Origin: Pseudomonadota bacterium
Lineage (GTDB): Bacteria > Desulfobacterota > Binatia > Binatales > Binataceae
Length of the DNA stretch: 64,000 nt
Direction: 5' to 3'
Assembly (NCBI GenBank): GCA_021324755.1
Contig: JAJPIL010000014.1
Span: forward strand, 124,001-188,000
The notes beneath the pieces were generated by a model. That model ran no database searches. It was given only the letters and a program-made list of their open reading frames with translations, and was not told the origin of the DNA. Below, piece after piece: positions 1-64,000 of this stretch (its first letter is position 1; each line of letters starts with the position of its first letter). The translations under genes and the position numbers were made by a program.

Positions 1-1
1 G

Positions 2-859
2 GCCGAAGTCGGGCGCTTTCCCGATGGCGAAATCATGGTCGAGATACGCCAGAACGTAAGGGGTGGGGATTGCTTCGTGCTGCAATCAATTTGCGGCTCG
101 CCCAACGACAGTTTGATGGAGCTGCTGTTGTTGATCGACGCGTTGCGGCGCGCGTCGGCCAAGCGTATCACTGCTGTCATACCCTACTTCGGCTATGCGC
201 GCCAGGACCGTAAGGTCGCGCCTAGGGTGCCGATAAGCGCCAAGCTCGTCGCCGACTTAATTACGGTGGCCGGAGCAGCGCGCGTCTTGACGATCGATCT
301 GCACGCCGGACAGATTCAAGGCTTTTTCAACATCCCGGTAGACAACCTGTACGCGATGCCTGTGCTGGTAGACTACCTGCGTCCGCGTGTGAACGGGCGC
401 AAGGTGACGGTTGTGTCGCCGGACGCAGGTGGGGTCGAGCGCGCCCGGGCGGTAGCGTCTCGGCTTAACGCTGGGCTTGCCGTGATCGACAAACGGCGCA
501 GGCGAGCTACCGAGGTCGCCGAGATGCATCTGGTGGGCGAGGTAAATGACGCGGTCGCCGTGCTGGTCGACGACATTATCGATACCGCAGGCACGATAAC
601 AGAGGCCGCTAAAGTGGTGGCCGCCGCTGGCGCGCAAGAGGTCATCGCTTGCGCCACGCATCCGATCTTTTCGCCGCCGGCCTGCGAGCGGCTCAAGCAG
701 GCAAACATCAGCGAGATAATAATCACTAATACGGTACCGCTAAAACCGCAGGTGAAGGCCGAGCTCAAGAATTTGCGCGTAATCTCGATCGCCGGGCTAT
801 TGGCCGAGGCGATCCGAAGAATTCACGATGAAGAGTCAGTTAGCGTTCTCTTTAATTAG
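2..859 (+). CDS. prs: Ribose-phosphate pyrophosphokinase, 5' end outside window
   Basis: Makes PRPP from ribose 5-phosphate and ATP, the entry point to nucleotide, histidine and tryptophan synthesis; cytosolic. The frame is open to the first bases of the window, and the residues before the first internal ATG (position 35) still match the family (EVGRFPDGEI), so the true start lies upstream and about 30 residues are missing. Visible motifs: the FGYARQDRK ATP-binding segment, DLHAGQIQGFF, SPDAGGVERAR, and the PRPP loop VDDIIDTAGTI near the C-terminal third. Followed 50 bases later by rplY, the usual prs-rplY pairing in many Proteobacteria-like genomes, so probably co-transcribed. Identification is secure. 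Confidence 0.97.
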   Translation, partial: AEVGRFPDGEIMVEIRQNVRGGDCFVLQSICGSPNDSLMELLLLIDALRRASAKRITAVIPYFGYARQDRKVAPRVPISAKLVADLITVAGAARVLTIDLHAGQIQGFFNIPVDNLYAMPVLVDYLRPRVNGRKVTVVSPDAGGVERARAVASRLNAGLAVIDKRRRRATEVAEMHLVGEVNDAVAVLVDDIIDTAGTITEAAKVVAAAGAQEVIACATHPIFSPPACERLKQANISEIIITNTVPLKPQVKAELKNLRVISIAGLLAEAIRRIHDEESVSVLFN

Positions 860-909
860 TTAGGTCTCTGATAACGTGATCGACTGCGCATAGTTCGAGG
901 GTAGCAAGA

Positions 910-1596
910 ATGGAAACCGTTGAGATTGTTTGTGAAGCCCGTCAAGCCGGCACCAAAGGCCAAGTGCGCGCGCTCAGACGTCAGGGCCGCGTGCCAGCGA
1001 TAATCTATGGTCCACGCACCAAACCTACGCCGGCGGTCATCTCGAGCGCAGAGTTAAAAGCTCACATGGCAGCGATCACGCATCAGCGGCTTATCCGGCT
1101 TCGATCGGACTCACCCGAGCTAAACGACAAGTATGTAATCGTCAAAGACCTTCAACGCGCTCCGCTCACTGGCGCCATATTGCACGCCGACCTCTACGAG
1201 GTCGATCTTAGCCGTCGCATCAAGGTGGCCGTGCCGCTGCGCTTCGTCGGAAGACCGAAGGGTGTTACTGAGGGCGGGGTGCTGCAACCTTTGGAACGCG
1301 AAATCGAGGTCGAGTGCTTGCCGCTTGACATTCCCGAAGTAATTGAAGTTGACGTAAGCGCTTTGGGCATCCACGACGTCATCCAGGTCTCGCAAGTCAA
1401 GCTTCCCGAAAACGTTACCATCCCCCCGGGCGACGATTATCCAATTGTGACCGTGCTGCCGCCGACCGCGGTCGAGGCTCCAGCGGCGGCTGCTGAGGCT
1501 CAAGCTCAAGTTGCCGCCGAAGGCGAGGCTCCGTCGCAGCCTGCTCCGGCCGCTGCCAAAGAATCGTCCAAAGAGGCACCGTCCTCTAAGACTTAA
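910..1596 (+). CDS. rplY: 50S ribosomal protein L25 / CTC family
   Basis: Binds 5S rRNA in the large ribosomal subunit. At 228 residues it is the long CTC-type form: an L25 beta-barrel in roughly residues 1-95 (RQAGTKGQVRALRRQGRVPAIIYG is the diagnostic start, here with the KGQVRALRRQG core), a TL5 C-terminal beta domain to about residue 180, then an alanine/glutamate/proline-rich tail ending in a charged Ser/Lys stretch. It starts at ATG 910, 50 bases after prs. The tail is low complexity and probably disordered. In many related genomes pth and ychF follow rplY; here neither does. Confidence 0.95.
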   Translation: METVEIVCEARQAGTKGQVRALRRQGRVPAIIYGPRTKPTPAVISSAELKAHMAAITHQRLIRLRSDSPELNDKYVIVKDLQRAPLTGAILHADLYEVDLSRRIKVAVPLRFVGRPKGVTEGGVLQPLEREIEVECLPLDIPEVIEVDVSALGIHDVIQVSQVKLPENVTIPPGDDYPIVTVLPPTAVEAPAAAAEAQAQVAAEGEAPSQPAPAAAKESSKEAPSSKT

Positions 1597-1734
1597 GCGC
1601 CATCGGCAGAAAAACCCAGTTTGCCTCAGAGCGCGCAAGTTAGCCGCTCGAGTGGAAGTTTGTGTGGCCGAGGTAGGTTTCGCCTATGCTTGTGCGCTGC
1701 TTTCCAGGCGAGCTTGATCAAGGAAAGGCGACGT

Positions 1735-1845
1735 ATGAAGACGATGCATCTCCCATCCAGGAACGGGCAAGCGTGCCGTGCCGCTGAGAAGTTTAGGCAA
1801 GGTTCGCAGCCGAAGAAAAAAGTCGCCTCGGTTAAAAAGTTTTAG
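1735..1845 (+). CDS. Possible 36-residue basic peptide
   Basis: An ATG ORF preceded by a purine-rich AAGGAAAGG about six bases upstream, which is a good ribosome binding site. The product would be 36 residues and strongly basic, with a lysine-rich end (KKKVASVKKF) and a single Cys. I do not recognise it. It sits between rplY and dnaE on the same strand and could be translated from the same transcript. Support is only the binding site and position; it may be chance. Confidence 0.3.
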   Translation: MKTMHLPSRNGQACRAAEKFRQGSQPKKKVASVKKF

Positions 1846-1889
1846 GGACCAGAGCGGCAGCACCGTGGGGGTTAAGGCCGAAGCTTTGC

Positions 1890-1904
1890 GTTAACAGGGT
1901 TAAC
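1890..1904. repeat. Inverted GTTAAC pair upstream of dnaE
   Basis: Two GTTAAC hexamers, each itself a palindrome, separated by AGG, lie 33 bases before the chosen dnaE start; a third partial copy (GGTAAC) follows. This may be an operator or nothing. No regulator can be named. Confidence 0.3.
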
Positions 1905-1936
1905 ATAGGGTAACGGGCACAGGAGTGGCACCAGCG

Positions 1937-4900
1937 ATGAGTTTTGCACACCTTCACGTTCATACGCTTTACAGTCTGCTCGACGGAGCTAACAAGATCG
2001 GCCCGCTGCTCGAGCACGCGCGGCAATCGGGCGTCGAGGCGATGGCCATCACCGATCATGGAAACCTTTTCGGGGCGGTGGAATTTTACAAAAAGGCCAA
2101 GGAAGTGGGAGTTAAGCCGATCATTGGTTGCGAGGTCTATCTTGCTCCTGGGAAGCGAACCGAGCGGACCGCGGTAACAAAGGGAGACGATTTCGACGGC
2201 GGGGGCAATTACCATTTGATTCTGCTCGCGCAAAACCGCGAGGGTTACCGCAATTTGTGCCGGCTGTTGACCTTGGCGTACAAAGAGGGGCTTTACTACA
2301 AGCCGCGAGTCGACAAAGAACTGCTCGCAGAGTTTTCCGCCGGGTTGATCGCGCTCTCGGGGTGTCTTTCGGGAGAGGTGATGCGAGCTTTGCGAGCCGA
2401 TCGCTTCGACCGGGCGCTCGAGGTAGCGGCGCAATACGCACGAATCTTTCCTGGCCGTTTTTACTTGGAGCTGCAGGACAACAAGTTACATTCGCCCTAC
2501 AACGAACAGCTGCGCGAGATCGGCAAGCGTCTTGGACTTCCATTGGTTGCGACCAACGATTGCCACTATTTGAGGCGCGAAGACGCCCGCGCGCACGAGG
2601 TGCTGTTGTGCATTCAGACGGGCAAAACGCTGGCCGACCCGAGCCGCTGGCGGTTTGATACGGATGAGCTGTACGTCAAGACTCCCCAAGAGATGGCGGC
2701 AGCGTTCGGAGCCGACTCCGAGCCGATTCGCAACACGCTGGAGATCGCGCGCATGGTGGACTTCGAGTTCGAGCTGGGGCGCCCGAGGTTTCCAGCGTTT
2801 CCTTTGGAGCCGGGCGAGACGGCCGAAGGTATGCTTCGCCGATTAGCCGAAGAAGGTTTGCGCCGGCGGCTTCAAGAACTGCACGCGCGCCGCGGCGACT
2901 TCGATGAATCGCCGTATTTTGAACGGCTAAAGCGCGAGCTGCCCGTGATCGAAGAAATGGGCTTTGCGGGCTATATGCTTATCGTCCAGGACTTCATCGC
3001 TTACGCGCGCCGCAAAGGGATTCCCGTAGGCCCTGGCCGCGGCTCGGTCGTGGGGAGTTTAGTTGCCTACGCCTTGGGGATCACGGAGCTCGACCCGATC
3101 GAGCACGGCTTGCTGTTCGAGCGCTGGCTTAACCCAGGACGGCGTTCGATGCCCGATATAGACGTTGACTTTTGTTTCGAGCGGCGCGACGAAGTGCTGG
3201 CTTATGTGCGGGAAAAGTACGGCGATGAACGCTGCGCGCAAATTATCACCTTCGGCACTATCAAAGGCCGCCAAGCGATTCGGGATGTCGGACGAGTGCT
3301 CGGCATGTCGTTCGCCGAGACTGACCGAATCGTCAAGCTCTACCCCGCGCCCAAGCAAGGCCGCGATTATCCGTTGGAAGAAGCGCTCAAGATTGAGCCG
3401 CGGTTGCGAGAAGAGCGCGAAAAATATCCCGAGCTTTTCGAGTACGCTCTGAAGCTCGAGGGCCTGCTGCGTCACGCCTCGCGCCATGCCGCCGGCGTCG
3501 TGATAGCGGACTGCGAATTGTGCGACCTCGTTCCGCTTTACGTGGACAAGGAGCAGGGTGAAGGTGCGATGGCGATCACCCAGTACTCGATGAAATGGAT
3601 CGAGGAACTGGGGCTTATCAAGTTCGATTTCCTGGCGTTGAAGAATCTAACGCTCATCCGCGACGTCGTGGCCCTGATCGAAGAAAGCGGCGAAGTGCCG
3701 CCCGATCTAAGTCGCCTCAATTTTGACGACCCTGAGACCTACAAGCTTCTGTCGCGCGGCGATACGGTTGGCGTTTTCCAGATGGAAAGCTCTGGGATGC
3801 GCCGCTTTTTGACCGAGCTTAAGCCTTCGAACTTCGAGGACGTGATAGCGGCGCTTTCGCTCTTCCGCCCGGGCACGCTGGACGCCGGGATGGTGGAACC
3901 GTTTATCCGTCGCAAACATGGCAAAGAACCCGTCGTGTACCCCCATCCCCTGCTCGAACCCGTGCTGCGCGATACCTACGGCGTGATCCTTTACCAGGAG
4001 CAAGTGATGAAGGTCGCACAGGCTCTGGCCGGATATACGCTAGAGCAGGCCGATATCCTGCGCGTGGCGATGGGCAAGAAGCAGCTCGATACGATGGCGC
4101 GCGAGCGCGAGCGCTTTATCGAAGGCGCGGCCCGAAACGGCGTAAGTCGGGAGCTCGCGCAGGCTGTCTTCGAACAGATCGAGACCTTTGCCTCGTACGG
4201 GTTCAACCGCTCTCACGCCGCGGCTTACGCGCTCACGACCTACACAACCGCCTATCTCAAGGCCCATTTCCCACGTCAATTCATGGCCGCGCTGATGTCG
4301 CTCGATATGGACGACACTGATAAAACCTACAAGAACATCGCCGCCCTTCGCGAAATGGGAATTCCCTTGCTCCCTCCAGACATCAATCAAAGCATGGTCA
4401 AGTTCAGTGTCGATGGCGAAGCGATACGCTTCGGCCTTGCCGCAGTTCGTGGCGTCGGAGTCAAGACCGCGCAAGCGATCGTCGAGGAGCGCAGGCAAAA
4501 CGGCGATTTTGCAAGTCTTTGGGACTTTTGCGCTCGCCTGGGTAGCCAGACGCTCAATCGAAGAACGCTCGAGGCCCTCATAAAATGCGGCGCATTTGAC
4601 TCAACCGGGATTACGCGAGCCACGGCGATGGCGCAGCTGGACACTATTCTGCGCGCGCTTCAACGCAAGGAAGTTGTGCGCAGTCAGATGGGCCTGTTTG
4701 CTGATGCCTTCGCGCCCGCGCTGCCGGAACGTTCGGAGAGCTTGCCCGAATGGCCCGACAATGAAAAGTTGCGGGCCGAAAAAGAAGCGTTGGGCTTCTA
4801 TATCAGCGCCCACCCGCTCGACAAGTATCAAGAAGCTCTACGCGTTCTCAAGACCGTTTCGACCGCAGCGCTCAGCACAGAACAGGACGGCAGCAGAGTC

Positions 4901-5392
4901 GACCTTGCGGGCACCATTCAATCGGTCAAACTGAAAAACAACAAGGCGGGGCGCCGCTACGCAACCTTCGTGCTCGAGGATCGCGAAGGAGCGGTCGAAG
5001 TTATCGTTTGGCCCGAGACCTATCAGCGCGTCGAGCAAGTCGTTCACAGCGAGGAGCCCGTGTTGGCGCGAGGAAAACTCGACCTCGACGAAGAACGCGC
5101 CCAAATAATCCTGGATGACCTTGTGCCGCTTAGGGTCGCGCTGGCCCAGGCCGTGAGAGAGGCCCATGTGTTTGCGCGCCGCGAGCGGATCGACCAGGCA
5201 AAAATTAGCTATCTCGCCGAGCTTTTGGCCAAAAATCCCGGCCACTGCCGAACTTTCCTGCACCTTATTCTCGACTCTGACGAGGAGGCGATCTTCGAAC
5301 TTGGCGAGAGGTTTAGGTTAGAACCCTCGCCCGAGCTATTGCAGGAGGTAAAACAGGCTCTCGGTGGGTGTAGCGTTGAATTGCGCGCTTGA
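1937..5392 (+). CDS. dnaE: DNA polymerase III alpha subunit
   Basis: The replicative polymerase catalytic subunit. About 1150 residues, the normal DnaE1 length. Order: N-terminal PHP domain (HLHVHTLYSLLDG, then DHGN), palm with the catalytic aspartates in MPDIDVDF near residue 400 preceded by GPGRGSVVGSLVAYALGI, fingers (GVFQMESSGMRRFL), helix-hairpin-helix region (FASYGFNRSHAAAYA), and an OB fold near residues 970-1060 (VDLAGTIQSVKLKNNKAGRRY). The frame also has a GTG at 1925, but AGGAG at 1921-1925 overlaps that codon and is properly placed for ATG 1937, so I use the latter. No sign of damage. Confidence 0.97.
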   Translation: MSFAHLHVHTLYSLLDGANKIGPLLEHARQSGVEAMAITDHGNLFGAVEFYKKAKEVGVKPIIGCEVYLAPGKRTERTAVTKGDDFDGGGNYHLILLAQNREGYRNLCRLLTLAYKEGLYYKPRVDKELLAEFSAGLIALSGCLSGEVMRALRADRFDRALEVAAQYARIFPGRFYLELQDNKLHSPYNEQLREIGKRLGLPLVATNDCHYLRREDARAHEVLLCIQTGKTLADPSRWRFDTDELYVKTPQEMAAAFGADSEPIRNTLEIARMVDFEFELGRPRFPAFPLEPGETAEGMLRRLAEEGLRRRLQELHARRGDFDESPYFERLKRELPVIEEMGFAGYMLIVQDFIAYARRKGIPVGPGRGSVVGSLVAYALGITELDPIEHGLLFERWLNPGRRSMPDIDVDFCFERRDEVLAYVREKYGDERCAQIITFGTIKGRQAIRDVGRVLGMSFAETDRIVKLYPAPKQGRDYPLEEALKIEPRLREEREKYPELFEYALKLEGLLRHASRHAAGVVIADCELCDLVPLYVDKEQGEGAMAITQYSMKWIEELGLIKFDFLALKNLTLIRDVVALIEESGEVPPDLSRLNFDDPETYKLLSRGDTVGVFQMESSGMRRFLTELKPSNFEDVIAALSLFRPGTLDAGMVEPFIRRKHGKEPVVYPHPLLEPVLRDTYGVILYQEQVMKVAQALAGYTLEQADILRVAMGKKQLDTMARERERFIEGAARNGVSRELAQAVFEQIETFASYGFNRSHAAAYALTTYTTAYLKAHFPRQFMAALMSLDMDDTDKTYKNIAALREMGIPLLPPDINQSMVKFSVDGEAIRFGLAAVRGVGVKTAQAIVEERRQNGDFASLWDFCARLGSQTLNRRTLEALIKCGAFDSTGITRATAMAQLDTILRALQRKEVVRSQMGLFADAFAPALPERSESLPEWPDNEKLRAEKEALGFYISAHPLDKYQEALRVLKTVSTAALSTEQDGSRVDLAGTIQSVKLKNNKAGRRYATFVLEDREGAVEVIVWPETYQRVEQVVHSEEPVLARGKLDLDEERAQIILDDLVPLRVALAQAVREAHVFARRERIDQAKISYLAELLAKNPGHCRTFLHLILDSDEEAIFELGERFRLEPSPELLQEVKQALGGCSVELRA

Positions 5393-5529
5393 TAAAGACG
5401 TTTTAAGCAAGGTAGTAGTGGCAAGCCGCAAGACAAGGTAAAATCTTAAATAGGCTAGCCAAGGGGAGGTCTCGATACGGTCTGAGTTCACGTAACGGCT
5501 ATCTTACAAGGACATCCGAACGAACAGTT

Positions 5530-6774
5530 TTGGCCGGTGTCGAGGTCAGCGGTCAGGCGTCGCCTATGGGGTGCGACGAGTCGCTGGCCGAGTTGGCCAC
5601 GCTAGCAGCCAGTGCGGGGCTCGAAGTCGTCGGCCAGATAAAGCAGAGGCTGCGCGAGGTCGATCCGCGTACCTTTATTGGACGAGGCAAGGTCGCTGAG
5701 CTGGCACAGCTTGCGCGCGAGCGACAAGCGACCCTGGTGGTGTTCGATGATAGCTTAAGCCCCGTGCAGGCGCGCAATCTGGAACGCGAGCTCGAGCTTC
5801 GCGTAATCGACCGTAGTCAATTGATTCTCGATATATTTGCTCAGCGCGCTCGTAGCCTGGAAGGGAAAATCCAGGTGGAGATGGCGCAGCTAAAGTACTT
5901 GCAGGCCCGCTTGAGCCGTCAATGGACCCATCTGTCGCGCTTAAGCGCAGGCGGTGGCGTGGGCGGTCGGGTTGGTACGCGCGGCCCAGGTGAGACCCAG
6001 CTCGAGGTTGACCGACGCAGGATTCGTCAGCGACTGGCAAGACTTTCGGCTAAGTTACGGGAAATCGAGCGCGCTCGCTCTTTGCAGCGCCAGCGCCGAC
6101 AAGAACAAGCCTACCCGGTGGTAGCTCTGGTGGGTTATACCAACGCCGGAAAGTCAAGCCTAATGAACGCGCTCGCCAAGGCATCGGTCGAGGTTGCTCC
6201 GAGACCTTTCTCGACGCTCGATCCCACGGTGCGCAAGCTCAAGCTGCCAAGCGGGCTCGAAATCATCCTGGCTGATACGGTGGGTTTTATCCATCGATTG
6301 CCCCATCTGCTGATCGAGGCTTTCAAGGCTACTCTCGAGGAAGTCCGCAATGCCGACCTGTTGTTGCACGTGGTCGATTTAAGTTCGCCACTTCGAAGCG
6401 AGCAGATGGAAGTCGTGGACAAGGTGCTAGGGGAGATTGGCGTAGGAGAGACCCCGCGTATTCTCGTCAAGAATAAGGCCGACCTGGTGAACACGCGCGA
6501 GTGCGACGAGCGGACGGAGGGAGGCGTGATCGTATCGGCCCGTACGGGCTTCGGACTCGACCGATTACTTGCGCGCATCGGGGATTTCTTTGCGGGTCTT
6601 CAGCAAGAGATCACGGTCAGTTTTCCCGCATCGCGCGGCGACTTGCTCGCCGTTGCTCACCGCGGGGGTCGAGTGGTCAGCCAAGAGTTCCAAGCTGGGA
6701 TGGTTTTCATGCGAGCGCTGGTCAGCGCTCCGATCGCGGCGCGGCTACGTCACGCAGCCGAATTCGCGCGGTAA
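5530..6774 (+). CDS. hflX: HflX ribosome-associated GTPase
   Basis: GTPase that binds and splits stalled 70S ribosomes under stress. Contains the HflX N-terminal domain (VDPRTFIGRGKVAEL, VFDDSLSPVQARNLE, RSQLILDIFAQRA), a helical linker with GTRGPGETQLEVDRR, and a G domain with G1 GYTNAGKSS, G3 DTVGF and G4 NKAD. The only usual start is TTG 5530, which has no good ribosome binding site. The reading frame stays open back to 5419, and the codons just before 5530 still read as family-like sequence (SERTVLAGVEV), so the real protein may begin further upstream from an unusual codon, or an older longer form has lost its start. Confidence 0.93.
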   Translation: MAGVEVSGQASPMGCDESLAELATLAASAGLEVVGQIKQRLREVDPRTFIGRGKVAELAQLARERQATLVVFDDSLSPVQARNLERELELRVIDRSQLILDIFAQRARSLEGKIQVEMAQLKYLQARLSRQWTHLSRLSAGGGVGGRVGTRGPGETQLEVDRRRIRQRLARLSAKLREIERARSLQRQRRQEQAYPVVALVGYTNAGKSSLMNALAKASVEVAPRPFSTLDPTVRKLKLPSGLEIILADTVGFIHRLPHLLIEAFKATLEEVRNADLLLHVVDLSSPLRSEQMEVVDKVLGEIGVGETPRILVKNKADLVNTRECDERTEGGVIVSARTGFGLDRLLARIGDFFAGLQQEITVSFPASRGDLLAVAHRGGRVVSQEFQAGMVFMRALVSAPIAARLRHAAEFAR

Positions 6775-6859
6775 TGAGCGCAAAGCTCGCCGCGGCGGCT
6801 GGCCGATCCCACTGCCCTGAAGCGCTTTTGGCCCGAAGACTCGGACGATCAGCTGGGTG

Positions 6860-7414
6860 ATGTTGAACTTGCCCAACGCAATCACTTGCTGTCGGATCGC
6901 GCTCGTGCCCGTTTTCTTGTTGGCTATCGAGCGGCACGACCTCGCCAGCGCGCGCTACCTTTTTGCGGCGGCCGCGATTAGCGACGGTTTGGATGGGATC
7001 GTAGCGCGATGGTTCAATTGCAAAAGCGAGCTCGGAGCGTTCCTCGATCCATTTGCCGATAAGCTACTGCTGATTAGCTCCTTTATAATGCTCACGGTGG
7101 AAGGCCTACTTTCGAAGTGGCTTCTCGCCGTTGTGGTTTTACGGGACGGGATCGTGGTCTGCGGCTACTTTTTGCTTGGCCTTGCCCTCAAAGGGCGAGT
7201 CGCAATCAAGCCCAATTTCCTTGGCAAGGCGGCAACCGCTCTGCAGCTTGCCTGCGTAATGGGAGCGCTGTTCCAGGGCGCGCAAACGTTCGGCTATCAG
7301 CTTTGGGAGACTTTGTTGTACGCCACGCTGGCGTCTACTACCATTTCCGGCCTGATATACGTCTATGACGGCGTGACCTATCTCAGGCATAGCCAAACTC
7401 GCGTGCCGGCGTAG
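6860..7414 (+). CDS. pgsA: CDP-alcohol phosphatidyltransferase, PgsA-like
   Basis: Membrane enzyme of phospholipid synthesis; transfers a phosphatidyl group from CDP-diacylglycerol to an alcohol, most likely glycerol 3-phosphate. The family signature DG..AR........G...D...D is intact around residues 43-65 (DGLDGIVAR, then GAFLDPFADK). Several hydrophobic segments follow, as expected of about six transmembrane helices. GTG 6857 and ATG 6860 are adjacent; ATG is used. It lies 85 bases after hflX on the same strand. Phosphatidylglycerophosphate synthase is the likeliest role, but cardiolipin synthase or phosphatidylinositol-phosphate synthase relatives share the motif. Confidence 0.85.
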   Translation: MLNLPNAITCCRIALVPVFLLAIERHDLASARYLFAAAAISDGLDGIVARWFNCKSELGAFLDPFADKLLLISSFIMLTVEGLLSKWLLAVVVLRDGIVVCGYFLLGLALKGRVAIKPNFLGKAATALQLACVMGALFQGAQTFGYQLWETLLYATLASTTISGLIYVYDGVTYLRHSQTRVPA

Positions 7415-7593
7415 CGCCTAAAACGCTTCCCAGCCAGCCACTAAGCTTTTTGGTAACCGCTTTTACATCCTGGAGGAGGCACGCTTTTAATTCCAGAAAT
7501 CGACCTACAGGAGCGATCCCGCCAGGCACCTGCACTTGTCGCAGCCGCGTTTTTTGGCGTGCCACCGAAGGTTCTTCTGGGTTGCTAGCGCCC

Positions 7594-8772
7594 CTAGGCT
7601 ATTATTTTTGCAGCGCGCAAGTCTTCGAGCTCGTCGTGGGCAAAGCCGAGCTCACGCAAAACCTCGTTGGTATGCTCTCCCAGGCGAGGTGGGATACGCC
7701 ATAGCTTCATCGGAGTTTCGGAGAAACGGGCGGGAGCGTTCACGCATCTTACGGTGCCGGCCTGAGGATATTCGTAACAGATAAAGTTTTCGTTCGCGAT
7801 AATCTCTTCGTCTTTAAAAAGCGTTTCGTACGTATGAACCATCCCACACGGTACGTCGGCTTCTGCCAACAGAGAAAGCCAGTAGGCGCTCTCGCGGGTG
7901 CGCAAAAGCTCAGCGAGCTTGCGCAACACGTCGCGCACCCTCTGCAGGCGGTCCACATTTACTTCGTTGTTCCACCATTCAGGATGGCCGATCGCGCGGC
8001 ATAGTCTCTCGTACTGCGCGTCGGTGAAAGGCGCAACCGTAATCCATCCGTCTTTGGTTTCAAAAGGGTCTAACCCGGCGTTGCGCGGCGCCTGGTCCTT
8101 GAACTCCTCGTCGGGCAGAAAGGTGTAGCAATAAAACGTGTCATTGGCAACGAACGAAATCATCGCACTAAGCATCGGAACCCTGACATATTGTCCCACT
8201 CCTCGATTGCGCGCCGCGTGCAGCGCGCTGACGATGCAAAGCGCGGAAGTCATTCCTGCTACTTTGTCGGCTAACGCCATGCGCACGTTGACCGGCTTGC
8301 CGCCTTTTCCCGCCTGTACGTGCGACATCCCCGAATATCCCTGAATTACGGGATCGTAGGCGGGAGCGTTCGCGAGCGGACCTTTCGGACCGAAACCTGA
8401 AATTGAACAATAGACTATTTTCGGGTTAACACGACGTATGTCGCTGTAACCGACACCGAGCCTGTCTGCTACGCCGGGGCGATAATTCTCGACAAAGGCG
8501 TCGACTCGCGCCGCCAGGCGGCGTACGACGTCGCGGCCTCGCTCGTTTTTGAGATCGACCACGACGCTTCGTTTGTTGCGGTTGAAGTTGAGAAACGGGG
8601 CGCTGACGCCGTTTTTGACCGGGCGCCCTATTGTGCGCATAGGATCGCCCTCTGGCGGCTCAATCTTAATTACGTCAGCACCGAGGTCGCCGAGCAGCAT
8701 CGTGCAAAACGGCCCCGAAATAACGGAAGTGAGGTCCAGAACGCGAAAACCTGCTAACGGCCCATTTGCCAT
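7594..8772 (-). CDS. CaiB/BaiF family III CoA-transferase (first of two)
   Basis: Moves CoA between acyl-CoA and a free acid in the cytosol. At 392 residues it has the normal family length, with the N-terminal GFRVLDLTSVISGPFC, the LGADVIKIEPPEGDPMR nucleotide-contact segment, NRNKRSVVVDLK, and a VENYRPGVADRLG loop. The expected catalytic Asp would lie near residue 165-175 (MALADKVAGMTSAL). ATG 8772 has GAGGTGAAG upstream. The substrate cannot be read from sequence; these enzymes serve fatty, aromatic and carnitine-like acid catabolism. A second family member is at 14357-15613. Confidence 0.92.
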   Translation of the reverse strand: MANGPLAGFRVLDLTSVISGPFCTMLLGDLGADVIKIEPPEGDPMRTIGRPVKNGVSAPFLNFNRNKRSVVVDLKNERGRDVVRRLAARVDAFVENYRPGVADRLGVGYSDIRRVNPKIVYCSISGFGPKGPLANAPAYDPVIQGYSGMSHVQAGKGGKPVNVRMALADKVAGMTSALCIVSALHAARNRGVGQYVRVPMLSAMISFVANDTFYCYTFLPDEEFKDQAPRNAGLDPFETKDGWITVAPFTDAQYERLCRAIGHPEWWNNEVNVDRLQRVRDVLRKLAELLRTRESAYWLSLLAEADVPCGMVHTYETLFKDEEIIANENFICYEYPQAGTVRCVNAPARFSETPMKLWRIPPRLGEHTNEVLRELGFAHDELEDLRAAKIIA

Positions 8773-8988
8773 CTCAACTTCACCTCGAATTTAGGCCGAA
8801 GTTACCATCAAACCTTCTCAACCAAAAAACGGTTCGGTCAGCAAGTATAGAGCGAGACCCTCTCCGAGAAGAACGCAAGAGAATCTGCCTGGTGAGCCTG
8901 CCTTTGTTCCGTGAGATGATTCGCCTATAGGACGGCGGGCGTGTCGTCTCCGAACCTTTTTGTGTAACGCGCTCCGTCTTCCTGGGCG

Positions 8989-9837
8989 TTAAGCTTGCAT
9001 CTCGGCTCTTTCCAAACCATCGGTCGTCTGCCGCAGTCTGCGGTGCTGCAAGCAGGGGAAAGTACGTCGGACGTGTTCGAGGTAGTCCAGGTCCAATTCG
9101 GCAATCGCAACACCCTCATTGTCTCCCATTCTTGCCAGCACTCTGCCCCACGGGTCAACTATCATCGAATTACCATAGTCCAGAAAGCCATGAACGTTGC
9201 GGCCGAATTGAGCAGGCGCGACAACGAAAACCTGGTTCTCGATCGCTCGCGCGCGTACCAGTACTTCCCAGTGCGCTTCGCCGGTGGTGAAAGTAAAGGC
9301 GCTGGGTACGGTTATGATCGTCGCCCCGAGAGTGGCGAGCAACCGATAGAGCTCAGGAAAGCGTATATCGTAGCATATCGTTAAGCCGATACCGCCGAAG
9401 GGCACGGAAGCAACGACCGCTCGCTCCCCGCTCTTTTTGGTGTCAGATTCCCTTAGCCTTACGCCGTCGGGCAAGTCGACATCGAAAAGATGAATTTTGC
9501 GGTATACGGCCAGTTGCTTCCCATCCGGCCCAAACAAGACTGACGTGTTGTAATTTTTGCTCTCTCCGATAATTCTCTCTGCGATCGACCCCGCGAGCAG
9601 GTAGATATTGAGACTCTTGGCCAAAGACGCCATCAATGTCAGCGTCGGCCCCTCGAGGTCTTCGGCCTGGGCTACCTCCTCCGAGCGCTTGCCGCGCCAA
9701 TTGAACATCTCGGGTAGCGCGACCAATTGAGCACCACGTGCTGCGGCTTCCCGCACCAGCTGCTCCGCGCGCCTTAGATTGGCACTCTTGTCGCTGCTCG
9801 CGCTCGTTTGTACCGCCGCTGCGATTACTTTTGCCAT
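8989..9837 (-). CDS. Nitrilase-superfamily carbon-nitrogen hydrolase
   Basis: Hydrolyses a C-N bond through a Glu-Lys-Cys triad: Glu in LPEMFNWRG (near residue 43), Lys in YRKIHLFDVD (near 112), and Cys in ICYDIRFPELYR (near 153). The 282-residue size and the KIHLFDVD and CYDIRFPE patterns fit the Nit1/Nit2 branch, which acts on deaminated glutathione or omega-amides, so a metabolite-repair amidase is likeliest. AGGAGGGCAG precedes ATG 9837. The next gene on this strand, CoA-transferase 7594-8772, starts 216 bases beyond its stop. Confidence 0.92.
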   Translation of the reverse strand: MAKVIAAAVQTSASSDKSANLRRAEQLVREAAARGAQLVALPEMFNWRGKRSEEVAQAEDLEGPTLTLMASLAKSLNIYLLAGSIAERIIGESKNYNTSVLFGPDGKQLAVYRKIHLFDVDLPDGVRLRESDTKKSGERAVVASVPFGGIGLTICYDIRFPELYRLLATLGATIITVPSAFTFTTGEAHWEVLVRARAIENQVFVVAPAQFGRNVHGFLDYGNSMIVDPWGRVLARMGDNEGVAIAELDLDYLEHVRRTFPCLQHRRLRQTTDGLERAEMQA

Positions 9838-10019
9838 CTGCCCTCCTGTTCGAAGCTAGTGTCGTAGCCGCGCCCGTGGGCTTGATCGTTTGCGGTTGAT
9901 TATGCGCCCTACAGTTTAAGTTCTATCGGTTTTTTGCAGCTTTTCTTTACGACAGAGAAGTCGAGTCATTCGGGTTGAAAATTTACGGGTCTCGAGCCAA
10001 CGCGTGCTTTTTCTCTCGG

Positions 10020-10346
10020 TCAATAGCGTGGAACACTCGGATCGACACATTTGGACCATGCGTCAATCCCTCCGCTCAAATTCAAGACCCGTTCAAACCC
10101 TAGATGGGCTAGGTAGGCTGCAACTTGAGCGCTGCGAAGCCCGTGATGACATACGACCACGGTCTCGAGCTCTGGATCGAGTTCGCAGACGCGCGAAGGT
10201 ATGTCCTCCATCGGAATATTAATCGCCCCATCGAACGGCGCAAGTTTAACCTCCCCTGGTTCGCGCACGTCGACAATCACGATTCGCTCGCCGCGATCAA
10301 GCCGCTCCTTGAGTGCTTTAGCGGTAATCTCGCCTAAAATGCCCAT
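10020..10346 (-). CDS. Single-domain rhodanese sulfurtransferase-like protein
   Basis: A 108-residue rhodanese domain. Typical elements are IVDVREPGEVKLAPFDGAINIPM near residues 23-46 (core DVREPGE and GAINIPM) and the active-site loop CHHGLRS near residue 67, where the Cys would carry the persulfide. Cytosolic, with no signal peptide. Likely a sulfur carrier in thiolation or sulfide handling; the partner is unknown. Start ATG 10346 lacks a clear ribosome binding site. Confidence 0.9.
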   Translation of the reverse strand: MGILGEITAKALKERLDRGERIVIVDVREPGEVKLAPFDGAINIPMEDIPSRVCELDPELETVVVCHHGLRSAQVAAYLAHLGFERVLNLSGGIDAWSKCVDPSVPRY

Positions 10347-10667
10347 CGTTCAAAACTATACCACGCAAATAGGCGGGCAGAAAATTCCGGTTTTCGCCCG
10401 CCGACCGTACTTGCCCGACGATTATCTATACAGCAAGGCTTGCAGACGCCGAATCGTCCTCTGATGCCGTCCTAGCAAAGCAGCGGTTGCCTGAGCCGTC
10501 TGCCTCTTAGCCAGCCTTTGGAGCTTATGATTTGCCTACCCATTTCAGATCGGCCTCTATCTGCCCCTAAGCTGCGTCAGCGCTAGGATTCGGCGCAGGA
10601 TTCTTCGAGGATTTCAAACTAAAGCCTAGGGCATGTTTCAGATTCCGCCTAAGGTAAGTTTCGAACT
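10347..10667. other. Divergent gap between rhodanese gene and exported-protein gene
   Basis: Holds a strong inverted repeat at 10372-10402 and probably the promoters of both divergent genes. No convincing ORF or RNA gene is seen in the rest. Confidence 0.4.
10372..10402. repeat. Stem-loop with 7-bp arms
   Basis: GGCGGGC and GCCCGCC pair at the ends, and an inner AAAA/TTTT pair closes on a TTCCGG loop. It lies about 26 bases upstream of the rhodanese start and has no T-run, so it fits an operator or 5'-leader structure better than a terminator. Confidence 0.45.
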
Positions 10668-12167
10668 TTGGCCGTCAAGCTCGAGCACAGGATGAAAACA
10701 GCAGGCAGTAAGTCTAAAAGTTGGAATGGAAATCGCTTTTGGCTGATAGATCTTCGAGGCCTTTACCTTTGCGGTATACTGCCTTTAAGGAGTGCTCCAT
10801 TCTGGGTTTGGCTATTGGATCAGGTTGTGCGACGCTCGCCACTTGATTTGCTGGAGTTTAAATGGCCGTCGTTGACCCTGAAGCGACCGGCCATCAGAAG
10901 AGCTCTGGCGCTTGTTTTCTTATGGCTGTTTCAGCCGGCGCTCGCTTCTTCCAGTCCGCGCTCCTGGCAGCCGCTTGTTGTCAAAGGAGACTTGATGAAA
11001 CCCATTCTGGGGGTTCAGCTAAAAAAGCTCGAGCTGCTTGCGGTTGTTGGCACTACTGTTCGTCCGATACCGTTCCAGGTTGACGAGCGCTTGGCCGACG
11101 GAAGTTTCGCCTTACCATACGGGCCGCAGCCCGTTGCCGACGACAGCCCCGGTGTGTTGGACGCGGACGACGAGCTCGCGATGATGATTTCCGATCTAGG
11201 CGATTGCGACGTCGACGCTCGTCTTTTACCCAACCGAGCGCTTGAAATAAGAGCGATCGATCCATTAGGTGGACGCGACCGATGCGCGTATCTTGCGGTT
11301 GTGGAGCGGCCCATACTGAGCAGCGCAGACTATGTTGACTACGACCCGCAGCGAACGCGGATCGAGAGCGACCATTATCGAATCGGATTTACGCAAGAGT
11401 TTCCCCACGACTTTGCTTTGCAGAGCCATAAGGGCGAGAATCGACCAAGTCTGACCGACGAGTTTATGGTGCGCGTTAGCGCGCGCATCTTTAATTACTT
11501 TGAATTTAAAATGACCGAGCATCACGACAGAGCCCGTCTGCTTGCCTACGGCGATGGGCCGATTCGGGTGATCCGCCGAGTCGCCCATTGGGTTCCGCTC
11601 ATGTTCGGTCTTCGCTCACCCTATGTGATTGTGCAAGAGATATTTTACCGCGACTACAACGAAGGCCCATTTCAAGTTCGTTTTCCCTGGGTACCGCGGT
11701 TCGTGTTCGGCGATATAAAGGTCATGCTCGGTCTGGATTTCGTCGACGCAAGCGACTACTGGCTGCTTTGGTCTGGTATGACCGGCCCGCCGGTGCGGAT
11801 CGGCGACGTCGGCTCATTACGTGACTTGGAGCGTAGCGGGCACCTGCCGGAGATAAACTGGGTCGCGATCCGTGGAGAGCATCGTATCGTTCTGCAGACG
11901 TTCAAGCCCACGCCCGACCTTATGCACTTGCGGCAAAGGCTGTACTTGCAAGCTGGCGCCAATTTGGCGGACAAGGCCGAAGCGAGCGCGCAGAAGTCCG
12001 TTCATACCGCAGTCGGAGCGACGCTTACTGGATGGGAGGAGCTTTCCAGCGGATGGCATTACTTCAACGTCGTGGTTATCAACGTTCCGGATTCTTACTC
12101 GCCGCAAACTATAGTCGCCGAGTTGCTCCAAGAGCCCATAATTAAGCTAAGAATTGTCAGCCAGTAG
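10668..12167 (+). CDS. Unrecognised exported protein
   Basis: Up to 499 residues. A hydrophobic segment ending in a signal-peptidase-like site (LVFLWLFQPALASS) lies about 75-90 residues in, so translation more likely begins near TTG 10872, which is in frame with a GGAG about 15 bases upstream; TTG 10668 and ATG 10692 are the other options. The mature part is rich in Asp, Arg and aromatic residues and looks like a beta-sheet-rich globular protein (IRVIRRVAHWVPLMFG, QVRFPWVPRFVFGD). No catalytic motif or known domain is recognised. It stands alone between a rhodanese gene and sppA. Coding is likely; function is unknown. Confidence 0.75.
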   Translation: MAVKLEHRMKTAGSKSKSWNGNRFWLIDLRGLYLCGILPLRSAPFWVWLLDQVVRRSPLDLLEFKWPSLTLKRPAIRRALALVFLWLFQPALASSSPRSWQPLVVKGDLMKPILGVQLKKLELLAVVGTTVRPIPFQVDERLADGSFALPYGPQPVADDSPGVLDADDELAMMISDLGDCDVDARLLPNRALEIRAIDPLGGRDRCAYLAVVERPILSSADYVDYDPQRTRIESDHYRIGFTQEFPHDFALQSHKGENRPSLTDEFMVRVSARIFNYFEFKMTEHHDRARLLAYGDGPIRVIRRVAHWVPLMFGLRSPYVIVQEIFYRDYNEGPFQVRFPWVPRFVFGDIKVMLGLDFVDASDYWLLWSGMTGPPVRIGDVGSLRDLERSGHLPEINWVAIRGEHRIVLQTFKPTPDLMHLRQRLYLQAGANLADKAEASAQKSVHTAVGATLTGWEELSSGWHYFNVVVINVPDSYSPQTIVAELLQEPIIKLRIVSQ

Positions 12168-12512
12168 CAGCTCGCAACAGCACGTCCGCGAAGCTTTTCA
12201 TGCCGGGTGCGGCGTAAAGCCGACCAATTTAGCGCCCCGGATGTGACGTTCTGAACCTGGTCGCACAAACAAGCAGCGCATGGCGCTGCGAGGTAGGTTG
12301 TTCAACCGGGCGCAGAACGTGTAGAAGTGAACCGAGACAGGCAGAAGTCGGGCAGTAGCAGTGTAGACCGAGGTTTTGGTTTCTTAAAAAGTCAAGCGAT
12401 CGAAGGCTTCAAGAGCGTAACCCGCCGTAGTAGCGGTGCTTCGTAGCCTCGGTTCTTGAACGTTTTTGAGCACATAACACCGAAAAAGCTTTCGAGTGAC
12501 GAGCGGAAAGTT
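12168..12512. other. Gap before sppA with a short perfect hairpin
   Basis: About 345 bases without a convincing gene. A perfect 7-bp inverted repeat, GCAGCGC-ATG-GCGCTGC, sits at 12273-12289. The sppA frame is open through the last part (TTG 12456), but the better start is ATG 12513. Confidence 0.4.
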
Positions 12513-14300
12513 ATGATTAGGCGACTGTTTCGATGGCTGATTCGCACGGTCGTGACGGTGGCGATATTAATCGTTGCCGCGGCAGCGATCGATTTTTACT
12601 CTCATCAGATTCGTCGCGGCTCGTTCCTGTTGGTGAAGATAGATGGTCCTGTCCTGGAGCGAGCGAGTGTCGGATTGCTGTCCAGGGTGACGGGCCGCAC
12701 CGAAACGCCGCTAAACGTGATGCGCAAGGCTTTGAGTGATGCAGCTAAGGATTCTCGAATTGCCGGCGTAGCGGTCGAGGTGCTCAATCCCGATTTGGCC
12801 TTTGCCAAGGCGCAAGAGATAGCCTCGATGATGCGCGAGGTCAGTAAGTCGGGCAAACCGGTACTGGCTTACCTGGAGACCGCGGGCGAATTTGCCCCGG
12901 GAAATCTCGAGTACTTGATTGCGAGCTCCGCGGACAGTGTTTCGCTGATGCCTCAAGGGGAGATCAATTTGGTGGGGCTGCAAATCCGCGAGATATTCGC
13001 CCGTGGAACGCTTGACTGGCTGGGAATTAATCCGCAGTTCGAGGCGATCGGTCAGTACAAAAGCGCCCCCAACGTCTTCACCGAAAAAGGTTTTACGCCG
13101 GCGCAACGCGAGGAAGACACGGCGCTTGTGGAAAGCCTTTTCAATCAGCTTGTGGACGCGGTTGCAACCTACCGCCATCTGAGCGCCGATAGCGTGCGGG
13201 CACTAATCGATAGAGCTCCTTTGGATGCCAAGACGGCATTGTCGAGCAAGCTGGTCGATCGGTTGGAGTACGAGGACCAATTTCTCGATCGTATCCGCCA
13301 CTACAATGGCAAAAAGCGCAAGTTGGTGAATTATATCGACTACGCGCGCCCGTCGCTTTTGCCTACGCTAAAGCCAGTTGACCGGATCGCCGTGATTTAC
13401 GGCAGTGGGGAAATCGACCGGGTAGGCGGCGGTGTCGACCCATTGGGTCAGGTGGGCGGCACGTTAGATACACGCACGATGAGCGAAGCTTTTCGCCAGG
13501 TGCGCAAGGACGACACGATCAAAGCGGTAATCTTTCGTATCAACTCCCCGGGTGGTTCGGTTATAGCCTCGGAACTTATTCGCCGAGAGGTGGAAATTAC
13601 GGCGCGCAAAAAGCCGATCGTGGTGACGATGTCCAGCCTCGGCGCTTCGGGGGCTTACTGGGTCGCCACGGCGGCGAATAAGATTTTCGCTGAGCCCGCG
13701 ACGATTACAGGCTCCATCGGCGTGCTTGCCGGGAAATTCAACATCGCGCCCGCGGCGGCCAAAGTTGGCGTTAACAGCGAGGCTATCAGCCGCGGCAAGA
13801 ACATCACACTGTTCGACGAGTTTACCGACTTCAGCGCCGAACAGCAGCAGATGCTGCGGGGAGTGTTGCTTCAAAATATCTACGATGAGTTCGTGACGCG
13901 AGTGGCCGAAAGCCGCAAGCTTCCGGTCGAACAGGTCCAACAAATCGCTCAGGGGCGCGTGTGGACGGGCGAGCAGGCCTTTAAGCTCAAGCTCGTGGAT
14001 TCCTTGGGTGGTTTTGACGCCGCGTTACGAGAGGCCAAGGCCGAAGCGAAAATCCCCGCTGACCACGAGGTCGAGCTGGTGGAGTTGCCTGCTCAGCCGG
14101 GATTTGTAAGCCAGCTTTTCGGCACCGCCGAGGCACGAGCACTGCTCGACCAATACGTCTTTGGCAAGCTGGCTAGACTGGCACCGATGCTGCGGATGCA
14201 GCTTATCACGCCTGCGCTGGCTGGGTTACTTTACTCTCACGCGGCTTTGGACGCAGGGGCACACCACGACGGCTGCGCTTCATCGGCGATGACCTACTAG
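12513..14300 (+). CDS. sppA: Signal peptide peptidase SppA, long type
   Basis: Membrane-anchored serine protease that cleaves leftover signal peptides at the outer face of the inner membrane. ATG 12513, with GAGCGGAAAG upstream, gives 595 residues with an N-terminal anchor (VVTVAILIVAAAAIDFY). It has the two tandem S49 domains of the 67-kDa class: the general-base Lys in IGQYKSAPNVF in the first half and the nucleophile Ser in SSLGASGAYWVATAA in the second, the same split Lys-Ser dyad as E. coli SppA. A longer TTG start at 12456 is possible. The C-terminal 60 residues are ordinary and end close to the convergent CoA-transferase. Confidence 0.93.
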   Translation: MIRRLFRWLIRTVVTVAILIVAAAAIDFYSHQIRRGSFLLVKIDGPVLERASVGLLSRVTGRTETPLNVMRKALSDAAKDSRIAGVAVEVLNPDLAFAKAQEIASMMREVSKSGKPVLAYLETAGEFAPGNLEYLIASSADSVSLMPQGEINLVGLQIREIFARGTLDWLGINPQFEAIGQYKSAPNVFTEKGFTPAQREEDTALVESLFNQLVDAVATYRHLSADSVRALIDRAPLDAKTALSSKLVDRLEYEDQFLDRIRHYNGKKRKLVNYIDYARPSLLPTLKPVDRIAVIYGSGEIDRVGGGVDPLGQVGGTLDTRTMSEAFRQVRKDDTIKAVIFRINSPGGSVIASELIRREVEITARKKPIVVTMSSLGASGAYWVATAANKIFAEPATITGSIGVLAGKFNIAPAAAKVGVNSEAISRGKNITLFDEFTDFSAEQQQMLRGVLLQNIYDEFVTRVAESRKLPVEQVQQIAQGRVWTGEQAFKLKLVDSLGGFDAALREAKAEAKIPADHEVELVELPAQPGFVSQLFGTAEARALLDQYVFGKLARLAPMLRMQLITPALAGLLYSHAALDAGAHHDGCASSAMTY

Positions 14301-14356
14301 ATAACCATTTCCAGGAATTCGAGGATAGCCGACTAAGTCGCTGCGCAGCTAAACCC

Positions 14357-15613
14357 TTATGCACCAGCAGCGCGCGAGCGGGTGGCGTCTTCTTCGGCGT
14401 AGCGGACAAGCACTCCTTGCGCGTATAGCTCTTCTATTTCGCGGTTTGACAGTCCTAGAAATTGGCGCAGTACGCGTTCGTTGTCTTCTCCCAACCGCGA
14501 GGCCCTTAGCTCGTCGCCTAGCCGTTGATCCCACGCGGAGAAGCGCACCGGCATGCCGGGCAGATCGAATTCGCCGAGGTCGGGATCTTTCGCGCGCCGG
14601 ACAGTATTGCGCTGGCGCAGATGTGGATGCGCCATGGCTTCAGCCAACGTCAGGACGGGAGCGCAGGGGACGCGTTCCTTGTCCAAAGCGGCAATAGCGC
14701 TTTCGCGGTCTGGAAATCCACCGAGCCAAGTCTCGATAATTTCGCGCAAGGCAGAAGCATTTCTCATCCTGGAGCGATGGTCTTTGAAGCGTTCGTCATT
14801 CGCCAGCTCTGGCATCCCCATCGCGCGCACCAGCTGGGGCCACTGATGGTCGAGCGCGGTGATGAAGATATAGCCGCCGTTAGCCTTGAAGATGCCGTTC
14901 GGGCTCGACAGCGGATGGAGCGGACCATTGCGCGAGATCGAGCCGAACCGCTCGGGCCTCAACGAAACCAGGGGAACCATCATGTCGTGCATGTGAAAGT
15001 ACGTGTCCAGGATCGACGCGTCGATGTATTGGCCTTCGCCAGTGCGCTCTCGATGGACCAGCGCAAAGCCGATAGCCATCGCTGCAGCCACGCCTGTGGA
15101 CACGTCGCCGATCGCCATCGGAGTCATCGCCGGATTTCCATTTGGCTCGCCGATCTGGTCGGTCACTCCCGCGTAAGCCTGTCCCATATAGTCGTAGCCG
15201 GGTTTGGTCGAAAGCGGCCCCGTCTGACCGGCCATCGACACGGAGCACATCACGAGCTTTGGATTGATCTTGCTTAAAGCCTGATAGTCAAGCCCAAGTT
15301 TCTTCATCACGCCGGGCGCATAATTTTCGACCACGACGTCAATCTTCGGAATCATCGCCCGCAGTAGCTCCTGAGCTCGCTCTTTTTTGAGGTCTAGGGC
15401 GAGGCTCAACTTGCCGTGATTGTGCTGGAAGTAGTAGGTGCTCTGACCTCCACGTCGCAGTCCCATCGCCCGTGTCCGGTCGCCGTGGGGCGCGGGTTCA
15501 ACTTTAATCACGGTTGCTCCCATTTCGGACAAGATCCGCGTACAGGTGGGTCCCGCCACGAAATGCGTGAAGTCCAGCACCGTGTAGCCTTCCAACATTC
15601 TCGGTTTATTCAT
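14357..15613 (-). CDS. CaiB/BaiF family III CoA-transferase (second of two)
   Basis: 418 residues. Family landmarks: YTVLDFTHFVAGPTCTR at the N-terminus, GATVIKVEPAPHGDRTR, NHGKLSLALDLK, VENYAPGVMKKLG, and an Asp within GQYIDASILDTYF near residue 200 that may be the acyl-anhydride-forming Asp. A ribosome binding site GGGGAAAGAG precedes ATG 15613. Its close resemblance in plan to 7594-8772 suggests two substrates handled in parallel. Substrate not predictable; formyl-, succinyl- or aromatic-acid CoA transfer are all possible. Confidence 0.92.
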   Translation of the reverse strand: MNKPRMLEGYTVLDFTHFVAGPTCTRILSEMGATVIKVEPAPHGDRTRAMGLRRGGQSTYYFQHNHGKLSLALDLKKERAQELLRAMIPKIDVVVENYAPGVMKKLGLDYQALSKINPKLVMCSVSMAGQTGPLSTKPGYDYMGQAYAGVTDQIGEPNGNPAMTPMAIGDVSTGVAAAMAIGFALVHRERTGEGQYIDASILDTYFHMHDMMVPLVSLRPERFGSISRNGPLHPLSSPNGIFKANGGYIFITALDHQWPQLVRAMGMPELANDERFKDHRSRMRNASALREIIETWLGGFPDRESAIAALDKERVPCAPVLTLAEAMAHPHLRQRNTVRRAKDPDLGEFDLPGMPVRFSAWDQRLGDELRASRLGEDNERVLRQFLGLSNREIEELYAQGVLVRYAEEDATRSRAAGA

Positions 15614-15726
15614 CGCTCTTTCCCCTTCAAAACCAGTCTTGTGTAACGGCCCAAGTCACGCGAGCCGGCACGTTTATTGAAGCAATTTACCGGCTGTTTG
15701 CATGGCAAGCGTACGGCTGCAAATTG

Positions 15727-16242
15727 CTAACCCTTGCTCGCTTGCTTGGAGCTGCACTCTTGGCAGATGCCATAAAGTTCCATCTTATGGCGCACAAGCT
15801 CAACGCCTAATTCCTCGGCGATCTCGCGCTGGAGGCATTCGAGCTGGGGGTTCTGAAATTCGATAATCTTGCCACAGCGCTCGCAGATGAAGTGGTCGTG
15901 ATGGCCCTCGCCGATAATCTCGTAACGGGCCTGACTTTCGTCAAAATGGCGCTCAGAGACAAGCTCGCACTCCTTTAAGAGTTTGAGCGTGCGGTATATC
16001 GTAGCGTATCCAACGTGAGGATTTGAGCGTTTTACCTCTTCGTAAAGCTCTTCTGCGCTCACGTGTCTGGCGAGCCGGTAAAACGCCTTGGCGATCTCGT
16101 CGCGTTGGGTTGTCGACTTAAGCGCCCTCTCCTTGAGACGGGCGTGAAAGATCTCGATCCATTCCTCGGCAGAAGGTCGCCTTCCGGATGAGTCGGCCGA
16201 CCTTTTCAGCACGATCGTGGCGCCCCGCCGACTTGTCGCCAC
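15727..16242 (-). CDS. fur: Fur family metalloregulator
   Basis: DNA-binding repressor that senses a metal, most likely ferrous iron. The 171 residues carry a basic N-terminal extension of about 30, a winged helix (TTQRDEIAKAFYRL, then HVGYATIYRTLKLL), and a dimerisation domain with the metal region GHHDHFICERCGKIIEF plus a C-terminal CQEC pair, forming the structural zinc site. GTG 16242 has AGGAG at the end of the preceding small gene, from which it is separated by one base, so the two are translationally coupled. Confidence 0.9.
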   Translation of the reverse strand: MATSRRGATIVLKRSADSSGRRPSAEEWIEIFHARLKERALKSTTQRDEIAKAFYRLARHVSAEELYEEVKRSNPHVGYATIYRTLKLLKECELVSERHFDESQARYEIIGEGHHDHFICERCGKIIEFQNPQLECLQREIAEELGVELVRHKMELYGICQECSSKQASKG

Positions 16243-16243
16243 G

Positions 16244-16546
16244 TTAGTCTCTCCTAATGCTGTCGACTAAAGAGAGGTGCGCACGCGATGACGAAAGGTC
16301 GATTTGACCGAGCGAGCGCTCTTTTAGCACCTCGGCGATAAGCTCCAATTGCTCGCGCGGATGTTGGTCGCGGTCAAGGATAATATAGGTTTGGTCTTTT
16401 AGACGGCAAGCACCGCTGCGCGCTCGATAACCAACTTCGCGCAGTAACTTCTCGCGCCGCACGGTTATCCCGCAGCGTCGAGCAGTCTCAATCAGTTCCT
16501 CCAAAAGTCGTGTAGCAGACCCTTTGCCAGCACTACTAGTGCCCAT
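16244..16546 (-). CDS. Small conserved protein coupled to fur
   Basis: 100 residues, charged, predicted soluble alpha/beta, with the core GITVRREKLLREVGYRAR, GACRLKDQTYIILDRD, then a helix (REQLELIAEVLKE). Its stop is one base from the Fur start and it holds the Fur ribosome binding site, so the pair form an operon. From memory, short proteins of this pattern are found in deltaproteobacterial-type genomes, but I know of no assigned function. The two Cys are not in a metal-binding spacing. Confidence 0.7.
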   Translation of the reverse strand: MGTSSAGKGSATRLLEELIETARRCGITVRREKLLREVGYRARSGACRLKDQTYIILDRDQHPREQLELIAEVLKERSLGQIDLSSSRAHLSLVDSIRRD

Positions 16547-17148
16547 CGGTTTGCACAGCGCCGAAAAGATTCGCTGGAAGTTTTAGCCCAAAACTACCTG
16601 TTACTAAAGTCTACCCTAACGATTAGCTCAAGATTAGCTCGATCTGCCACCGCTCGATTGCCTTCGTTGCGGCTCCGAAAAATCTTTCCGCGGCTTTTTA
16701 ACCGGATAACGGCTTGGTATCAGTAGCCTACGCCGGTCATTTCTAAACCGCTATTTGAGCATAGCGCATCGAAGCGTAAACTTGAATTGACCAAACCGCG
16801 TTAGGCTTTATTTAAGCCCAGTAGCCGGACACGGCCTTGTCAACGTGATCGCCAGCGCGAGCATTTGTCACAGAATGAATTCTTAAAACGGCTTGCCCTC
16901 GCTTCGCCGTCTTGTGTTGAGCTAGTAGCGGGCGACCTTCGGCGGTTTTCTGTTGCCCCTTTCCAAGTTAGGCTCGTCAGCGGGTTCAGCCGACACTTCA
17001 AATGAACAGCTTTTAGGGACTGCCCGATTTCGACCCGTTACCGTGCAAAGCCTATATACAGGCGTAGAGTAAGTCCTTCTTGCTGTAAGGGTCATGCGCG
17101 AGCAGTTTAGACGAGCTCCGCTTAATACGTTACTTTAAAGCTACCACG
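16547..17148. other. Divergent gap, no gene seen
   Basis: About 600 bases between the fur operon (-) and ruvX (+). It is rich in short TTTA/TAAA tracts and lower in GC than the genes. I looked for tRNA, SRP RNA, RNase P and tmRNA landmarks and found none. Promoters for both sides presumably lie here. Confidence 0.4.
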
Positions 17149-17571
17149 ATGGTGGTTCTTGGTTTAGACGTTGGTCGACGTCGAATCGGTGTCGCCGTCA
17201 CGGATGCTTCGATGTTCGGTGCCTATCCGCTTGGGTCGATCGAGCGGCGCTCGGAAAAAGAGGACTTCCGCGCGCTCAAGGCGCTCGTCGAGCAACACGG
17301 CGCTAAGCTTATCGTGGCAGGCCTTCCGCTTAATTTAGACGGCAGTGTTGGGCCGGCAGCACGATACGCCCAGCGCTTTGCAGCGCGCCTTGAGGCCGCG
17401 CTGAAAATTCCGGTTGAGTTGTTCGACGAACGACTTACGACTTTCGAGGCAAGGTCACGACTGGCCGAGCTGGCCGAGCTCAGCGGAAGGCGTCGCGCTG
17501 TGCGGCGCTCTCGCTTAGACACGCTAGCTGCGGTGGTGATTCTCGAGAGCTGGCTTGCAGCTAGAAAGTAG
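17149..17571 (+). CDS. ruvX: YqgF/RuvX-type putative Holliday junction resolvase
   Basis: RNase H-fold nuclease linked in other bacteria to 16S rRNA 5'-end maturation and once proposed as a Holliday junction resolvase. 140 residues, normal length. Start VVLGLDVGRRRIGVAVTD contains the first catalytic Asp; PLNLDGSVGPAA, FDERLTTFEA (Glu) and the C-terminal RLDTLAAVVILESWL (Asp) complete the family pattern. Followed by mltG on the same strand after 135 bases; ruvX-mltG proximity is common. Confidence 0.93.
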   Translation: MVVLGLDVGRRRIGVAVTDASMFGAYPLGSIERRSEKEDFRALKALVEQHGAKLIVAGLPLNLDGSVGPAARYAQRFAARLEAALKIPVELFDERLTTFEARSRLAELAELSGRRRAVRRSRLDTLAAVVILESWLAARK

Positions 17572-17706
17572 ATGAACTTTCGGCCCCGTCGGAAATCGGT
17601 GCACAGGCGTGAGTTTGTCTCGCTCCGCACCCGCATATCGGGCTCGGCAGTAACGGGCGCATCGCTTACTATAATCTGACTGTTTTTGCTTAATTGAGTT
17701 TGCCCG

Positions 17707-18813
17707 ATGATGTCGGGCTCGCCCAGCTTAATGAGGCGTCTGGTGGCGAACTACAGGCTTTTTAAGGCTTTTCTCCTTGCTGGCGTTACGTTAGGGATAT
17801 TTCTTCTCGCGATGTTTAGTTTGACGCCAGGACCACGCCTCGCCCATCCGCAAATCGTGCCACTTAAGCCCACCGACTCACTGACAAAGGTAGTGCTAAA
17901 ACTTAGGCGAGCGCGGGCCGTTCGCAGCTTCTGGCTCGCTTTAGCGTATGCGCGAGCGCTTGGTCTCAAGCGTCGAATCAAACCCGGTGTCTACGCTTTT
18001 GTCGGCAACGAGCGGATCGACCAGGTTTTTGGCCACCTCATCAGAGGTGACTCTTTAGCGGTGACGGTAGTGATTCCCGAAGGTTTCACCGTATGGCAAA
18101 TAGCGGAACGGTTGGAACGCTTGGGTCTCGTATGTGCCGACGACTTCGCCAAGGCAGCCATAAGCGGACCAGTCGTTAGGGCCCTGCATATGGAGCCAAC
18201 CGGTGCCGAAGGGTATCTTTTTCCAGCGACTTATTACTTTGCACCCGGGGTGGGCGGTGATGAAATAATTCTTACGATGCTTGCGCGTTTCTACAGGATA
18301 CTGGATCGTCAGGTCGAGGAACGGGAGTTTGCTCTCGGAATTAACACCCATCAAATGGTGACGTTAGCCTCGATTATAGAGAAAGAAGCCAAGCGTCCGG
18401 AGGAGCAGCCGATTATTGCTAGCGTGTTCTACAACCGCATGCGCTTGGGGATGCCGCTGCAGTCAGACCCAACCGCCGAGTATGACCCGCAATTTGTGGT
18501 TCGTTCCGCCCACGAGGCAGTGCACACAGCCTCAGCGTTCAATACCTATGATTTTGTCGGTTTGCCTCCGGGCCCGATTGCCAATCCAGGTCTGTCTGCC
18601 ATAAAAGCCGTACTCTATCCTGCACAGACGGACTATCTCTACTTCGTGGCGCGCAGCGACGGAAGTCACGTTTTCTCGCGCTCGTTTGCCGAACACAGAC
18701 GAGCTGTCGCGGCGCTGCGCGCTGTGACGTCGCCAGCTAGACTCGGTGAGTCTTCGGCCCCTCTATTTCGTGGCCCACAAAGCACCGCAAGGCACAAGCC
18801 AAAAAAGAAGTAA
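17707..18813 (+). CDS. mltG: Endolytic murein transglycosylase MltG
   Basis: Inner-membrane lytic transglycosylase that cuts nascent glycan strands and helps terminate peptidoglycan chains. 368 residues: an N-terminal membrane anchor (FLLAGVTLGIFLLAMFSL), a LysM-like region, then the YceG catalytic domain with Glu in LASIIEKEAKRPEEQPIIA and the RMRLGMPLQSDPT and YNTYDFVGLPPGPI-like segments (here NTYDFVGLPPGPIANPG). The start is among neighbouring candidates; ATG 17707 is used. Gene 18837 begins 23 bases after the stop, so mltG may lead the MoxR module transcript. Confidence 0.93.
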   Translation: MMSGSPSLMRRLVANYRLFKAFLLAGVTLGIFLLAMFSLTPGPRLAHPQIVPLKPTDSLTKVVLKLRRARAVRSFWLALAYARALGLKRRIKPGVYAFVGNERIDQVFGHLIRGDSLAVTVVIPEGFTVWQIAERLERLGLVCADDFAKAAISGPVVRALHMEPTGAEGYLFPATYYFAPGVGGDEIILTMLARFYRILDRQVEEREFALGINTHQMVTLASIIEKEAKRPEEQPIIASVFYNRMRLGMPLQSDPTAEYDPQFVVRSAHEAVHTASAFNTYDFVGLPPGPIANPGLSAIKAVLYPAQTDYLYFVARSDGSHVFSRSFAEHRRAVAALRAVTSPARLGESSAPLFRGPQSTARHKPKKK

Positions 18814-18836
18814 GAATTTTTTAAAGTCAGGGTACA

Positions 18837-20348
18837 GTGGCTAATCCGGTTGAGGTCCTAAATTCAGCTCGTAAACAGGCTGGGAAAGCAGCCGCCCTTA
18901 GCGCGGCGCTGACTGGATTACCCGTAGCCGGCACTCTTGCGACCTTTGGTCTTCTGCTGAGCATCACCAGCGCCTCATGGCTCGAGAGGTATGGGGTTCT
19001 GCTCACGCCGCAAGTAGCCCATAAAGCCGAGGCCGTTATTTTCGCGCTGGTTTTTTTGGTAGTGCTTGCAACCCTCGCCGGGGCTTCCCAAGCGTACCTC
19101 AAGGCTTCGCGCCCGCAGGACGTAGCCGCTCGAATCGACCGCGAGCTTGCCGCCAAGGAAGAAATCGTAACCTTCGCCGAAGCAAGCTTTTCGGAAGACT
19201 CGGGTTCAAGTGCCACGGCGAGAAGTCCTCTTTTTCCGCTTTTAAGCGACCGCGTTGCGGGTTATCTCGAGTCGTTCGAACCATCTCGTATCTTCGCCAT
19301 CCCTACGCGCAGAGTCGTTCTACGGTCGAGCCTAACGAGCCTTTGCGTGCTTATCACGGCCTTTACCGCTCTACTTGTCTATGCCCGTTTGACTCAACCA
19401 CCTTACGCCTCCCAAATCGAGACTTTGCACGAGCTCGCTTCTAAACTTGCCGAGTCATCCCCATCGCCCGAAAACGCGGTTCTGGCCAAGCGACTTGCGG
19501 CAGTAGCCGATGTCCTTGCCAACCCCGCGCTCACCGCGAGGGAGAAGCTAGAGCGTATTGCCGCTTTAAAACGCGAGGTCGAAGAACTTGAGCGGCGCGA
19601 GACCGCCCAAAAGAATCCCCAAAGCTCCAGCGCGGGGTCTAGCGGGTCGGCTCACAATAAGGGTTCGGGCTCAGGTGAAAATTCGGGGAACGAGCCGGCG
19701 GGTTCTGGGAATGGTGAGGGCCAAAATGAACGGAACCAAGGTGGCGGAGGTAAAAAGCCTTCCAAGCGGCAAACGACGAGCTCGCCGGTTAACGAGGCAA
19801 ACAGGGAAATAGCGGAGATTGAACGCGAGCTCGAGCAGCAATCGCGGCGCTCGCGCCAAAGTTCGACCGGTTTCGAGCGTCCGAACGACCATCAACAGCA
19901 AGAAGCCAGCGCCGATACGGGACCGGGAGAGAACCCGACAAAGTCTAGTGGACCCAAGCCCGGCGTGAACGAACCACAAAAAGGCAATCAGCCCGAACCG
20001 GAGCAAAAGCTAGCTGGTGCTAACGCAAAAGAGAATCTCCGCTCTCCACGTCGCGGCACGGGCCTCGGAGACACCCGTCTGGGTGAGATCCCGGCGCCGG
20101 CGAATTACAAGCGATTTTATGCTTTCGGCGAGCATGGCCCGGGGCTGACCGTCAAGGACGCGCGTTACGTTGTGGTAAGTCTTCCGCCAGCGCCGCAGGC
20201 AGCTTCCGGCGGCAAAATCGTAGCCGGTGGTCCGAGCGCGAAGGCGACGACACCGTACGCTAATTTGCCCCTGCCCAAAGAAGATTTGGCCGCTAATCCA
20301 CAGCAACAGCAGTTGGTCCCGCCACGTTACTGGGATTTACTGCGCTAA
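18837..20348 (+). CDS. Three-helix membrane protein with low-complexity tail, MoxR-module partner
   Basis: 503 residues. Two membrane segments lie near residues 18-42 and 58-82, followed by a cytosolic patch (RPQDVAARIDRELAAKEEIVTFAEAS) that resembles the same region of DUF4175-type proteins found beside MoxR genes. A third membrane segment is near 162-185, then a helical charged stretch. From about residue 260 to 400 the chain is extremely rich in Ser, Gly, Asn, Gln and Pro. It ends 25 bases before the moxR start. GTG 18837 has AGGG upstream. Probably an integral partner or adaptor for the MoxR/VWA proteins; the assignment to DUF4175 is tentative. Confidence 0.75.
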   Translation: MANPVEVLNSARKQAGKAAALSAALTGLPVAGTLATFGLLLSITSASWLERYGVLLTPQVAHKAEAVIFALVFLVVLATLAGASQAYLKASRPQDVAARIDRELAAKEEIVTFAEASFSEDSGSSATARSPLFPLLSDRVAGYLESFEPSRIFAIPTRRVVLRSSLTSLCVLITAFTALLVYARLTQPPYASQIETLHELASKLAESSPSPENAVLAKRLAAVADVLANPALTAREKLERIAALKREVEELERRETAQKNPQSSSAGSSGSAHNKGSGSGENSGNEPAGSGNGEGQNERNQGGGGKKPSKRQTTSSPVNEANREIAEIERELEQQSRRSRQSSTGFERPNDHQQQEASADTGPGENPTKSSGPKPGVNEPQKGNQPEPEQKLAGANAKENLRSPRRGTGLGDTRLGEIPAPANYKRFYAFGEHGPGLTVKDARYVVVSLPPAPQAASGGKIVAGGPSAKATTPYANLPLPKEDLAANPQQQQLVPPRYWDLLR

Positions 20349-20373
20349 CAGTTACGTAAGGGGACGGAGAAAT

Positions 20374-21390
20374 ATGGGAGTTGCTCCACGGATGAGCCCC
20401 GCCGAGCGAGTCGCGGAATTCCGCGACGTCTTCACGCGCGCAGAAACAGAGGTGGGGCGCGTTATAGTCGGTAACCAGAGCACGATTCGCAAAATTTTGA
20501 CCGCGCTCTTCTGCGGCGGACACGTCCTTATCGAAGGCGTGCCAGGTCTGGGTAAGACGTTGATGGTAAAGACGGTGGCTCAGGTCCTAGGACTGAGCTT
20601 TAAGCGAATTCAGTTCACGCCCGACCTGATGCCTTCCGATATTGTCGGCACGCAAGTGCTTGTTGAGCAGGACGGCAGGCGCGACTTCCAGTTCAAGCCC
20701 GGCCCTATCTTTGCCAACGTCGTGTTGGGAGACGAGATCAATCGCGCCACGCCTAAAACTCAGTCGGCGGTGCTGGAGGCGATGGAGGAACGCCAGGTAA
20801 CCGTCCTTGGCACGACTTACCATCTTACGCCTCCGTTTTTCGTGCTGGCGACTCAAAACCCGAACGAACTTGAAGGCACGTACCCGCTGCCCGAGGCGCA
20901 GATGGACCGGTTCCTTTTCAAGGTGATTGTCTCGCCTCCCAAGCCTGAGGAGCTGCGCGAGATCCTCATCCGCACCACTGGAGCCGTTTCGTACCAGCCA
21001 AAGCCGATTTTCGAGCCTGCTCAGGCCGCAGCCCATGTGGAGCGGCTCAAGGCGCTCGTGCGAGAAGTGATGATCGCAGAACCGCTCGAGCGGTTCGTTA
21101 TCGCGATTATCAGTTCATGCACCCCGGGAAGTCCAGCCGCCTTGCCCGAGGCGACCCAGTATCTTCGCTTCGGCCCAAGCCCGCGAGGAGCTCAGGCGCT
21201 CATTATGGGAGCGAAAGTTAACGCGCTGCTGGCTGGACGCGTCAACGTCAGCTATGAGGATATCGAAGACGTAGTCATCCCCGCTCTGCGCCATCGCTTG
21301 CTCAGAAACTTTCAGGCAGAAGCCGAAAACGTGACTGCCGAAGCGATTCTTGAACAGGTACTAAAGCGCGTCAAACGCGCGCGCGCCTAA
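20374..21390 (+). CDS. moxR: MoxR family AAA+ ATPase
   Basis: Chaperone-type ATPase that acts with VWA proteins on membrane or periplasmic targets. 338 residues from ATG 20374, which has GGGGACGGAGA upstream. Walker A is GVPGLGKT near residue 58, Walker B is VVLGDEINRATPKTQ near 115, sensor 1 is in VLATQNPNE, and a C-terminal lid (PSPRGAQALIMGAKVNALL) follows. The frame runs upstream into the 18837 gene but that part is a shadow. The DUF58 gene begins four bases after its stop. Confidence 0.95.
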   Translation: MGVAPRMSPAERVAEFRDVFTRAETEVGRVIVGNQSTIRKILTALFCGGHVLIEGVPGLGKTLMVKTVAQVLGLSFKRIQFTPDLMPSDIVGTQVLVEQDGRRDFQFKPGPIFANVVLGDEINRATPKTQSAVLEAMEERQVTVLGTTYHLTPPFFVLATQNPNELEGTYPLPEAQMDRFLFKVIVSPPKPEELREILIRTTGAVSYQPKPIFEPAQAAAHVERLKALVREVMIAEPLERFVIAIISSCTPGSPAALPEATQYLRFGPSPRGAQALIMGAKVNALLAGRVNVSYEDIEDVVIPALRHRLLRNFQAEAENVTAEAILEQVLKRVKRARA

Positions 21391-21394
21391 CGCA

Positions 21395-22294
21395 ATGTTC
21401 GACCTTATTCCGGAGTTCACACCTAAACTGGTAGCCGAACTCGACCGTCTGCGTCTTCGCGCCAAGCGCGAATTCGTCGGCATGGGCCACGGCAGCCACA
21501 CCTCGCCTCGGCGCGGGTCGTCACTTGAGTTTAGCGAGTTTCGCCCCTACGTTGCCGGCGACGACTTTCGCTACCTCGATTGGGGATTGTACGCTCGCAC
21601 CGACAAGTTTTACGTAAAGCTATTCAAGGAAGAAGAAGATCTGCTGACGTACATTTTCCTCGACGACAGCGCGTCGATGGCTTATCCGGCCGAAGGCGGC
21701 AAGTTTCGAGCCGCGATTGCGCTCACTTTGGCACTCGCTTACGTTGCGCTGTCCCAGGGCGACCGTGTGATGGTTCGCTTGTTGAGCGGGCGCTCTGACG
21801 TCGTCAATCGGGGTTTCCTTCAGGGTCGAAACCGACTCGGCGAACTTGTCCAGCGCTTGGTGCGAATCGAGCCGAGCGGAGCGTTGGACCTGGCCGCGTC
21901 GTTGGCGCATGAGCTTATTGCCATCAAGCGCGCGGGCAAGGCGTTTGTGATTTCGGACTTTATGATGTTGTTTAACTCGGTCAGCCGCGGATTGGGCCTT
22001 TTCGCTGCGGCCAACATGGATGTGAGTGCGATCCACGTGCTAGGCGCAAGCGAACTTTCAGGTCAGGGTGCCTCGGGCGAGGTCGAGGTGGTCGACGCCG
22101 AGACCGGTGAGCGGGTGAGACTTTTCCTTGACGAACGCGAGCGTACAAAGTACAGCGAAACCCTGCTGCGCCATTCGCGCCAGATACGCGCCTTTTGTTT
22201 GCGGCTCGGTATGCGCTATGCGCTGTACAACACTAGCGAATCGTTCGAGCACTTCTTCGTCAAGGCCGCGAGCGAACTTGGTATGGTGCGCTAA
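21395..22294 (+). CDS. DUF58 domain protein with VWA-like fold
   Basis: 299 residues. The DUF58 signature is GSSLEFSEFRPYVAGDDFRYLDW near residues 36-58 (core EFRPYVAGDDFR), where charged residues line a putative partner-binding groove. A VWA-like metal site follows as DDSASM. No membrane segment. DUF58 proteins are almost always encoded next to MoxR and are thought to be its direct adaptor, as here, four bases apart. Confidence 0.92.
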   Translation: MFDLIPEFTPKLVAELDRLRLRAKREFVGMGHGSHTSPRRGSSLEFSEFRPYVAGDDFRYLDWGLYARTDKFYVKLFKEEEDLLTYIFLDDSASMAYPAEGGKFRAAIALTLALAYVALSQGDRVMVRLLSGRSDVVNRGFLQGRNRLGELVQRLVRIEPSGALDLAASLAHELIAIKRAGKAFVISDFMMLFNSVSRGLGLFAAANMDVSAIHVLGASELSGQGASGEVEVVDAETGERVRLFLDERERTKYSETLLRHSRQIRAFCLRLGMRYALYNTSESFEHFFVKAASELGMVR

Positions 22295-22430
22295 GAGCTT
22301 GCCTGCGATGATCGTCTGCGCCTGTGCGGTCACGGATGGCCATTTTATCGGTCAGTCGCTAAAAGGCTTTCGCACCAGGATTGCGCGATTTGCTTTCGGA
22401 ACCGTTGAGGCACACAAAGCGCGTTAGGCG

Positions 22431-24239
22431 ATGGGCGTCCTTTATCCAGTAGGCTTGATGCTCGCCGGACTATTGCCCGTGCTTGCGCTTGCTTACATGT
22501 TGCGCGGACGGCCCCGGCGCGTGATCGTCTCGAGCGTCATAGCCTTTCGGGCGCTCAGAGCCAGGCAGGGTCGGCGGCGGTTGGCTAAAGTACATTTGGA
22601 CTGGACCTTCTTTGTGGAAGCGTTGATTTTGTCGCTGGCCGCGCTTGCGGCAGCAGAGCCTTACGTGGTGCGTCCGCGCAAGTCAGTGGCCGTGGTGCTC
22701 GACAATTCGGGCGTGATGCAGGTTCTGATGCCGTCGGGGATAAGTGCCTTCGAAGCGGCGAAAATGCGCCTTGTTTCGTACTTTGCGGGAAGTAGCGACC
22801 ATATAACGCTTTACCTGACGGCGCCGAGACCCCATCGTTGGGAGTCGCCGCTGAATGGACAAAGCGGCATTGAAGCTGTGCTGAACAAGCTCAAGCCGGT
22901 CGACGCCGCAGAAGATTTAGCCGCAGTCTCCGAATTGCTAACCGACCTCGTAAACAGCGATCGCTACGATCAGATAGTCGTGGCTAGTCGTCACGAGCTT
23001 AACCCCGTGCTACCAGGCCGAGTGGTTGGATTGACTGTTGGCGGGCCGGTCTCGAACTACGCGCTGGGTTCGTTTACAGTCTGGCGACCGAGTTTGACAA
23101 GCCCCACCGTGGAGGCGCGGGTCACGGTGGCAAACTTCAGTACAAGCAAGGCAGAGCTTAAGCTTACGATCGATGACGCCAGGAACTCGATCGCCGAAAA
23201 AAGCCTTGAGCTTGTCCCTAACACGGTCGAAACTGTCGAGTTCCCAAACCTGCCTGCGGCGCCTCTGTTTCGCGCAACCCTTGCTCCGAGCGACCGGTTC
23301 CCTCTCGATAACACGGCTTACGCTGTCGTTGGTTCATCCTCGGTGGTGAAGATTCTTTTCGTCTCGCCCTTTGAAGAGCACGCAGCGGGGCTGCGCGAAT
23401 TGCCCGGCGTGCGTTTGCTTACGGAGTCGCCCGAAAAGTACTCGCCCGCTGACGCTTCGAGCGTCGACCTGGCGATTTTCGATTATACGGCACCGAAGGA
23501 ATGGCCGGCTTGCAACAGCCTTCTCGTAATGCCGCCAGGCTCCACTCCTCCTTTCGATTTCGACGTTATGCCTGCAAGCCCTATTGCGTTTCTGACCTGG
23601 GTTGCGCCCGATCCGCTAACCGATGGCGTAAACTTTCGCTTGCTCAAGCCGAGGCAAGGCGAATTTTTCGCTCCCCATCCTTGGATGAGATCGGTTGCAA
23701 GCGGTTTGCAGGGAAGTTTGATTCTGGCGGGAGAACGCGAGGGGCGCCGCTATGTGGCGCTTGGCTTTGAGGCTTTTCCGTACCTGGGAAAGGCTAACCT
23801 TCCAATGTCCGTGCTTACGCTTAACATTCTAAGCTATCTAAGCGGTTCTTTCTCCGTTAGCGCCGGTTTTCGCGCCGGCCTACCCTGGCGGGTCCCATCG
23901 GGAATTCACCAGATAATTTTGCCTTCCGGTAAAACTATTACCACAAGGCCTGGGGACCTTTTCACCGAAACTTACGAACAAGGCGTCTACCGTCTGGTCG
24001 GACCTAACAACGAGGAACTCCGAGCGGTCAACTTCGATAACCTTGCTGAGTCGAACCTACTCGTTGCCACGCCGATAGAGTTCAACGTCGCGCGCAAGAC
24101 TTTTTCGTCCTCGGCGCGCACCGACAAGCGCCCATTGGCGGGGGCACTAATCGTCCTGGCACTTGCGCTCGCGGCGCTGGAGGCGATTTTCAACTACCTG
24201 GCCCGTCGTCCCGCGGTGGTGGACGCTGGCGGCGAGTGA
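22431..24239 (+). CDS. BatA-like membrane protein with degenerate VWA domain
   Basis: 602 residues. The N-terminal segment (GLMLAGLLPVLALAYMLRGRP, core LPVLALAYMLRG) is the BatA aerotolerance-type start, and a second membrane helix ends near residue 80. The VWA domain begins at VAVVLDNSGVM near residue 84; the metal site reads D-N-S-G-V rather than DxSxS, so metal binding is probably impaired. A long beta-rich periplasmic region follows and the protein ends with a third membrane helix (GALIVLALALAALEAIFNYL). 136 bases separate it from the DUF58 gene, unusually loose for this module; the next VWA gene is 12 bases on. Confidence 0.88.
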   Translation: MGVLYPVGLMLAGLLPVLALAYMLRGRPRRVIVSSVIAFRALRARQGRRRLAKVHLDWTFFVEALILSLAALAAAEPYVVRPRKSVAVVLDNSGVMQVLMPSGISAFEAAKMRLVSYFAGSSDHITLYLTAPRPHRWESPLNGQSGIEAVLNKLKPVDAAEDLAAVSELLTDLVNSDRYDQIVVASRHELNPVLPGRVVGLTVGGPVSNYALGSFTVWRPSLTSPTVEARVTVANFSTSKAELKLTIDDARNSIAEKSLELVPNTVETVEFPNLPAAPLFRATLAPSDRFPLDNTAYAVVGSSSVVKILFVSPFEEHAAGLRELPGVRLLTESPEKYSPADASSVDLAIFDYTAPKEWPACNSLLVMPPGSTPPFDFDVMPASPIAFLTWVAPDPLTDGVNFRLLKPRQGEFFAPHPWMRSVASGLQGSLILAGEREGRRYVALGFEAFPYLGKANLPMSVLTLNILSYLSGSFSVSAGFRAGLPWRVPSGIHQIILPSGKTITTRPGDLFTETYEQGVYRLVGPNNEELRAVNFDNLAESNLLVATPIEFNVARKTFSSSARTDKRPLAGALIVLALALAALEAIFNYLARRPAVVDAGGE

Positions 24240-24251
24240 GAACGGCGTGCG

Positions 24252-26819
24252 ATGAAAGAGGCGTTTATATGGGCCGATTCAAAGGCGTTGCTGCTACTGG
24301 CCGTAGTCGGTGCGCTAACGGTTGCAGCGCTGATTAAAGCTCGTTCCCTACTCTCCACACTGAGTTTGGCGCTGCGAGCGCTCGTCCTTGCACTACTGGT
24401 TTTGGCACTAGCCGATCCGCAGCGCGTAACCAAAATTCAAGGTCCAGCTCGGCCGGTGCTCGTTGACCTTTCTGACAGTATCACGGCCCAGATGCGCCAA
24501 TGGACGGCTGATCTGCTACAGAAACGACTTCGCCTTCGAGCAGACGATCCGGCAATCGTGTTCGGCGGACGTTCCGTCGTTACTAGCGTCAAGGACGCTG
24601 AACGGGAACTTTTAAAAGAGGGATGCTCGAATTGCGATTCGTCTCGAACCAGTCTCGAGGCTGCCTTGAGGACTTTGGTGTCACAAGCCGGACGCGCCCA
24701 GGGACCTGTGGTGTTGGTTACCGATGGATGGGAGAACAGCGGCGAGGCGACGCGCGTTGTGCGCGCGCTCAATGCCGCACAAAGCCAGCTCTATATTTTT
24801 TCACCACCTCCTCCGCAATCGATCCCGGATGTCGCCGTCGTCGCGATAGACTTGCCCCCTGCGTTACCCAACGGTGGAAGCTTCGTGCTTGGTGTCACGA
24901 TACTCAACTCGAACCGCGAAGTGGTAAAAGGGCGCCTCGAGTTAAGTCAGGACGGTCGGCTAGTTCAAACTCGCCAGGTCGAGCTTAGTCCCGGACTTCA
25001 GCGGATCGACTTCCCGACACAAGTCAAGGGCTCGGGTTTGCATTCTTACCGTGCGCTGTTCGTACCTGAAAATTACGCTCAGGATGCTTTTAGAGAAAAC
25101 GACGCGCTCGACGCGTGGATGGGCGTCGGAGCGCAGCATAAGGCTTTGATCCTGACCGAAGCCGCCCGTTCCGCCCAGTATCTGGCGGCAGTGGCCCGTC
25201 AAGTGGGGCTAGAGCCCGAAGTGGTAGAAGCGCGGCCCGACCGGTCAGTTGGCGACTTGAGCGCTTACGACGTCGTGATTCTCGACAACGTTCCTCGTGC
25301 TCGGCTCGCTGCGACGCTGCGCCGTTCGTTGATAAGTTATGTGCGTCGGGGTGGGTCGCTGGCGATGGTCGGCGGCGACCACAGCTTTGGACTCGGCGGC
25401 TACGTGGGAAGCGAGTTGGCCAACGTTCTGCCGGTCTTGATGAAGCCGCCCGAGCACAAGCAACCGCAAAGGGCCTTGGTTCTGGTGATCGACAAGTCGG
25501 GCTCGATGGGGCGTAACAACAAACTTGAATATGCCAAGGCAGCCGCGCTGGCGGCGTCACGTTCCCTTAGGGATGATGACCTGTTCGAGGTGATCGGCTT
25601 TGACTCGCAACCCTTCGTGGTGGTGCCTCTGGAACCCTTACGAAGTAGCAGAGCTTACCTCGAGCAGATGATAAGTCGCCTGCGAGCGCAGGGAACTACC
25701 TACCTTCTGCCAGCGCTAAGAGAGGCCTACCGTGACCTAGCGTCGAGCTCCGCTTCGGCCAAACACGTGGTTATCTTGACCGACGGCAAAACCGGCGGAA
25801 CACCAGATATGTATTACGATCTCGTCTCGAGCATGCACCACGAAGGCGGCGTGACAATTTCGACTATCGCAATTGGCAGAGAGCCGAACGTCGAGCTGTT
25901 GAGCGCTATCAGCCGTTATGGCGGCGGCACCTTCTACCAGACGGATAATCCAAGCTCGCTGCCAGAGATCACGCTCCGCGACGTTTCTCGACCAAGTGGC
26001 GAGCTCACCATGGTAGAAAAAGAGTTTCGCCCCGTGGTTTTACCTGCCGACCCTGTGCTCGGAGGCTTCGCTGGACAAACTCTCCCTGTGGTCAAGGGTT
26101 TTGTTAGCACTGAGCTAAGGCCTGGGGCGCGCCTGGATGCCTTCGTCGAGCGCGCGGGAAAGCGCGAGCCCCTTGTTGCGAGCTGGCGCTTCGGCGCTGG
26201 CAAGACTCTGGCTGTGACTACCGACGCAAGCGGTCGCTGGTCGGCGGAATGGCTGCGCCAGGGCGTCTTTGGCCGTCTCTGGCAACAAATGTTCGATTGG
26301 ATGGCGCCCAGAGTCGAGGCAACCCACCCGTTTTCCGTCGAACTCGGTTACGAAAACGGGAACCTGCGCGTAAAGCTAATCGACTACAGCAAAGACTGGG
26401 AGCACAGTTTGCATCAGATGCATGCAACGGTCGTGCGTCCCGATGGAAGCCTTGTCCAGATGCCTCTTTCGCTCGATGCCGCCGGCGAGGTACGAGGCGA
26501 GATCGAGGCTCCTAGCCCGGGAGTTTACCGAATTACGTTTAAGTCCAGCGCCGAGAGGGGCGGGCTATCGGTGCCTCCGCTGGCCTATTCGGTAAGCCCT
26601 TCGGTGCTTGCCGAGATTCCCCGGCCGAATCCGAACTATGCCCTGCTCGAACGTCTAGCTTCTGCCACCTCGGGTCGCTTTAATCCTGACCTGCGCGAAA
26701 TTTCTTTGACGCGTTCTACGCTTGAAAAGCGCGTCTCGGCGCGGCCTTTCCTGCTTGCGCTCGCCATGCTCATGATGGTGGTCGAAGCCTTCACGCGCCG
26801 GCTGTTGTTGGGCAGTTAG
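24252..26819 (+). CDS. Large VWA membrane protein with GATase1-like domain
   Basis: 855 residues. Two N-terminal membrane helices (LLLLAVVGALTVAAL and ALRALVLALLVLALADP), a beta-rich region, a glutamine-amidotransferase-like Rossmann domain (YDVVILDNVPRA; SLAMVGGDHSFGLGGY) without an obvious catalytic Cys, then a canonical VWA domain with DKSGSMG near residue 413 and the matching metal-site Asp in ILTDGKTGG. A C-terminal helix precedes the last few residues. The intact metal site contrasts with the 22431 protein, so this is the likelier metal-dependent binder of the pair. It ends the five-gene module. Confidence 0.9.
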   Translation: MKEAFIWADSKALLLLAVVGALTVAALIKARSLLSTLSLALRALVLALLVLALADPQRVTKIQGPARPVLVDLSDSITAQMRQWTADLLQKRLRLRADDPAIVFGGRSVVTSVKDAERELLKEGCSNCDSSRTSLEAALRTLVSQAGRAQGPVVLVTDGWENSGEATRVVRALNAAQSQLYIFSPPPPQSIPDVAVVAIDLPPALPNGGSFVLGVTILNSNREVVKGRLELSQDGRLVQTRQVELSPGLQRIDFPTQVKGSGLHSYRALFVPENYAQDAFRENDALDAWMGVGAQHKALILTEAARSAQYLAAVARQVGLEPEVVEARPDRSVGDLSAYDVVILDNVPRARLAATLRRSLISYVRRGGSLAMVGGDHSFGLGGYVGSELANVLPVLMKPPEHKQPQRALVLVIDKSGSMGRNNKLEYAKAAALAASRSLRDDDLFEVIGFDSQPFVVVPLEPLRSSRAYLEQMISRLRAQGTTYLLPALREAYRDLASSSASAKHVVILTDGKTGGTPDMYYDLVSSMHHEGGVTISTIAIGREPNVELLSAISRYGGGTFYQTDNPSSLPEITLRDVSRPSGELTMVEKEFRPVVLPADPVLGGFAGQTLPVVKGFVSTELRPGARLDAFVERAGKREPLVASWRFGAGKTLAVTTDASGRWSAEWLRQGVFGRLWQQMFDWMAPRVEATHPFSVELGYENGNLRVKLIDYSKDWEHSLHQMHATVVRPDGSLVQMPLSLDAAGEVRGEIEAPSPGVYRITFKSSAERGGLSVPPLAYSVSPSVLAEIPRPNPNYALLERLASATSGRFNPDLREISLTRSTLEKRVSARPFLLALAMLMMVVEAFTRRLLLGS

Positions 26820-26984
26820 CCTTAAGGCGCGGGATTCATCAAAAGGTACATTCTCGCGTATTGAGGTCTCTGGCACGGCGCGACCGCCAAGTTAAACTGT
26901 CTTTATGGAGACGAGCGAGTTTTAGAGTACGATGGTCGAAGAGTTTGGCGAAAAAAGCGAAATTGCATTTTTGAGGATGAGACG

Positions 26985-27536
26985 GTGAGAGTCGAGGAAT
27001 TCGCCGAAATAAAGCATCACGTGCAGCATCGCTATCCAAGCGAACTTAGGTTTTGTCCGCTGTGTGCTGGGGCAATGGTGGAGAAGATGGTATTGCCGGA
27101 GCGGCGGACTCATCGCGTGTGTTCGCGATGCGGCTATATTGCTTTTTTGAGCCCCAAGCTCGTAGCCGGCTGCCTGGTAGTCGCCCAGGGCAAAGCTTTG
27201 CTGCTGCGCCGCGGTAACGAGCCTCAACGCCAACGCTGGACCTTTCCGGGAGGGTACGTCGATCTGGGCGAAAGCCCGATCGAGGCAGCCGCGCGTGAGA
27301 CGTTCGAGGAAGTGGGTATGCGCGTGCGGGTGGAACGCTTATTAGGGCTTTACTGGAGCGAACCGAATCCCTCAACCGTCGTGGCGGTTTATCTAGCCGC
27401 TCCAGGTATAGAACCTCCCACTACTTCGGACGAGGCGCTCGAAGTTAAATACTTCGAGCCTGCGGCGATTCCTTGGGACGAAATCGCCTTCCCCACGACG
27501 CTCAAAGCCTTGCGCGATTGGGTAGCGTCGCTCTGA
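26985..27536 (+). CDS. NUDIX hydrolase with N-terminal zinc ribbon
   Basis: 183 residues. A zinc ribbon (CPLC near residue 24 and CSRC near 45) precedes a NUDIX domain with an intact Nudix box, GGYVDLGESPIEAAARETFEEVG, spanning about residues 88-110. The plan recalls NADH pyrophosphatase (NudC) and ADP-ribose pyrophosphatase relatives, but the substrate is uncertain. GTG 26985 has GAGG eight bases upstream. An 18-codon ORF (26932-26988) ends on the same bases as this start (GTGA overlap) and might couple translation. Confidence 0.9.
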   Translation: MRVEEFAEIKHHVQHRYPSELRFCPLCAGAMVEKMVLPERRTHRVCSRCGYIAFLSPKLVAGCLVVAQGKALLLRRGNEPQRQRWTFPGGYVDLGESPIEAAARETFEEVGMRVRVERLLGLYWSEPNPSTVVAVYLAAPGIEPPTTSDEALEVKYFEPAAIPWDEIAFPTTLKALRDWVASL

Positions 27537-27599
27537 CGACTACGCGAATTGAAGCGGCAGGCTCGTTTTAGATAGCTTTCGAGTAACTTATCGTCGCCT

Positions 27600-27953
27600 C
27601 TAGGCTTTTGCGTCCTCGAGAGCGACCCAGAGCTTTCCCTCCGTTTCGCGGATCGGGTACTTGCGAAGTGGGGCCACGGTGTGTTTGAGGTCGTCGGGAT
27701 AAACGTTTTTGGGGTAGTAGTTCTCGCCGCTCTCCAGGTCGTAAAGGTAATGATGCCACGGACACTCGAGCCGCCCCTCTACTATCGTCCCTTCATCCAG
27801 TGGCCCAGCCATATGGGGACAGGCGGCATCGAAAGCGTAGTATCGACCTCGATAGCGCACGACGACAATTCTTTTGTCTCCCACCGAGAACCCTTTAACA
27901 CCGTCTGCAGCAAGTTCGCTACTGTCTGCGATCGTGACCCAACGCCGCTCCAC
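27600..27953 (-). CDS. Rieske-type [2Fe-2S] ferredoxin
   Basis: 117 residues, a single soluble Rieske domain. Cluster ligands are CPHMAG near residue 45 and CPWHHYLYDL near 64, in the ordinary CxH...CxxH pattern. It resembles NirD-like and dioxygenase-system ferredoxins. Last gene of a likely three-gene transcript after the Fur/PerR regulator and DpsL; a strong stem-loop at 27973-28004 separates it from dpsL. Possibly an electron donor for the iron or peroxide handling of DpsL; this is inference. Confidence 0.93.
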   Translation of the reverse strand: MERRWVTIADSSELAADGVKGFSVGDKRIVVVRYRGRYYAFDAACPHMAGPLDEGTIVEGRLECPWHHYLYDLESGENYYPKNVYPDDLKHTVAPLRKYPIRETEGKLWVALEDAKA

Positions 27954-27972
27954 TATTCCTCCCGTTTTTCTG

Positions 27973-28004
27973 GGCAGGAGAAAGAGCTTTGCTCTCCTCC
28001 TGCC
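27973..28004. terminator. Strong stem-loop between dpsL and the Rieske gene
   Basis: GGCAGGAG pairs with CTCCTGCC, and inside it AGAGC pairs with GCTCT around a TTT loop. No U-run follows in the minus direction, so it may be a partial terminator or an mRNA-stabilising structure that sets the ratio of DpsL to Rieske protein. Confidence 0.5.
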
Positions 28005-28047
28005 GCACTAAAGCTAGACTATCGAGATTGGTTAATTCGAAGTGGTC

Positions 28048-28620
28048 TCAGACGCCCGGTTTCGGAACTACCAAGAAACGAGAAACGTAGGGCGATTCTC
28101 CTGGTGCTCCGCGCCGGAAGTGGCCGGAAGGTCCTTCGCCCAGGAACTCCGAGCACCATGCTTCGTGCTCGATTTCCTCGTTCATGATCGCTGCCGAGAG
28201 CTCGTAGGTGCGCGGGTCTTTACCCGCGGTCAACGCGCAGATGTCAGCATAAACGCGGATTGCGCACCGCTCGGCCTCGATCAGCACCTGGAGCAACGCC
28301 TTTACGTCGCGCGGGTTAGAGGGCAAGTAAGCGTCAGGACAGGCAGCGTCCTTGCAAAAGTCCTTGATATCGCGATGTAGCTCTCCGCCGAGCTCATAGA
28401 TGCGGGGAACCAGAGCCTCGAAGTGGTTGCGGTCTTCGATGCGCATGTCCTCGATTATTTCCTTGATTCCCTCGCCGTCAAAACCGATCGCGTTAGCGCG
28501 CAGAATCGTGTAGTAGTAATAAGTCGTGAATTCGGCTCCCGCGGCTCGAACCAGTTTCTTTACCAACTCGTCGACGTTTATACCGGCTTTTTCAACTACC
28601 TCTCTTGCAACCTTTCCCAT
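28048..28620 (-). CDS. dpsL: DpsL-type (thioferritin) ferritin-like protein
   Basis: Ferritin-fold protein that oxidises and stores iron using peroxide. 190 residues. Di-iron ligands sit in helices: EFTTYYYYTILR near residue 30, EDRNHFEALVPR near 67, EAERCAIRVYADIC near 116, and EEIEHEAWCSEF near 149. Paired Cys next to the metal helices (ERCAIRVYADIC and HEAWC) are the mark of DpsL/thioferritins known from Sulfolobus, Pyrococcus and some bacteria. GAGGAGGGAAG precedes ATG 28620. It follows the Fur/PerR gene by 114 bases and probably shares its Fur-box promoter. Confidence 0.88.
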   Translation of the reverse strand: MGKVAREVVEKAGINVDELVKKLVRAAGAEFTTYYYYTILRANAIGFDGEGIKEIIEDMRIEDRNHFEALVPRIYELGGELHRDIKDFCKDAACPDAYLPSNPRDVKALLQVLIEAERCAIRVYADICALTAGKDPRTYELSAAIMNEEIEHEAWCSEFLGEGPSGHFRRGAPGESPYVSRFLVVPKPGV

Positions 28621-28650
28621 TGTTCTTCCCTCCTCGATTTTTTATGTTGA

Positions 28651-28666
28651 AAAGCTCCCAAGCTTT
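28651..28666. repeat. Inverted repeat upstream of dpsL
   Basis: AAAGCT and AGCTTT flank CCCA, 30 bases before dpsL. In the minus direction TTTTC follows, so it could be a weak attenuator between the regulator gene and dpsL, or an operator. Confidence 0.35.
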
Positions 28667-28734
28667 CGCCGTATTTGACTGCCTTTGCGCCCTTAAAGGC
28701 GACTTATCCTTTACCCTCCCCGTTTAACGTTGAT

Positions 28735-29283
28735 TTACGTGGCCTGTACGCTTAAGCAGGCCGCCTCGCTTTTGGTCTTAGGCCGAGAGTTGCGCCTATT
28801 CGACGTCTTTTGTGACTTCGAACGGCATTTGGCGCACAACGCGTAGACCTCAAGCGACCCGCCAAGCACGGCGAACTCTCCTAGGTTCGGTATGCTTTTC
28901 AACAGCCGGTCGGCCTCGGGTATTTCGACATCCCGCACGCATCTACAGCCGACGCACACCACATGGTGGTGCGGCTCGACATGGCCGTCATAGCGAGCGG
29001 TGTCGTGAAGCGGCGTCACTTTGCGCGCCTCCCCTACCCGACAAAACTGCTCGAGGATCCGGTGCACGGTAGCAAGCGAGATGTGCTTTTGATGCCTGCG
29101 CACTCGGACGAAAACCTCCTCGGCGCTGGGATGGTTTTCGCACGTGAGAAGCGCCTTGATGACGCCGAGGCGTTGCGGAGTAACCGACATACCACGCTCG
29201 CGACATCGTTGAGCGAACGCCTTGAGGCGCTGGGTGACATAACTTGACCGCCACTGCGAGTCTAGTAGCTTTGCCGTCCCCAT
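28735..29283 (-). CDS. Fur/PerR family regulator, autoregulated
   Basis: A second Fur-family repressor, closer to PerR-type sensors. From ATG 29283 it has 182 residues: winged helix with SVTPQRLGVIKALL and HISLATVHRILEQF, metal segment HVEPHHHVVCVGCRCV, and a C-terminal CAKC pair, then a basic tail of about 30 residues. The frame extends to TTG 29370, but that codon lies about three bases from the predicted transcription start, so ATG 29283 is preferred although it lacks a clear binding site. Next on the strand are dpsL and the Rieske gene, so it likely controls iron storage and peroxide defence. Confidence 0.88.
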   Translation of the reverse strand: MGTAKLLDSQWRSSYVTQRLKAFAQRCRERGMSVTPQRLGVIKALLTCENHPSAEEVFVRVRRHQKHISLATVHRILEQFCRVGEARKVTPLHDTARYDGHVEPHHHVVCVGCRCVRDVEIPEADRLLKSIPNLGEFAVLGGSLEVYALCAKCRSKSQKTSNRRNSRPKTKSEAACLSVQAT

Positions 29284-29371
29284 TACGGCGCCTGAGGAGG
29301 AACCATTCAGAAACCGCGCAGGTCCGTTTGTGGCTCCAGCCTTACACTCTCCTTTCGTCTTAAAAATCAAG

Positions 29372-29386
29372 TAGTAATTATTATCA
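29372..29386 (-). promoter_or_regulatory. Fur box
   Basis: The 15-base site reads TAGTAATTATTATCA on the plus strand. Against the 7-1-7 Fur/PerR consensus TGATAATNATTATCA it matches 12 of 14 defined bases, with one half perfect. It overlaps the -10 element of the promoter for the Fur/PerR gene, so binding would block RNA polymerase and give autorepression. Confidence 0.75.
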
Positions 29387-29408
29387 TGTAGTTTTCGCTA
29401 TCATACAA
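29380..29408 (-). promoter_or_regulatory. Sigma-70-like promoter of the fur/perR-dpsL operon
   Basis: On the minus strand a TTGTAT -35 is followed after 17 bases by a GATAAT -10. The -10 lies inside the Fur box. The start of transcription would fall near 29373. Confidence 0.6.
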
Positions 29409-29478
29409 GACCGCAAGGCGTCAATACGCGGACCCCGCTAGCGCGCAACGCAAAGCTCGATTTTGTTTGGGAAACGCC

Positions 29479-31164
29479 TTACAGAGGCTTTGGCTTCAGT
29501 ACTTGTTCTTCAAACCGTTTAGCGACAGTCTCGATACTGTCGGCTTGGTCGGGGGTCTTGTCGTCGCGTACGCGCAGGATTCTGGCAAAGCGCAGCGCGT
29601 ATCCACTGGAGTAGCGCGGGCTCCGTTGGATATCGCTGTATCCTACCTCTACGACCAGCTCTGGCCGAACGATCACAGTTTTCCCTTGCTGGTCGAGCTT
29701 CAAGGATAGAAGTCGTTCGGTAAGTTCGGCAAACTCCTGGTCAGTCGGCCCCTTAAAGGTTTTGCCGACCTGTTCGAAGCCGCTCGGTGAAGTAGCGCTG
29801 CGCGCGGCCAAGTGGTAATTGGAAAGCCATCCGCGCCGCCGCCCGTAACCCCAGTCGGCTGCCACTATCACGAGATCGAGCGTTTGTGCCCGCTTTATCT
29901 TGAGCCATTCCCCGCCGCGAGTCCCCGGCAGGTAGTGGCTGTCGAGCGCTTTAGCCATCACGCCTTCGTATCCCAAGGCGAGCGCTTTTTCGAAAAACGT
30001 CTCGCCTTCGGCGACCGAGCTGGGGACGATACGCGCGACCAACTGCAAACCGCTTTTTTCGGCAAGCTCAGCCAAAATCTCCCATCGCGACTGGTAAGTT
30101 AGGTCCACGGTCAACTCGCCGCGCCAGGCCAAGATATCGAACACGTAAAGAGCAAGCGGCATCTCGCGCGAAAGCCGTTCGATTTCGTGCGCGCGACGGA
30201 AGCGGCGCATGAGGTCCTGAAAAGCTCGCGGCCTTCCAAGCGTATCCAATGCGATGACTTCGCCGTCTAAAATGACGCCCTGCTCGGCCAGTCCGCCCAA
30301 GCTGGCGCGCACGCGCTCGACCAGATCGGGCAGGCTAGCGGTAACGTCGTTGAGCCGTCGAGAGAAGATTCTGACCTCGTTGTTGACGCAGTGAATTTGA
30401 ACCCGAGCGCCGTCGAGCTTGTGCTCTAGCGCCAACGGACGGTTCAGCGACGCGAACGCCTCTTCTATAGTCGCGGCGCTTTGGGCGAGCATCGGCCGCA
30501 GCGGTTGAAAAAAGCGGACCACTTTCGGCGCGGCTGCGTGAATTTCAAGCGTACCCTCGCGCGCCTTTGCCGCAAGTTGTCCAATTTCCCCCACCACCAA
30601 AAATACTCGCTGAACCGTTTCCAAGGGCTGGCGCGCAAGCTTGGCGATAGCTTCGAGCAGTAGCCCCTCGCCCATTCCATGGCGCATCTCGCCCACGACT
30701 ATTTTGGCGATGAGTTTTGCCTCTCGCTCGGTAGCTTGGGCCAGCAGCTTACGCAAAACCTCGAGCTTTCGTTGGCGGGCCGCGCGACCCTCGATAGCGG
30801 CAATTTCTTCGAAGCCCGCTTCGACGTCTGCGAGCGTAAGAGTCGGCTCGACTCGCGGCCGGCGCATGCGAAACAACATCTCAACCGCTTCGCCAAAATC
30901 GGCAGCGTCGGCAAAAAGCGATTCATCCACCTCGCTCTCGCCCGAAAGCTCCAGCGCCACTTGCCAGACCGCTCTTGCGCTCACTTTAAGCGCCGCGCTC
31001 TTGCCCCTGCTGACGGCATGGCCGGCCAGAAAGCGCGCTGCAATTTCGGCTTCCTTTGGCGAAAGTGCTCCAAGGAACTCGGCCACTCGGTCGACCATCA
31101 GCAGGCGGCTTGATGTCCCGGACAGCTCTTCGCACAATTCGGCAAGCTGATTGAACAAGGTCAT
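29479..31164 (-). CDS. ATP-dependent DNA ligase, archaeal LigI type
   Basis: 561 residues: helical N-terminal DNA-binding domain (about 1-215), adenylation domain with the AMP-accepting Lys in EHKLDGARVQIH near residue 248, GEVIALD, and GVMAKALDSHYLPGTRGGEWLKIKR (motif V region, core EGVMAKALDS and WLKIKR), and a C-terminal OB fold. This three-domain form is the replicative ligase of archaea and occurs in scattered bacteria beside NAD-dependent LigA, probably for repair. No Ku or LigD partner is nearby. A divergent-looking neighbour pair with the archaeal-like DpsL is notable, but the two genes are probably separate units. Confidence 0.94.
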   Translation of the reverse strand: MTLFNQLAELCEELSGTSSRLLMVDRVAEFLGALSPKEAEIAARFLAGHAVSRGKSAALKVSARAVWQVALELSGESEVDESLFADAADFGEAVEMLFRMRRPRVEPTLTLADVEAGFEEIAAIEGRAARQRKLEVLRKLLAQATEREAKLIAKIVVGEMRHGMGEGLLLEAIAKLARQPLETVQRVFLVVGEIGQLAAKAREGTLEIHAAAPKVVRFFQPLRPMLAQSAATIEEAFASLNRPLALEHKLDGARVQIHCVNNEVRIFSRRLNDVTASLPDLVERVRASLGGLAEQGVILDGEVIALDTLGRPRAFQDLMRRFRRAHEIERLSREMPLALYVFDILAWRGELTVDLTYQSRWEILAELAEKSGLQLVARIVPSSVAEGETFFEKALALGYEGVMAKALDSHYLPGTRGGEWLKIKRAQTLDLVIVAADWGYGRRRGWLSNYHLAARSATSPSGFEQVGKTFKGPTDQEFAELTERLLSLKLDQQGKTVIVRPELVVEVGYSDIQRSPRYSSGYALRFARILRVRDDKTPDQADSIETVAKRFEEQVLKPKPL

Positions 31165-31295
31165 GCTTCGATTTTAGCTCAGTCTGTCGATGACTTGCCC
31201 GAGCCCTGTTGAGCTCTAACCTGGGCTCCAAGACGTTCGGGACGGCAGTCGGCGGTGAGCGTTAGCGAACGAACGATGCGACAGTCGCTTTTTCA

Positions 31296-32612
31296 CTACG
31301 ATGCGGCCTGGCTCTGCGCATCAGTAGCAACAGCAGGCAAGCTCAGTGCGGTCTGCGTCGGCTTGCGCCAACGCATTATCAGCTCTCCAGAGAAAACGTA
31401 GGTTGCATCTTCGTAAATGAAGCGGTTACGACTGAGTATTTGGCTTAGACTTTCGCGTGTGTAATGGGTAATGTGCTCGTCCCGGTATCCGCCCGGGATG
31501 ACGAACCCGTAGATCGGCTCTACAATTCGCCAGGTCCAAGTTGCATAATCGGGCGTTCCTATTATGAGTGTGCCCCCTGGGCGCAACACGCGCCACATCT
31601 CGGTGAAAAGGCTTTCGGCAAATGGGATGTGCTCGATGACCTGCGAACTTATTACGCAATCAAAAGTCTCGTCTTTGAAAGGCAGGGCGAAGGCGGAACC
31701 TCGCAACACGTTGACGCCCCGTCGCGAAAGGTAGCGGGTTTTGCCCGCGTCGATCTCGAGACCAATTGCATGATTAAGACTTTGAATGATCACGCTCGAC
31801 CCGCAGCCGATGTCGAGCGTGCGCCCTAAAGCGCGTGCCCAGCTGGTAATGACTCGGTGGCGGCGCCGTTGCCACCAGCGCTGCATCGGTATCCAGCTAT
31901 AAAACGCTCGTTCGTCGTAGTCCGCGGATGCAATCGAATTGCGAAGCCTCCATAACTTTAGCGCCGACCGGCCGAGGTCGAGTCCGAAACGGATGAGGCG
32001 TGCATGAGAGCGGCCCTGATCGCGCGGGAAATAGGTAAAAGGGATTTCGGCAATCGTAAAGCCGCGGCAGTAAGCCTTTATCAAAATTTCTTCCTGAACC
32101 TCGAAGTTGATGCCTTCGATGTCAAGGTTTTCGAACACCTGGCGATGGTAAAGCCGAAATCCGCTCGATAAATCCTTGACCGGCACAGCTAGAAATATAC
32201 GCAACGCGCTGTTCAAAGCCCGGCTTAAGACGCGCCTTAAGGTCGATGTATAGGCGACACCGCCTCGCACGTAACGCGAGGCGATGATGATGTCGGCCTG
32301 TCGCCGAGCACGCCACATTTTGGCGACGTAGCCTGGGTCATGGGACATATCTGCGTCTAGCGTGATGATGTATTCGCCTTTAGCTGCTGCCAGCCCCTCT
32401 CTTAGTGCAGCCCCGAAGCCCGTCCCCTGCTGCGCGATTACGCGCGCTCCGAACGCAGAGGCCACCTTGACGGTGTCGTCGTGCGACCCGCCGTCAACTA
32501 TCACCACTTCGAAGCTGAGGCCTTGATGGCGCAAAAGGTCATTAAGGCGCGGCAACAGCTGGCGCAAGTTTTCGCTCTCGTTTAAAACGGGCAAAACGAC
32601 CGATACGTCCAT
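31296..32612 (-). CDS. GT2 glycosyltransferase fused to a SAM methyltransferase
   Basis: 438 residues from ATG 32612 (an in-frame ATG at 32654 would add 14). Residues 1-220 are a dolichol-phosphate-mannose-synthase-like GT2 domain: VSVVLPVLNE, VIVDGGSHDDT, the metal-binding LDADMSHD near residue 88, and SSGFRLYHR. No C-terminal membrane helices follow. Residues 250-420 are a class I methyltransferase: motif I TLDIGCGSS near 266, DCVISSQVIEHI near 319, then LRPGGTLIIGTPD. The enzyme may glycosylate a polyprenyl phosphate and methylate the product, or act at two steps of a glycan pathway. No other glycan genes lie next to it. Confidence 0.9.
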   Translation of the reverse strand: MDVSVVLPVLNESENLRQLLPRLNDLLRHQGLSFEVVIVDGGSHDDTVKVASAFGARVIAQQGTGFGAALREGLAAAKGEYIITLDADMSHDPGYVAKMWRARRQADIIIASRYVRGGVAYTSTLRRVLSRALNSALRIFLAVPVKDLSSGFRLYHRQVFENLDIEGINFEVQEEILIKAYCRGFTIAEIPFTYFPRDQGRSHARLIRFGLDLGRSALKLWRLRNSIASADYDERAFYSWIPMQRWWQRRRHRVITSWARALGRTLDIGCGSSVIIQSLNHAIGLEIDAGKTRYLSRRGVNVLRGSAFALPFKDETFDCVISSQVIEHIPFAESLFTEMWRVLRPGGTLIIGTPDYATWTWRIVEPIYGFVIPGGYRDEHITHYTRESLSQILSRNRFIYEDATYVFSGELIMRWRKPTQTALSLPAVATDAQSQAAS

Positions 32613-33002
32613 ACTGTAAGTACACAGACTCGCAAGTCGCCAATCACAAAGCAAGTTTTGGCTTCTATCTTAAAGCGACTCGTTGCAAGACGGCGAGCCA
32701 ACGGCTCGAACACGTTTACGGTGAAGCTTTAAAAGAAAAATCTTTGGCGCGCTCTGGAAAAGCGAGATACTAATGCGCCTTGTTCAAGGAAGCGAGGGAC
32801 GCGCGGTGCGCTTGTCTTGCGACGCTTTTTCCAGGTGAATCACGCCGGCCGCGCATTCTACGGCGACCCTTGAGCCGCGTTAAATAATTAACCATTCGGC
32901 CGTTACGAACTTCTCGGACAACGTGATACAATATATCAGATGCCAGGGTGAACTTGGTCGGCTAGCTCGCCTTTGAGCGCGAAATCGGTGATTGGTCGCC
33001 AG
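32613..33002. other. Divergent gap with dacC promoter region
   Basis: About 390 bases between the divergent glycosyltransferase fusion and the carboxypeptidase gene. A likely promoter for the latter is at 32903-32932; no gene is seen in the rest. Confidence 0.4.
32903..32932 (+). promoter_or_regulatory. Possible promoter of the D,D-carboxypeptidase gene
   Basis: TTACGA, 18 bases, then TACAAT, placed 70 bases upstream of the start. The -10 is embedded in a short inverted repeat (TGATA-5-TATCA). Confidence 0.4.
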
Positions 33003-34301
33003 ATGAAGTACCGTGCGGTGTTGGTGTTGTGTGCGGTTGGGATAATAGCGGGAGCCTTGGTGTGCGAAGCTGCGAAGGTTGGTGGCGGACGTCGGCGACT
33101 AACCTCAACTCCAAGCGAATCCCAAATAAGTCTTTCGCAAGTTCGCGTTTTGGAAGGGAGGCCTGCGCCGTTTGTACTTGACGCGCGCTCGGCGGTGCTG
33201 GTCCCCTACAACTCGTCGGTCTATCTCTACGCTTACAATGAGCATCTTCGGATGCAGCCCGCGAGCTTGGCAAAGCTGATGACCTTTTACATCGCACTTA
33301 AATCGTTGCGCGAAGGCCGAATCACGCTCGACACGCCGGTTACGATTAGCGAGACCGCCTGGCGGCTTTCGATCAATCGCTCGGTCTCTAAAATGTTTCT
33401 TGAAGTTGGCCAGCGTGTTCCACTGAGGGATCTGCTCTACGGGCTGATGGTATCGTCGGGCAACGACGCGGCCTGGGCGATTGCTGAATATATCGGCGGT
33501 AGTGCGCAAGCGTTTGTGGCGATGATGAACGAAGAGAGCCGCAAACTGGGGCTCGATGAGACCCATTTTGAGAACCCGGATGGCTTACCAGCGCCTAACC
33601 AATACACTACCGCCGCCGACATGGCGAAGCTCGGGTCGATAATCGTAAGGCAGTTTCCAGAAGCGCTCACGTATACCTCGACCAAAGAGTTTACCTTTCA
33701 TGCGATTACCCAGCGGAACTGGAACACGTTGCTGTTCTACGACTCGCGCGTCGACGGACTTAAAACCGGCCACGTCGAGGAAGCAGGCTACCATTTGGTG
33801 GCCTCCGCGCACGAAGGTGACCTTTATCTGATCGCGGTCGTGATGGGCGCACCGAACGCCGAGAAGCGACGCTTGGAGACGGAAAAGCTGCTCGACTGGG
33901 GATTTCGAACCTTCGCTGCGGTAAACCCTGATTGGACGCGGGTCGTGGACGACAAGGTTACGGTGTACGAAGGAAAATACAGTTCCGTACCAATTGTGCC
34001 CGCGCTCAAACCTTTCGCCGTTGTGTACCGTGAAGAAGTCAAGACCGTGAAACTGCTCGGCCAGCTCGACGTTCCCTACCTTATCGCGCCCGTGGAGAAA
34101 GGCGTCAAAGTGGGAACTCTGACTTTCATGCGTGGCGACCAGGTGCTCAACGAAATACCCCTCGTCACGCAACGGGCGGTCCCTCAGGCCGGCTTTCTGG
34201 GCAGAATGCTCGACCGGATAAAGCTAGTGTTTGTGTCTGCATTCTACGGAATCGGGGCGTTGATTCATCGATTGATTCGCACAGCTTTATCCGCGCTCTG
34301 A
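33003..34301 (+). CDS. dacC: D-alanyl-D-alanine carboxypeptidase, S11 family
   Basis: Penicillin-binding protein that trims the terminal D-Ala of peptidoglycan stem peptides in the periplasm. Signal peptide at the start (YRAVLVLCAVGIIAGALV), then the catalytic motifs SLAK (PASLAKLMTFY), SGN (VSSGNDAAWAI) and KTG (GLKTGHVEEAGYH). The C-terminal beta-sandwich domain ends in an amphipathic helix (LIHRLIRTALSAL) that would peg the enzyme to the membrane, as in DacA/DacC. ATG 33003 is used; TTG 32973 would put extra residues before the signal peptide. Confidence 0.93.
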   Translation: MKYRAVLVLCAVGIIAGALVCEAAKVGGGRRRLTSTPSESQISLSQVRVLEGRPAPFVLDARSAVLVPYNSSVYLYAYNEHLRMQPASLAKLMTFYIALKSLREGRITLDTPVTISETAWRLSINRSVSKMFLEVGQRVPLRDLLYGLMVSSGNDAAWAIAEYIGGSAQAFVAMMNEESRKLGLDETHFENPDGLPAPNQYTTAADMAKLGSIIVRQFPEALTYTSTKEFTFHAITQRNWNTLLFYDSRVDGLKTGHVEEAGYHLVASAHEGDLYLIAVVMGAPNAEKRRLETEKLLDWGFRTFAAVNPDWTRVVDDKVTVYEGKYSSVPIVPALKPFAVVYREEVKTVKLLGQLDVPYLIAPVEKGVKVGTLTFMRGDQVLNEIPLVTQRAVPQAGFLGRMLDRIKLVFVSAFYGIGALIHRLIRTALSAL

Positions 34302-34467
34302 GGCCACCCAAAATCGAATTTTTGAGCGATTCCGAGAACTGGCCGTTCCTTACGCCCTGTATTTTCGCGGTATCGATACGCCACGGTGTCCTAGCTTTCA
34401 CACCGGTCGGTGTCAGGCAGTGAGTAATGGACTAGACTAGCCAGCCAGGGGTTGCCGAGATGCAAAG

Positions 34468-34701
34468 CTACTTTTCGATCACGACGCGCCAGAAGCCGTT
34501 TTCAGGCGCGATTTCTAAAATCGAATGACCTTCGGCTTCGGCAGCGCGTGGAAGGTCGCGAATCGAGCGAGGATCGTCGAGAAGCAACTCCAACAGTTCG
34601 CCGCGACCCATCAGCTCAAGTTGCGCCTTCGACCGCGCCCAGTTAATCGGGCATTTGTCGCCTCTGAGGTCCAGGCGGATGATTTGGCGGGCTTCTTCCA
34701 T
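34468..34701 (-). CDS. TusA/SirA-like sulfur-carrier protein
   Basis: 77 residues. The conserved sulfur-carrying Cys is in LRGDKCPINWARSKAQLE; in classical TusA the segment is CPxP, here CPI, so it is a divergent member of the family. The remaining beta-alpha-beta-alpha-beta-beta plan fits (LLELLLDDPRSIRDLPRAAEAEG). Could serve tRNA thiolation or other persulfide transfer. It stands convergent with dacC; a 79-codon ORF (34704-34943) ends just before its start. Confidence 0.85.
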   Translation of the reverse strand: MEEARQIIRLDLRGDKCPINWARSKAQLELMGRGELLELLLDDPRSIRDLPRAAEAEGHSILEIAPENGFWRVVIEK

Positions 34702-34974
34702 AATCAAGTGTTAGTATACACGATAAGAGCCGCAATTGGGACTTCGTTGCAACCGAGTCGATACAATAGCCGTAAGGCACGACGAAGTATCTCGCCGCGA
34801 GCATTTACGCGGCTTCGATGCGGAAGGCGCGGCGAAGCGTTGTTCTTCGTGAGCTGGGCTAGACGGTGAGAGTTTTCTCTCGGCAGGCGTAGCGCCCGAC
34901 CGGCGTAAAGATAGTGAACTTCTAGACTTAGTTGGACGCTCATAATCTTGCACGTTTTTTTAAGTGTTAATGTT

Positions 34975-36030
34975 GTGGCGACGATAAAAGCAGGAATTAT
35001 CGGCGAACGGGGAGCGGGGAAAACGACACTGTTCCGTGCCCTTACCGGACTTGTGTCCTCCGCCGGTTATCCGGGCGAAAAACAGCGCGCACGAGTAGGT
35101 CAGATTAAGGTTCCCGATTCGCGACTCGATTTTCTAGCGGCAATCTATCAGTCCCAGAAAAAAGTCCAAGTTGAAATTAGCCTTCTGGATTTCGCACCAG
35201 CGTCGGTCGACAAGCATGGTAAGGGCGTTTTGGATGGCGGATTGATGCCGATGCTTCGCGAACTCGACGCGCTGCTGATCGTGATTCCGGGGTTTCGCGA
35301 ACCGCCGCCCAAAGTGGCAGACGTCCTTGAAGGTATAGAAACCGAGCTTATACTAGCCGACGTTGATCAGGCCGAACGAAGGCTTACGCGTATCAAGAAG
35401 GAGAGAGGCCCCAACGAGTTCGAGCGAACAACGTTGGAAAAATGCCTGGACTGGTTGAACTCAGGCCGTCCGCTGCGCACACTCGAGCTCAGCACTCAGG
35501 AAGCGAAAGCTATCTCCCATTTCTGTTTTCTGTCCCGCAAGCCCGCCCTTGGAGTTTTAAACTATCAGGCTCAAGCCCCAGATGAGGCGGAGTTGGCCAA
35601 CCACGACGACAAGATCGAGGCGCAAGGGCTTGAAGTTTTACCGATTGACGCCCTGTTCGAAGCTGAACTATGGGAGCTCGAGCCCGCTCAGCGGCTTGAG
35701 CTTCTCAAAGAGGCCGGGCTCAACAGGTCCGCAAGGGAACGCTTAATCGAGGCTCTCTATCATCGCTTGCAGCTGATCACTTTTTACACCGCTGGTCCCA
35801 AGGAGGCTCGGGCGTGGACCTTGTCCGGCAAATCCACCGCGCTCGACGCCGCAGGACAAATACACAGCGACATGGCGCGCGGCTTTATCCGCGCCGAAGT
35901 GATTAGTTTTGGTGATATGGAACGCTTTAAGTCGGAAGCTGGCGTTCGAGAGGCTGGAAAGCTGCGCCTTGAATCGCGCGACTATATCGTCCAGGACGGC
36001 GATATTATTCGTATACGGTTCAAGACCTGA
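34975..36030 (+). CDS. YchF-like NTPase paralogue with broken switch II
   Basis: 351 residues. The last 85 residues are a near-standard YchF TGS end (LITFYTAGPKEARAWTL, IHSDMARGFIRAEVISF, LRLESRDYIVQDGD), so the family is sure. The N-terminal G domain is unusual: the P-loop reads GERGAGKTT instead of NVGKST, and the usual DIAGLVKGA is replaced by LDFAPASVDKHG, losing the DxxG Gly. The G4-like NYQAQ retains Asn. Hydrolysis is therefore probably altered. GTG 34975 puts eight residues before the P-loop as in YchF; TTG 34948 is the alternative. Stands alone, not beside pth as true ychF does. Confidence 0.87.
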   Translation: MATIKAGIIGERGAGKTTLFRALTGLVSSAGYPGEKQRARVGQIKVPDSRLDFLAAIYQSQKKVQVEISLLDFAPASVDKHGKGVLDGGLMPMLRELDALLIVIPGFREPPPKVADVLEGIETELILADVDQAERRLTRIKKERGPNEFERTTLEKCLDWLNSGRPLRTLELSTQEAKAISHFCFLSRKPALGVLNYQAQAPDEAELANHDDKIEAQGLEVLPIDALFEAELWELEPAQRLELLKEAGLNRSARERLIEALYHRLQLITFYTAGPKEARAWTLSGKSTALDAAGQIHSDMARGFIRAEVISFGDMERFKSEAGVREAGKLRLESRDYIVQDGDIIRIRFKT

Positions 36031-36249
36031 TTTAGCCAGGACACCGACGGCGTTACTAGCTGCGATCCATAGGCGTTATTAAGCGCGGATCCATAGAGGA
36101 GCACGCAAGTTTAATTTTCGGTGAGGTTTCGTTTACCGCAATTGCGACGTAGGTGGCGGCGAGCCTTTCCGGCGAAAGTGGCCGTCGCACCCTTATGTAT
36201 GCTTAAAATCGTTTGCAGATGGTTCGAGTTAGGATTTTTATAGACGCAA

Positions 36250-37254
36250 GTGAAAGCGCAAACAACCAATTCATTCGGCGAAGCCTTCGAACCGGATAAG
36301 CAAGTCGAGCGAGTGCGAGTGGGCGTATCGGCATGCCTTGTGGGGAAGCCCGTACGCTACGACGGCGGGCATAAACGCGACGACTTTCTGGTGAACGTGA
36401 TTGGTAGACTGGTAGAGTGGGTAATTGTTTGCCCGGAAGCTGAGCTTGGGTTGGGTGTCCCGCGAGAGCCGATGCGCTTGTTCCACACCGCGCAAGGCGT
36501 ACGCCTGGTGGGTAACCATTCGGAGCGCGACTTTACGGCGGCGATGTACGCGTTCGCAGAGAAGCGCGTACGCGAGCTTCAGGAGCAAAAGCTCTGCGGC
36601 TACGTGCTCAAGAGCAACTCCCCCAGCTGTGGCGCGCAGGGAGTACCTGTATGGAGTGCTGACAAACCGCCGGTTCGTAACGGGCAAGGTTTATTCGCCG
36701 AGGTCCTATTGCGTCAGTTTCCAAATCTACCTGTGGAAGAAGAACATCGACTTTGCGAGCCGCAAATATGCGCGAACTTCGTCAGACGCATCTTCGCATA
36801 CCATCGAATCCAAACCTTTTTCGCAGAAAATTGGCGCTTTGCCGACCTCGTCGCCTTTCATAGAGCACATAAGCTTTTGCTGCTGGCTCACTCGCCAAGA
36901 CATTATGCCGAGCTGGGACGGTTGATAGGTCAATCGGCTAAGTCGATGGAACGCGAGGAGCTTCGCCGCGCCTACGAAAACCGCTTCATGGCCGCACTGA
37001 AACATCCGCCAACCACCGGTAAACACGTCAACGTTCTGCAGCACGTCGCAGGTTTACTGAAAAACTTTATCGACCCGTTGTCGTACAGGGAATTGCTTGA
37101 AGCAATCGAGGATTATCGACGCGGTTTGGCTCCGCTGAATCTCCCAATGAGGTTAATCCGTCGCCAAGTCGTTTCCCATGATATCGCCTGGCTTAAATGT
37201 CAGGTCTATCTGGCATCCGATCCGGCCGAATCGCTTTTTAACAGCTCAACCTAG
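36250..37254 (+). CDS. TudS-like (DUF523) and DUF1722 fusion protein
   Basis: 334 residues. The N-terminal half is DUF523, the family of the [4Fe-4S] thiouracil desulfidase TudS: the three expected cluster Cys are in VSACLVGKPVRYDGGHK, VCPEAELGLGVPREPM and NSPSCGAQGV. From about residue 165 the DUF1722 (YbgA-like) domain follows (FHRAHKLLLLAHSPRHY). The fused form occurs in many bacteria and is suggested to act in sulfur removal or nucleobase salvage; the substrate here is unproven. GTG 36250 has no strong binding site. Confidence 0.9.
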   Translation: MKAQTTNSFGEAFEPDKQVERVRVGVSACLVGKPVRYDGGHKRDDFLVNVIGRLVEWVIVCPEAELGLGVPREPMRLFHTAQGVRLVGNHSERDFTAAMYAFAEKRVRELQEQKLCGYVLKSNSPSCGAQGVPVWSADKPPVRNGQGLFAEVLLRQFPNLPVEEEHRLCEPQICANFVRRIFAYHRIQTFFAENWRFADLVAFHRAHKLLLLAHSPRHYAELGRLIGQSAKSMEREELRRAYENRFMAALKHPPTTGKHVNVLQHVAGLLKNFIDPLSYRELLEAIEDYRRGLAPLNLPMRLIRRQVVSHDIAWLKCQVYLASDPAESLFNSST

Positions 37255-37285
37255 GGCGAGTCGCCCGACCTCCTAAGCTCTGGCG

Positions 37286-37432
37286 CTACTCCCAAGCATA
37301 GCGTGGATCCTCGAGCACGTCTTTTTTCTTGCTACCACGCTCAGGCGTATCGCCTGCGCCGTGCGATTTTAGGATGCGCTTGGTTCGAGTCACGCGCGAT
37401 GCTGCCAAGGGAGGTGGTTTGCCGTACCTCAA
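37286..37432 (-). CDS. Possible 48-residue small protein
   Basis: A frame of 48 codons from TTG 37432 (also TTG 37408 or GTG 37393) to TAG in a gap free of other genes. Codon choice resembles neighbours, and the end is charged (SKKKDVLEDPRYAWE). There is no clear ribosome binding site, so it may be a remnant or chance. It lies downstream of the better-supported 37576-37752 gene on the same strand. Confidence 0.25.
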   Translation of the reverse strand: MRYGKPPPLAASRVTRTKRILKSHGAGDTPERGSKKKDVLEDPRYAWE

Positions 37433-37575
37433 GAGGAGCGCTTTAAGCCGTCCTAGTTACCAGGCACGGCGTCGGTGGGGTCGCAATAGCTCCTAAGACC
37501 TTGCCGCAGCGGAAATCGAATCGAGCACTGAAAAGCACCCCACTCTAAAGCGCTACTAAATCATTTCTCAATGAG

Positions 37576-37752
37576 CTAGCCGTTTATGATAGTTACCTGT
37601 TGTTTTGCTGCAGTGGCGATGATCGCTGCAGCTATGACTAGGTGCGGCGATTCCTTGACGCTTGCCGGTACATCGAGCTTTGCCACAAGTGCGCTTAAAC
37701 GTTCCAACACTTGAGCCCATTCGGCGCAAAGCTCACTCGTTTTTGGATCCAT
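37576..37752 (-). CDS. 58-residue small protein with strong binding site
   Basis: GGAGAAGAAACG sits directly before ATG 37752, an excellent ribosome binding site. The product has a charged first half (SELCAEWAQVLERLSALVAKL, core WAQVLERLSALVAKLD) and an alanine/isoleucine-rich second helix (LVIAAAIIATAAKQQ), like a short soluble or membrane-associated helical hairpin. I do not recognise the family. It lies in the long gap between the TudS-like gene and the M20 peptidase gene, antisense to a 101-codon open frame that lacks support. Confidence 0.55.
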   Translation of the reverse strand: MDPKTSELCAEWAQVLERLSALVAKLDVPASVKESPHLVIAAAIIATAAKQQVTIING

Positions 37753-37974
37753 CGTTTCTTCTCCAGCTAAGGTGTTTGGGTGCTACTTACTATACCTTTC
37801 GGTGCAGTTTCTGCTTACGAAGTCGAGCAGCCCGGTTGCGAGATGAGTCCAAGTTTATGCGCGAAGGCGCGCCGAGCAAAACCTGCCGAATCCGACGGGC
37901 ATGGCAGGGAGCGATTTGCCTTTGGGTTGAATCATGCGTAAGTAATCGTCGCGATTCTACGTTGTGAGGCGTTC

Positions 37975-39138
37975 TTAGGTTCCAAGGTAGCTTACGAAAA
38001 TCGACTTATAAACGTCGATAAAGCGGAGAAACCGGTCGATTTCAACGTACTCATCCGGTTGGTGAGCCAGGCGTGGATCGCCAGGGCCTAGGATAACTAC
38101 GGGAAGGTCGGGCTTAGCAGCTACGAAAACAGCCGCATCCGTGTAACCCGCCATCCCGCTGATCGACGGTGCCGTGCCGAGCACCTGAGTCACGGCTTCT
38201 TTCACCAGGTGCACGAAGGGATGGTCGGCCGGAGTTGTGACCGAAGGTAGATCGTTTGTCACTCGGACGTCGGCGCGCAAATCAGGCAACTCGTGCCTTA
38301 AGGATTCGACGAGCGCAATGATTTCCTTGAGGATTTCCGCGTGGTTTTGCGACGGGACAGTTCGGATATCGATCTCCGCGGCGCACCGGTCGGGAACCAT
38401 GTTAACTTTCACCCCACCTCGAACCACGCCTATATTTATTGTCGGACCGCCAAGCACGGGGTGCTCCACGTAACGCATCTTGAACCGGTCCGAACTCAGG
38501 GCGGTGAGCAGTTTTGTCATGTGGAGAATGGCGTTGATGCCGAGATGGGGTCTGGCGCCGTGGGCCGTTTTGCCATGACAGGTGATTTCGACCCACAAAG
38601 CTCCTTTGTGGGTGTGCACGACTTCGCCGTTTGTGGGTTCGCCGATCAGCAGCGCGTTCAAGTCATCGGCATAGCCTGCTCGGACCAGCTCTTTGGCACC
38701 AACAGAGCCGGCTTCTTCGCCTGCCGTGGCCAAAAGCTTCAGATTGCCGCAAAGTCGCGTGTTTTCCTTCTTTAGTGCGACCATCGCGAAGATCAGCGCG
38801 ACCAGGCCGCTTTTCATGTCCGAAGCGCCCCGGGCGAAAATTTTTCCGTCGCGCACGGTGGGAGAAAACGGGTCGTCACTCCATTGTTCTTGTCCCGGCG
38901 GCACGACGTCCATGTGGCCCGAAATACCGAGAGTTATTCCGCTGGCACCGCCGTTTTGGCCTCGCAGCGTGGCAACCAGGTTTGCCCGGCCCGGCGCGAA
39001 GTCCAGCACCTGCGCTTCGATATCGTACGAACCGAGCAGCGCTTTGATTTCGAGCGCTACTGCTCGTTCGTCGCCAGGTGGATTAATCGACTTTATTCGC
39101 AATAGCTTCTGTAAAAATTCAAGAGCTTCCTCTTTCAT
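37975..39138 (-). CDS. M20 family peptidase, ArgE/DapE type
   Basis: Zinc-dependent deacylase or dipeptidase. 387 residues from ATG 39138. Metal ligands and catalytic residues: GHMDVVPPG (His, Asp), ARGASDMKSG (Asp), ATAGEEAGS (Glu-Glu), and the dimerisation domain between them and the last His (GPGDPRLAHQPDEY). Acetylornithine deacetylase and succinyl-diaminopimelate desuccinylase are the closest functional guesses; substrate cannot be decided. The frame runs to GTG/ATG-like codons up to 39171, but MKEEALEFLQKLL is the natural N-terminus. Confidence 0.9.
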   Translation of the reverse strand: MKEEALEFLQKLLRIKSINPPGDERAVALEIKALLGSYDIEAQVLDFAPGRANLVATLRGQNGGASGITLGISGHMDVVPPGQEQWSDDPFSPTVRDGKIFARGASDMKSGLVALIFAMVALKKENTRLCGNLKLLATAGEEAGSVGAKELVRAGYADDLNALLIGEPTNGEVVHTHKGALWVEITCHGKTAHGARPHLGINAILHMTKLLTALSSDRFKMRYVEHPVLGGPTINIGVVRGGVKVNMVPDRCAAEIDIRTVPSQNHAEILKEIIALVESLRHELPDLRADVRVTNDLPSVTTPADHPFVHLVKEAVTQVLGTAPSISGMAGYTDAAVFVAAKPDLPVVILGPGDPRLAHQPDEYVEIDRFLRFIDVYKSIFVSYLGT

Positions 39139-39318
39139 TTTCAGAGGCGCACAACCAACAAAAATCGGCAAACGACAGCGTGCTTTGGATTTGGATTATT
39201 TAGTCAAAGCTCCGACCAGATTCCACCCTCGCCGATGGGCTTGCTTTAGGCCATGCGCTTTTTTCTTCACCCATAACTGGGTTTGCAATCCGACGTCGGC
39301 AGTGCGAAAATCGGTCGC

Positions 39319-39861
39319 TCAATTAAGCGGGATCAAGTGATGAACGGGAGCCAACGCGTAGATTAGACCGCCTAGCAGCACCAACAAGCCTGGATTTACG
39401 TGTCGCCAGAGCAGTATGCCGCAAGTAACGACGGCTAGCCCCAGGGCGAGCGCGTTGTGGATAGATAGGCGCGCAATTGCGTACGTGCCCGCGAGCATCA
39501 GACCGATTACGATCGGCGCCATTCCCTGCTGGATCGCAGCGTGCCATGGCGAGTAACGAAAGCGATCCCACAAACGACCGGCAAAAAGAGTGATAAAACA
39601 GTCTGGTAAGAAAAACGCGATTCCCACAACTAACGCCCCAGCCAGTCCTCTTAGCTTGTAACCTATAACCAACACCATCAACATGTTGGGCCCCGGCGCT
39701 ACCTGGCCTAGGCCGTATATGTCGCGGAACTGACGGTCGGTCAGCCAATGGAATCGCTCGACCGTCCAGTACTGCATCTCGGGTAAAATCGGTGTGCCGC
39801 CCCCGATGGCGAGAATCGATAACATCGCAAATACGGCAAATAAGCTGCTCAGCTTAGTCAT
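39319..39861 (-). CDS. chrA: ChrA chromate transporter, short form (second of pair)
   Basis: 180 residues with about five membrane helices. Family motifs GGGTPILPEMQ near the start and GLGQVAPGPNMLM are visible. Short CHR proteins are encoded as tandem pairs whose products work together; the partner gene ends nine bases upstream. Function by family: export of chromate or related oxyanions; a sulfate-related role is possible. Confidence 0.9.
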   Translation of the reverse strand: MTKLSSLFAVFAMLSILAIGGGTPILPEMQYWTVERFHWLTDRQFRDIYGLGQVAPGPNMLMVLVIGYKLRGLAGALVVGIAFFLPDCFITLFAGRLWDRFRYSPWHAAIQQGMAPIVIGLMLAGTYAIARLSIHNALALGLAVVTCGILLWRHVNPGLLVLLGGLIYALAPVHHLIPLN

Positions 39862-39870
39862 CGAAGTTGC

Positions 39871-40497
39871 TCATCGTCTGATAACGCTGATACCGCTAGG
39901 CTCGGTCGGGCCTTTGACTTTCGGCTTAGCAACTTGGAGCCGTCCGCTGGTGGGGCGGTAGAACCATATTCCCACTGGAGCAAGCAGCAAAAGCACAAGC
40001 CACAGCGGCAGATGGAACAAGCTTATGGCGGCAAATGTTGCGCCGACCAGGGCGAGGTCAAACAAGCTGGCGAGCTGACGGCGACCGAGCTGAAGGGTCA
40101 CCGCGGTCAACAGGCCACAGGCTACAACGGCAGCCCCGGTCAAAAACATTCCGACTCGGGGCGAATTAAGCGGTCCCTCCCAGAGCTCAGCCAAACCAAG
40201 AACCACGATAGCTCCCGGGACGGTTATTCCAGCTACTGCTAACGCCGCGCCCAACGCCCCGCGCAGGCGGTCGCCGATTATTACGCTGAGATTGACCGTG
40301 TTGAGGCCGGGCAAGGTTTCGCTGACTTCGAGCGCGTCTAAGAATTCCTCGTCGCTCATCCAGCGCCTGGACCTCACCACGTACTCCCGCAGATATGCGA
40401 TCGCGCCTCCTCCAAAGCTGATCGTTCCAACGGTCAAGAAAACCTGAAACAGCGCTGGCAGGCTAACTCGGCCTCGAGGCGCCTGTTCACTCTGCAT
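39871..40497 (-). CDS. chrA: ChrA chromate transporter, short form (first of pair)
   Basis: 208 residues from ATG 40497 (an ATG at 40524 would add nine). Motifs: TISFGGGAIAYLREYVV near the start, and the SETLPGLNTVNLSVIIGDRL segment (core LPGLNTVNLSV). Followed by several membrane helices and a short basic tail. Its start overlaps the end of the 40487-41374 gene by 11 bases, so all three genes are one operon. Confidence 0.9.
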   Translation of the reverse strand: MQSEQAPRGRVSLPALFQVFLTVGTISFGGGAIAYLREYVVRSRRWMSDEEFLDALEVSETLPGLNTVNLSVIIGDRLRGALGAALAVAGITVPGAIVVLGLAELWEGPLNSPRVGMFLTGAAVVACGLLTAVTLQLGRRQLASLFDLALVGATFAAISLFHLPLWLVLLLLAPVGIWFYRPTSGRLQVAKPKVKGPTEPSGISVIRR

Positions 40498-41374
40498 TCC
40501 GGACAGGTACTTTTCCGAGTCCATAAACGATTGCGGTCTTGGTCGAGCCGAGCTGGATCCAGTCTTCGGCGTCGAGCTGCAACTGGTGGTAAAAACTTTC
40601 CGAGAGCATCCAAGCTTTTCTTGGCACCACCTCGGGCCGCTCGAACTTGAGCTGAAACGAAAACTCCCCCGCGATGGGTTGGCGCGTCGCGTGATTGCGC
40701 CAGATCGCGACGGTCGCCTTCGCTGTCATCTTGCCACCGAAGTCGAGCACCCCTAAGGTAACCAACTCTTCGTCGATCACCAAGCCGTTTACCACGCACA
40801 TCACCGCTTTTGGGTTTGCGCCAAGACCGCGTAACGCGGGAAACACCTGGGAGATTATTTCAAAGCGCTGCATCAGGATAAGATTTGGACTGTCCAACTC
40901 GCAATTATGAGAGTACAGGGTGCGGTGCGAACCAAGCGTTTCGCGCAAGGGCAAGAGTTCCTCTTTGAACTTGACGGTGTATATGCTCGGCAGCAACGGA
41001 CGCACGTCGACGGCTGCGGCCACGTTCTTGTCAGGATGGCGGAATTTGAGCACCATTTCGTAGCGACGATAGGGCATGCCGTGCTTTATCGGCGTTCGCG
41101 TGCGCAGAATGAAGCCGTTGTTGTAGAGTCGAAAGTGCGGGGTGTCGTAAAAGAGCACCTCTCGCAGCTGTACTTTACCGGTGGAGCCTGTTTTGGAAAG
41201 CTTCGCCCCGAGCTTTTTGGCGGTTCGACGGGCAATTTTTCCGAACTCGCGAAACGAGCGGGGCTTATGAAAAAGTTCGGGTTTTACAAGTAGTTTGAAC
41301 TCCCGATACTGAATCGGGTCGACCATGCTCGCCAGCGAGCCCAGTAGACGTTGCTGGTTTACGAGCGAGACCAT
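40487..41374 (-). CDS. CYTH-like protein leading the chrA operon
   Basis: 295 residues. The centre resembles a triphosphate-tunnel/CYTH or VTC fold: VLFYDTPHFRLYNNGFILRTR (core YDTPHFRLYNNG), YEMVLKFRHPD, and a late KFERPEVVPRKAW. Those enzymes bind triphosphate or polyphosphate; I cannot see the full ExExK motif, so activity is doubtful. AAGGAAAG, eight bases before ATG 41374, decides that start over 41395. Overlap with the ChrA gene suggests a functional link with transport. Confidence 0.75.
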   Translation of the reverse strand: MVSLVNQQRLLGSLASMVDPIQYREFKLLVKPELFHKPRSFREFGKIARRTAKKLGAKLSKTGSTGKVQLREVLFYDTPHFRLYNNGFILRTRTPIKHGMPYRRYEMVLKFRHPDKNVAAAVDVRPLLPSIYTVKFKEELLPLRETLGSHRTLYSHNCELDSPNLILMQRFEIISQVFPALRGLGANPKAVMCVVNGLVIDEELVTLGVLDFGGKMTAKATVAIWRNHATRQPIAGEFSFQLKFERPEVVPRKAWMLSESFYHQLQLDAEDWIQLGSTKTAIVYGLGKVPVRNAE

Positions 41375-41672
41375 CGGCGCTTTCCTTAGCAGCATTCACC
41401 TATCATCCTATCAGTCAGACGTCAATTCGCAGCTCTTTCTCACAGCACGTGAGTTTGCGCTTGCGAACAGAAAAAGATGCCGCCGACAGGGCGACAGCGC
41501 AGAAGTTGGGGGCGAGAACGCGCTCTCGAGGTCGGGACCCGCAAGCGGCGCGAACCAGTCGCCGGAAGGGCTTTTCCGCGAGGATTGCGCAAGCCCGGAC
41601 ATGACAGAATTTTCCTCCAACGTGCACTGCGGCCAATGGCGGCGTTATAAGCTTTGGTTATAGGGAGTTAGC

Positions 41673-42809
41673 GTGGAGCGTTACGATTTCGCAGTTATCG
41701 GCGCAGGTATCGCCGGCGCGTCAGCTGCCTTCGCTCTGTCGGAGCACGGGCGAGTAGTCGTACTCGAGCGCGAAAAGCATGCTGGATATCACAGTACGGG
41801 GCGCTCCGCCGCCCTGTACACCAAAGCGCTCGGGCATCCGATCGTGCGCGCTCTGACGCTTGCCAGTGGGGAATTTTTCTCCGACCCTCCCGAGGGATTT
41901 ACTGAAACACCGCTACTCAAAGCGCGCGGAGTTCTTTTCATCGCATCGCTCGACCAGGCGGCCTTGTTCGAGGAAGCAAGCTCTCGGGCGCTTCTTTGCC
42001 GTTTTGCGGCGCTTCGTTGCATGACCCCCCAACAGGCAGCTGCGCTTGTACCAGTGCTCCGCCAAAGCGCGCTGGTGGGAGCGTTGTACGAGCCCGATGG
42101 CATGGATATCGATGTCCACGCGCTCCATCAAGGTTTTCTGCGCGGGCTTAAGCGGCGCGGCGGAGCGGTGTTTACTGAAGCCAAGGTCGCAGAGCTTCAC
42201 TTTGGCTCAGGACACTGGCGGATTGTCACGAATCGCGGCGAGTTCAGCGCGCCGATTGTCGTTAACGCGGCAGGCGCATGGGCGGACCAAATCGCGAGGA
42301 TCGCCGGACTTAGGCCGCTCGGCTTACGTGCGCTGCGCCGAACGATCGTAGTGTTCGATCCGCCCAACGGTGTCTACGTTGACCGATGGCCGGCCGTGAT
42401 AAATATCGGCGAGCGCTTTTACTTCAAGCCCGATGCTGGAAAGCTGCTTGCCTCGCCAGCCGACGAAACGCCGACCGAACCGTGCGACGTCTTTCCCGAC
42501 GAAATCGACGTCGCGCAAGCTGTCGAACGAATCAACACGGTCACCGACCTTCCAGTAACGCACATCCGCGCCAAATGGGCAGGACTTCGGTCGTTCGTTG
42601 CTGACCGTTTGCCGGTAGTCGGTTTCGACCCGGAAGCGGAAGGCTTTTTCTGGTTGGCTGGTCAGGGTGGCTTCGGCATAAAAACCGCCCCGGCATTATC
42701 CCGCCTTTGTGCAAGTCTAGCCGTGGACAAAAGCGTGCCGCGCGACCTTGAGCGTTTGGGCGTCAGTCAAAGCGCCCTGTCGCCAAGTCGATTTAAAGGA
42801 CGAACTTGA
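41673..42809 (+). CDS. FAD-dependent oxidoreductase, DAO family
   Basis: 378 residues. The dinucleotide site VIGAGIAGASAAFALSEHG lies at residues 8-26, followed by VVVLEREKHAGYHSTGRSAAL. A second FAD segment is NAAGAWADQIA, and the C-terminal GQGGFGIKTAPAL completes the D-amino-acid oxidase/glycine oxidase-like fold. Might oxidise an amino acid, 2-hydroxyglutarate-like acid or similar. GGGAG upstream supports GTG 41673. Encoded alone on the plus strand. Confidence 0.88.
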   Translation: MERYDFAVIGAGIAGASAAFALSEHGRVVVLEREKHAGYHSTGRSAALYTKALGHPIVRALTLASGEFFSDPPEGFTETPLLKARGVLFIASLDQAALFEEASSRALLCRFAALRCMTPQQAAALVPVLRQSALVGALYEPDGMDIDVHALHQGFLRGLKRRGGAVFTEAKVAELHFGSGHWRIVTNRGEFSAPIVVNAAGAWADQIARIAGLRPLGLRALRRTIVVFDPPNGVYVDRWPAVINIGERFYFKPDAGKLLASPADETPTEPCDVFPDEIDVAQAVERINTVTDLPVTHIRAKWAGLRSFVADRLPVVGFDPEAEGFFWLAGQGGFGIKTAPALSRLCASLAVDKSVPRDLERLGVSQSALSPSRFKGRT

Positions 42810-42964
42810 TCGCCCACCTCGACGCGCCCTCGCCGAATTGTCACTAAGCCCCCGAGATAAGCCCGCGTAACCTAGATCTGGCACCTTAAGCCTAGCAATC
42901 TGCGGCTGACTCAGCCGGGCACGCTTTTGACAGCAACGCGGTCTTCCCGGAAGGTTGCCTTGTC

Positions 42965-43432
42965 CTAGCGAACGTACAACAGGATTCCTTCGTACACCAC
43001 TGCCGGTTTATCCTGGCCGACGACATGGATGTGCGTTTCGTAGGTCACTTGCGTGCCCTGGGGCTTCGCTTCGACGGCAACAATCCGCTGACGTGCGTGG
43101 ACCTTAGATCCGGCCGGAACCGGCGCGACAAACCGCAACTTGTTGGCCCCGTAGTTTACGACGTTGCGGTAGCCGACGATCTTCCAGCCGGGATCGATGC
43201 GAAAGGCTGGTAGTAGACTTAGGGTTAGGAAACCGTGAGCAACAGGGCCGCCGAACGGGCTTTCGCGCCTTGCCCGCTCGACGTCGACGTGAATCCACTG
43301 ATGGTCTCCGGTAAGATCGGCAAACCGATTGATCATCTCCTGGGTTACTTCAATCGGCTCGCTCCAGGGGCCAAATTCTTGGCTGATTTTACTGCGCAGC
43401 CGCTCGATATCGTCGAAACGTATCGTTTCCAT
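42965..43432 (-). CDS. MaoC-like hot-dog dehydratase
   Basis: 155 residues. The hydratase-2 pattern is ADLTGDHQWIHVDVERA (Asp and His), then SPFGGPVAHGFLTLSLLP, as in R-specific enoyl-CoA hydratases and NodN-like proteins. Likely adds water to a trans-2-enoyl-CoA. GGAGACGACG precedes ATG 43432. It converges with the oxidoreductase gene. Confidence 0.9.
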   Translation of the reverse strand: METIRFDDIERLRSKISQEFGPWSEPIEVTQEMINRFADLTGDHQWIHVDVERARRESPFGGPVAHGFLTLSLLPAFRIDPGWKIVGYRNVVNYGANKLRFVAPVPAGSKVHARQRIVAVEAKPQGTQVTYETHIHVVGQDKPAVVYEGILLYVR

Positions 43433-44048
43433 CGTCGTCTCCTTACCTACAATTCAATTAACAAAGGAACTTCCTCAACTTTGACTAAGCATACCGCTAA
43501 GCTCAACGGTCGGCTGAATTGACAGGAGCGCAATCTGATGCCGGTTAATACCGGCAAGTCGAACCTTGCGTAGCCGATTCTCAGATACATCAGTTTTCCG
43601 AGCTATCGCGCAGGGTCTTGTCTCCCCATTGTGAATGCTAAACCTCTGTGAAAAGCTCCTTTAAACGTATAGCAGGAAAACCGTCGCCCACGAATATTAA
43701 AGGCTTGCGCGCGACCGTTTGCCGGCCGTAAAGAAGGGGAAATTCTTAAGCCTTCGCTGGAGCAAATTTAAGTTGATGCTTAGCAGGCCGTCACCCTTTT
43801 CGGTGTGAGTTTTCTGCAGCTTCCGCGCTAAAAGCGATCTCTTTGGCGAGAGTTTTCAGTCTTTTTTACCGCTGGCCTGGGCTTTTTGTATCTTTGGCGG
43901 CGGTTGGCGTGAGGCGAAGTTTGAAGGACAGTGTTTATCTGAATTAGTTTGGCTGGTGAGCTAGGTTCGGAGTGTGATCCCGTCAAGGAGCGGCTAATAA
44001 CTGGGCACGAATAGATATAGCAAGCGGAGCTCGATAAGGCTGACAATC
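43433..44048. other. Divergent gap, one inverted repeat, no firm gene
   Basis: About 615 bases between maoC (-) and the NUDIX gene (+). A 7-4-7 inverted repeat lies at 43539-43556. An open stretch on the minus strand near 43860-43955 has no start codon. No RNA gene is recognised. Confidence 0.4.
43539..43556. repeat. Inverted repeat upstream of maoC
   Basis: TGCCGGT and ACCGGCA flank TAAT, about 107 bases upstream of the maoC start. The form suits the operator of a dimeric regulator, but no such regulator is adjacent. Confidence 0.4.
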
Positions 44049-44468
44049 ATGTCCGAAGCGCAATTCTGGATCGGCGTTCACGGCGTGATAACCAAGGGCG
44101 AAAAGCTTCTGGTTTTGAAAAGGTCGCAAGCGATGGCGTACAAGCCAGACCATTGGGACCTGCCAGGAGGACATCTCACTGTGGCGGAGACGTTGGAGGA
44201 ATGCCTTGGGCGCGAGGTCAGCGAGGAAACCGGGCTTAAAGTCAAGGCCGAACGTTTGCTGGGTGTGCTCAAACGGCCTGAGGAGCCGTTCGTGCAGGTT
44301 TTATACAAATGCGCTTTACTGTCCGCCTGCGACGCTTTGTGTTTACGTCCCGAAGAGCATGCGGAAGCTCGGTGGGTCAGAGTCGAGGAAATCTACCAAT
44401 TGGGTCCGCTCGTTCCATACCTTGAGCTGGCGATTCGAAGCGGTCTGCTGAATTTCGTTCAGCGCTAG
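44049..44468 (+). CDS. NUDIX hydrolase
   Basis: 139 residues, a single NUDIX domain. The box is GGHLTVAETLEECLGREVSEETG near residues 40-62 (core REVSEETG), preceded by WDLPGGH. No extra metal domain. Likely pyrophosphohydrolase on a nucleotide; exact substrate unknown. AAGG is present before ATG 44049. Confidence 0.9.
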   Translation: MSEAQFWIGVHGVITKGEKLLVLKRSQAMAYKPDHWDLPGGHLTVAETLEECLGREVSEETGLKVKAERLLGVLKRPEEPFVQVLYKCALLSACDALCLRPEEHAEARWVRVEEIYQLGPLVPYLELAIRSGLLNFVQR

Positions 44469-44628
44469 CGCTCGACGCATCGAACTTCTTGGCAAAGGCG
44501 CACAGACTGCTTTCGATAACGCTTGCGGCCATGTGGCCAGGAGCGGACAGCTTAAGTGTGGCAAGAGGCCCTTTTTCGAAACGCTATGTGCTTCCCGGAA
44601 TAATCGGCTACGAACAAGTTGCGTAAGC

Positions 44629-44841
44629 TTAATCTGAATCGCTTTTCTCACGCAGCAGGCCTTCGCCGGCGACGGGTTGCGAACATCTTTTGCTGACTCG
44701 CCCTGAACGACACCAGGGGCCTTCGATATTGCGATGGAACGCGCAGCGGCCCTGAGCCTCGCAGCGCCGGTTACAAGGACGCGCGGTTTCGGAATAATTT
44801 TCGCCAAGTTGCCGGAATAACTCCAAGCGTTGTAGTGTCAC
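44629..44841 (-). CDS. Possible cysteine-rich 70-residue protein
   Basis: From GTG 44841, a charged 70-residue frame with five Cys, four of them within CNRRCEAQGRC and a WCRSG 11 residues later. The spacing resembles a metal- or cluster-binding site. Codons follow local habit. The ribosome binding site is weak, and an alternative TTG start is a few codons further in. I do not recognise the family. Confidence 0.4.
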   Translation of the reverse strand: MTLQRLELFRQLGENYSETARPCNRRCEAQGRCAFHRNIEGPWCRSGRVSKRCSQPVAGEGLLREKSDSD

Positions 44842-44887
44842 GCTGCGTTTTAGTCCGAACGCGAGTTAGAGAAAGCCTCGGCGCTTC

Positions 44888-44917
44888 GGGTGCGCTCGCT
44901 CGTTTGCGAGCGCACCC
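44888..44917. terminator. 12-bp stem-loop
   Basis: GGGTGCGCTCGC and GCGAGCGCACCC around a TCGTTT loop form a perfect 12-bp stem. It starts 32 bases after the amidohydrolase stop (minus strand). No U-run follows; a Rho-independent terminator in the usual sense is not certain. Confidence 0.5.
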
Positions 44918-44948
44918 CCCTATCCTTCGGCTGAAAATTCACTCACGC

Positions 44949-46295
44949 CTACTTTGAAGCGTTTGCAAGGGCTTGCTCGGCTTCGGACGCAACTACCTCC
45001 TCATCCATTTCAGCGGGACGTCCGTTTAGCGCGTTGTGGAAGAACTTTCCGCCTTTCATCACGGCGACGATCTTGCTGTGGTCTTGCAGAATCGTGATAT
45101 CCGAAAGCGGATCGCCATCGACTACGATTAGATCCGCGAATTTACCGGCCTCCAGAGTGCCGACTCGACCGCCGAAGCCGACCATCTGACCGGCGTCGCG
45201 GGTTGCGGCCAACAAAACCTCGAACGGCGTGAAACCGAAAAGCTCGACAAAATTCTGCAAGTCTCTGGCGTAAGTGCCGTGCGCGGTCCAGGCAAAGCCG
45301 AAGTCGCCGCCCGGAAGGACCTTTATTCCGGCATTGCGCATCTTGCGAACGCTGATCTTGGTCTCCTCCAACTCTTTGCGGTAACCCATCGCGTCAAGCG
45401 CGCTCGGGTCGATCCCGAACTTAGGTCCCTCCGTGTAGAGTCCGACCTGCCAATTAACCGCCGGCGTAACGTAGATTCGATGGCGAGCTCTGGCCAGCAG
45501 GTCGAGCGCTTCGTCGTCCAAGTAATTGGCATGGCCGATTACATCGGCACCGCCGCGCACGCAGAGCTTGACTGCCTCGGCGCTGCGGGCGTGGGTTACT
45601 ACGCGCAAGCCGCGTCGGTGGGCTTCGTCGCAGGCCGCGCTAATTTCCTCCTGCGTGTAGGAGCATTCGCCTGGCAGGCAATGGGGCGTCATGTTCTCGC
45701 CGTCGACGTACAATTTGACCGTGTCCGCGCTTGCTTTGCGAATAGCACGCACTGCCTGGCGCACTTCGACCGGGCCGTTGGCGATGAAGGCCAGGCCTTC
45801 CATCCCCAGCTTGAGGTAATCGGGGTTCCAGTCGATCATGCCGGCCGTGCCCTGAACGTCGCGTCCGCAGGCAAGGTAACGAGGTCCGGGAATTATGCCT
45901 GCGTTGATCGCGTCGCGCAGCTCCACATCGACGTTGCCAAGCGTTCCGAAGCTACACGCCGCGGTGTAGCCGCTGCGCAGCATCGTACGCGCGTTAATAA
46001 CCGCTCGGATCATCGTGCGCTCGATCGGCGACTTAAGGTCCAAATCCTCGAGTCTCTGTGCGTTCCAGTAGGAAAGATGGGCATGCGCCTCAATTAAACC
46101 CGGCATCACGAATCGTCCACCCACATCGATTCGCTTGACGTCGTCTGGCACGTCCTTGAATTCGCTAATATGGCCAACGCGACGAATCTCGTCGCCTTCG
46201 ATCCATACGGCGCCATCAGGTATCGGTTCGTTGCCGGTGCCGTCGAATATTCGCCCGTGAATCAACAGAAGCGAGTTTGACTTTCCGTTGCGCAT
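44949..46295 (-). CDS. Amidohydrolase, imidazolonepropionase-like
   Basis: 448 residues. The binuclear metal site starts with PGLIEAHAHLSYW (HxH), has a later His in VVTHARSAEAV and the GHANYLDDEA segment, and an Asp in GGDFGFAW. Near the C-terminus GTLEAGKFADLIVVDGDPL is the typical edge of the composite beta-sandwich. No signal peptide. GGGGAGGAACAGCG before ATG 46295 fixes the start; a longer frame to 46325 lacks it. Substrate unknown: prolidase-like and cyclic-imide hydrolases share this plan. Confidence 0.9.
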   Translation of the reverse strand: MRNGKSNSLLLIHGRIFDGTGNEPIPDGAVWIEGDEIRRVGHISEFKDVPDDVKRIDVGGRFVMPGLIEAHAHLSYWNAQRLEDLDLKSPIERTMIRAVINARTMLRSGYTAACSFGTLGNVDVELRDAINAGIIPGPRYLACGRDVQGTAGMIDWNPDYLKLGMEGLAFIANGPVEVRQAVRAIRKASADTVKLYVDGENMTPHCLPGECSYTQEEISAACDEAHRRGLRVVTHARSAEAVKLCVRGGADVIGHANYLDDEALDLLARARHRIYVTPAVNWQVGLYTEGPKFGIDPSALDAMGYRKELEETKISVRKMRNAGIKVLPGGDFGFAWTAHGTYARDLQNFVELFGFTPFEVLLAATRDAGQMVGFGGRVGTLEAGKFADLIVVDGDPLSDITILQDHSKIVAVMKGGKFFHNALNGRPAEMDEEVVASEAEQALANASK

Positions 46296-47041
46296 CGCTG
46301 TTCCTCCCCGTGATTTCAGACTCACCTTCTCGGCTCGGCATAGCGTATTTGTTTTGCCCAGCCGAGCCGTTGTGTTTGCTGTCCCCGTACACTCAGGCGA
46401 GCTTTCGAAGCGATTTGAGCGGCTGCTACCCTCGGTTCGATGAGCTGGTTTGGTTTAGCCCTCAACGCACAGGAAAGCGTTTGTCTGACAAGCTCGCGCG
46501 ATAATTCTTGCTATGATAGTGCCCTCGTTCAGTTGCCCCCCTTTTAAATCAACGCCTATATACCTTACGTTTTCAGAGGCTCGCTTTTATAGCCCCCAGA
46601 CGTAGCTTTTCCAAGCCCAACAACTTAACGCTAAGCCCCAGTGATACCGCAGGTCAAGAAGCTTGCACGCGGAAAGCGTGCCACGAATTTTTTCGAAAAC
46701 GGCGGGTGAAAAAGTTTTCCGTCCGCTACACCGCCCATCGTAATTGGTCATCGATTAAGATCGATAAGAAGCCTCGGATAAAAGCTTGCCGTAACATCCA
46801 CCGCAACACCTGCACGGCCGCTCGGAATAGCCGAGGCGATTCGAGCTCATCCAGATCCGATATGCGAGCACATCCATCTGCGCTTTTGCCTTATTCTCTT
46901 AAAAGCTTCTAGGCAATTGCGTTGTAAGTGCGCTCAACGCGTGGGGTAGGACGTCGGGCGACGTGATAGTAGAGTTTTTTCGGGGCTGGCGAAGTTTGTG
47001 TTGCGACGCGTTGCCGAGAAAAAATTGGCAAGGGAAGTCGA
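46296..47041. other. Long divergent gap with one strong inverted repeat
   Basis: About 745 bases between the amidohydrolase and the beta-propeller gene. Holds a 9-bp inverted repeat at 46331-46369. A 68-codon frame at 46706-46912 has poor codon character and no binding site. No RNA gene seen. Confidence 0.4.
46331..46369. repeat. Inverted repeat with 9-bp arms
   Basis: CGGCTCGGC and GCCGAGCCG are separated by 21 bases, 36 bases upstream of the amidohydrolase start. This could be a leader stem or the operator of a dimeric regulator. Confidence 0.45.
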
Positions 47042-48562
47042 ATGACTACGCTTAGAGCTGGTCTCTTGGAGCGGTTTGTATTTCTGGCGTCTGTGGTGAT
47101 TCTTGCGGCGTTATCGCAAGGTGCGGCGGCGCAAGAAGTGCATGAATTTCACGGAAACTCGCGCCGCGACGGGGTCTACGTGGTGCCGAACCTGACCGTA
47201 GAACGTGCACGACACCTTAGAGTTATGTCGAATTTTGACGGGCATGTTCAGGGAAGCGTCTACGCGCAGTTGCTTTCGTTCCGCTCGTCAAAAACTAATC
47301 AGCCGCTTTTGTTGGTCGCTACTGAGGAAAACGTAGTTTACGCCTTAGACGCCGAGTCGGGCCACGTGGTATGGATGCGGTCGGTGGGAGAGCCCGTGTA
47401 CCGCTCGTCCCTGCCCTGCGGCAACATCGATCCAGTCGGAATCACCGGCACGCCCGCGATAGATGAACGCCGCAGATCCGTGTACTTCGACGCGATGGTG
47501 GGCTCCGGTAAAGATTCTACCCCGCAGCATCTCATTTTTGGGCTATCGCTCGAAGACGGAGCTGTCCTTCCGGGATTCCCCATCGACGTAGCCTCCGCGC
47601 TGCGCGACCTGGGAATCGCCTTTCAACCACGCTTTCAAAACCAGCGGGGAGCTCTCGCGATCGTTGGCGACACGCTTTTCGTGCCCTATGGCGGCAATTA
47701 TGGCGATTGTGGACCGTACCACGGAGTCGTGGTCGGCGTTAAACTCGACGGTTCGCGCCAGATTTCGGCTTGGACCACACGCGGCGAAGGCGGCGGGATA
47801 TGGGCTCCGGGCGGTGTGGCGTCCGACGGTCGCTCGGTGTTCGTTGTGACAGGGAACACCAAGCTTACGATGCGGTGGGTGGATGGGGAAGCTGTCGTGC
47901 GATTGCCTCTTGGCTCGCAAGGAAAGATCGCAAGCCTTGATTATTTTGCCCCTTCGAATTGGAAATGGCTCGACCTTTTGGATCTCGACTTGGGTGGGAC
48001 AAACCCAGTTCTGTTCGATCTTCAGAGTGGTAACGAAAAAGTCGAGTTGGTTATGGCGTTGGGCAAGGATGGTAAGGCGTACCTTCTAAGTCGCGAGCGG
48101 TTAGGCGGTATCGGTGGAGCGCTTTTGGTGACAAAGATCGCAGACAGCTCGATTCGGACGGCTCCAGCCGTCTACGCCGGTACGTCGCAAGCATTGGTAC
48201 TATTCCAAGCTGGCAGAATAAGATGTTCTCAGAAGACCTCGGTCTCCGGTCTGGGTGCGCTGCGCGTGAAAGCTAGCCCGTCGCTCGAACTTGCGATGGC
48301 ATGGTGCGCCCCATTACGCGGCGAAGGGTCGCCCATAGTGACAACTACCGACGGTCATTCGGAGGCGATCGCTTGGGTAGTCGGAGCGGAGGGCGACAAC
48401 TGTTTGCATGGCTTTCTAGTTGAGACAGGGGAGCCGGTGCGCGGCTGCGCGGGAGAACAGAGCGCGATGCATGATCTTCGTCACTTCGCAAGCGTCACCC
48501 CTGCATTCGGACGGCTATACGTTGCTGGGGATAACCGGGTATACGCGTTTGAGCCGCGATAA
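47042..48562 (+). CDS. Exported PQQ-type beta-propeller protein
   Basis: 506 residues. Signal peptide VFLASVVILAALSQGAAAQ ends near residue 30. Repeats of the quinoprotein propeller type follow (LLVATEENVVYALDAESGHVVW; LYVAGDNRVYAFEP), with further blades in between. I do not see the Trp-docking or Cys-Cys features of a methanol or glucose dehydrogenase, so it is likely a periplasmic binding or scaffold protein. AAGGGAAG precedes ATG 47042. Not in an operon. Confidence 0.85.
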   Translation: MTTLRAGLLERFVFLASVVILAALSQGAAAQEVHEFHGNSRRDGVYVVPNLTVERARHLRVMSNFDGHVQGSVYAQLLSFRSSKTNQPLLLVATEENVVYALDAESGHVVWMRSVGEPVYRSSLPCGNIDPVGITGTPAIDERRRSVYFDAMVGSGKDSTPQHLIFGLSLEDGAVLPGFPIDVASALRDLGIAFQPRFQNQRGALAIVGDTLFVPYGGNYGDCGPYHGVVVGVKLDGSRQISAWTTRGEGGGIWAPGGVASDGRSVFVVTGNTKLTMRWVDGEAVVRLPLGSQGKIASLDYFAPSNWKWLDLLDLDLGGTNPVLFDLQSGNEKVELVMALGKDGKAYLLSRERLGGIGGALLVTKIADSSIRTAPAVYAGTSQALVLFQAGRIRCSQKTSVSGLGALRVKASPSLELAMAWCAPLRGEGSPIVTTTDGHSEAIAWVVGAEGDNCLHGFLVETGEPVRGCAGEQSAMHDLRHFASVTPAFGRLYVAGDNRVYAFEPR

Positions 48563-48795
48563 AATCCGAGCTTAAGCGCTTTTCGGCCCATCAGCCTTGT
48601 GGTTTCCGAAATGCCACGTCGCACAACACCTAAAGAGCGCATGGGGCAACAGCGCCGTATTCGCGACCTATAACGACCCACAGGCACACGTATGGGTGCT
48701 CTTTTAGCCTCGAGAACAGCTTTTGCACTCGACGGGCGCGGCCTTCAAGCGGCTTTCAGTATGCCAACAGGCGATCGTTGCTGCATCGAAGCGAC

Positions 48796-49104
48796 TTACT
48801 TCTGCGAAGTTGCCCGCCCGGCCATGTAGCCTACTGCGGTGCCACTGAGCGCTCCGCCGATTGCGCCAGCAATCGGGCCTCCCACAGCGTAGCCGGCCAA
48901 AGCGCCTGTGCCAGCGCCTACGGCTCCTCCCGTTACTGCCCCGGTGGCTGGCGATTGCGTCGCCGAGCCGGCGATGGCACCCACGCCGATACCGGTCAGA
49001 TCGCCCGCAAGAAACGCGCAACCGCAGACAGAGACCGCTAAGAGAAAGATACCAGACAGGAGAGTCAAGTTAATCGAGTCGGGTCGCGACCTTAACACCA
49101 TCAT
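48796..49104 (-). CDS. Glycine-zipper lipoprotein
   Basis: 102 residues from ATG 49104, which has GGAGG upstream. The signal sequence (LTLLSGIFLLAVSVCGC) ends at a lipobox-like VCGC, so the second Cys is probably lipidated. The rest is a run of glycine-zipper repeats (GAIAGSATQSPATGAVTGG, AVGAGTGALAG) as in outer-membrane glycine-zipper proteins. Localised to the cell envelope; role unknown. Confidence 0.8.
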   Translation of the reverse strand: MMVLRSRPDSINLTLLSGIFLLAVSVCGCAFLAGDLTGIGVGAIAGSATQSPATGAVTGGAVGAGTGALAGYAVGGPIAGAIGGALSGTAVGYMAGRATSQK

Positions 49105-49694
49105 GAACCTCAACCTCCACCAGCAACCCAAAGCCGGGGCCGAGCCAGTCGAGCGATCATGGTTGCGCGCACTCTTTCAAAGCTTAGACTGAACAGTTAC
49201 GCAAAAAAGAAGAGCTAGTCATGTCGCGCCGAGCGCTCGGGACAACAACGCGCGCGTAAAACTCAACCGCTTGCACCCTCTGCGCAATCCCCGGCTATCG
49301 TTGATGCTGTTTAATCGTAAGTTTTTGTGCCGCAGTTGGCAATGGGTCTTAATTGACTATACGCCTTTCCCCAGGATGAGCCGTTTAATTGGTTGTTTCG
49401 GTCTATAAGCCGCAGGAGCGGGAGCTGCGATTTTGCAATGATTTTTGATTTCGCTGTGCGCGAGATGCGATAAAGCTAGGCAGGAACAGAGGGCTTGTCT
49501 TTGCCGTCAAAAACTTAGACTTTTAAGGATGGCAAGACGAGTCGGTAGGCCAATACGGCTGGCGTCTCAGGAGTATCGAGGTGCCTTGCTTCTTTTTCGA
49601 TGGGGCAAGAACGGGCGAGACAAACCGCGGCGTGAAAACCTCGAGGATTTAGATGGGTTTTAACAGACAATGTGTAATGGGGGAGGACATTGTC
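49105..49694. other. Divergent gap, no firm gene
   Basis: About 590 bases between the glycine-zipper lipoprotein (-) and the Tat-exported SMP-30 gene (+). A 44-codon ATG frame at 49529 has no proper ribosome binding site. No RNA, riboswitch or strong repeat is recognised. Confidence 0.35.
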
Positions 49695-50726
49695 ATGAAA
49701 AGGCGCGATTTTCTCAAGGGTGCGGCGGCGTCCGGCGCGCTTTTTGCGCTGGCGCCTTCGGTAATGGCTCGCGACTGGGCCGACCCGGCGTCTACGCCTT
49801 ATCCTGACCCAGCGATTGAAATTATTGACAAGCGCTTCCGCAAATACGTTATTGGCAACGCCGGAGTCGAGCGTCTGTTCACCGGCACACGATGGTCCGA
49901 AGGTCCGGTATGGTTCGGTGACGGCCGATACCTGATATGGAGCGATATCCCTAACAACCGGATGTTGCGCTACAACGAGACCGACGGCACGGTTGAGGTG
50001 TTTCGCCAACCTTCGAATTACTCAAACGGCAATACGCGAGATCGTCAGGGCCGACTGCTTACGTGCGAGCACGATACGCGACGGGTGACCCGCACCGAAT
50101 ACGACGGGACGATAACGGTGTTGATCGACAGCTTTGAAGGCAAACCGCTGAACGCTCCAAACGACATCGTCGTCAAGTCGGACGACAGCATTTGGTTTAC
50201 CGACCCCGGTTACGGCATCTCCGTTGACTACGAGGGACATCGTGCGCCTTTCGAATTGCCGCGCAATGTCTATCGCCTGGATCCCCACACTGGAAAGGCG
50301 ACGGTGGTAGCTTCTGACTTCGTTCGCCCCAACGGGCTGTGCTTCTCTCCAGACGAAAGCAAACTTTACATCTGCGATACTGGGATCACCGACGGTCCCG
50401 AAAATCCCGCGCATATCCGCGTCTTCGACGTCGACGGTGACAAGCTAAAGAATGGACGGGTTTTCTACGACTTCAAGCCATCGTTTGCCGACGGAATACG
50501 CGCCGACGTCGACGGAAATATTTGGTGTGGTACCGGATGGGGAGATCCCAAAGACCGCGGTGTCCAGGTGATCGCGCCGGATGGCACGCTCATCGGCAAG
50601 ATTCACCTGCCCGAGGTCTGTGCCAATCTGACGTTCGGCGGACAGAAGAAAAATCGCCTGTTCATGGCTGCCAGCAAATCGCTCTATGCTTTGTACGTGG
50701 CGACGCGCGGCGCCGAGACGCCGTAA
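49695..50726 (+). CDS. SMP-30/gluconolactonase-like protein, Tat-exported
   Basis: 343 residues. The twin-arginine signal MKRRDFLKGAAASGALFALAP starts the protein at ATG 49695, which has GGGGAGG upstream; the frame extends to 49653. Six-bladed propeller residues of the SMP-30 metal site are present: Glu in WSEGPVWF, Asn in LNAPNDIVVKSD and Asp in FADGIRADVDG. These proteins hydrolyse lactones in the periplasm. Its position next to an aromatic-acid cluster invites a link to lactone steps, but it is divergent in strand and cannot substitute with certainty for PcaD. Confidence 0.88.
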   Translation: MKRRDFLKGAAASGALFALAPSVMARDWADPASTPYPDPAIEIIDKRFRKYVIGNAGVERLFTGTRWSEGPVWFGDGRYLIWSDIPNNRMLRYNETDGTVEVFRQPSNYSNGNTRDRQGRLLTCEHDTRRVTRTEYDGTITVLIDSFEGKPLNAPNDIVVKSDDSIWFTDPGYGISVDYEGHRAPFELPRNVYRLDPHTGKATVVASDFVRPNGLCFSPDESKLYICDTGITDGPENPAHIRVFDVDGDKLKNGRVFYDFKPSFADGIRADVDGNIWCGTGWGDPKDRGVQVIAPDGTLIGKIHLPEVCANLTFGGQKKNRLFMAASKSLYALYVATRGAETP

Positions 50727-51009
50727 ACGCCGAGTGCGGCTGTCCGCACGCGCAACGCACGCCGGCGGAAAGGTGGCCAAGTGGGTAACTAAAGCTCGGA
50801 TGATTCTTTGTGTGCGCCCGTGGCACGCGAGCTCGTGTTGCCGCGCTTGAGCCGCAAACGGTTTGCGCCACAGCTGGATCCTGCCGCGGGTTTTTTCAAG
50901 TACGGCAGAGAAAAGCGCAGCGCACTGGGACGCGGGGATTTTGTTTTGCCTTAGAGGGCGTCAGCAGGAATGGGTGGGTTTCGGAATTTTTTGGGGCAGC
51001 TAAAATTTC

Positions 51010-52185
51010 TCACTCGAAAGGAAATCCCACGTAGTTTTCGGCCAAGGCCTGCGAGGCTGCCCGAGAGCTCACGACGTATTCCAGTTCTGCCAGACGACGG
51101 CGGCGGTCGAAAGCTGTGTCGCTGTCGAATCGATGGAGCATCGAGGTCATCCACCACGAAAAGCGCTGGACCTTCCATACGCGGCGAAGACAAACCTCAG
51201 AGTAGCGGTCTAGCAAGTCATGCCGACCCGTGCGGTAATATTCGTTGAACGCGCGCGCAAGAACGGCGACGTCGGCCATCGCTAAGTTGAGACCTTTGGC
51301 GCCGGTGGCAGGCACGATATGGGCGGCGTCTCCCGCCAGAAAGAGCGATCCATAGCGCATCGGTTCGGCGACGAAACTGCGCATTTCGGTTATTCCCTTC
51401 TGAAGAATGGGACCCGGCCGAAGTTCCCATGTCTCATCGGTTTGAGAGCGCGCCTTGAGCTCCTCCCAAATCCGTTCGTCGGGCCAGTTAGCCAAATCCT
51501 CGTCGGGAGCGCACTGGAGATACAAGCGACTTAGCTCGGGCGATCGCATGCTATGCAGCGCGAAACCCCGCTCATGGTGGCAATAGATTATTTCGTTTGC
51601 CGAGGGCGGCGTTCGTGCCAAGATACCTAGCCAAGCGAACGGGTAAGTCTGTTCGTAAATCGTCAGGGCTCCTTGTGGGATACTTTTTCGGCAGACGCCG
51701 TGAAAGCCGTCGCATCCTGCAATAAAGTCGCACACAATTTCGTGCTCTTTGTCGCCCTGCACGAAGGTAATACGCGGTCGCGGACCGTCGAAATCCCAGA
51801 CCCGCACGTTGGAGGCCTCGAAAAAGATCTGTCCGCCCGAGGCGAGTCGGCTGTCCGTAAGATCTTTGACGACTTCGTTCTGGCCGTAAATCGTAATCGT
51901 TCGTCCGTTTGTGAGTTCGTCGAAATTGATCCGGTGACGGCGTCGCGCGAAGCATAATTCGATGCCGTGGTGCACCAGACCTTGGCGCTTTAGTCTCTGT
52001 CCAACGCCTGTCGCCACGAGGAGGTCGACCGTACCCTGTTCGAGTACTCCGGCGCGGACTCGGCGCTCGACGTATTCACGGCTTCGATTCTCCACGATGA
52101 CCGATTCAACGCCGCCTAAGTGAAGCAGATGGGAAAGCATCAAACCGGCTGGCCCTGCCCCTACTATTCCAACCTGCGTTCGCAT
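51010..52185 (-). CDS. pobA: 4-hydroxybenzoate 3-monooxygenase
   Basis: Flavoprotein that turns 4-hydroxybenzoate into protocatechuate using NADPH and O2. 391 residues, exactly the family size. FAD-binding VGIVGAGPAGLMLSHLLHLGG at the N-terminus (core GAGPAGLMLSH), the CDGFHGVCRKSIP motif, and GDAAHIVPATGAKGLNLAMAD near residue 285. It is 175 bases downstream of pcaB on the same strand, so the product is handed to the dioxygenase encoded upstream. No pobR-type regulator adjoins it. Confidence 0.96.
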   Translation of the reverse strand: MRTQVGIVGAGPAGLMLSHLLHLGGVESVIVENRSREYVERRVRAGVLEQGTVDLLVATGVGQRLKRQGLVHHGIELCFARRRHRINFDELTNGRTITIYGQNEVVKDLTDSRLASGGQIFFEASNVRVWDFDGPRPRITFVQGDKEHEIVCDFIAGCDGFHGVCRKSIPQGALTIYEQTYPFAWLGILARTPPSANEIIYCHHERGFALHSMRSPELSRLYLQCAPDEDLANWPDERIWEELKARSQTDETWELRPGPILQKGITEMRSFVAEPMRYGSLFLAGDAAHIVPATGAKGLNLAMADVAVLARAFNEYYRTGRHDLLDRYSEVCLRRVWKVQRFSWWMTSMLHRFDSDTAFDRRRRLAELEYVVSSRAASQALAENYVGFPFE

Positions 52186-52360
52186 CGAACTGCCCGAAAC
52201 TTCTTCTCCGCGCGCTCGCGTATTTTCACCCAGCGGTACGTGGCAGAGGTCATTTGTGCGGACTTAGTTCATTTTTAGTCAGTTTTTCAGTGGTAAGTAC
52301 AGTCGGCATCGAAGCTTGCGCGCGATTGAGCAGTTAGCGGCAAAAGCAACATTCCGGTCC

Positions 52361-53716
52361 TCACGTGAGGCGTTCGATCCGGTCGGCGACCCTGTCGGCA
52401 AATAGACCGGCCGAGCCCAGATATGCAGTTATTTCGGTGGTCCTTTCGATCTCTTCTGGCGATAAGTATGTTGCGACGCTTACCCCGTAGCGCAGAACCT
52501 CCTTAAGGCTTCGCCTTTCTTCGATCGCTCGGTTGCAAAGGCGCGAGACGGCGCGATGAGCCGCCGCTCGACCGATTTTGGGCGTAAGGGCCGCGCTCAC
52601 GGCTTCTGCCATGATAAGGCCGAATTCCGCTTCCAAGTTATGACGCATGCGTTCCGGATTGACTTGCATGCCCTCGGCAACTGCTCGCGCATGTTCAAGC
52701 GCTCCTGCAGTCAGCGCAAGGCATTGCGGCAACGCTAGCGCTTCGCTTTGCCACGGACCGGTCGAGCGTTCGTGGTCTTGTACCATCGCCGACAGCATCA
52801 TCGGCACCAGCGCGTGCACGCAGCGGGTTGCCGCCAGGATATATTCGCTGGCCAAGGGGTTTCGCTTCTGCGGCATCGTGCTCGATCCCCCTCGTCCTTC
52901 TACGTAAGGCTCCGCGACTTCTCCTACCTCGGTTTGCATCATCAAAGCCACATCCAGGGCGAACTTTCCCACGCTGGCGCAAATCAGTCCGGCAAGACAA
53001 GCTACTTCAGCCAGACCATCGCGCACGACGTGCCATGGTATGAGCGGCACGCTAAGCCCCAGCTCTTCAGCCAGTGCCTGTGCAACGGCCGGTCCTTGCG
53101 CGCCCAGCGAGGCAAGCGTACCCGCGGCTCCACCGAATTCCACCACGCAAACCCGGCGGGACACGCTGTCAAGGCGCTCGACGTGCGCGATAAACGGCAT
53201 CGCCCAGACCGCACACTTAAAGCCGAAAGTTATCGGCACGGCGTGCTTGAGATGGGTGCGGCCGGCAAGAGGAGTGTCTCTGTAGCGCCGTATCAATGGA
53301 CAAAAGCTTCGGGCCAAGCCGATCGTGTCCCTTCGTAGAATGCCCAGAGCCTTTTTGATTTGGAGAACTAATGCTGTGTCGAGAATATCCTGGGTGGTGG
53401 CGCCCAAATGAATGTAGCGCGCGGCTTCCTCGCCAGCGACCCGGGAGAGTTCTTCTACCAGGCCAATGACAGGGTAGCCAACTTTCTTGGTGCTTTCAGC
53501 AATCCGTTCAACATTTAGATTGTCCACGCAAGCCGCTTTGGTGATCGCCTCAGCGACATTTGCCGGGACAAGCCCGAGACGAGCTTCGGCACGCGCCAAT
53601 GCTGCCTCGACGTCGAGCATGAACTGGAGCTGCGAGCGGTCCGAAAAAAGCGCCCGCATTTCTTCGCTCGAATAGAGATCTCCCCAGATGACCGATTCGA
53701 TGGGACTGACGCTCAA
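52361..53716 (-). CDS. pcaB: 3-carboxy-cis,cis-muconate cycloisomerase
   Basis: Second ring-fission step: closes 3-carboxymuconate to 4-carboxymuconolactone. Fumarase/aspartase superfamily, 451 residues, with the signature GGSSTMPQKRNP and an N-terminal helical domain. GGAGG precedes TTG 53716 and gives a natural N-terminus (SVSPIES); a longer frame to 53791 overlaps pcaG and is rejected. It starts 19 bases after pcaG ends, in an operon. Confidence 0.95.
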   Translation of the reverse strand: MSVSPIESVIWGDLYSSEEMRALFSDRSQLQFMLDVEAALARAEARLGLVPANVAEAITKAACVDNLNVERIAESTKKVGYPVIGLVEELSRVAGEEAARYIHLGATTQDILDTALVLQIKKALGILRRDTIGLARSFCPLIRRYRDTPLAGRTHLKHAVPITFGFKCAVWAMPFIAHVERLDSVSRRVCVVEFGGAAGTLASLGAQGPAVAQALAEELGLSVPLIPWHVVRDGLAEVACLAGLICASVGKFALDVALMMQTEVGEVAEPYVEGRGGSSTMPQKRNPLASEYILAATRCVHALVPMMLSAMVQDHERSTGPWQSEALALPQCLALTAGALEHARAVAEGMQVNPERMRHNLEAEFGLIMAEAVSAALTPKIGRAAAHRAVSRLCNRAIEERRSLKEVLRYGVSVATYLSPEEIERTTEITAYLGSAGLFADRVADRIERLT

Positions 53717-53735
53717 CTCTTGCCTCCGCGCACCA

Positions 53736-54302
53736 TTAAACCTCGAAAAACACGGTTTCGTCGTCGCCCTGAAGAAGAATATTGAACTCAAAGCGGTGGC
53801 CGTCGATCTGGCGGGCGATCAAGGAAGGCCGACGATTTTCCGGCACCAGATTTAGGATCGGGTCCTCCAGGTTGAGCGGCTCGTCAGGAAAGTATATCCG
53901 TGTTATCAACCGACGCAGAAGACCGCGGGCGAACAACGACACATTAATATGGGGTGCCTGAAGCTTACCGTTCGGACCAGGCACCGGGCCGGGTTTGATA
54001 GTTAGGAAACGAAACCTTCCCGCTTTGTCCGTTGCCGCCCGACCAAAACCGTGGAATGTCGGGTCAAGCGGTATATTATGCTGCGGGTCTTCTGGATGGT
54101 CGTAGCGTCCGGCGGCATTCGCCTGCCAGATTTCGATCATAGCGTCGGTGACCGGAGCTCGGTCGCCGTCGAGAACCTGACCTTCGATCTCAATTCGCTT
54201 GCCATTGGTGTTCGCATCTCCTAGGACTTCCATCCCAGGCTGAACGAGTGCCGGTGCAAAGAAAGGACCCACAGTTTGCCACGGCGTTTGCAGAAACTTC
54301 AT
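53736..54302 (-). CDS. pcaG: Protocatechuate 3,4-dioxygenase alpha subunit
   Basis: 188 residues. With PcaH it forms the Fe(III) enzyme that cleaves protocatechuate between the two hydroxyls. The alpha chain keeps the beta-sandwich (WQANAAGRYDHPED, FLTIKPGPVPGPNGKLQAPHINVSLFARG in part) but not the four metal ligands, as is normal. Its start overlaps the pcaH stop by four bases (ATGA), so translation is coupled. Confidence 0.95.
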   Translation of the reverse strand: MKFLQTPWQTVGPFFAPALVQPGMEVLGDANTNGKRIEIEGQVLDGDRAPVTDAMIEIWQANAAGRYDHPEDPQHNIPLDPTFHGFGRAATDKAGRFRFLTIKPGPVPGPNGKLQAPHINVSLFARGLLRRLITRIYFPDEPLNLEDPILNLVPENRRPSLIARQIDGHRFEFNILLQGDDETVFFEV

Positions 54303-55009
54303 CTCGCTTGCTCCATCGGCGTCGAATTTCGGCCCCGCAAGATGAAATCGAAGCGATAACCCAAGGCCCGCTCGGGAATGGTGAGCTCGATGGCGAAGCT
54401 TGCGACGAGTCGTTTGCGAGCGTCCGGGTCTGGAATGCTGTTGAAGATCGGGTCGAGCTCGAGCAGTGGGTCGCCGGGAAAGTACATTTGGGTAACCAGG
54501 CGACTAGCAAAGCCTGGGCCGAAAAGGCTGAAGTGGATGTGGCTGGGGCGCCAAGCGTTATAATGGTTCGCCCAGGGATAGGCGCCCGGTCGAATCGTCA
54601 GAAAACGGTAATTACCCTCGGAGTCGGTAATCACGTAGCCGGATCCACTGAAATGGGGATCGAGCGGGGCGTCGTGTTTGTCAGCTTCATGGGCGTAGCG
54701 CCCGGCGGCGTTTGCCTGCCAGATCTCGAGCGTCAAGTTCGGTAGAGGACGTCCGTCTTCATCCAAAACGCGGCCAGCAACGATGATTCGCTCACCCAGA
54801 GCTTCACCCCCATTAAAACGAGTAAGATCGGTCGATCCGGCCGCCGAAATAGGCCGAACCAGACGAGGACCGGTTATCTCGGAGACGGTATGAGGAATAC
54901 GGATGAGCGGCCGACTGGGGGCGCGCTTTCGAGTGCTGACGTAATCGGGATAGAGGTAGGGCGGATGAGCTTTTTCATCCTCTGGTCGGTATCCCACAAA
55001 AGACGCCAT
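54299..55009 (-). CDS. pcaH: Protocatechuate 3,4-dioxygenase beta subunit
   Basis: 236 residues, the metal-bearing subunit. Ferric ligands are Tyr in WQANAAGRYAHE, Tyr in RPGAYPW and the two His of WRPSHIHFSLFG. GGGAG lies before ATG 55009. First pca gene on the strand; pcaG and pcaB follow. 152 bases upstream is a 2-hydroxyacid dehydrogenase gene, so this could be an internal member of a longer transcript. Confidence 0.96.
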   Translation of the reverse strand: MASFVGYRPEDEKAHPPYLYPDYVSTRKRAPSRPLIRIPHTVSEITGPRLVRPISAAGSTDLTRFNGGEALGERIIVAGRVLDEDGRPLPNLTLEIWQANAAGRYAHEADKHDAPLDPHFSGSGYVITDSEGNYRFLTIRPGAYPWANHYNAWRPSHIHFSLFGPGFASRLVTQMYFPGDPLLELDPIFNSIPDPDARKRLVASFAIELTIPERALGYRFDFILRGRNSTPMEQAR

Positions 55010-55161
55010 CGATTAGTCTCCCGATTAAACTAACGAAATTGCCTCGTCCGAGAGTGCGGCATCGACCGTGCAAGCCCGCATCAAAAGATCGCCCACGCGA
55101 TCGCATCCTGTGCGTGTGAAGAAAACGTTTTTGGCTGTTTAGATGCCAGCAATAAGCGCCT

Positions 55162-56154
55162 TTACCATCGGCCACCGATCGCGTCCCAGTTAACGCAGTT
55201 TTGAGGCGGTTCGCCCGCCATAAGTCTGCGGATATTCTCGGCAACTCTTCGTGCTATTCCTGAGTACGAAACATCGGTTACGCCGGCGATATGGGGTGTG
55301 GCAAAAACGTCATCGCGCGAAAGCAAAGGTGAAGACGGGTCGAGCGGCTCTTGCTCGAACACGTCGAGACCCGCGCCCATCAGACGACCTTCGGCCAGCG
55401 CGCGCAAAAGTGCGCTTTGATCTATAAGGCCCCCGCGCGAAGGGTTGATAATGCACGCATGGGCGGGCATCAGCTCGAGCGCGTTCTCGTCGATGAGTCG
55501 GGTGGTCTCCTGGGTCACTGGAAGGCACAAAAATACGTAGTCGCTCTGCCGCAGCAGTTCAGGTAGTTCCCTGAGGGTTCCGACCCAGTCGATTCCGAGG
55601 CGCTTGGCCAAAGCCGGGTTCGGCGTTCGCTGAATCGCCAACATGCGCATTCCGAACGGTTTGAGGCGCGCTGCCAATGCCTGGCCGATTCCGCCTAGCC
55701 CGATGATGCCCGCCGTGCGGCCGAATAGAGCGCGACCGCACGGCGCTCCCCAGGTCGAACCTTCGCGGATGATTTTCTGCGCCAAGGAAAGTTGCCTGCT
55801 CAGGGCGATCGCGGCCATCACGCACCATTCCGCAACCGACTCGGCGTTGCCCGTGCCCGCGCTGGGCACGTTCGCTACGGCTATTCGGCGGCGCGTCGCC
55901 TCCTGTATATCCACGCCCTCGAGGCCAACGCCCCATTGCTGGATCAGGCGCAAGCCGGAAATTCGCTCCATCGTTGCCCCATCGATCTTGACCATCGTAG
56001 GGATCAAGACCAGCGCGCTGAACGTTTCCTCTTTAAGTCTGCGTGGTTCCACCATCTCAAGGCGCACTTCAGGCAATGCCTGGATGAGGCTATCGCGCAG
56101 GGCGCCAAAGCCGGTGCCGGCCACGATTACAAAAGGGCTTTCACGGTTAGACAA
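55162..56154 (-). CDS. D-isomer specific 2-hydroxyacid dehydrogenase
   Basis: 330 residues. NAD-binding GIIGLGGIGQALA near residue 150, the catalytic Arg in INPSRGGLID, Glu in DVFEQEPLDP and His in FATPHIAGVT. Reduces a 2-keto acid or oxidises a D-2-hydroxyacid; phosphoglycerate, glyoxylate and hydroxypyruvate reductases share the plan. TTG 56154 has GAGG upstream. Adjacent to the pca genes, but no link in chemistry is evident. Confidence 0.9.
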   Translation of the reverse strand: MSNRESPFVIVAGTGFGALRDSLIQALPEVRLEMVEPRRLKEETFSALVLIPTMVKIDGATMERISGLRLIQQWGVGLEGVDIQEATRRRIAVANVPSAGTGNAESVAEWCVMAAIALSRQLSLAQKIIREGSTWGAPCGRALFGRTAGIIGLGGIGQALAARLKPFGMRMLAIQRTPNPALAKRLGIDWVGTLRELPELLRQSDYVFLCLPVTQETTRLIDENALELMPAHACIINPSRGGLIDQSALLRALAEGRLMGAGLDVFEQEPLDPSSPLLSRDDVFATPHIAGVTDVSYSGIARRVAENIRRLMAGEPPQNCVNWDAIGGRW

Positions 56155-56288
56155 GTCTCGAGCCTCTGCCTGCTTACCAAAGACTATCTGCTCCTAAGGC
56201 TGCTCTTTTCAAGACCGCCCAGAAGCTGTAACCGACCGTCGTGCGAGCGCGGCAAGACATCGACCTTCTTCGCCGAGATAGGTTTTTG

Positions 56289-57071
56289 TCATCCGTTTGG
56301 CGATCTACTCGCACCTGAGTGCGCTGCCATTTTCTCCCAGAACGTTCGTGGCTGGCTTCCTATGTATAGCGCTAGCGACTTAAGCATTTCAGGCACCTGG
56401 GACTGCAGTATGGCCGGGTAGGTGAAGTCGCGCCCATAGTTGTAGTAAAGCCATTCCGTATGGCTTTCAGCGCCATAAAGTTCATAAGTCCATAGCGTTT
56501 TGTCCGTGCGCTGGTCGACCAATTGCAAGCTAAGCCTGAGTTCGTTCCAGGAGCTACCGATCGGCGCTCCGACAAGCCACGCAAAAGCGTCGTAAGGACC
56601 CAGTAGATACGTGTAGAGCGAGCCCCGCCAGCGAGTGCTTGAAATCTGACCGCGCATCACGAGCGGCCCCTCCGAAAGATTTGATGCGCGAGCTACCTTC
56701 ACATCTTCGAACAAGCCGACCTGTTTGATCTCTTCCGCTACAGCGCGCGCCAGATCGTCTTGCGGACGGAATTCATAGCTCGTCCGTGTGACGAAACTAT
56801 GCTCTGTTTCGGGACGTTGATAATCGGCAGTACAAAATGGCGTCGGTGGAAGAAGACAAGGATAACCGTTCAAACCATACCCCCCAAAGGTATTCTGACG
56901 CGGACGAGCGTCGGTGAAAGGCACTACGGTCAAGGTCACAGGAGCTTTAACGCTGTAGACTTCCGCGGGCGGAGATTTTGGCTGGTAACTAAAGCTTGCT
57001 TGCGCGCATCCGGCCACAAAAGCGCTCAAAGCAAGCAACGAGCCCAGCAAACGGCCACCTGATTTCCACAT
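56289..57071 (-). CDS. Lipoprotein of unknown function
   Basis: 260 residues from ATG 57071, with a lipoprotein signal (LLGSLLALSAFVAGCAQ) and the lipidated Cys in VAGC. The mature protein recalls small outer-membrane lipoproteins of the LptE or curli-secretion type in length and in a repeated beta pattern (LTVVPFTDARPR; ELRLSLQLVDQRTDKTLWTYELYG), but I cannot assign a family. Frame extends to 57179; the shorter start removes a non-lipobox region. Confidence 0.7.
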   Translation of the reverse strand: MWKSGGRLLGSLLALSAFVAGCAQASFSYQPKSPPAEVYSVKAPVTLTVVPFTDARPRQNTFGGYGLNGYPCLLPPTPFCTADYQRPETEHSFVTRTSYEFRPQDDLARAVAEEIKQVGLFEDVKVARASNLSEGPLVMRGQISSTRWRGSLYTYLLGPYDAFAWLVGAPIGSSWNELRLSLQLVDQRTDKTLWTYELYGAESHTEWLYYNYGRDFTYPAILQSQVPEMLKSLALYIGSQPRTFWEKMAAHSGASRSPNG

Positions 57072-57540
57072 GGAAGAGCTTATTTCCCTCCATTTGTCGG
57101 ACTCAATAAACGATACAATTGCGCATGCGCTGGTGTAAAACAGATGCCGGGTAGCCTTGACGTCTGTGGCACATTTCAAGCCCCCGTTATGACAGGCTTT
57201 GGGACAAAGCTACCCCAAACGGTTACAAAATAGTAGGCGGGTGTGTTGCGGGCTGCTCCACGAACCTTCTTACAGCACGTTTATCCGGGCGTTTCGTACG
57301 GCCCAAGAGCAAGCCCAATGACGAGCATTCAGCGTTGCAAGCGGGTATCAGCAGTCGCTGCGCAGCGTGTTTCCCCCAGACGGGTATCGTCGTTACATTG
57401 GTCGTGACTTAGCCAAAGAACGACAAAAAGACCCCTAGAGTATCGTTCCGCTCCTGAAAAAATTTCTATATTTTAGCCAGCCGCGTCCCCCGCGTCGGCT
57501 GAGGGTTCAGATGAAGCTCACAATCTGCACTAACGGAGGG
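57072..57540. other. Gap with a likely terminator of the coiled-coil gene
   Basis: About 470 bases. Holds the stem-loop at 57478-57501 near the end of the coiled-coil gene. No ORF with a binding site is seen. Confidence 0.4.
57478..57501 (-). terminator. Stem-loop after the coiled-coil gene
   Basis: CAGCCG and CGGCTG pair around a G-rich loop, and a TTTTTT tract follows 18 bases beyond in the direction of transcription. Weak terminator candidate. A smaller CTAAC/GTTAG hairpin lies closer to the stop. Confidence 0.4.
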
Positions 57541-57858
57541 TTAGTCTGCCTCGATCCTACTCTGAGAGGTCGCTGTTAACCTTTCGCTCTGCTCTTCACC
57601 AACCGATTCCTCATGCGCGGACGCCGGATGTTCGGCTCGCTCGGCAGCGCTCTGCTCGGCTAGCTTAGCAAGCTTGTCCGCAGCTTGCGAAAGTCTTTGC
57701 GTTACTTGGGCTAACTTGTCAGCGACCTGCTTTAATTGATCGACGCTCGAACTAAGTTCATTGGAGACCGCCGTAGCTTTGCTCTTACTTGACTTCGTAG
57801 TCGACTTCTTAGCGGCAGTTTGCTTCTTCGACGCGGCTGCTTTTGTGTTTTTCTTCAT
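57541..57858 (-). CDS. Lys/Ala-rich coiled-coil protein
   Basis: 105 residues. GGAGGGGAACC before ATG 57858 fixes the start (the frame continues to 57885). The first 35 residues are Lys, Ala, Ser and Thr rich (KKNTKAAASKKQTAAKKS), like histone H1-type tails, and the middle is a heptad helix (VDQLKQVADKLAQVTQRLS). The end is acidic and disordered. It may bind nucleic acid through the tail, or be a structural envelope protein; no family is recognised. Confidence 0.7.
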   Translation of the reverse strand: MKKNTKAAASKKQTAAKKSTTKSSKSKATAVSNELSSSVDQLKQVADKLAQVTQRLSQAADKLAKLAEQSAAERAEHPASAHEESVGEEQSERLTATSQSRIEAD

Positions 57859-58785
57859 GGTTCCCCTCCGAATAGACTTTTTCATCGTCTAGTGGCGTAA
57901 GCTCGAGCCTTGCCACTTACATGATGGTTTTCCGACCCCAATCGACGGAAGCCAAGCACGTCTCCCCGAACTTATGCCTGGGCTTGGCTAAATGGATTAT
58001 GGGACGTTTGCAAAATTCGCTCAAGTGTCGATGGGCGTTGCCGTTGCGATATCGCGCGCTGACCGGCCGACCAGGTTGGATGCACTCCAAAAGGAAAGCG
58101 CTTGAGGGTGCAAGTTCGGCTTTTCCTGGAATCTACCGTAAATTCGGCCGCTGATCCTATCTTAAGTCGACCATCTCAAGGTTTAGGTCTTCGGCAAAAA
58201 GGGCTTGGCGTCTTGAGGCTATCCTTTTAGGCAATGGTTTTTGTTTGCAAAAGCAAATAATTTCACGTTCTGACTAGTTTACGATTACTATTAGTTAAAT
58301 AAACTTTTATAAAATAAGCATGTTCTAGAATAGATAAACTTAAACGCCTCTCCGGCTTTCTTGAGCCTTTCGAAGAAAGATGTAAGGGATGGTTTCTACC
58401 TGTTGCTTTTCATTTGTCCCGCTAGTTTTGAACTATGACGTAGCCGCAAAGGGTGCAAGGTTTCGTGGAGGTCAAAGTCGGAGCGATCGCCAAAACCTAG
58501 GCAAACTCGAAAAACGTACGAAGAAGATAGGCGGCAGGCTCAGGCGTCTAGAGACGGAGCCTTACGAAAGGGCCGAGAGCCCCGGCTGCTGCGTGTGACC
58601 GAGGTCAAAAGGGGCGGGCCAAGAAGAAAAGAGCTGCAAAAAGCATAGTGGTTCCCATCTCGCTACGTCATTACGCGGGAAGGAGGATGTCGAGAAATTA
58701 GGTTTTAGCGCGCCTAATGAGGATTAGCCTGACAAAAATTCAAGGCGACGCTGCCCCGGCCAAAAAGACGAACTTTTGCTCGATT
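57859..58785. other. Long gap with AT-rich tract and possible ribosomal protein S21 remnant
   Basis: About 930 bases between the coiled-coil gene and tRNA-Leu. The segment 58237-58345 is strikingly AT-rich for this chromosome and carries a TTTGC-AAAA-GCAAA repeat at 58244-58257. A broken stretch at 58465-58650 faintly resembles bS21. Two frames at 57921-58154 and 58389-58598 lack binding sites and are not called. Confidence 0.45.
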
Positions 58786-58869
58786 TGGTGCGAGAGGGGG
58801 GACTTGAACCCCCACGCCTTGCGGCACCGGATCCTAAGTCCGGCGCGTCTGCCATTCCGCCACTCTCGC
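58786..58869 (-). tRNA. tRNA-Leu, anticodon UAG
   Basis: Read on the minus strand: a 7-bp acceptor stem (GCGAGAG/CTCTCGC), D-arm, a 5-bp anticodon stem around CTTAGGA with anticodon TAG, a long variable arm typical of leucine tRNAs, T-loop TTCAAGT, discriminator A and encoded CCA at the lower-coordinate end. Reads CUA and probably CUN codons. Confidence 0.95.
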
Positions 58870-59202
58870 TCGTCAAAGAATTTAAAGCTTTTGAAAATAA
58901 GCGCAACCCTGTATTAGACGCTCAGCGCTCGGACTCAAAAACACTACGCTCAGTCTGCGCCTGACGCAGAGCAGGCTTTTGCGCTCGGCAAAACTCAATA
59001 TTAGCAGAGTTTTGCGGCCTAAACCTCCCGGTCGCCCTACGCGAACCGTCGCGCACCATTACGCGCGCATGCATCCGGTTTAGGAAGAGCGACGTTTCGC
59101 AATTCATGCGTCGGCGGAACACGATGAATATCGGGCGACAAGCTGATAGAGTCTACAATATACGGCTTAACCTATGGGAGATTTAGTAGGAGTCTTCGGT
59201 TC
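58870..59202. other. Divergent gap upstream of tRNA-Leu and the DsbA-like gene
   Basis: About 330 bases. Holds a perfect 9-bp inverted repeat at 58988-59015 and a GCCTG/CAGGC hairpin followed by TTTT at 58959-58980. A TACAAT at 59154-59159 may be a -10 for the downstream gene. No ORF supported. Confidence 0.4.
58988..59015. repeat. Inverted repeat with 9-bp arms
   Basis: GCAAAACTC and GAGTTTTGC are separated by ten bases, between the tRNA and the DsbA-like gene. No T-run; could be an operator. Confidence 0.4.
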
Positions 59203-60312
59203 ATGAATTTGAAAATTGCTCTTCGGGGCGAAAGGTATTTCGCGCAACTGGGTTGGGCGCGGCTTGTTTCGCGGATTTTGGTGGCGCTGTGCTTAAGCGT
59301 GATACTTTGCGCGTCGGTGAAAGCTGACGATGCCGCAGACCAAGTAGTTGCCAAGGTAGGCGATCACGAGATCACCGAAGCCGATGTCGACAAGCTCATC
59401 AAACCGCGCCTGCTCTCGGTCCAAAACGAAATTTACCAGATCAAGCGCGACGCGATCCTTTCGCTGGCGGATGACTACGTTTTGGAACAAGCAGCCCGGC
59501 GCGAGCATCTTACAAAAGAGCAATACTTACAAAAAATGGTTGACCAAAAACTCAAGCCGGTCTCGGAAAGCGAGGCGCAGGCTTACTACGACGCCCATAG
59601 CGTGGAGATCGGCCAGCCCTTCGACAAGGTGAAGGGCTCGATTATTCGCTACCTCGAGCGCAAGCAGGCGCAGGACTTGCGCGAGAGCTTGCTCGAGTCT
59701 CTGCGGCGTAGCAGCGGCTTTAAGATATTGCTTGCGCCACCGCGCACTGAAGTCGGGACCGACGGTTACCCAAGTTTAGGACCCAAGGACGCGCCGGTGA
59801 CAATCGTCGAGTTCACCGACTTTCAATGTCCGTTTTGTCGGCGCGCCGAACCAACGCTTAAAGCGCTGCGCGACAAGTATGGGGACAAGTTAAGGTTCGT
59901 TCATCGCGATTTCCCACTGCCTTTCCATCGTCAAGCCATGAAAGCTGCAATCGCGGCCCATTGCGCAGGTGACCAGGGACGCTTCTGGCAGTACCACGAC
60001 GCGCTTTTTGCCAACCAGTCGAAGCTCAGCGTCGACGACCTCAAGGCGACGGCGAAAAAGCTTGGGCTGGATCAGGCGAAGTTCAACCAATGCCTTGACT
60101 CGAACCAACACGCCGACCAAATACAAAAAGACATTCAGGAAGGGGAAGCGCTTGGCGTCGAAGGCACTCCTGCCTTTTTCATCAACGGCATAAGCGTGGT
60201 GGGCGCGCAGCCGATCGACAGATTCGAGGCCGTGATCAATTCCGAGCTTGCGCGCGCCCAGGGCAATCAAACGAATCATCAGGCGCAGGCTGAAACTTAC
60301 AAAAAGAACTGA
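59203..60312 (+). CDS. SurA-like N-domain fused to DsbA-type thioredoxin
   Basis: 369 residues, exported (LVALCLSVILCASVKA signal). Residues 45-180 are a helical SurA N-terminal-like chaperone region (VVAKVGDHEITEADVDK, YLQKMVDQKLKPVSE), and residues 185-360 a DsbA/DsbG-like thioredoxin fold with the active site CPFC in FTDFQCPFCRRAEP and a helix-rich insertion, closed by EGTPAFFINGI. Probably both holds and oxidises or isomerises periplasmic proteins. AGGAG precedes ATG 59203. Confidence 0.92.
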   Translation: MNLKIALRGERYFAQLGWARLVSRILVALCLSVILCASVKADDAADQVVAKVGDHEITEADVDKLIKPRLLSVQNEIYQIKRDAILSLADDYVLEQAARREHLTKEQYLQKMVDQKLKPVSESEAQAYYDAHSVEIGQPFDKVKGSIIRYLERKQAQDLRESLLESLRRSSGFKILLAPPRTEVGTDGYPSLGPKDAPVTIVEFTDFQCPFCRRAEPTLKALRDKYGDKLRFVHRDFPLPFHRQAMKAAIAAHCAGDQGRFWQYHDALFANQSKLSVDDLKATAKKLGLDQAKFNQCLDSNQHADQIQKDIQEGEALGVEGTPAFFINGISVVGAQPIDRFEAVINSELARAQGNQTNHQAQAETYKKN

Positions 60313-60397
60313 GAAATCAAGCTGGCAGGCGTGCCAAAATCGTTTCAAGCTGCGCAACCAAACGATCTGCGGACGGTTAAGTTGCCAGGTCAAGTAG

Positions 60398-61876
60398 ATG
60401 GGATTGGACAAGCAACCCGAAATCTCTGACGCGTCTCCACGCCTCTTCCGGCTTTTCATTAACGGCGCCTGGGTTGAGACGAGCGCCCGCGACGAACTGC
60501 GAAGCCCCTACGACAACTCACTCCAGGGTTACGTGTTCCAGGCGGGCGCGCGCGAGATCGACGAGGCTGTTGAAGGTTGCGCGAACGCTTTTAGACTGAC
60601 GCGCGAGCTTTCGCGAGGCGAACGTGCCGAGCGTCTGGCAGCTTTTGCGCAGGCCGTGGCTCAGCGCCAGGAGGAAATCGCGCGCGCAGTTACACTGACG
60701 ACCGGCAAACCGATCAGCTACTCGCGCCAGGAAGCCGCCCGTGCAGCTGTTGTGCTCGACCTTGCAGCCGAAGAGGCCAAGCGCTTCGGCGGTGCCTTCG
60801 AGCCACTCGATCACGACCTTACGCGGCGCTTTGCGCTCGGAATTGTCGAGCGGTTTCCAGTCGGGCCGGTAGCGGCAATTACGCCGTTTAACTTCCCCGT
60901 GACGCTTGCTGTTCACAAGGTCGGTCCAGCGCTCGCCGTCGGAAACACCGTGGTGCTCAAACCTCCGCCACAATGTCCGCAGCCGGCGCTGGTGCTTGCC
61001 GAATGCGCCGCCAAAGCAGGCTTCCCACCTGGTAGCCTCAACGTGGTATGCGCCGAGCCGTCGGTTGCGGAGCGGTTGGTGCTGGATGAGCGCGTAAGGA
61101 TGGTAAGCTTCACTGGCAGTGCCAAGGTCGGTTGGGCGCTCAAGCAGCTTGCGCCAAGAAAGCGGTTCTGCCTAGAGATGGGAGGCAACGGCGGCCTGAT
61201 TATCGACGAGGACGTCGACGTTGAATATGCCGCAAATCGCGCTGCGCGAGGTGCATTTATCCACGCTGGGCAAGTTTGTACCTCGGTGCAGCGAATATTT
61301 GTCCATCGACGCGTTTATGGGGAATTTTTGAGGCACTTCATCGCTCAAACCGAAAAGCTCAAGGTGGGCGACCCGCTCGACGAGGCCACGATCGTCGGGC
61401 CGATGATAAACGAAGCGGCTGCCGAGCGCGTGATGCAGTGGATAATGGAAGCTAAAGATTCTGGCGCCACGATTTTGACCGGCGCACGCAAGGAAGGTAA
61501 TTTCGTCTGGCCAACCGTTGTCGAGATCGCCACCAAAGAGGGACACGAGCTAAAGCTTTGGCGCGAAGAAGTATTCGGTCCGGTCGTCACGGTTGAGCGA
61601 ATTGAATCTTTTGCCGAGGGGCTCGCTTTGGTCAATGACTCGCGTTACGGACTTCAGGCGGGTGTCTTTACGGAGAATCTGGAACGAGCTTTCATGGCTT
61701 TTCGCAAGCTGGAAGTTGGAGCGGTGATTGTCGGCGATACGAGCCTTTTCCGCGTAGATACCTATCCGTTCGGCGGTGTGAAGGATTCGGGATTTGGCCG
61801 CGAAGGCGTGCGCTACGCGATGGAAGCGATGACCGAGCCGCGCGCCCTGATACTCAACCTTAGACGTCAGGCTTGA
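60398..61876 (+). CDS. NAD(P)-dependent aldehyde dehydrogenase
   Basis: 492 residues. Family motifs: PFNFPVTLAVHKVGPALAVGN, catalytic Glu in LEMGGNGGLII, nucleophile Cys in HAGQVCTSVQR near residue 290, and VFGPVVTVE near the end. The plan is closest to succinate-semialdehyde, lactaldehyde and related non-phosphorylating dehydrogenases. 85 bases after the DsbA-like gene. Convergent with the acyl-CoA dehydrogenase. Confidence 0.92.
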   Translation: MGLDKQPEISDASPRLFRLFINGAWVETSARDELRSPYDNSLQGYVFQAGAREIDEAVEGCANAFRLTRELSRGERAERLAAFAQAVAQRQEEIARAVTLTTGKPISYSRQEAARAAVVLDLAAEEAKRFGGAFEPLDHDLTRRFALGIVERFPVGPVAAITPFNFPVTLAVHKVGPALAVGNTVVLKPPPQCPQPALVLAECAAKAGFPPGSLNVVCAEPSVAERLVLDERVRMVSFTGSAKVGWALKQLAPRKRFCLEMGGNGGLIIDEDVDVEYAANRAARGAFIHAGQVCTSVQRIFVHRRVYGEFLRHFIAQTEKLKVGDPLDEATIVGPMINEAAAERVMQWIMEAKDSGATILTGARKEGNFVWPTVVEIATKEGHELKLWREEVFGPVVTVERIESFAEGLALVNDSRYGLQAGVFTENLERAFMAFRKLEVGAVIVGDTSLFRVDTYPFGGVKDSGFGREGVRYAMEAMTEPRALILNLRRQA

Positions 61877-62080
61877 CGCCAAGCAACGGAACTATGGTTT
61901 TGTGTTTGCCAAAACAATTGCGAGCATCGCGCAACGGCTCTAGCTCCACTAACAAGTCTCGCACCTGATGTCTGCGCCCGTGGCTTCCGGAACGATGCAT
62001 CTAAACTAAACAACGGATAATTGCACTTGATCAGCATCGCTCCATCAACGATCAATTCTCTTCCGGCGCAACGCCCTAAA

Positions 62081-63241
62081 TTAAAGCTCTCTCAAGTAGC
62101 CCTCCTTTAAAAGCGATTTTGCGATGATCATGCGTTGCACCTCGCTAGTGCCCTCGCCGATTTCGGTTAACTTTGCATCCCGCATGTAACGCTCCACGTT
62201 GTATTCGGCGATGTAGCCGTAGCCGCCATGAATCTGGACAGCACGCTCGGTGGCCCAGACTGCTGTTTCCGACGCAAAAAGCTTGGCCATCGAGGCTTCG
62301 CGTCCGTAAGGCATTCCAGCGTCTTTGAGTCGGGCGGCTCTAATAGTCAAGAGCCACGACGCGTCAATCCGCGTAGCCATGTCGGCGATCATCCACTGGA
62401 TAGCCTGGAACTCGCCGATCGGTCGGCCGAATTGTTTGCGCTCGCGAGCGTAGCTCACAGCGGCTTCGAATGCGGCGCGAGCCAGACCGATCGAGAAGGC
62501 CGCGATTCCGATCCTGCCCGCCTCGAGCACCTTTACGGCTTGGCGATAACCCTCGCCGCTTGGACCGATTCGGTTAGAGGCGGGCACGGTTACGTTGTCG
62601 AAAATAACTTCCGCGGTGTCGGAGGCACGCAGGCCGAGCTTTTCGATTTTGCGCCCGTTGCTAAGGCCCTTGGTTCCGCGCTCGACGATAAAAGCCGAGA
62701 TACCGTTTTTGCCGCGGCTTGGGTCCTCGACCGCCGTAACCACGTAAACGTCGGCAACCGAGCCGTTGGTTATGAACATCTTGGTGCCGTTGATTACGTA
62801 GTCGGAGCCTTTTAGCGTTGCGCGGGTGCGCATTGCGGCAGCGTCGGAGCCGGAGCCTGGCTCAGTTAAGCACCAAGCGCCGACCTTTTTGCCAGCGATA
62901 AGTGAGGGTAGATAGAGGCGTTTTTGTTCTTCCGCGGCGAAGCCGTTGATGTGCCCGCTTGCCAGGGAGACGTGGGCTGCGCACGAAAGCGCGACCGAGC
63001 CGTCGTATCGCGCTAAACCTTCCATCACGATCACCTGGGATAGCGTGTCAGCTCCCGCTCCGCCGAAGCGTTCCGGGAAAGATACGCCAAGGAAACCCAG
63101 CTCTCCCAATTTTTCGAAGATCTCGCGCGGAAACTTTTCTTCGCGCTCCCACTTGGCGGCAAACGGTCTTATCTCGCGCTCGGCGAAAGACGCCAGGGTG
63201 TCGCGAATTCGCCGGTGCTCCTCGCTGAGTTCCATTTCCAT
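62081..63241 (-). CDS. Acyl-CoA dehydrogenase
   Basis: 386 residues, full length. FAD-binding SLASGHINGFAAEEQKRLYLPSL (part), the TEPGSGSDA segment near residue 125, the C-terminal helical region (RKQFGRPIGEFQAIQWMIADMA), and YIAEYNVERYMRDAKLTEIGEGTSEVQRM with the family Glu-Gly-Thr-Ser motif. Likely oxidises short or branched acyl-CoA. GGAGAGAGCG precedes ATG 63241. Just upstream on the strand are methylmalonyl-CoA mutase genes, a branched-chain and propionate catabolism context. Confidence 0.95.
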   Translation of the reverse strand: MEMELSEEHRRIRDTLASFAEREIRPFAAKWEREEKFPREIFEKLGELGFLGVSFPERFGGAGADTLSQVIVMEGLARYDGSVALSCAAHVSLASGHINGFAAEEQKRLYLPSLIAGKKVGAWCLTEPGSGSDAAAMRTRATLKGSDYVINGTKMFITNGSVADVYVVTAVEDPSRGKNGISAFIVERGTKGLSNGRKIEKLGLRASDTAEVIFDNVTVPASNRIGPSGEGYRQAVKVLEAGRIGIAAFSIGLARAAFEAAVSYARERKQFGRPIGEFQAIQWMIADMATRIDASWLLTIRAARLKDAGMPYGREASMAKLFASETAVWATERAVQIHGGYGYIAEYNVERYMRDAKLTEIGEGTSEVQRMIIAKSLLKEGYLREL

Positions 63242-63271
63242 CGCTCTCTCCGTTCTAAAATCGGGCGCAAT

Positions 63272-63679
63272 CTATTCTCGAGGTCTGATATTCTCTTTGA
63301 CCCACGCGATGATATCCTGGGTCGAGGCGCCTGGGGTAAAGATCTCTTTGACTCCCATTTCTTTGAGTTTTTGGGCGTCGTCGGGTGGAATAATGCCGCC
63401 GCCGAAGACGGCGATGTCCTCGGCATTATTCTCTTTGAGCAGCCGAAGCACTTCGGGGAACAGCGTCATGTGAGCGCCGGAAAGAATGCTCAGGCCGATC
63501 CCGTCGACGTCTTCCTGGATTGCCGCGCTGACGACCATTTCGGGCGTTTGATGAAGTCCGGTGTAAATTACTTCGAAGCCTGCATCGCGCAAGGCTCGCG
63601 CAATGATTTTGGCTCCGCGGTCATGGCCGTCTAGGCCTGCCTTCGCAATCAATAACCGAATTCTTCTCTCTTCGGTCAT
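63272..63679 (-). CDS. Methylmalonyl-CoA mutase, B12-binding subunit
   Basis: 135 residues from ATG 63679. The cobalamin-binding motif is DGHDRGAKI (the DxHxxG signature) and a GGGIIPPDD loop follows. In this split form the small subunit holds B12 and pairs with the large subunit encoded 54 bases upstream (63734). Rearranges methylmalonyl-CoA and succinyl-CoA; other acyl-CoA mutases such as ethylmalonyl- or isobutyryl-CoA mutase share it. Confidence 0.94.
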
Positions 63680-63733
63680 CGTCTTTGTTAGCCCCAAGCT
63701 TGAGTTTTAAGCGTTTGTTTGTTGTGGCGGCCG

Positions 63734-64000
63734 TCAGAGCCAGGCCGGGTCGGTATATACGCCGAACTCCTCGCGATACACGTCGCATATTTCGCCCAGC
63801 GTGGCCTCGCGTCGCACTGCTTCACAGATGGGGCCCATCAGGTTTTCACCCGAGCGACAGGCCTCGGCCACGCGTTTTAAGGCTTCCCTTACGGCGCTTT
63901 GGTTTCGCTCGCGTTTGATTTTGCGCACACGCTGGACCTGGAGCTCTTCCACCGCCGGATCGATCTTTAGCGTGGGAATGGGGATTTCTTCCGGTATGAC
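63734..64000 (-). CDS. Methylmalonyl-CoA mutase large subunit, C-terminal part
   Basis: The minus-strand frame is open to the right edge with 88 codons, so the gene begins outside. The visible end (EEIPIPTLKIDPAVEELQ, then RVKKIKRERNQ-like, LMGPICEAVRREATLGEICD) is the C-terminus of the acyl-CoA mutase catalytic subunit. The cofactor-binding subunit follows at 63272-63679, as in split mutases. GTG-like codon 63952 is internal and not a start. Confidence 0.93.
   Translation of the reverse strand, partial: VIPEEIPIPTLKIDPAVEELQVQRVRKIKRERNQSAVREALKRVAEACRSGENLMGPICEAVRREATLGEICDVYREEFGVYTDPAWL

Follow-up and report, generated by a model that had tools for sequence, protein, structure and literature searches.

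Non-canonical YchF homologues with altered nucleotide-binding and switch motifs as the only YchF found in genomes of the Binataceae

Introduction

YchF is a ribosome-binding protein that, to our knowledge, is regarded as a universal ATPase. Members of the YchF/OLA1 ATPase group (TIGR00092), which include YchF of Escherichia coli and human OLA1, are single-copy proteins in which a G domain, a helical domain and a TGS domain (PF06071) follow one another in that order. They are further characterised by hydrolysing ATP in preference to GTP and by associating with the ribosome and IF3. Some of the residues on which these proteins depend have been described: E. coli YchF variants altered at P11/N12 are ATPase-deficient, as reported in PMC8138138; His114 is described as critical in PMC10144078; and Table 1 of the latter lists Asn230 and Phe127 of OLA1 as contributing to nucleotide binding. 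The purpose of ATP hydrolysis by YchF/OLA1 was described as still unknown in a passage of a 2021 review (PMC8779481). A search of one open-licence full-text library found no paper on a switch-less or non-canonical YchF.

The window considered here, i.e. the whole stretch of 64,000 nucleotides from a genome of the family Binataceae (class Binatia) that was analysed, carries a gene whose product resembles YchF/OLA1 in its domain order, PF06071 domain, copy number and predicted full-length fold, as well as in its Walker A Lys, Mg-site Asp, base-stacking Phe and G4 Asn. Unlike YchF/OLA1, the protein has 351 rather than approximately 364 residues, falls under the TIGR00092 cut-off, and lacks the PNV of the P-loop, the NYPFCTIEP of switch I, the DxxG, the His114 loop and the acidic residue of G4. 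Because these five defining motifs are absent and the score lies under that cut-off, the protein is not classed as a strict YchF ATPase. It is the only YchF homologue of its genome and, as far as examined, of its family, and it is of a non-canonical kind. Very likely, this non-canonical homologue takes the place of YchF.

The window gene and its motifs

The YchF-like open reading frame lies on the forward strand, as do all features given below, at 34975-36030, where it begins with GTG and encodes 351 amino acids followed by a stop codon; taken mechanically, the same reading frame begins at a TTG at 34948. The C-terminal end (35773-36021) is a TGS-type domain, which PF06071 (YchF-GTPase_C; cut-off 27 bits) matches with 113.7 bits. 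TIGR00092, which models YchF at full length, spans nearly the whole protein and scores 225.1 bits, short of the curated threshold of 279.2. The first-pass annotation of this DNA had pointed to a near-canonical TGS end, an altered P-loop and the replacement of the switch II DxxG by DFAP, and all three are borne out. The P-loop (G1; 35002-35028) reads GERGAGKTT, compared to GLPNVGKST in canonical YchF, and is still a valid Walker A motif (GxxxxGK[ST]), in which the YchF-typical Pro11-Asn12 has become Arg-Gly. At G3/switch II (35188-35199), the Asp of DxxG is retained and the Gly is gone. Alignment brings out three losses beyond those annotated earlier. In the switch I region (35050-35100), NYPF(C)TI(E/D)P is absent together with its Thr, the column of which is occupied by Lys; the loop at the site of the canonical catalytic His114 (35293-35328) is shortened, with the base-stacking Phe kept at its start; and G4 (35560-35571) reads NYQA, with the invariant Asn retained and the Glu of NxxE gone. 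N196 and F107 of the window protein align with Asn230 and Phe127 of human OLA1. The helical (coiled-coil) domain, placed by the predicted structure at 35314-35523, contains predicted helices at residues 114-142, 148-162 and 174-183.

The gene was read in 35 of the 41 family genomes examined, the 35 representing 17 genera. Every copy read keeps the P-loop Gly-Lys, the Ser/Thr after the Lys (S/T16), the Mg-site (G3) Asp73 and the G4 Asn, and 32 of them keep the base-stacking Phe. None of the 35 has the P-loop Pro-Asn, the switch I Thr (K or R in that column in 35/35), His114 (the loop being shortened) or an acidic residue (E/D) at G4, and the G3 Gly is missing from all of them by both alignments used (DFAP in 31, DFAA in two, DFVA in one and DFAQ in one). 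For comparison, 80 loci were gathered by similarity to the window protein; these are mostly canonical YchF, with a best identity of 40 %, and none is placeable in the window's family. Asn12 is present in 73 of the 80, Thr37 in 71, Gly76 in 79 and the His in 74. The 80 loci were not picked by motif, whereas the canonical group was partly defined by N12, V13, T37 and G76, so its 100 % motif score is circular; likewise, NYPF(C)TI(E/D)P with its Thr occurs in 20 of 20 canonical copies of the class, where 'canonical' is partly defined by that Thr. The motif counts of the 35 copies set against the 80 loci indicate that the losses of the family are joint ones and that the residues retained are those that hold the nucleotide. 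Since the losses are identical in 35/35 copies, the altered motifs are not a matter of chance or assembly error, and an artefact of assembly or contamination was ruled out by the same pattern in 35 genomes of 17 genera.

The altered G domain is a maintained redesign and not decay. In 11 within-family pairs, dN of the G core ranges from 0 to 0.16 vs a dS of 0.08 to 1.37 (Nei-Gojobori method, Jukes-Cantor corrected; dS approaches saturation in some pairs), and the G domain of the family is under purifying selection. Mean identity between family and canonical proteins is 33 % in the N-terminal part of the G domain and 53 % in the TGS domain, the corresponding values among canonical proteins being 66 % and 63 %. 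Conservation across the 35 copies extends to the stretch that now stands in for switch II (D in 35, F in 35, A in 34, P in 31, N in 29, P in 30, K in 31, E in 33 and Q in 28), and an L and a D, each in 35 of 35, are also conserved beyond DFAP. A pseudogene, or relaxed decay, was rejected on the grounds that the reading frame is intact, the dN of the G core is far below dS, and the switch II replacement is conserved.

In G proteins, use is made of the backbone NH of the DxxG Gly, and Pro, which lacks that NH, stands there in 31 of the 35 copies. Together with the simultaneous loss of Pro-Asn, Thr37, Gly76 and His114 in 35/35, this makes it rather unlikely that the protein is an active NTPase of unchanged YchF function that works through other residues, e.g. 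those of DFAPNPKEQ or the Lys/Arg that occupies the column of the switch I Thr. Still, that reading would fit a replacement stretch that is conserved and under purifying selection, the invariance of GK[S/T] and the Mg-site Asp within the family, and the fact that YchF, having no equivalent of the Ras Gln, is in any case an unusual hydrolase (Table 1 of PMC10144078).

The only YchF of the genome and of the family

Within the window genome (95.5 % complete), PF06071 matches one place only, and the canonical-YchF profile finds the same place with 269.8 bits, its remaining matches covering the N-terminal part with 58 bits or less. Based on profile search, exactly one full PF06071 copy is present in 40 of the 41 family genomes; the remaining genome (G397, 83 % complete) has no PF06071 match, and another (G030) has an additional sub-cut-off fragment of 22 bits that contains a stop. 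All 35 copies that were read are of the window's non-canonical type. The first-pass annotation had viewed the protein as a paralogue, a regulator rather than a true YchF, to be compared with the canonical YchF of the genome if one was present. No canonical YchF lies beside it by PF06071 or by the canonical profile; rather, the gene is the only YchF found there. The annotation had also held that an identical pattern in all YchF of the lineage would speak against its proposal, and that pattern is what the copies read display (35/35), which counts against the regulator-paralogue half of the claim. Because the lineage yielded no YchF other than proteins of the window's type, the reading as a specialised paralogue fails, and a paralogue beside a canonical YchF was rejected on the single YchF revealed by both profiles.

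It might be argued that a canonical YchF does exist and is missing from the assemblies, the window gene then being a regulator paralogue after all. The genomes are drafts, that of the window itself being incomplete, and at least 12 genomes of the phylum do carry both kinds. However, each of the 41 family genomes has at most one full PF06071 match, with 35 read as non-canonical, the canonical profile shows no second YchF in the window genome, and canonical copies are readily found elsewhere, accounting for 20 of the 64 class copies read outside the family. This explanation is already contradicted, and we hold it to be extremely improbable.

Predicted structure

An AlphaFold run on the window protein, with a 40-row alignment of family and class sequences, gave a model with a pLDDT of 88.3 and a pTM of 0.86, in which the only run with pLDDT below 50 is residues 33-36, in the switch I region. 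In a Foldseek comparison with the PDB, the 15 best matches are all YchF/OLA1, with 8kie_y at the top (TMq 0.83), and VIA-align places OsYchF1 (5ee1) first, with a Z of 33.5 and 2.8 Å over 337 residues. DRG/Rbg1 and the archaeal GTP-binding protein 1wxq have a similar G plus TGS fold and are more distant (Z 15.6 and 19.4, respectively, by VIA-align) than YchF/OLA1 (Z 30-33). The window protein is predicted from this model to adopt the full-length YchF fold, although a fold alone shows no activity. The top match is an E. coli chain on the 50S subunit that, in alignments, has Ala where Haemophilus influenzae YchF (1jal) has His114; because that Ala aligns with His114 of 1jal, the 8kie structure appears to be of an H114A variant, as read from the alignment rather than from the entry.

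Non-canonical YchF across the class, the phylum and beyond

Outside the window's family, 64 copies were read within the class. Canonical ones number 20 and non-canonical ones 44, among them a truncated copy; groups f2, f4, f6, f7, f9, f11 and f96 have canonical copies in some genomes and non-canonical copies in others. With the window's family counted in, PF06071 matches 132 of the 145 class genomes, among which two full matches occur only in G354 and G392, an extra fragment in G048, G052 and G030, and a partial match alone in G381. The motif counts for the class draw on 43 of the 44 non-canonical copies, the truncated L259 being left out.

For the phylum, 247 genomes were searched with profiles of the non-canonical (A2) and canonical (A1) alignments, and those that gave an unclear result were searched again with PF06071 and read. 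In the first census, up to eight candidates were scored per genome, with thresholds of our own choosing (420 bits or more with A1 for a canonical copy; an A2 E-value of 1e-50 or less for 'non-canonical only'), and the PF06071 search covered 41 unread 'non-canonical only' genomes plus 25 that were weak or empty. The outcome was a canonical copy in 128 genomes, a full-length non-canonical copy as the only YchF in 94, a much shorter protein (the mini-YchF described below) alone in six, and no PF06071 match in 19, one of these with a fragment. Among the 94 genomes with a non-canonical copy only, 72 are at least 95 % complete, and the copy was read whole in 91 and partly in three (G061, G166 and G274). 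At least 12 of the 128 genomes with a canonical copy also carry a full-length non-canonical one. Since the non-canonical proteins form a separate group and at least 12 genomes hold both, canonical and non-canonical YchF are paralogues or xenologues in the wider sense.

In a first set of 60 copies from the phylum, P-N is present in four, the switch I Thr in one, Gly-Lys in 59, a His in the His114 column in 11, and both the G4 Asn and the G4 Glu/Asp in all 60; the DxxG Gly is found in 41 or 35, depending on the alignment. Columns near G3 shift in this way in the class as well, such that Gly76 is counted in 8/43 or 1/43 (41/60 vs 35/60 in the phylum). A second set comprised 37 of 41 further copies, with the incomplete L327, L340, L342 and L358 left out, and has P-N in none, the Thr in two, Gly-Lys in 32, the DxxG Gly in 12, the His in 10, and the G4 Asn and Glu/Asp in all 37. 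In five full-length copies (L329, L332, L343, L352 and L354), the P-loop has GR or GQ for GK, and each is the only PF06071 match of its genome (G156, G104, G289, G268 and G184, respectively). Judging from these motifs, non-canonical YchF has generally lost both switch I and P-N. The window's family shares with other non-canonical YchF, of the same and of a neighbouring phylum, a position apart from canonical YchF, an absent or altered switch I and, mostly, the lack of PNV. It differs from the other full-length non-canonical copies that were counted in that those keep the G4 N..E/D and many of them a DxxG-like string. Hence, of the full-length copies counted, only those of the window's family are without the acidic residue at G4, because the others keep Glu/Asp, and by the same motif counts the family has lost more than most non-canonical YchF. 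Inactivity need not extend to the whole non-canonical group, since others retain that DxxG-like string.

In a 123-row tree, the 37 canonical rows form one side of a branch with an SH-aLRT of 100 and a length of 0.49, and the non-canonical rows of the window, its family, the class and the phylum are all on the other side, the window's family having an SH-aLRT of 100. A second tree, of 119 rows, again gave 100 for the canonical side, with a weak deep order among the non-canonical groups. Both trees are quick ones made without bootstrap and with the root not inferred, and, because of the weak deep order, whether the non-canonical groups are one clade depends on the root. The trees do not decide between an ancient duplication with differential loss and repeated replacement.

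Beyond the phylum, 57 genomes were searched in the phylum of a Bradymonadaceae genome, where nine of the 10 best matches are non-canonical. The phylum of a gammaproteobacterial genome gave one match each in 60/60 genomes, with 309-349 bits, and the six best are canonical. Several side observations concern other departures from the canonical motifs. Six proteins from Phycisphaeraceae, Phycisphaerales and a Planctomycetota genome (L063, L067, L073, L077, L108 and L133), each the one PF06071 match of its genome, have a P-loop of the form GLP[YF]VGKT[AT] and no NYPF switch I and fall on the canonical side of the tree; they seem to have lost switch I independently. Two proteins of Bacteroidales (L079 and L101), also the one PF06071 match per genome, combine the P-loop G[LI][AT]N[ST]GKTT with a switch I that has been rewritten. 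Finally, copies of the family f38 (L152, L161, L167, L219, L222, L231 and L233) have F-x-[ED]-I-D in the G3 region and no DxxG, and two f38 genomes (G082 and G252) keep a canonical copy as well.

Mini-YchF and genomes without YchF

A mini-YchF of approximately 230 residues is the sole PF06071 protein in six genomes of the phylum (G094, G101, G161, G219, G265 and G286; groups f50 and f53), and is perhaps the most surprising thing seen in the analysis. In a further genome, G193, it occurs alongside a canonical copy in pieces, the seven loci being L362-L368 (from G193, G161, G219, G286, G101, G094 and G265, respectively). Six were aligned, L364 being excluded because its start was not placeable. 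These six have 229-235 residues and begin with M-K-I-[GA] at an ATG, GTG or TTG, with AAGGAG or AGGAG upstream of some of the starts. Mini-YchF is like the window protein in its PF06071 TGS domain and is collinear with YchF across the coiled coil and the TGS domain, with an hhalign probability of 100 % against the non-canonical alignment (A2) and 99.8 % against the canonical one (A1). It differs in its length and in that no P-loop, no G4 segment and no nucleotide-binding motif is present in the six aligned; PF06071 is the only Pfam family above cut-off in the three that were scanned.

In two genomes on single contigs, G070 and G076 (99 % and 98 % complete), YchF was not found by PF06071 or the non-canonical profile, and the same searches found none in G077, G171 and G173. 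The canonical profile gave only matches with E-values of approximately 1e-15 to 1e-18 in these five genomes, which are probably Obg-type proteins. Thus, the supposedly universal YchF seems to be absent from the near-complete G070 and G076.

Possible modes of action

As far as the motifs tell, the three-domain YchF scaffold, the nucleotide-holding residues and the TGS domain of the window protein are kept under purifying selection, and the joining of kept binding residues with lost catalytic and switch residues is the pattern to be expected of a protein that would bind nucleotide and hydrolyse it poorly. To this extent the other half of the first-pass annotation's proposal, binding in the absence of normal hydrolysis, stands as a prediction. 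On the most likely reading, to which we give about even chances, the window protein would bind nucleotide, not turn it over in the ordinary way, and serve on the ribosome as a factor with one state. An adenine or other nucleotide, probably ATP, would be held by the P-loop and the G4 Asn as a structural ligand and hydrolysed very slowly or not at all; the protein would not undergo the usual switch I/II cycle, and it would bind the ribosome through surfaces of the G, helical and TGS domains in a single state. Regulation may then lie in the amount of protein rather than in an ATPase clock. By analogy, such a mode resembles that of the ATPase-deficient E. coli variants (P11/N12) and of the Ala114 chain on the 50S subunit (8kie), in which the same positions are altered. 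Unlike those laboratory variants, the changes seen here are natural and common to 35/35 family copies, and the family has also lost switch I, the DxxG Gly and the G4 Glu.

In E. coli, an ATPase-deficient YchF mutant did not rescue cold sensitivity, and mutation of the ATP site removed the effect of YchF overproduction on oxidative stress, according to passages of PMC8779481. Because the ATPase-deficient mutant fails there, one would not expect a YchF that does not hydrolyse ATP to function in E. coli. These results count against the non-hydrolysing reading unless the lineages in question have adapted, and the mini-YchFs suggest that some did; that a P-loop-less mini-YchF stands alone in six genomes makes a YchF role without turnover more likely.

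The absence of an acidic residue at G4 from all 35 family copies read could indicate that the protein no longer recognises the base and perhaps no longer binds nucleotide. If so, the G domain would be a fold only, and the protein an RNA or ribosome scaffold acting through its helical and TGS domains. Elsewhere in the wider group binding has indeed been lost, since some non-canonical relatives outside the family are without the P-loop Lys (5/37) or without the whole P-loop. A scaffold of this kind would agree with the absence of the G4 acidic residue and of the P-loop Pro-Asn from 35/35 copies, with the low-pLDDT run in switch I, with the TGS domain being the part best kept (53 % mean identity to canonical vs 33 % for the N-terminal part of the G domain), and with the existence of mini-YchFs elsewhere in the phylum that are wholly without a P-loop. 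Nevertheless, it appears distinctly unlikely for the window protein, as invariance of Gly-Lys-[S/T], Asp73 and the G4 Asn in 35/35 would be odd without a ligand, and replacement of the G4-equivalent Asn of human OLA1 by Ala abolished nucleotide binding (Table 1 of PMC10144078).

Taken across genomes, binding without turnover may be one stage of a broader process, for which we put the probability a little short of even. Over much of one phylum, and over part of a neighbouring phylum, the ATPase would have been stripped stepwise, losing first the switches and His (as in the window's family), next the P-loop Lys and lastly the whole P-loop (as in mini-YchF); the stripped form would have replaced canonical YchF as the only copy, the core job would reside in the coiled coil and TGS domain, and the nucleotide would be at most structural, with hydrolysis dispensable. 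If this is true, YchF, regarded as a universal ATPase, would be able to do without ATP hydrolysis. The genomes offer a natural series, in which some have as their only YchF a protein that seemingly holds nucleotide and neither splits nor senses it, others have as their only YchF a protein without a P-loop, and still others, closely related, have the canonical enzyme; such a series could separate the contributions of scaffold, binding and hydrolysis and show what the splitting of ATP is for. It also carries a warning, i.e. that a PF06071 match alone should not count as a YchF ATPase.

Gene neighbourhood and translation starts

The gene neighbourhood, compared in 15 stretches of the family, gave no lead to a function based on an operon. 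The D-Ala-D-Ala carboxypeptidase gene upstream recurs near the YchF-like gene in two of the 15. The gene next downstream (36250-37254), the product of which has a 2-thiouracil desulfurase domain (PF04463) fused to DUF1722, recurs in 0/15. A gene for an LPG_synthase_TM-type membrane protein lies downstream in 10 of the 15 (L198-L202, L205, L208-L210 and L212), followed by a gene with a DUF4412 product in the one example scanned; the window is without this arrangement.

At the position six codons before the P-loop, where 33 of the 35 family copies have a start codon, the codon is GTG in 14 and TTG in 19, and never ATG. The other two copies have no start there; one of them is that of the window, which has ATA at this position and its GTG three codons upstream. 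Among 43 other non-canonical copies from the class, 36 use ATG, and the non-ATG starts of the family may reflect selection for low expression.
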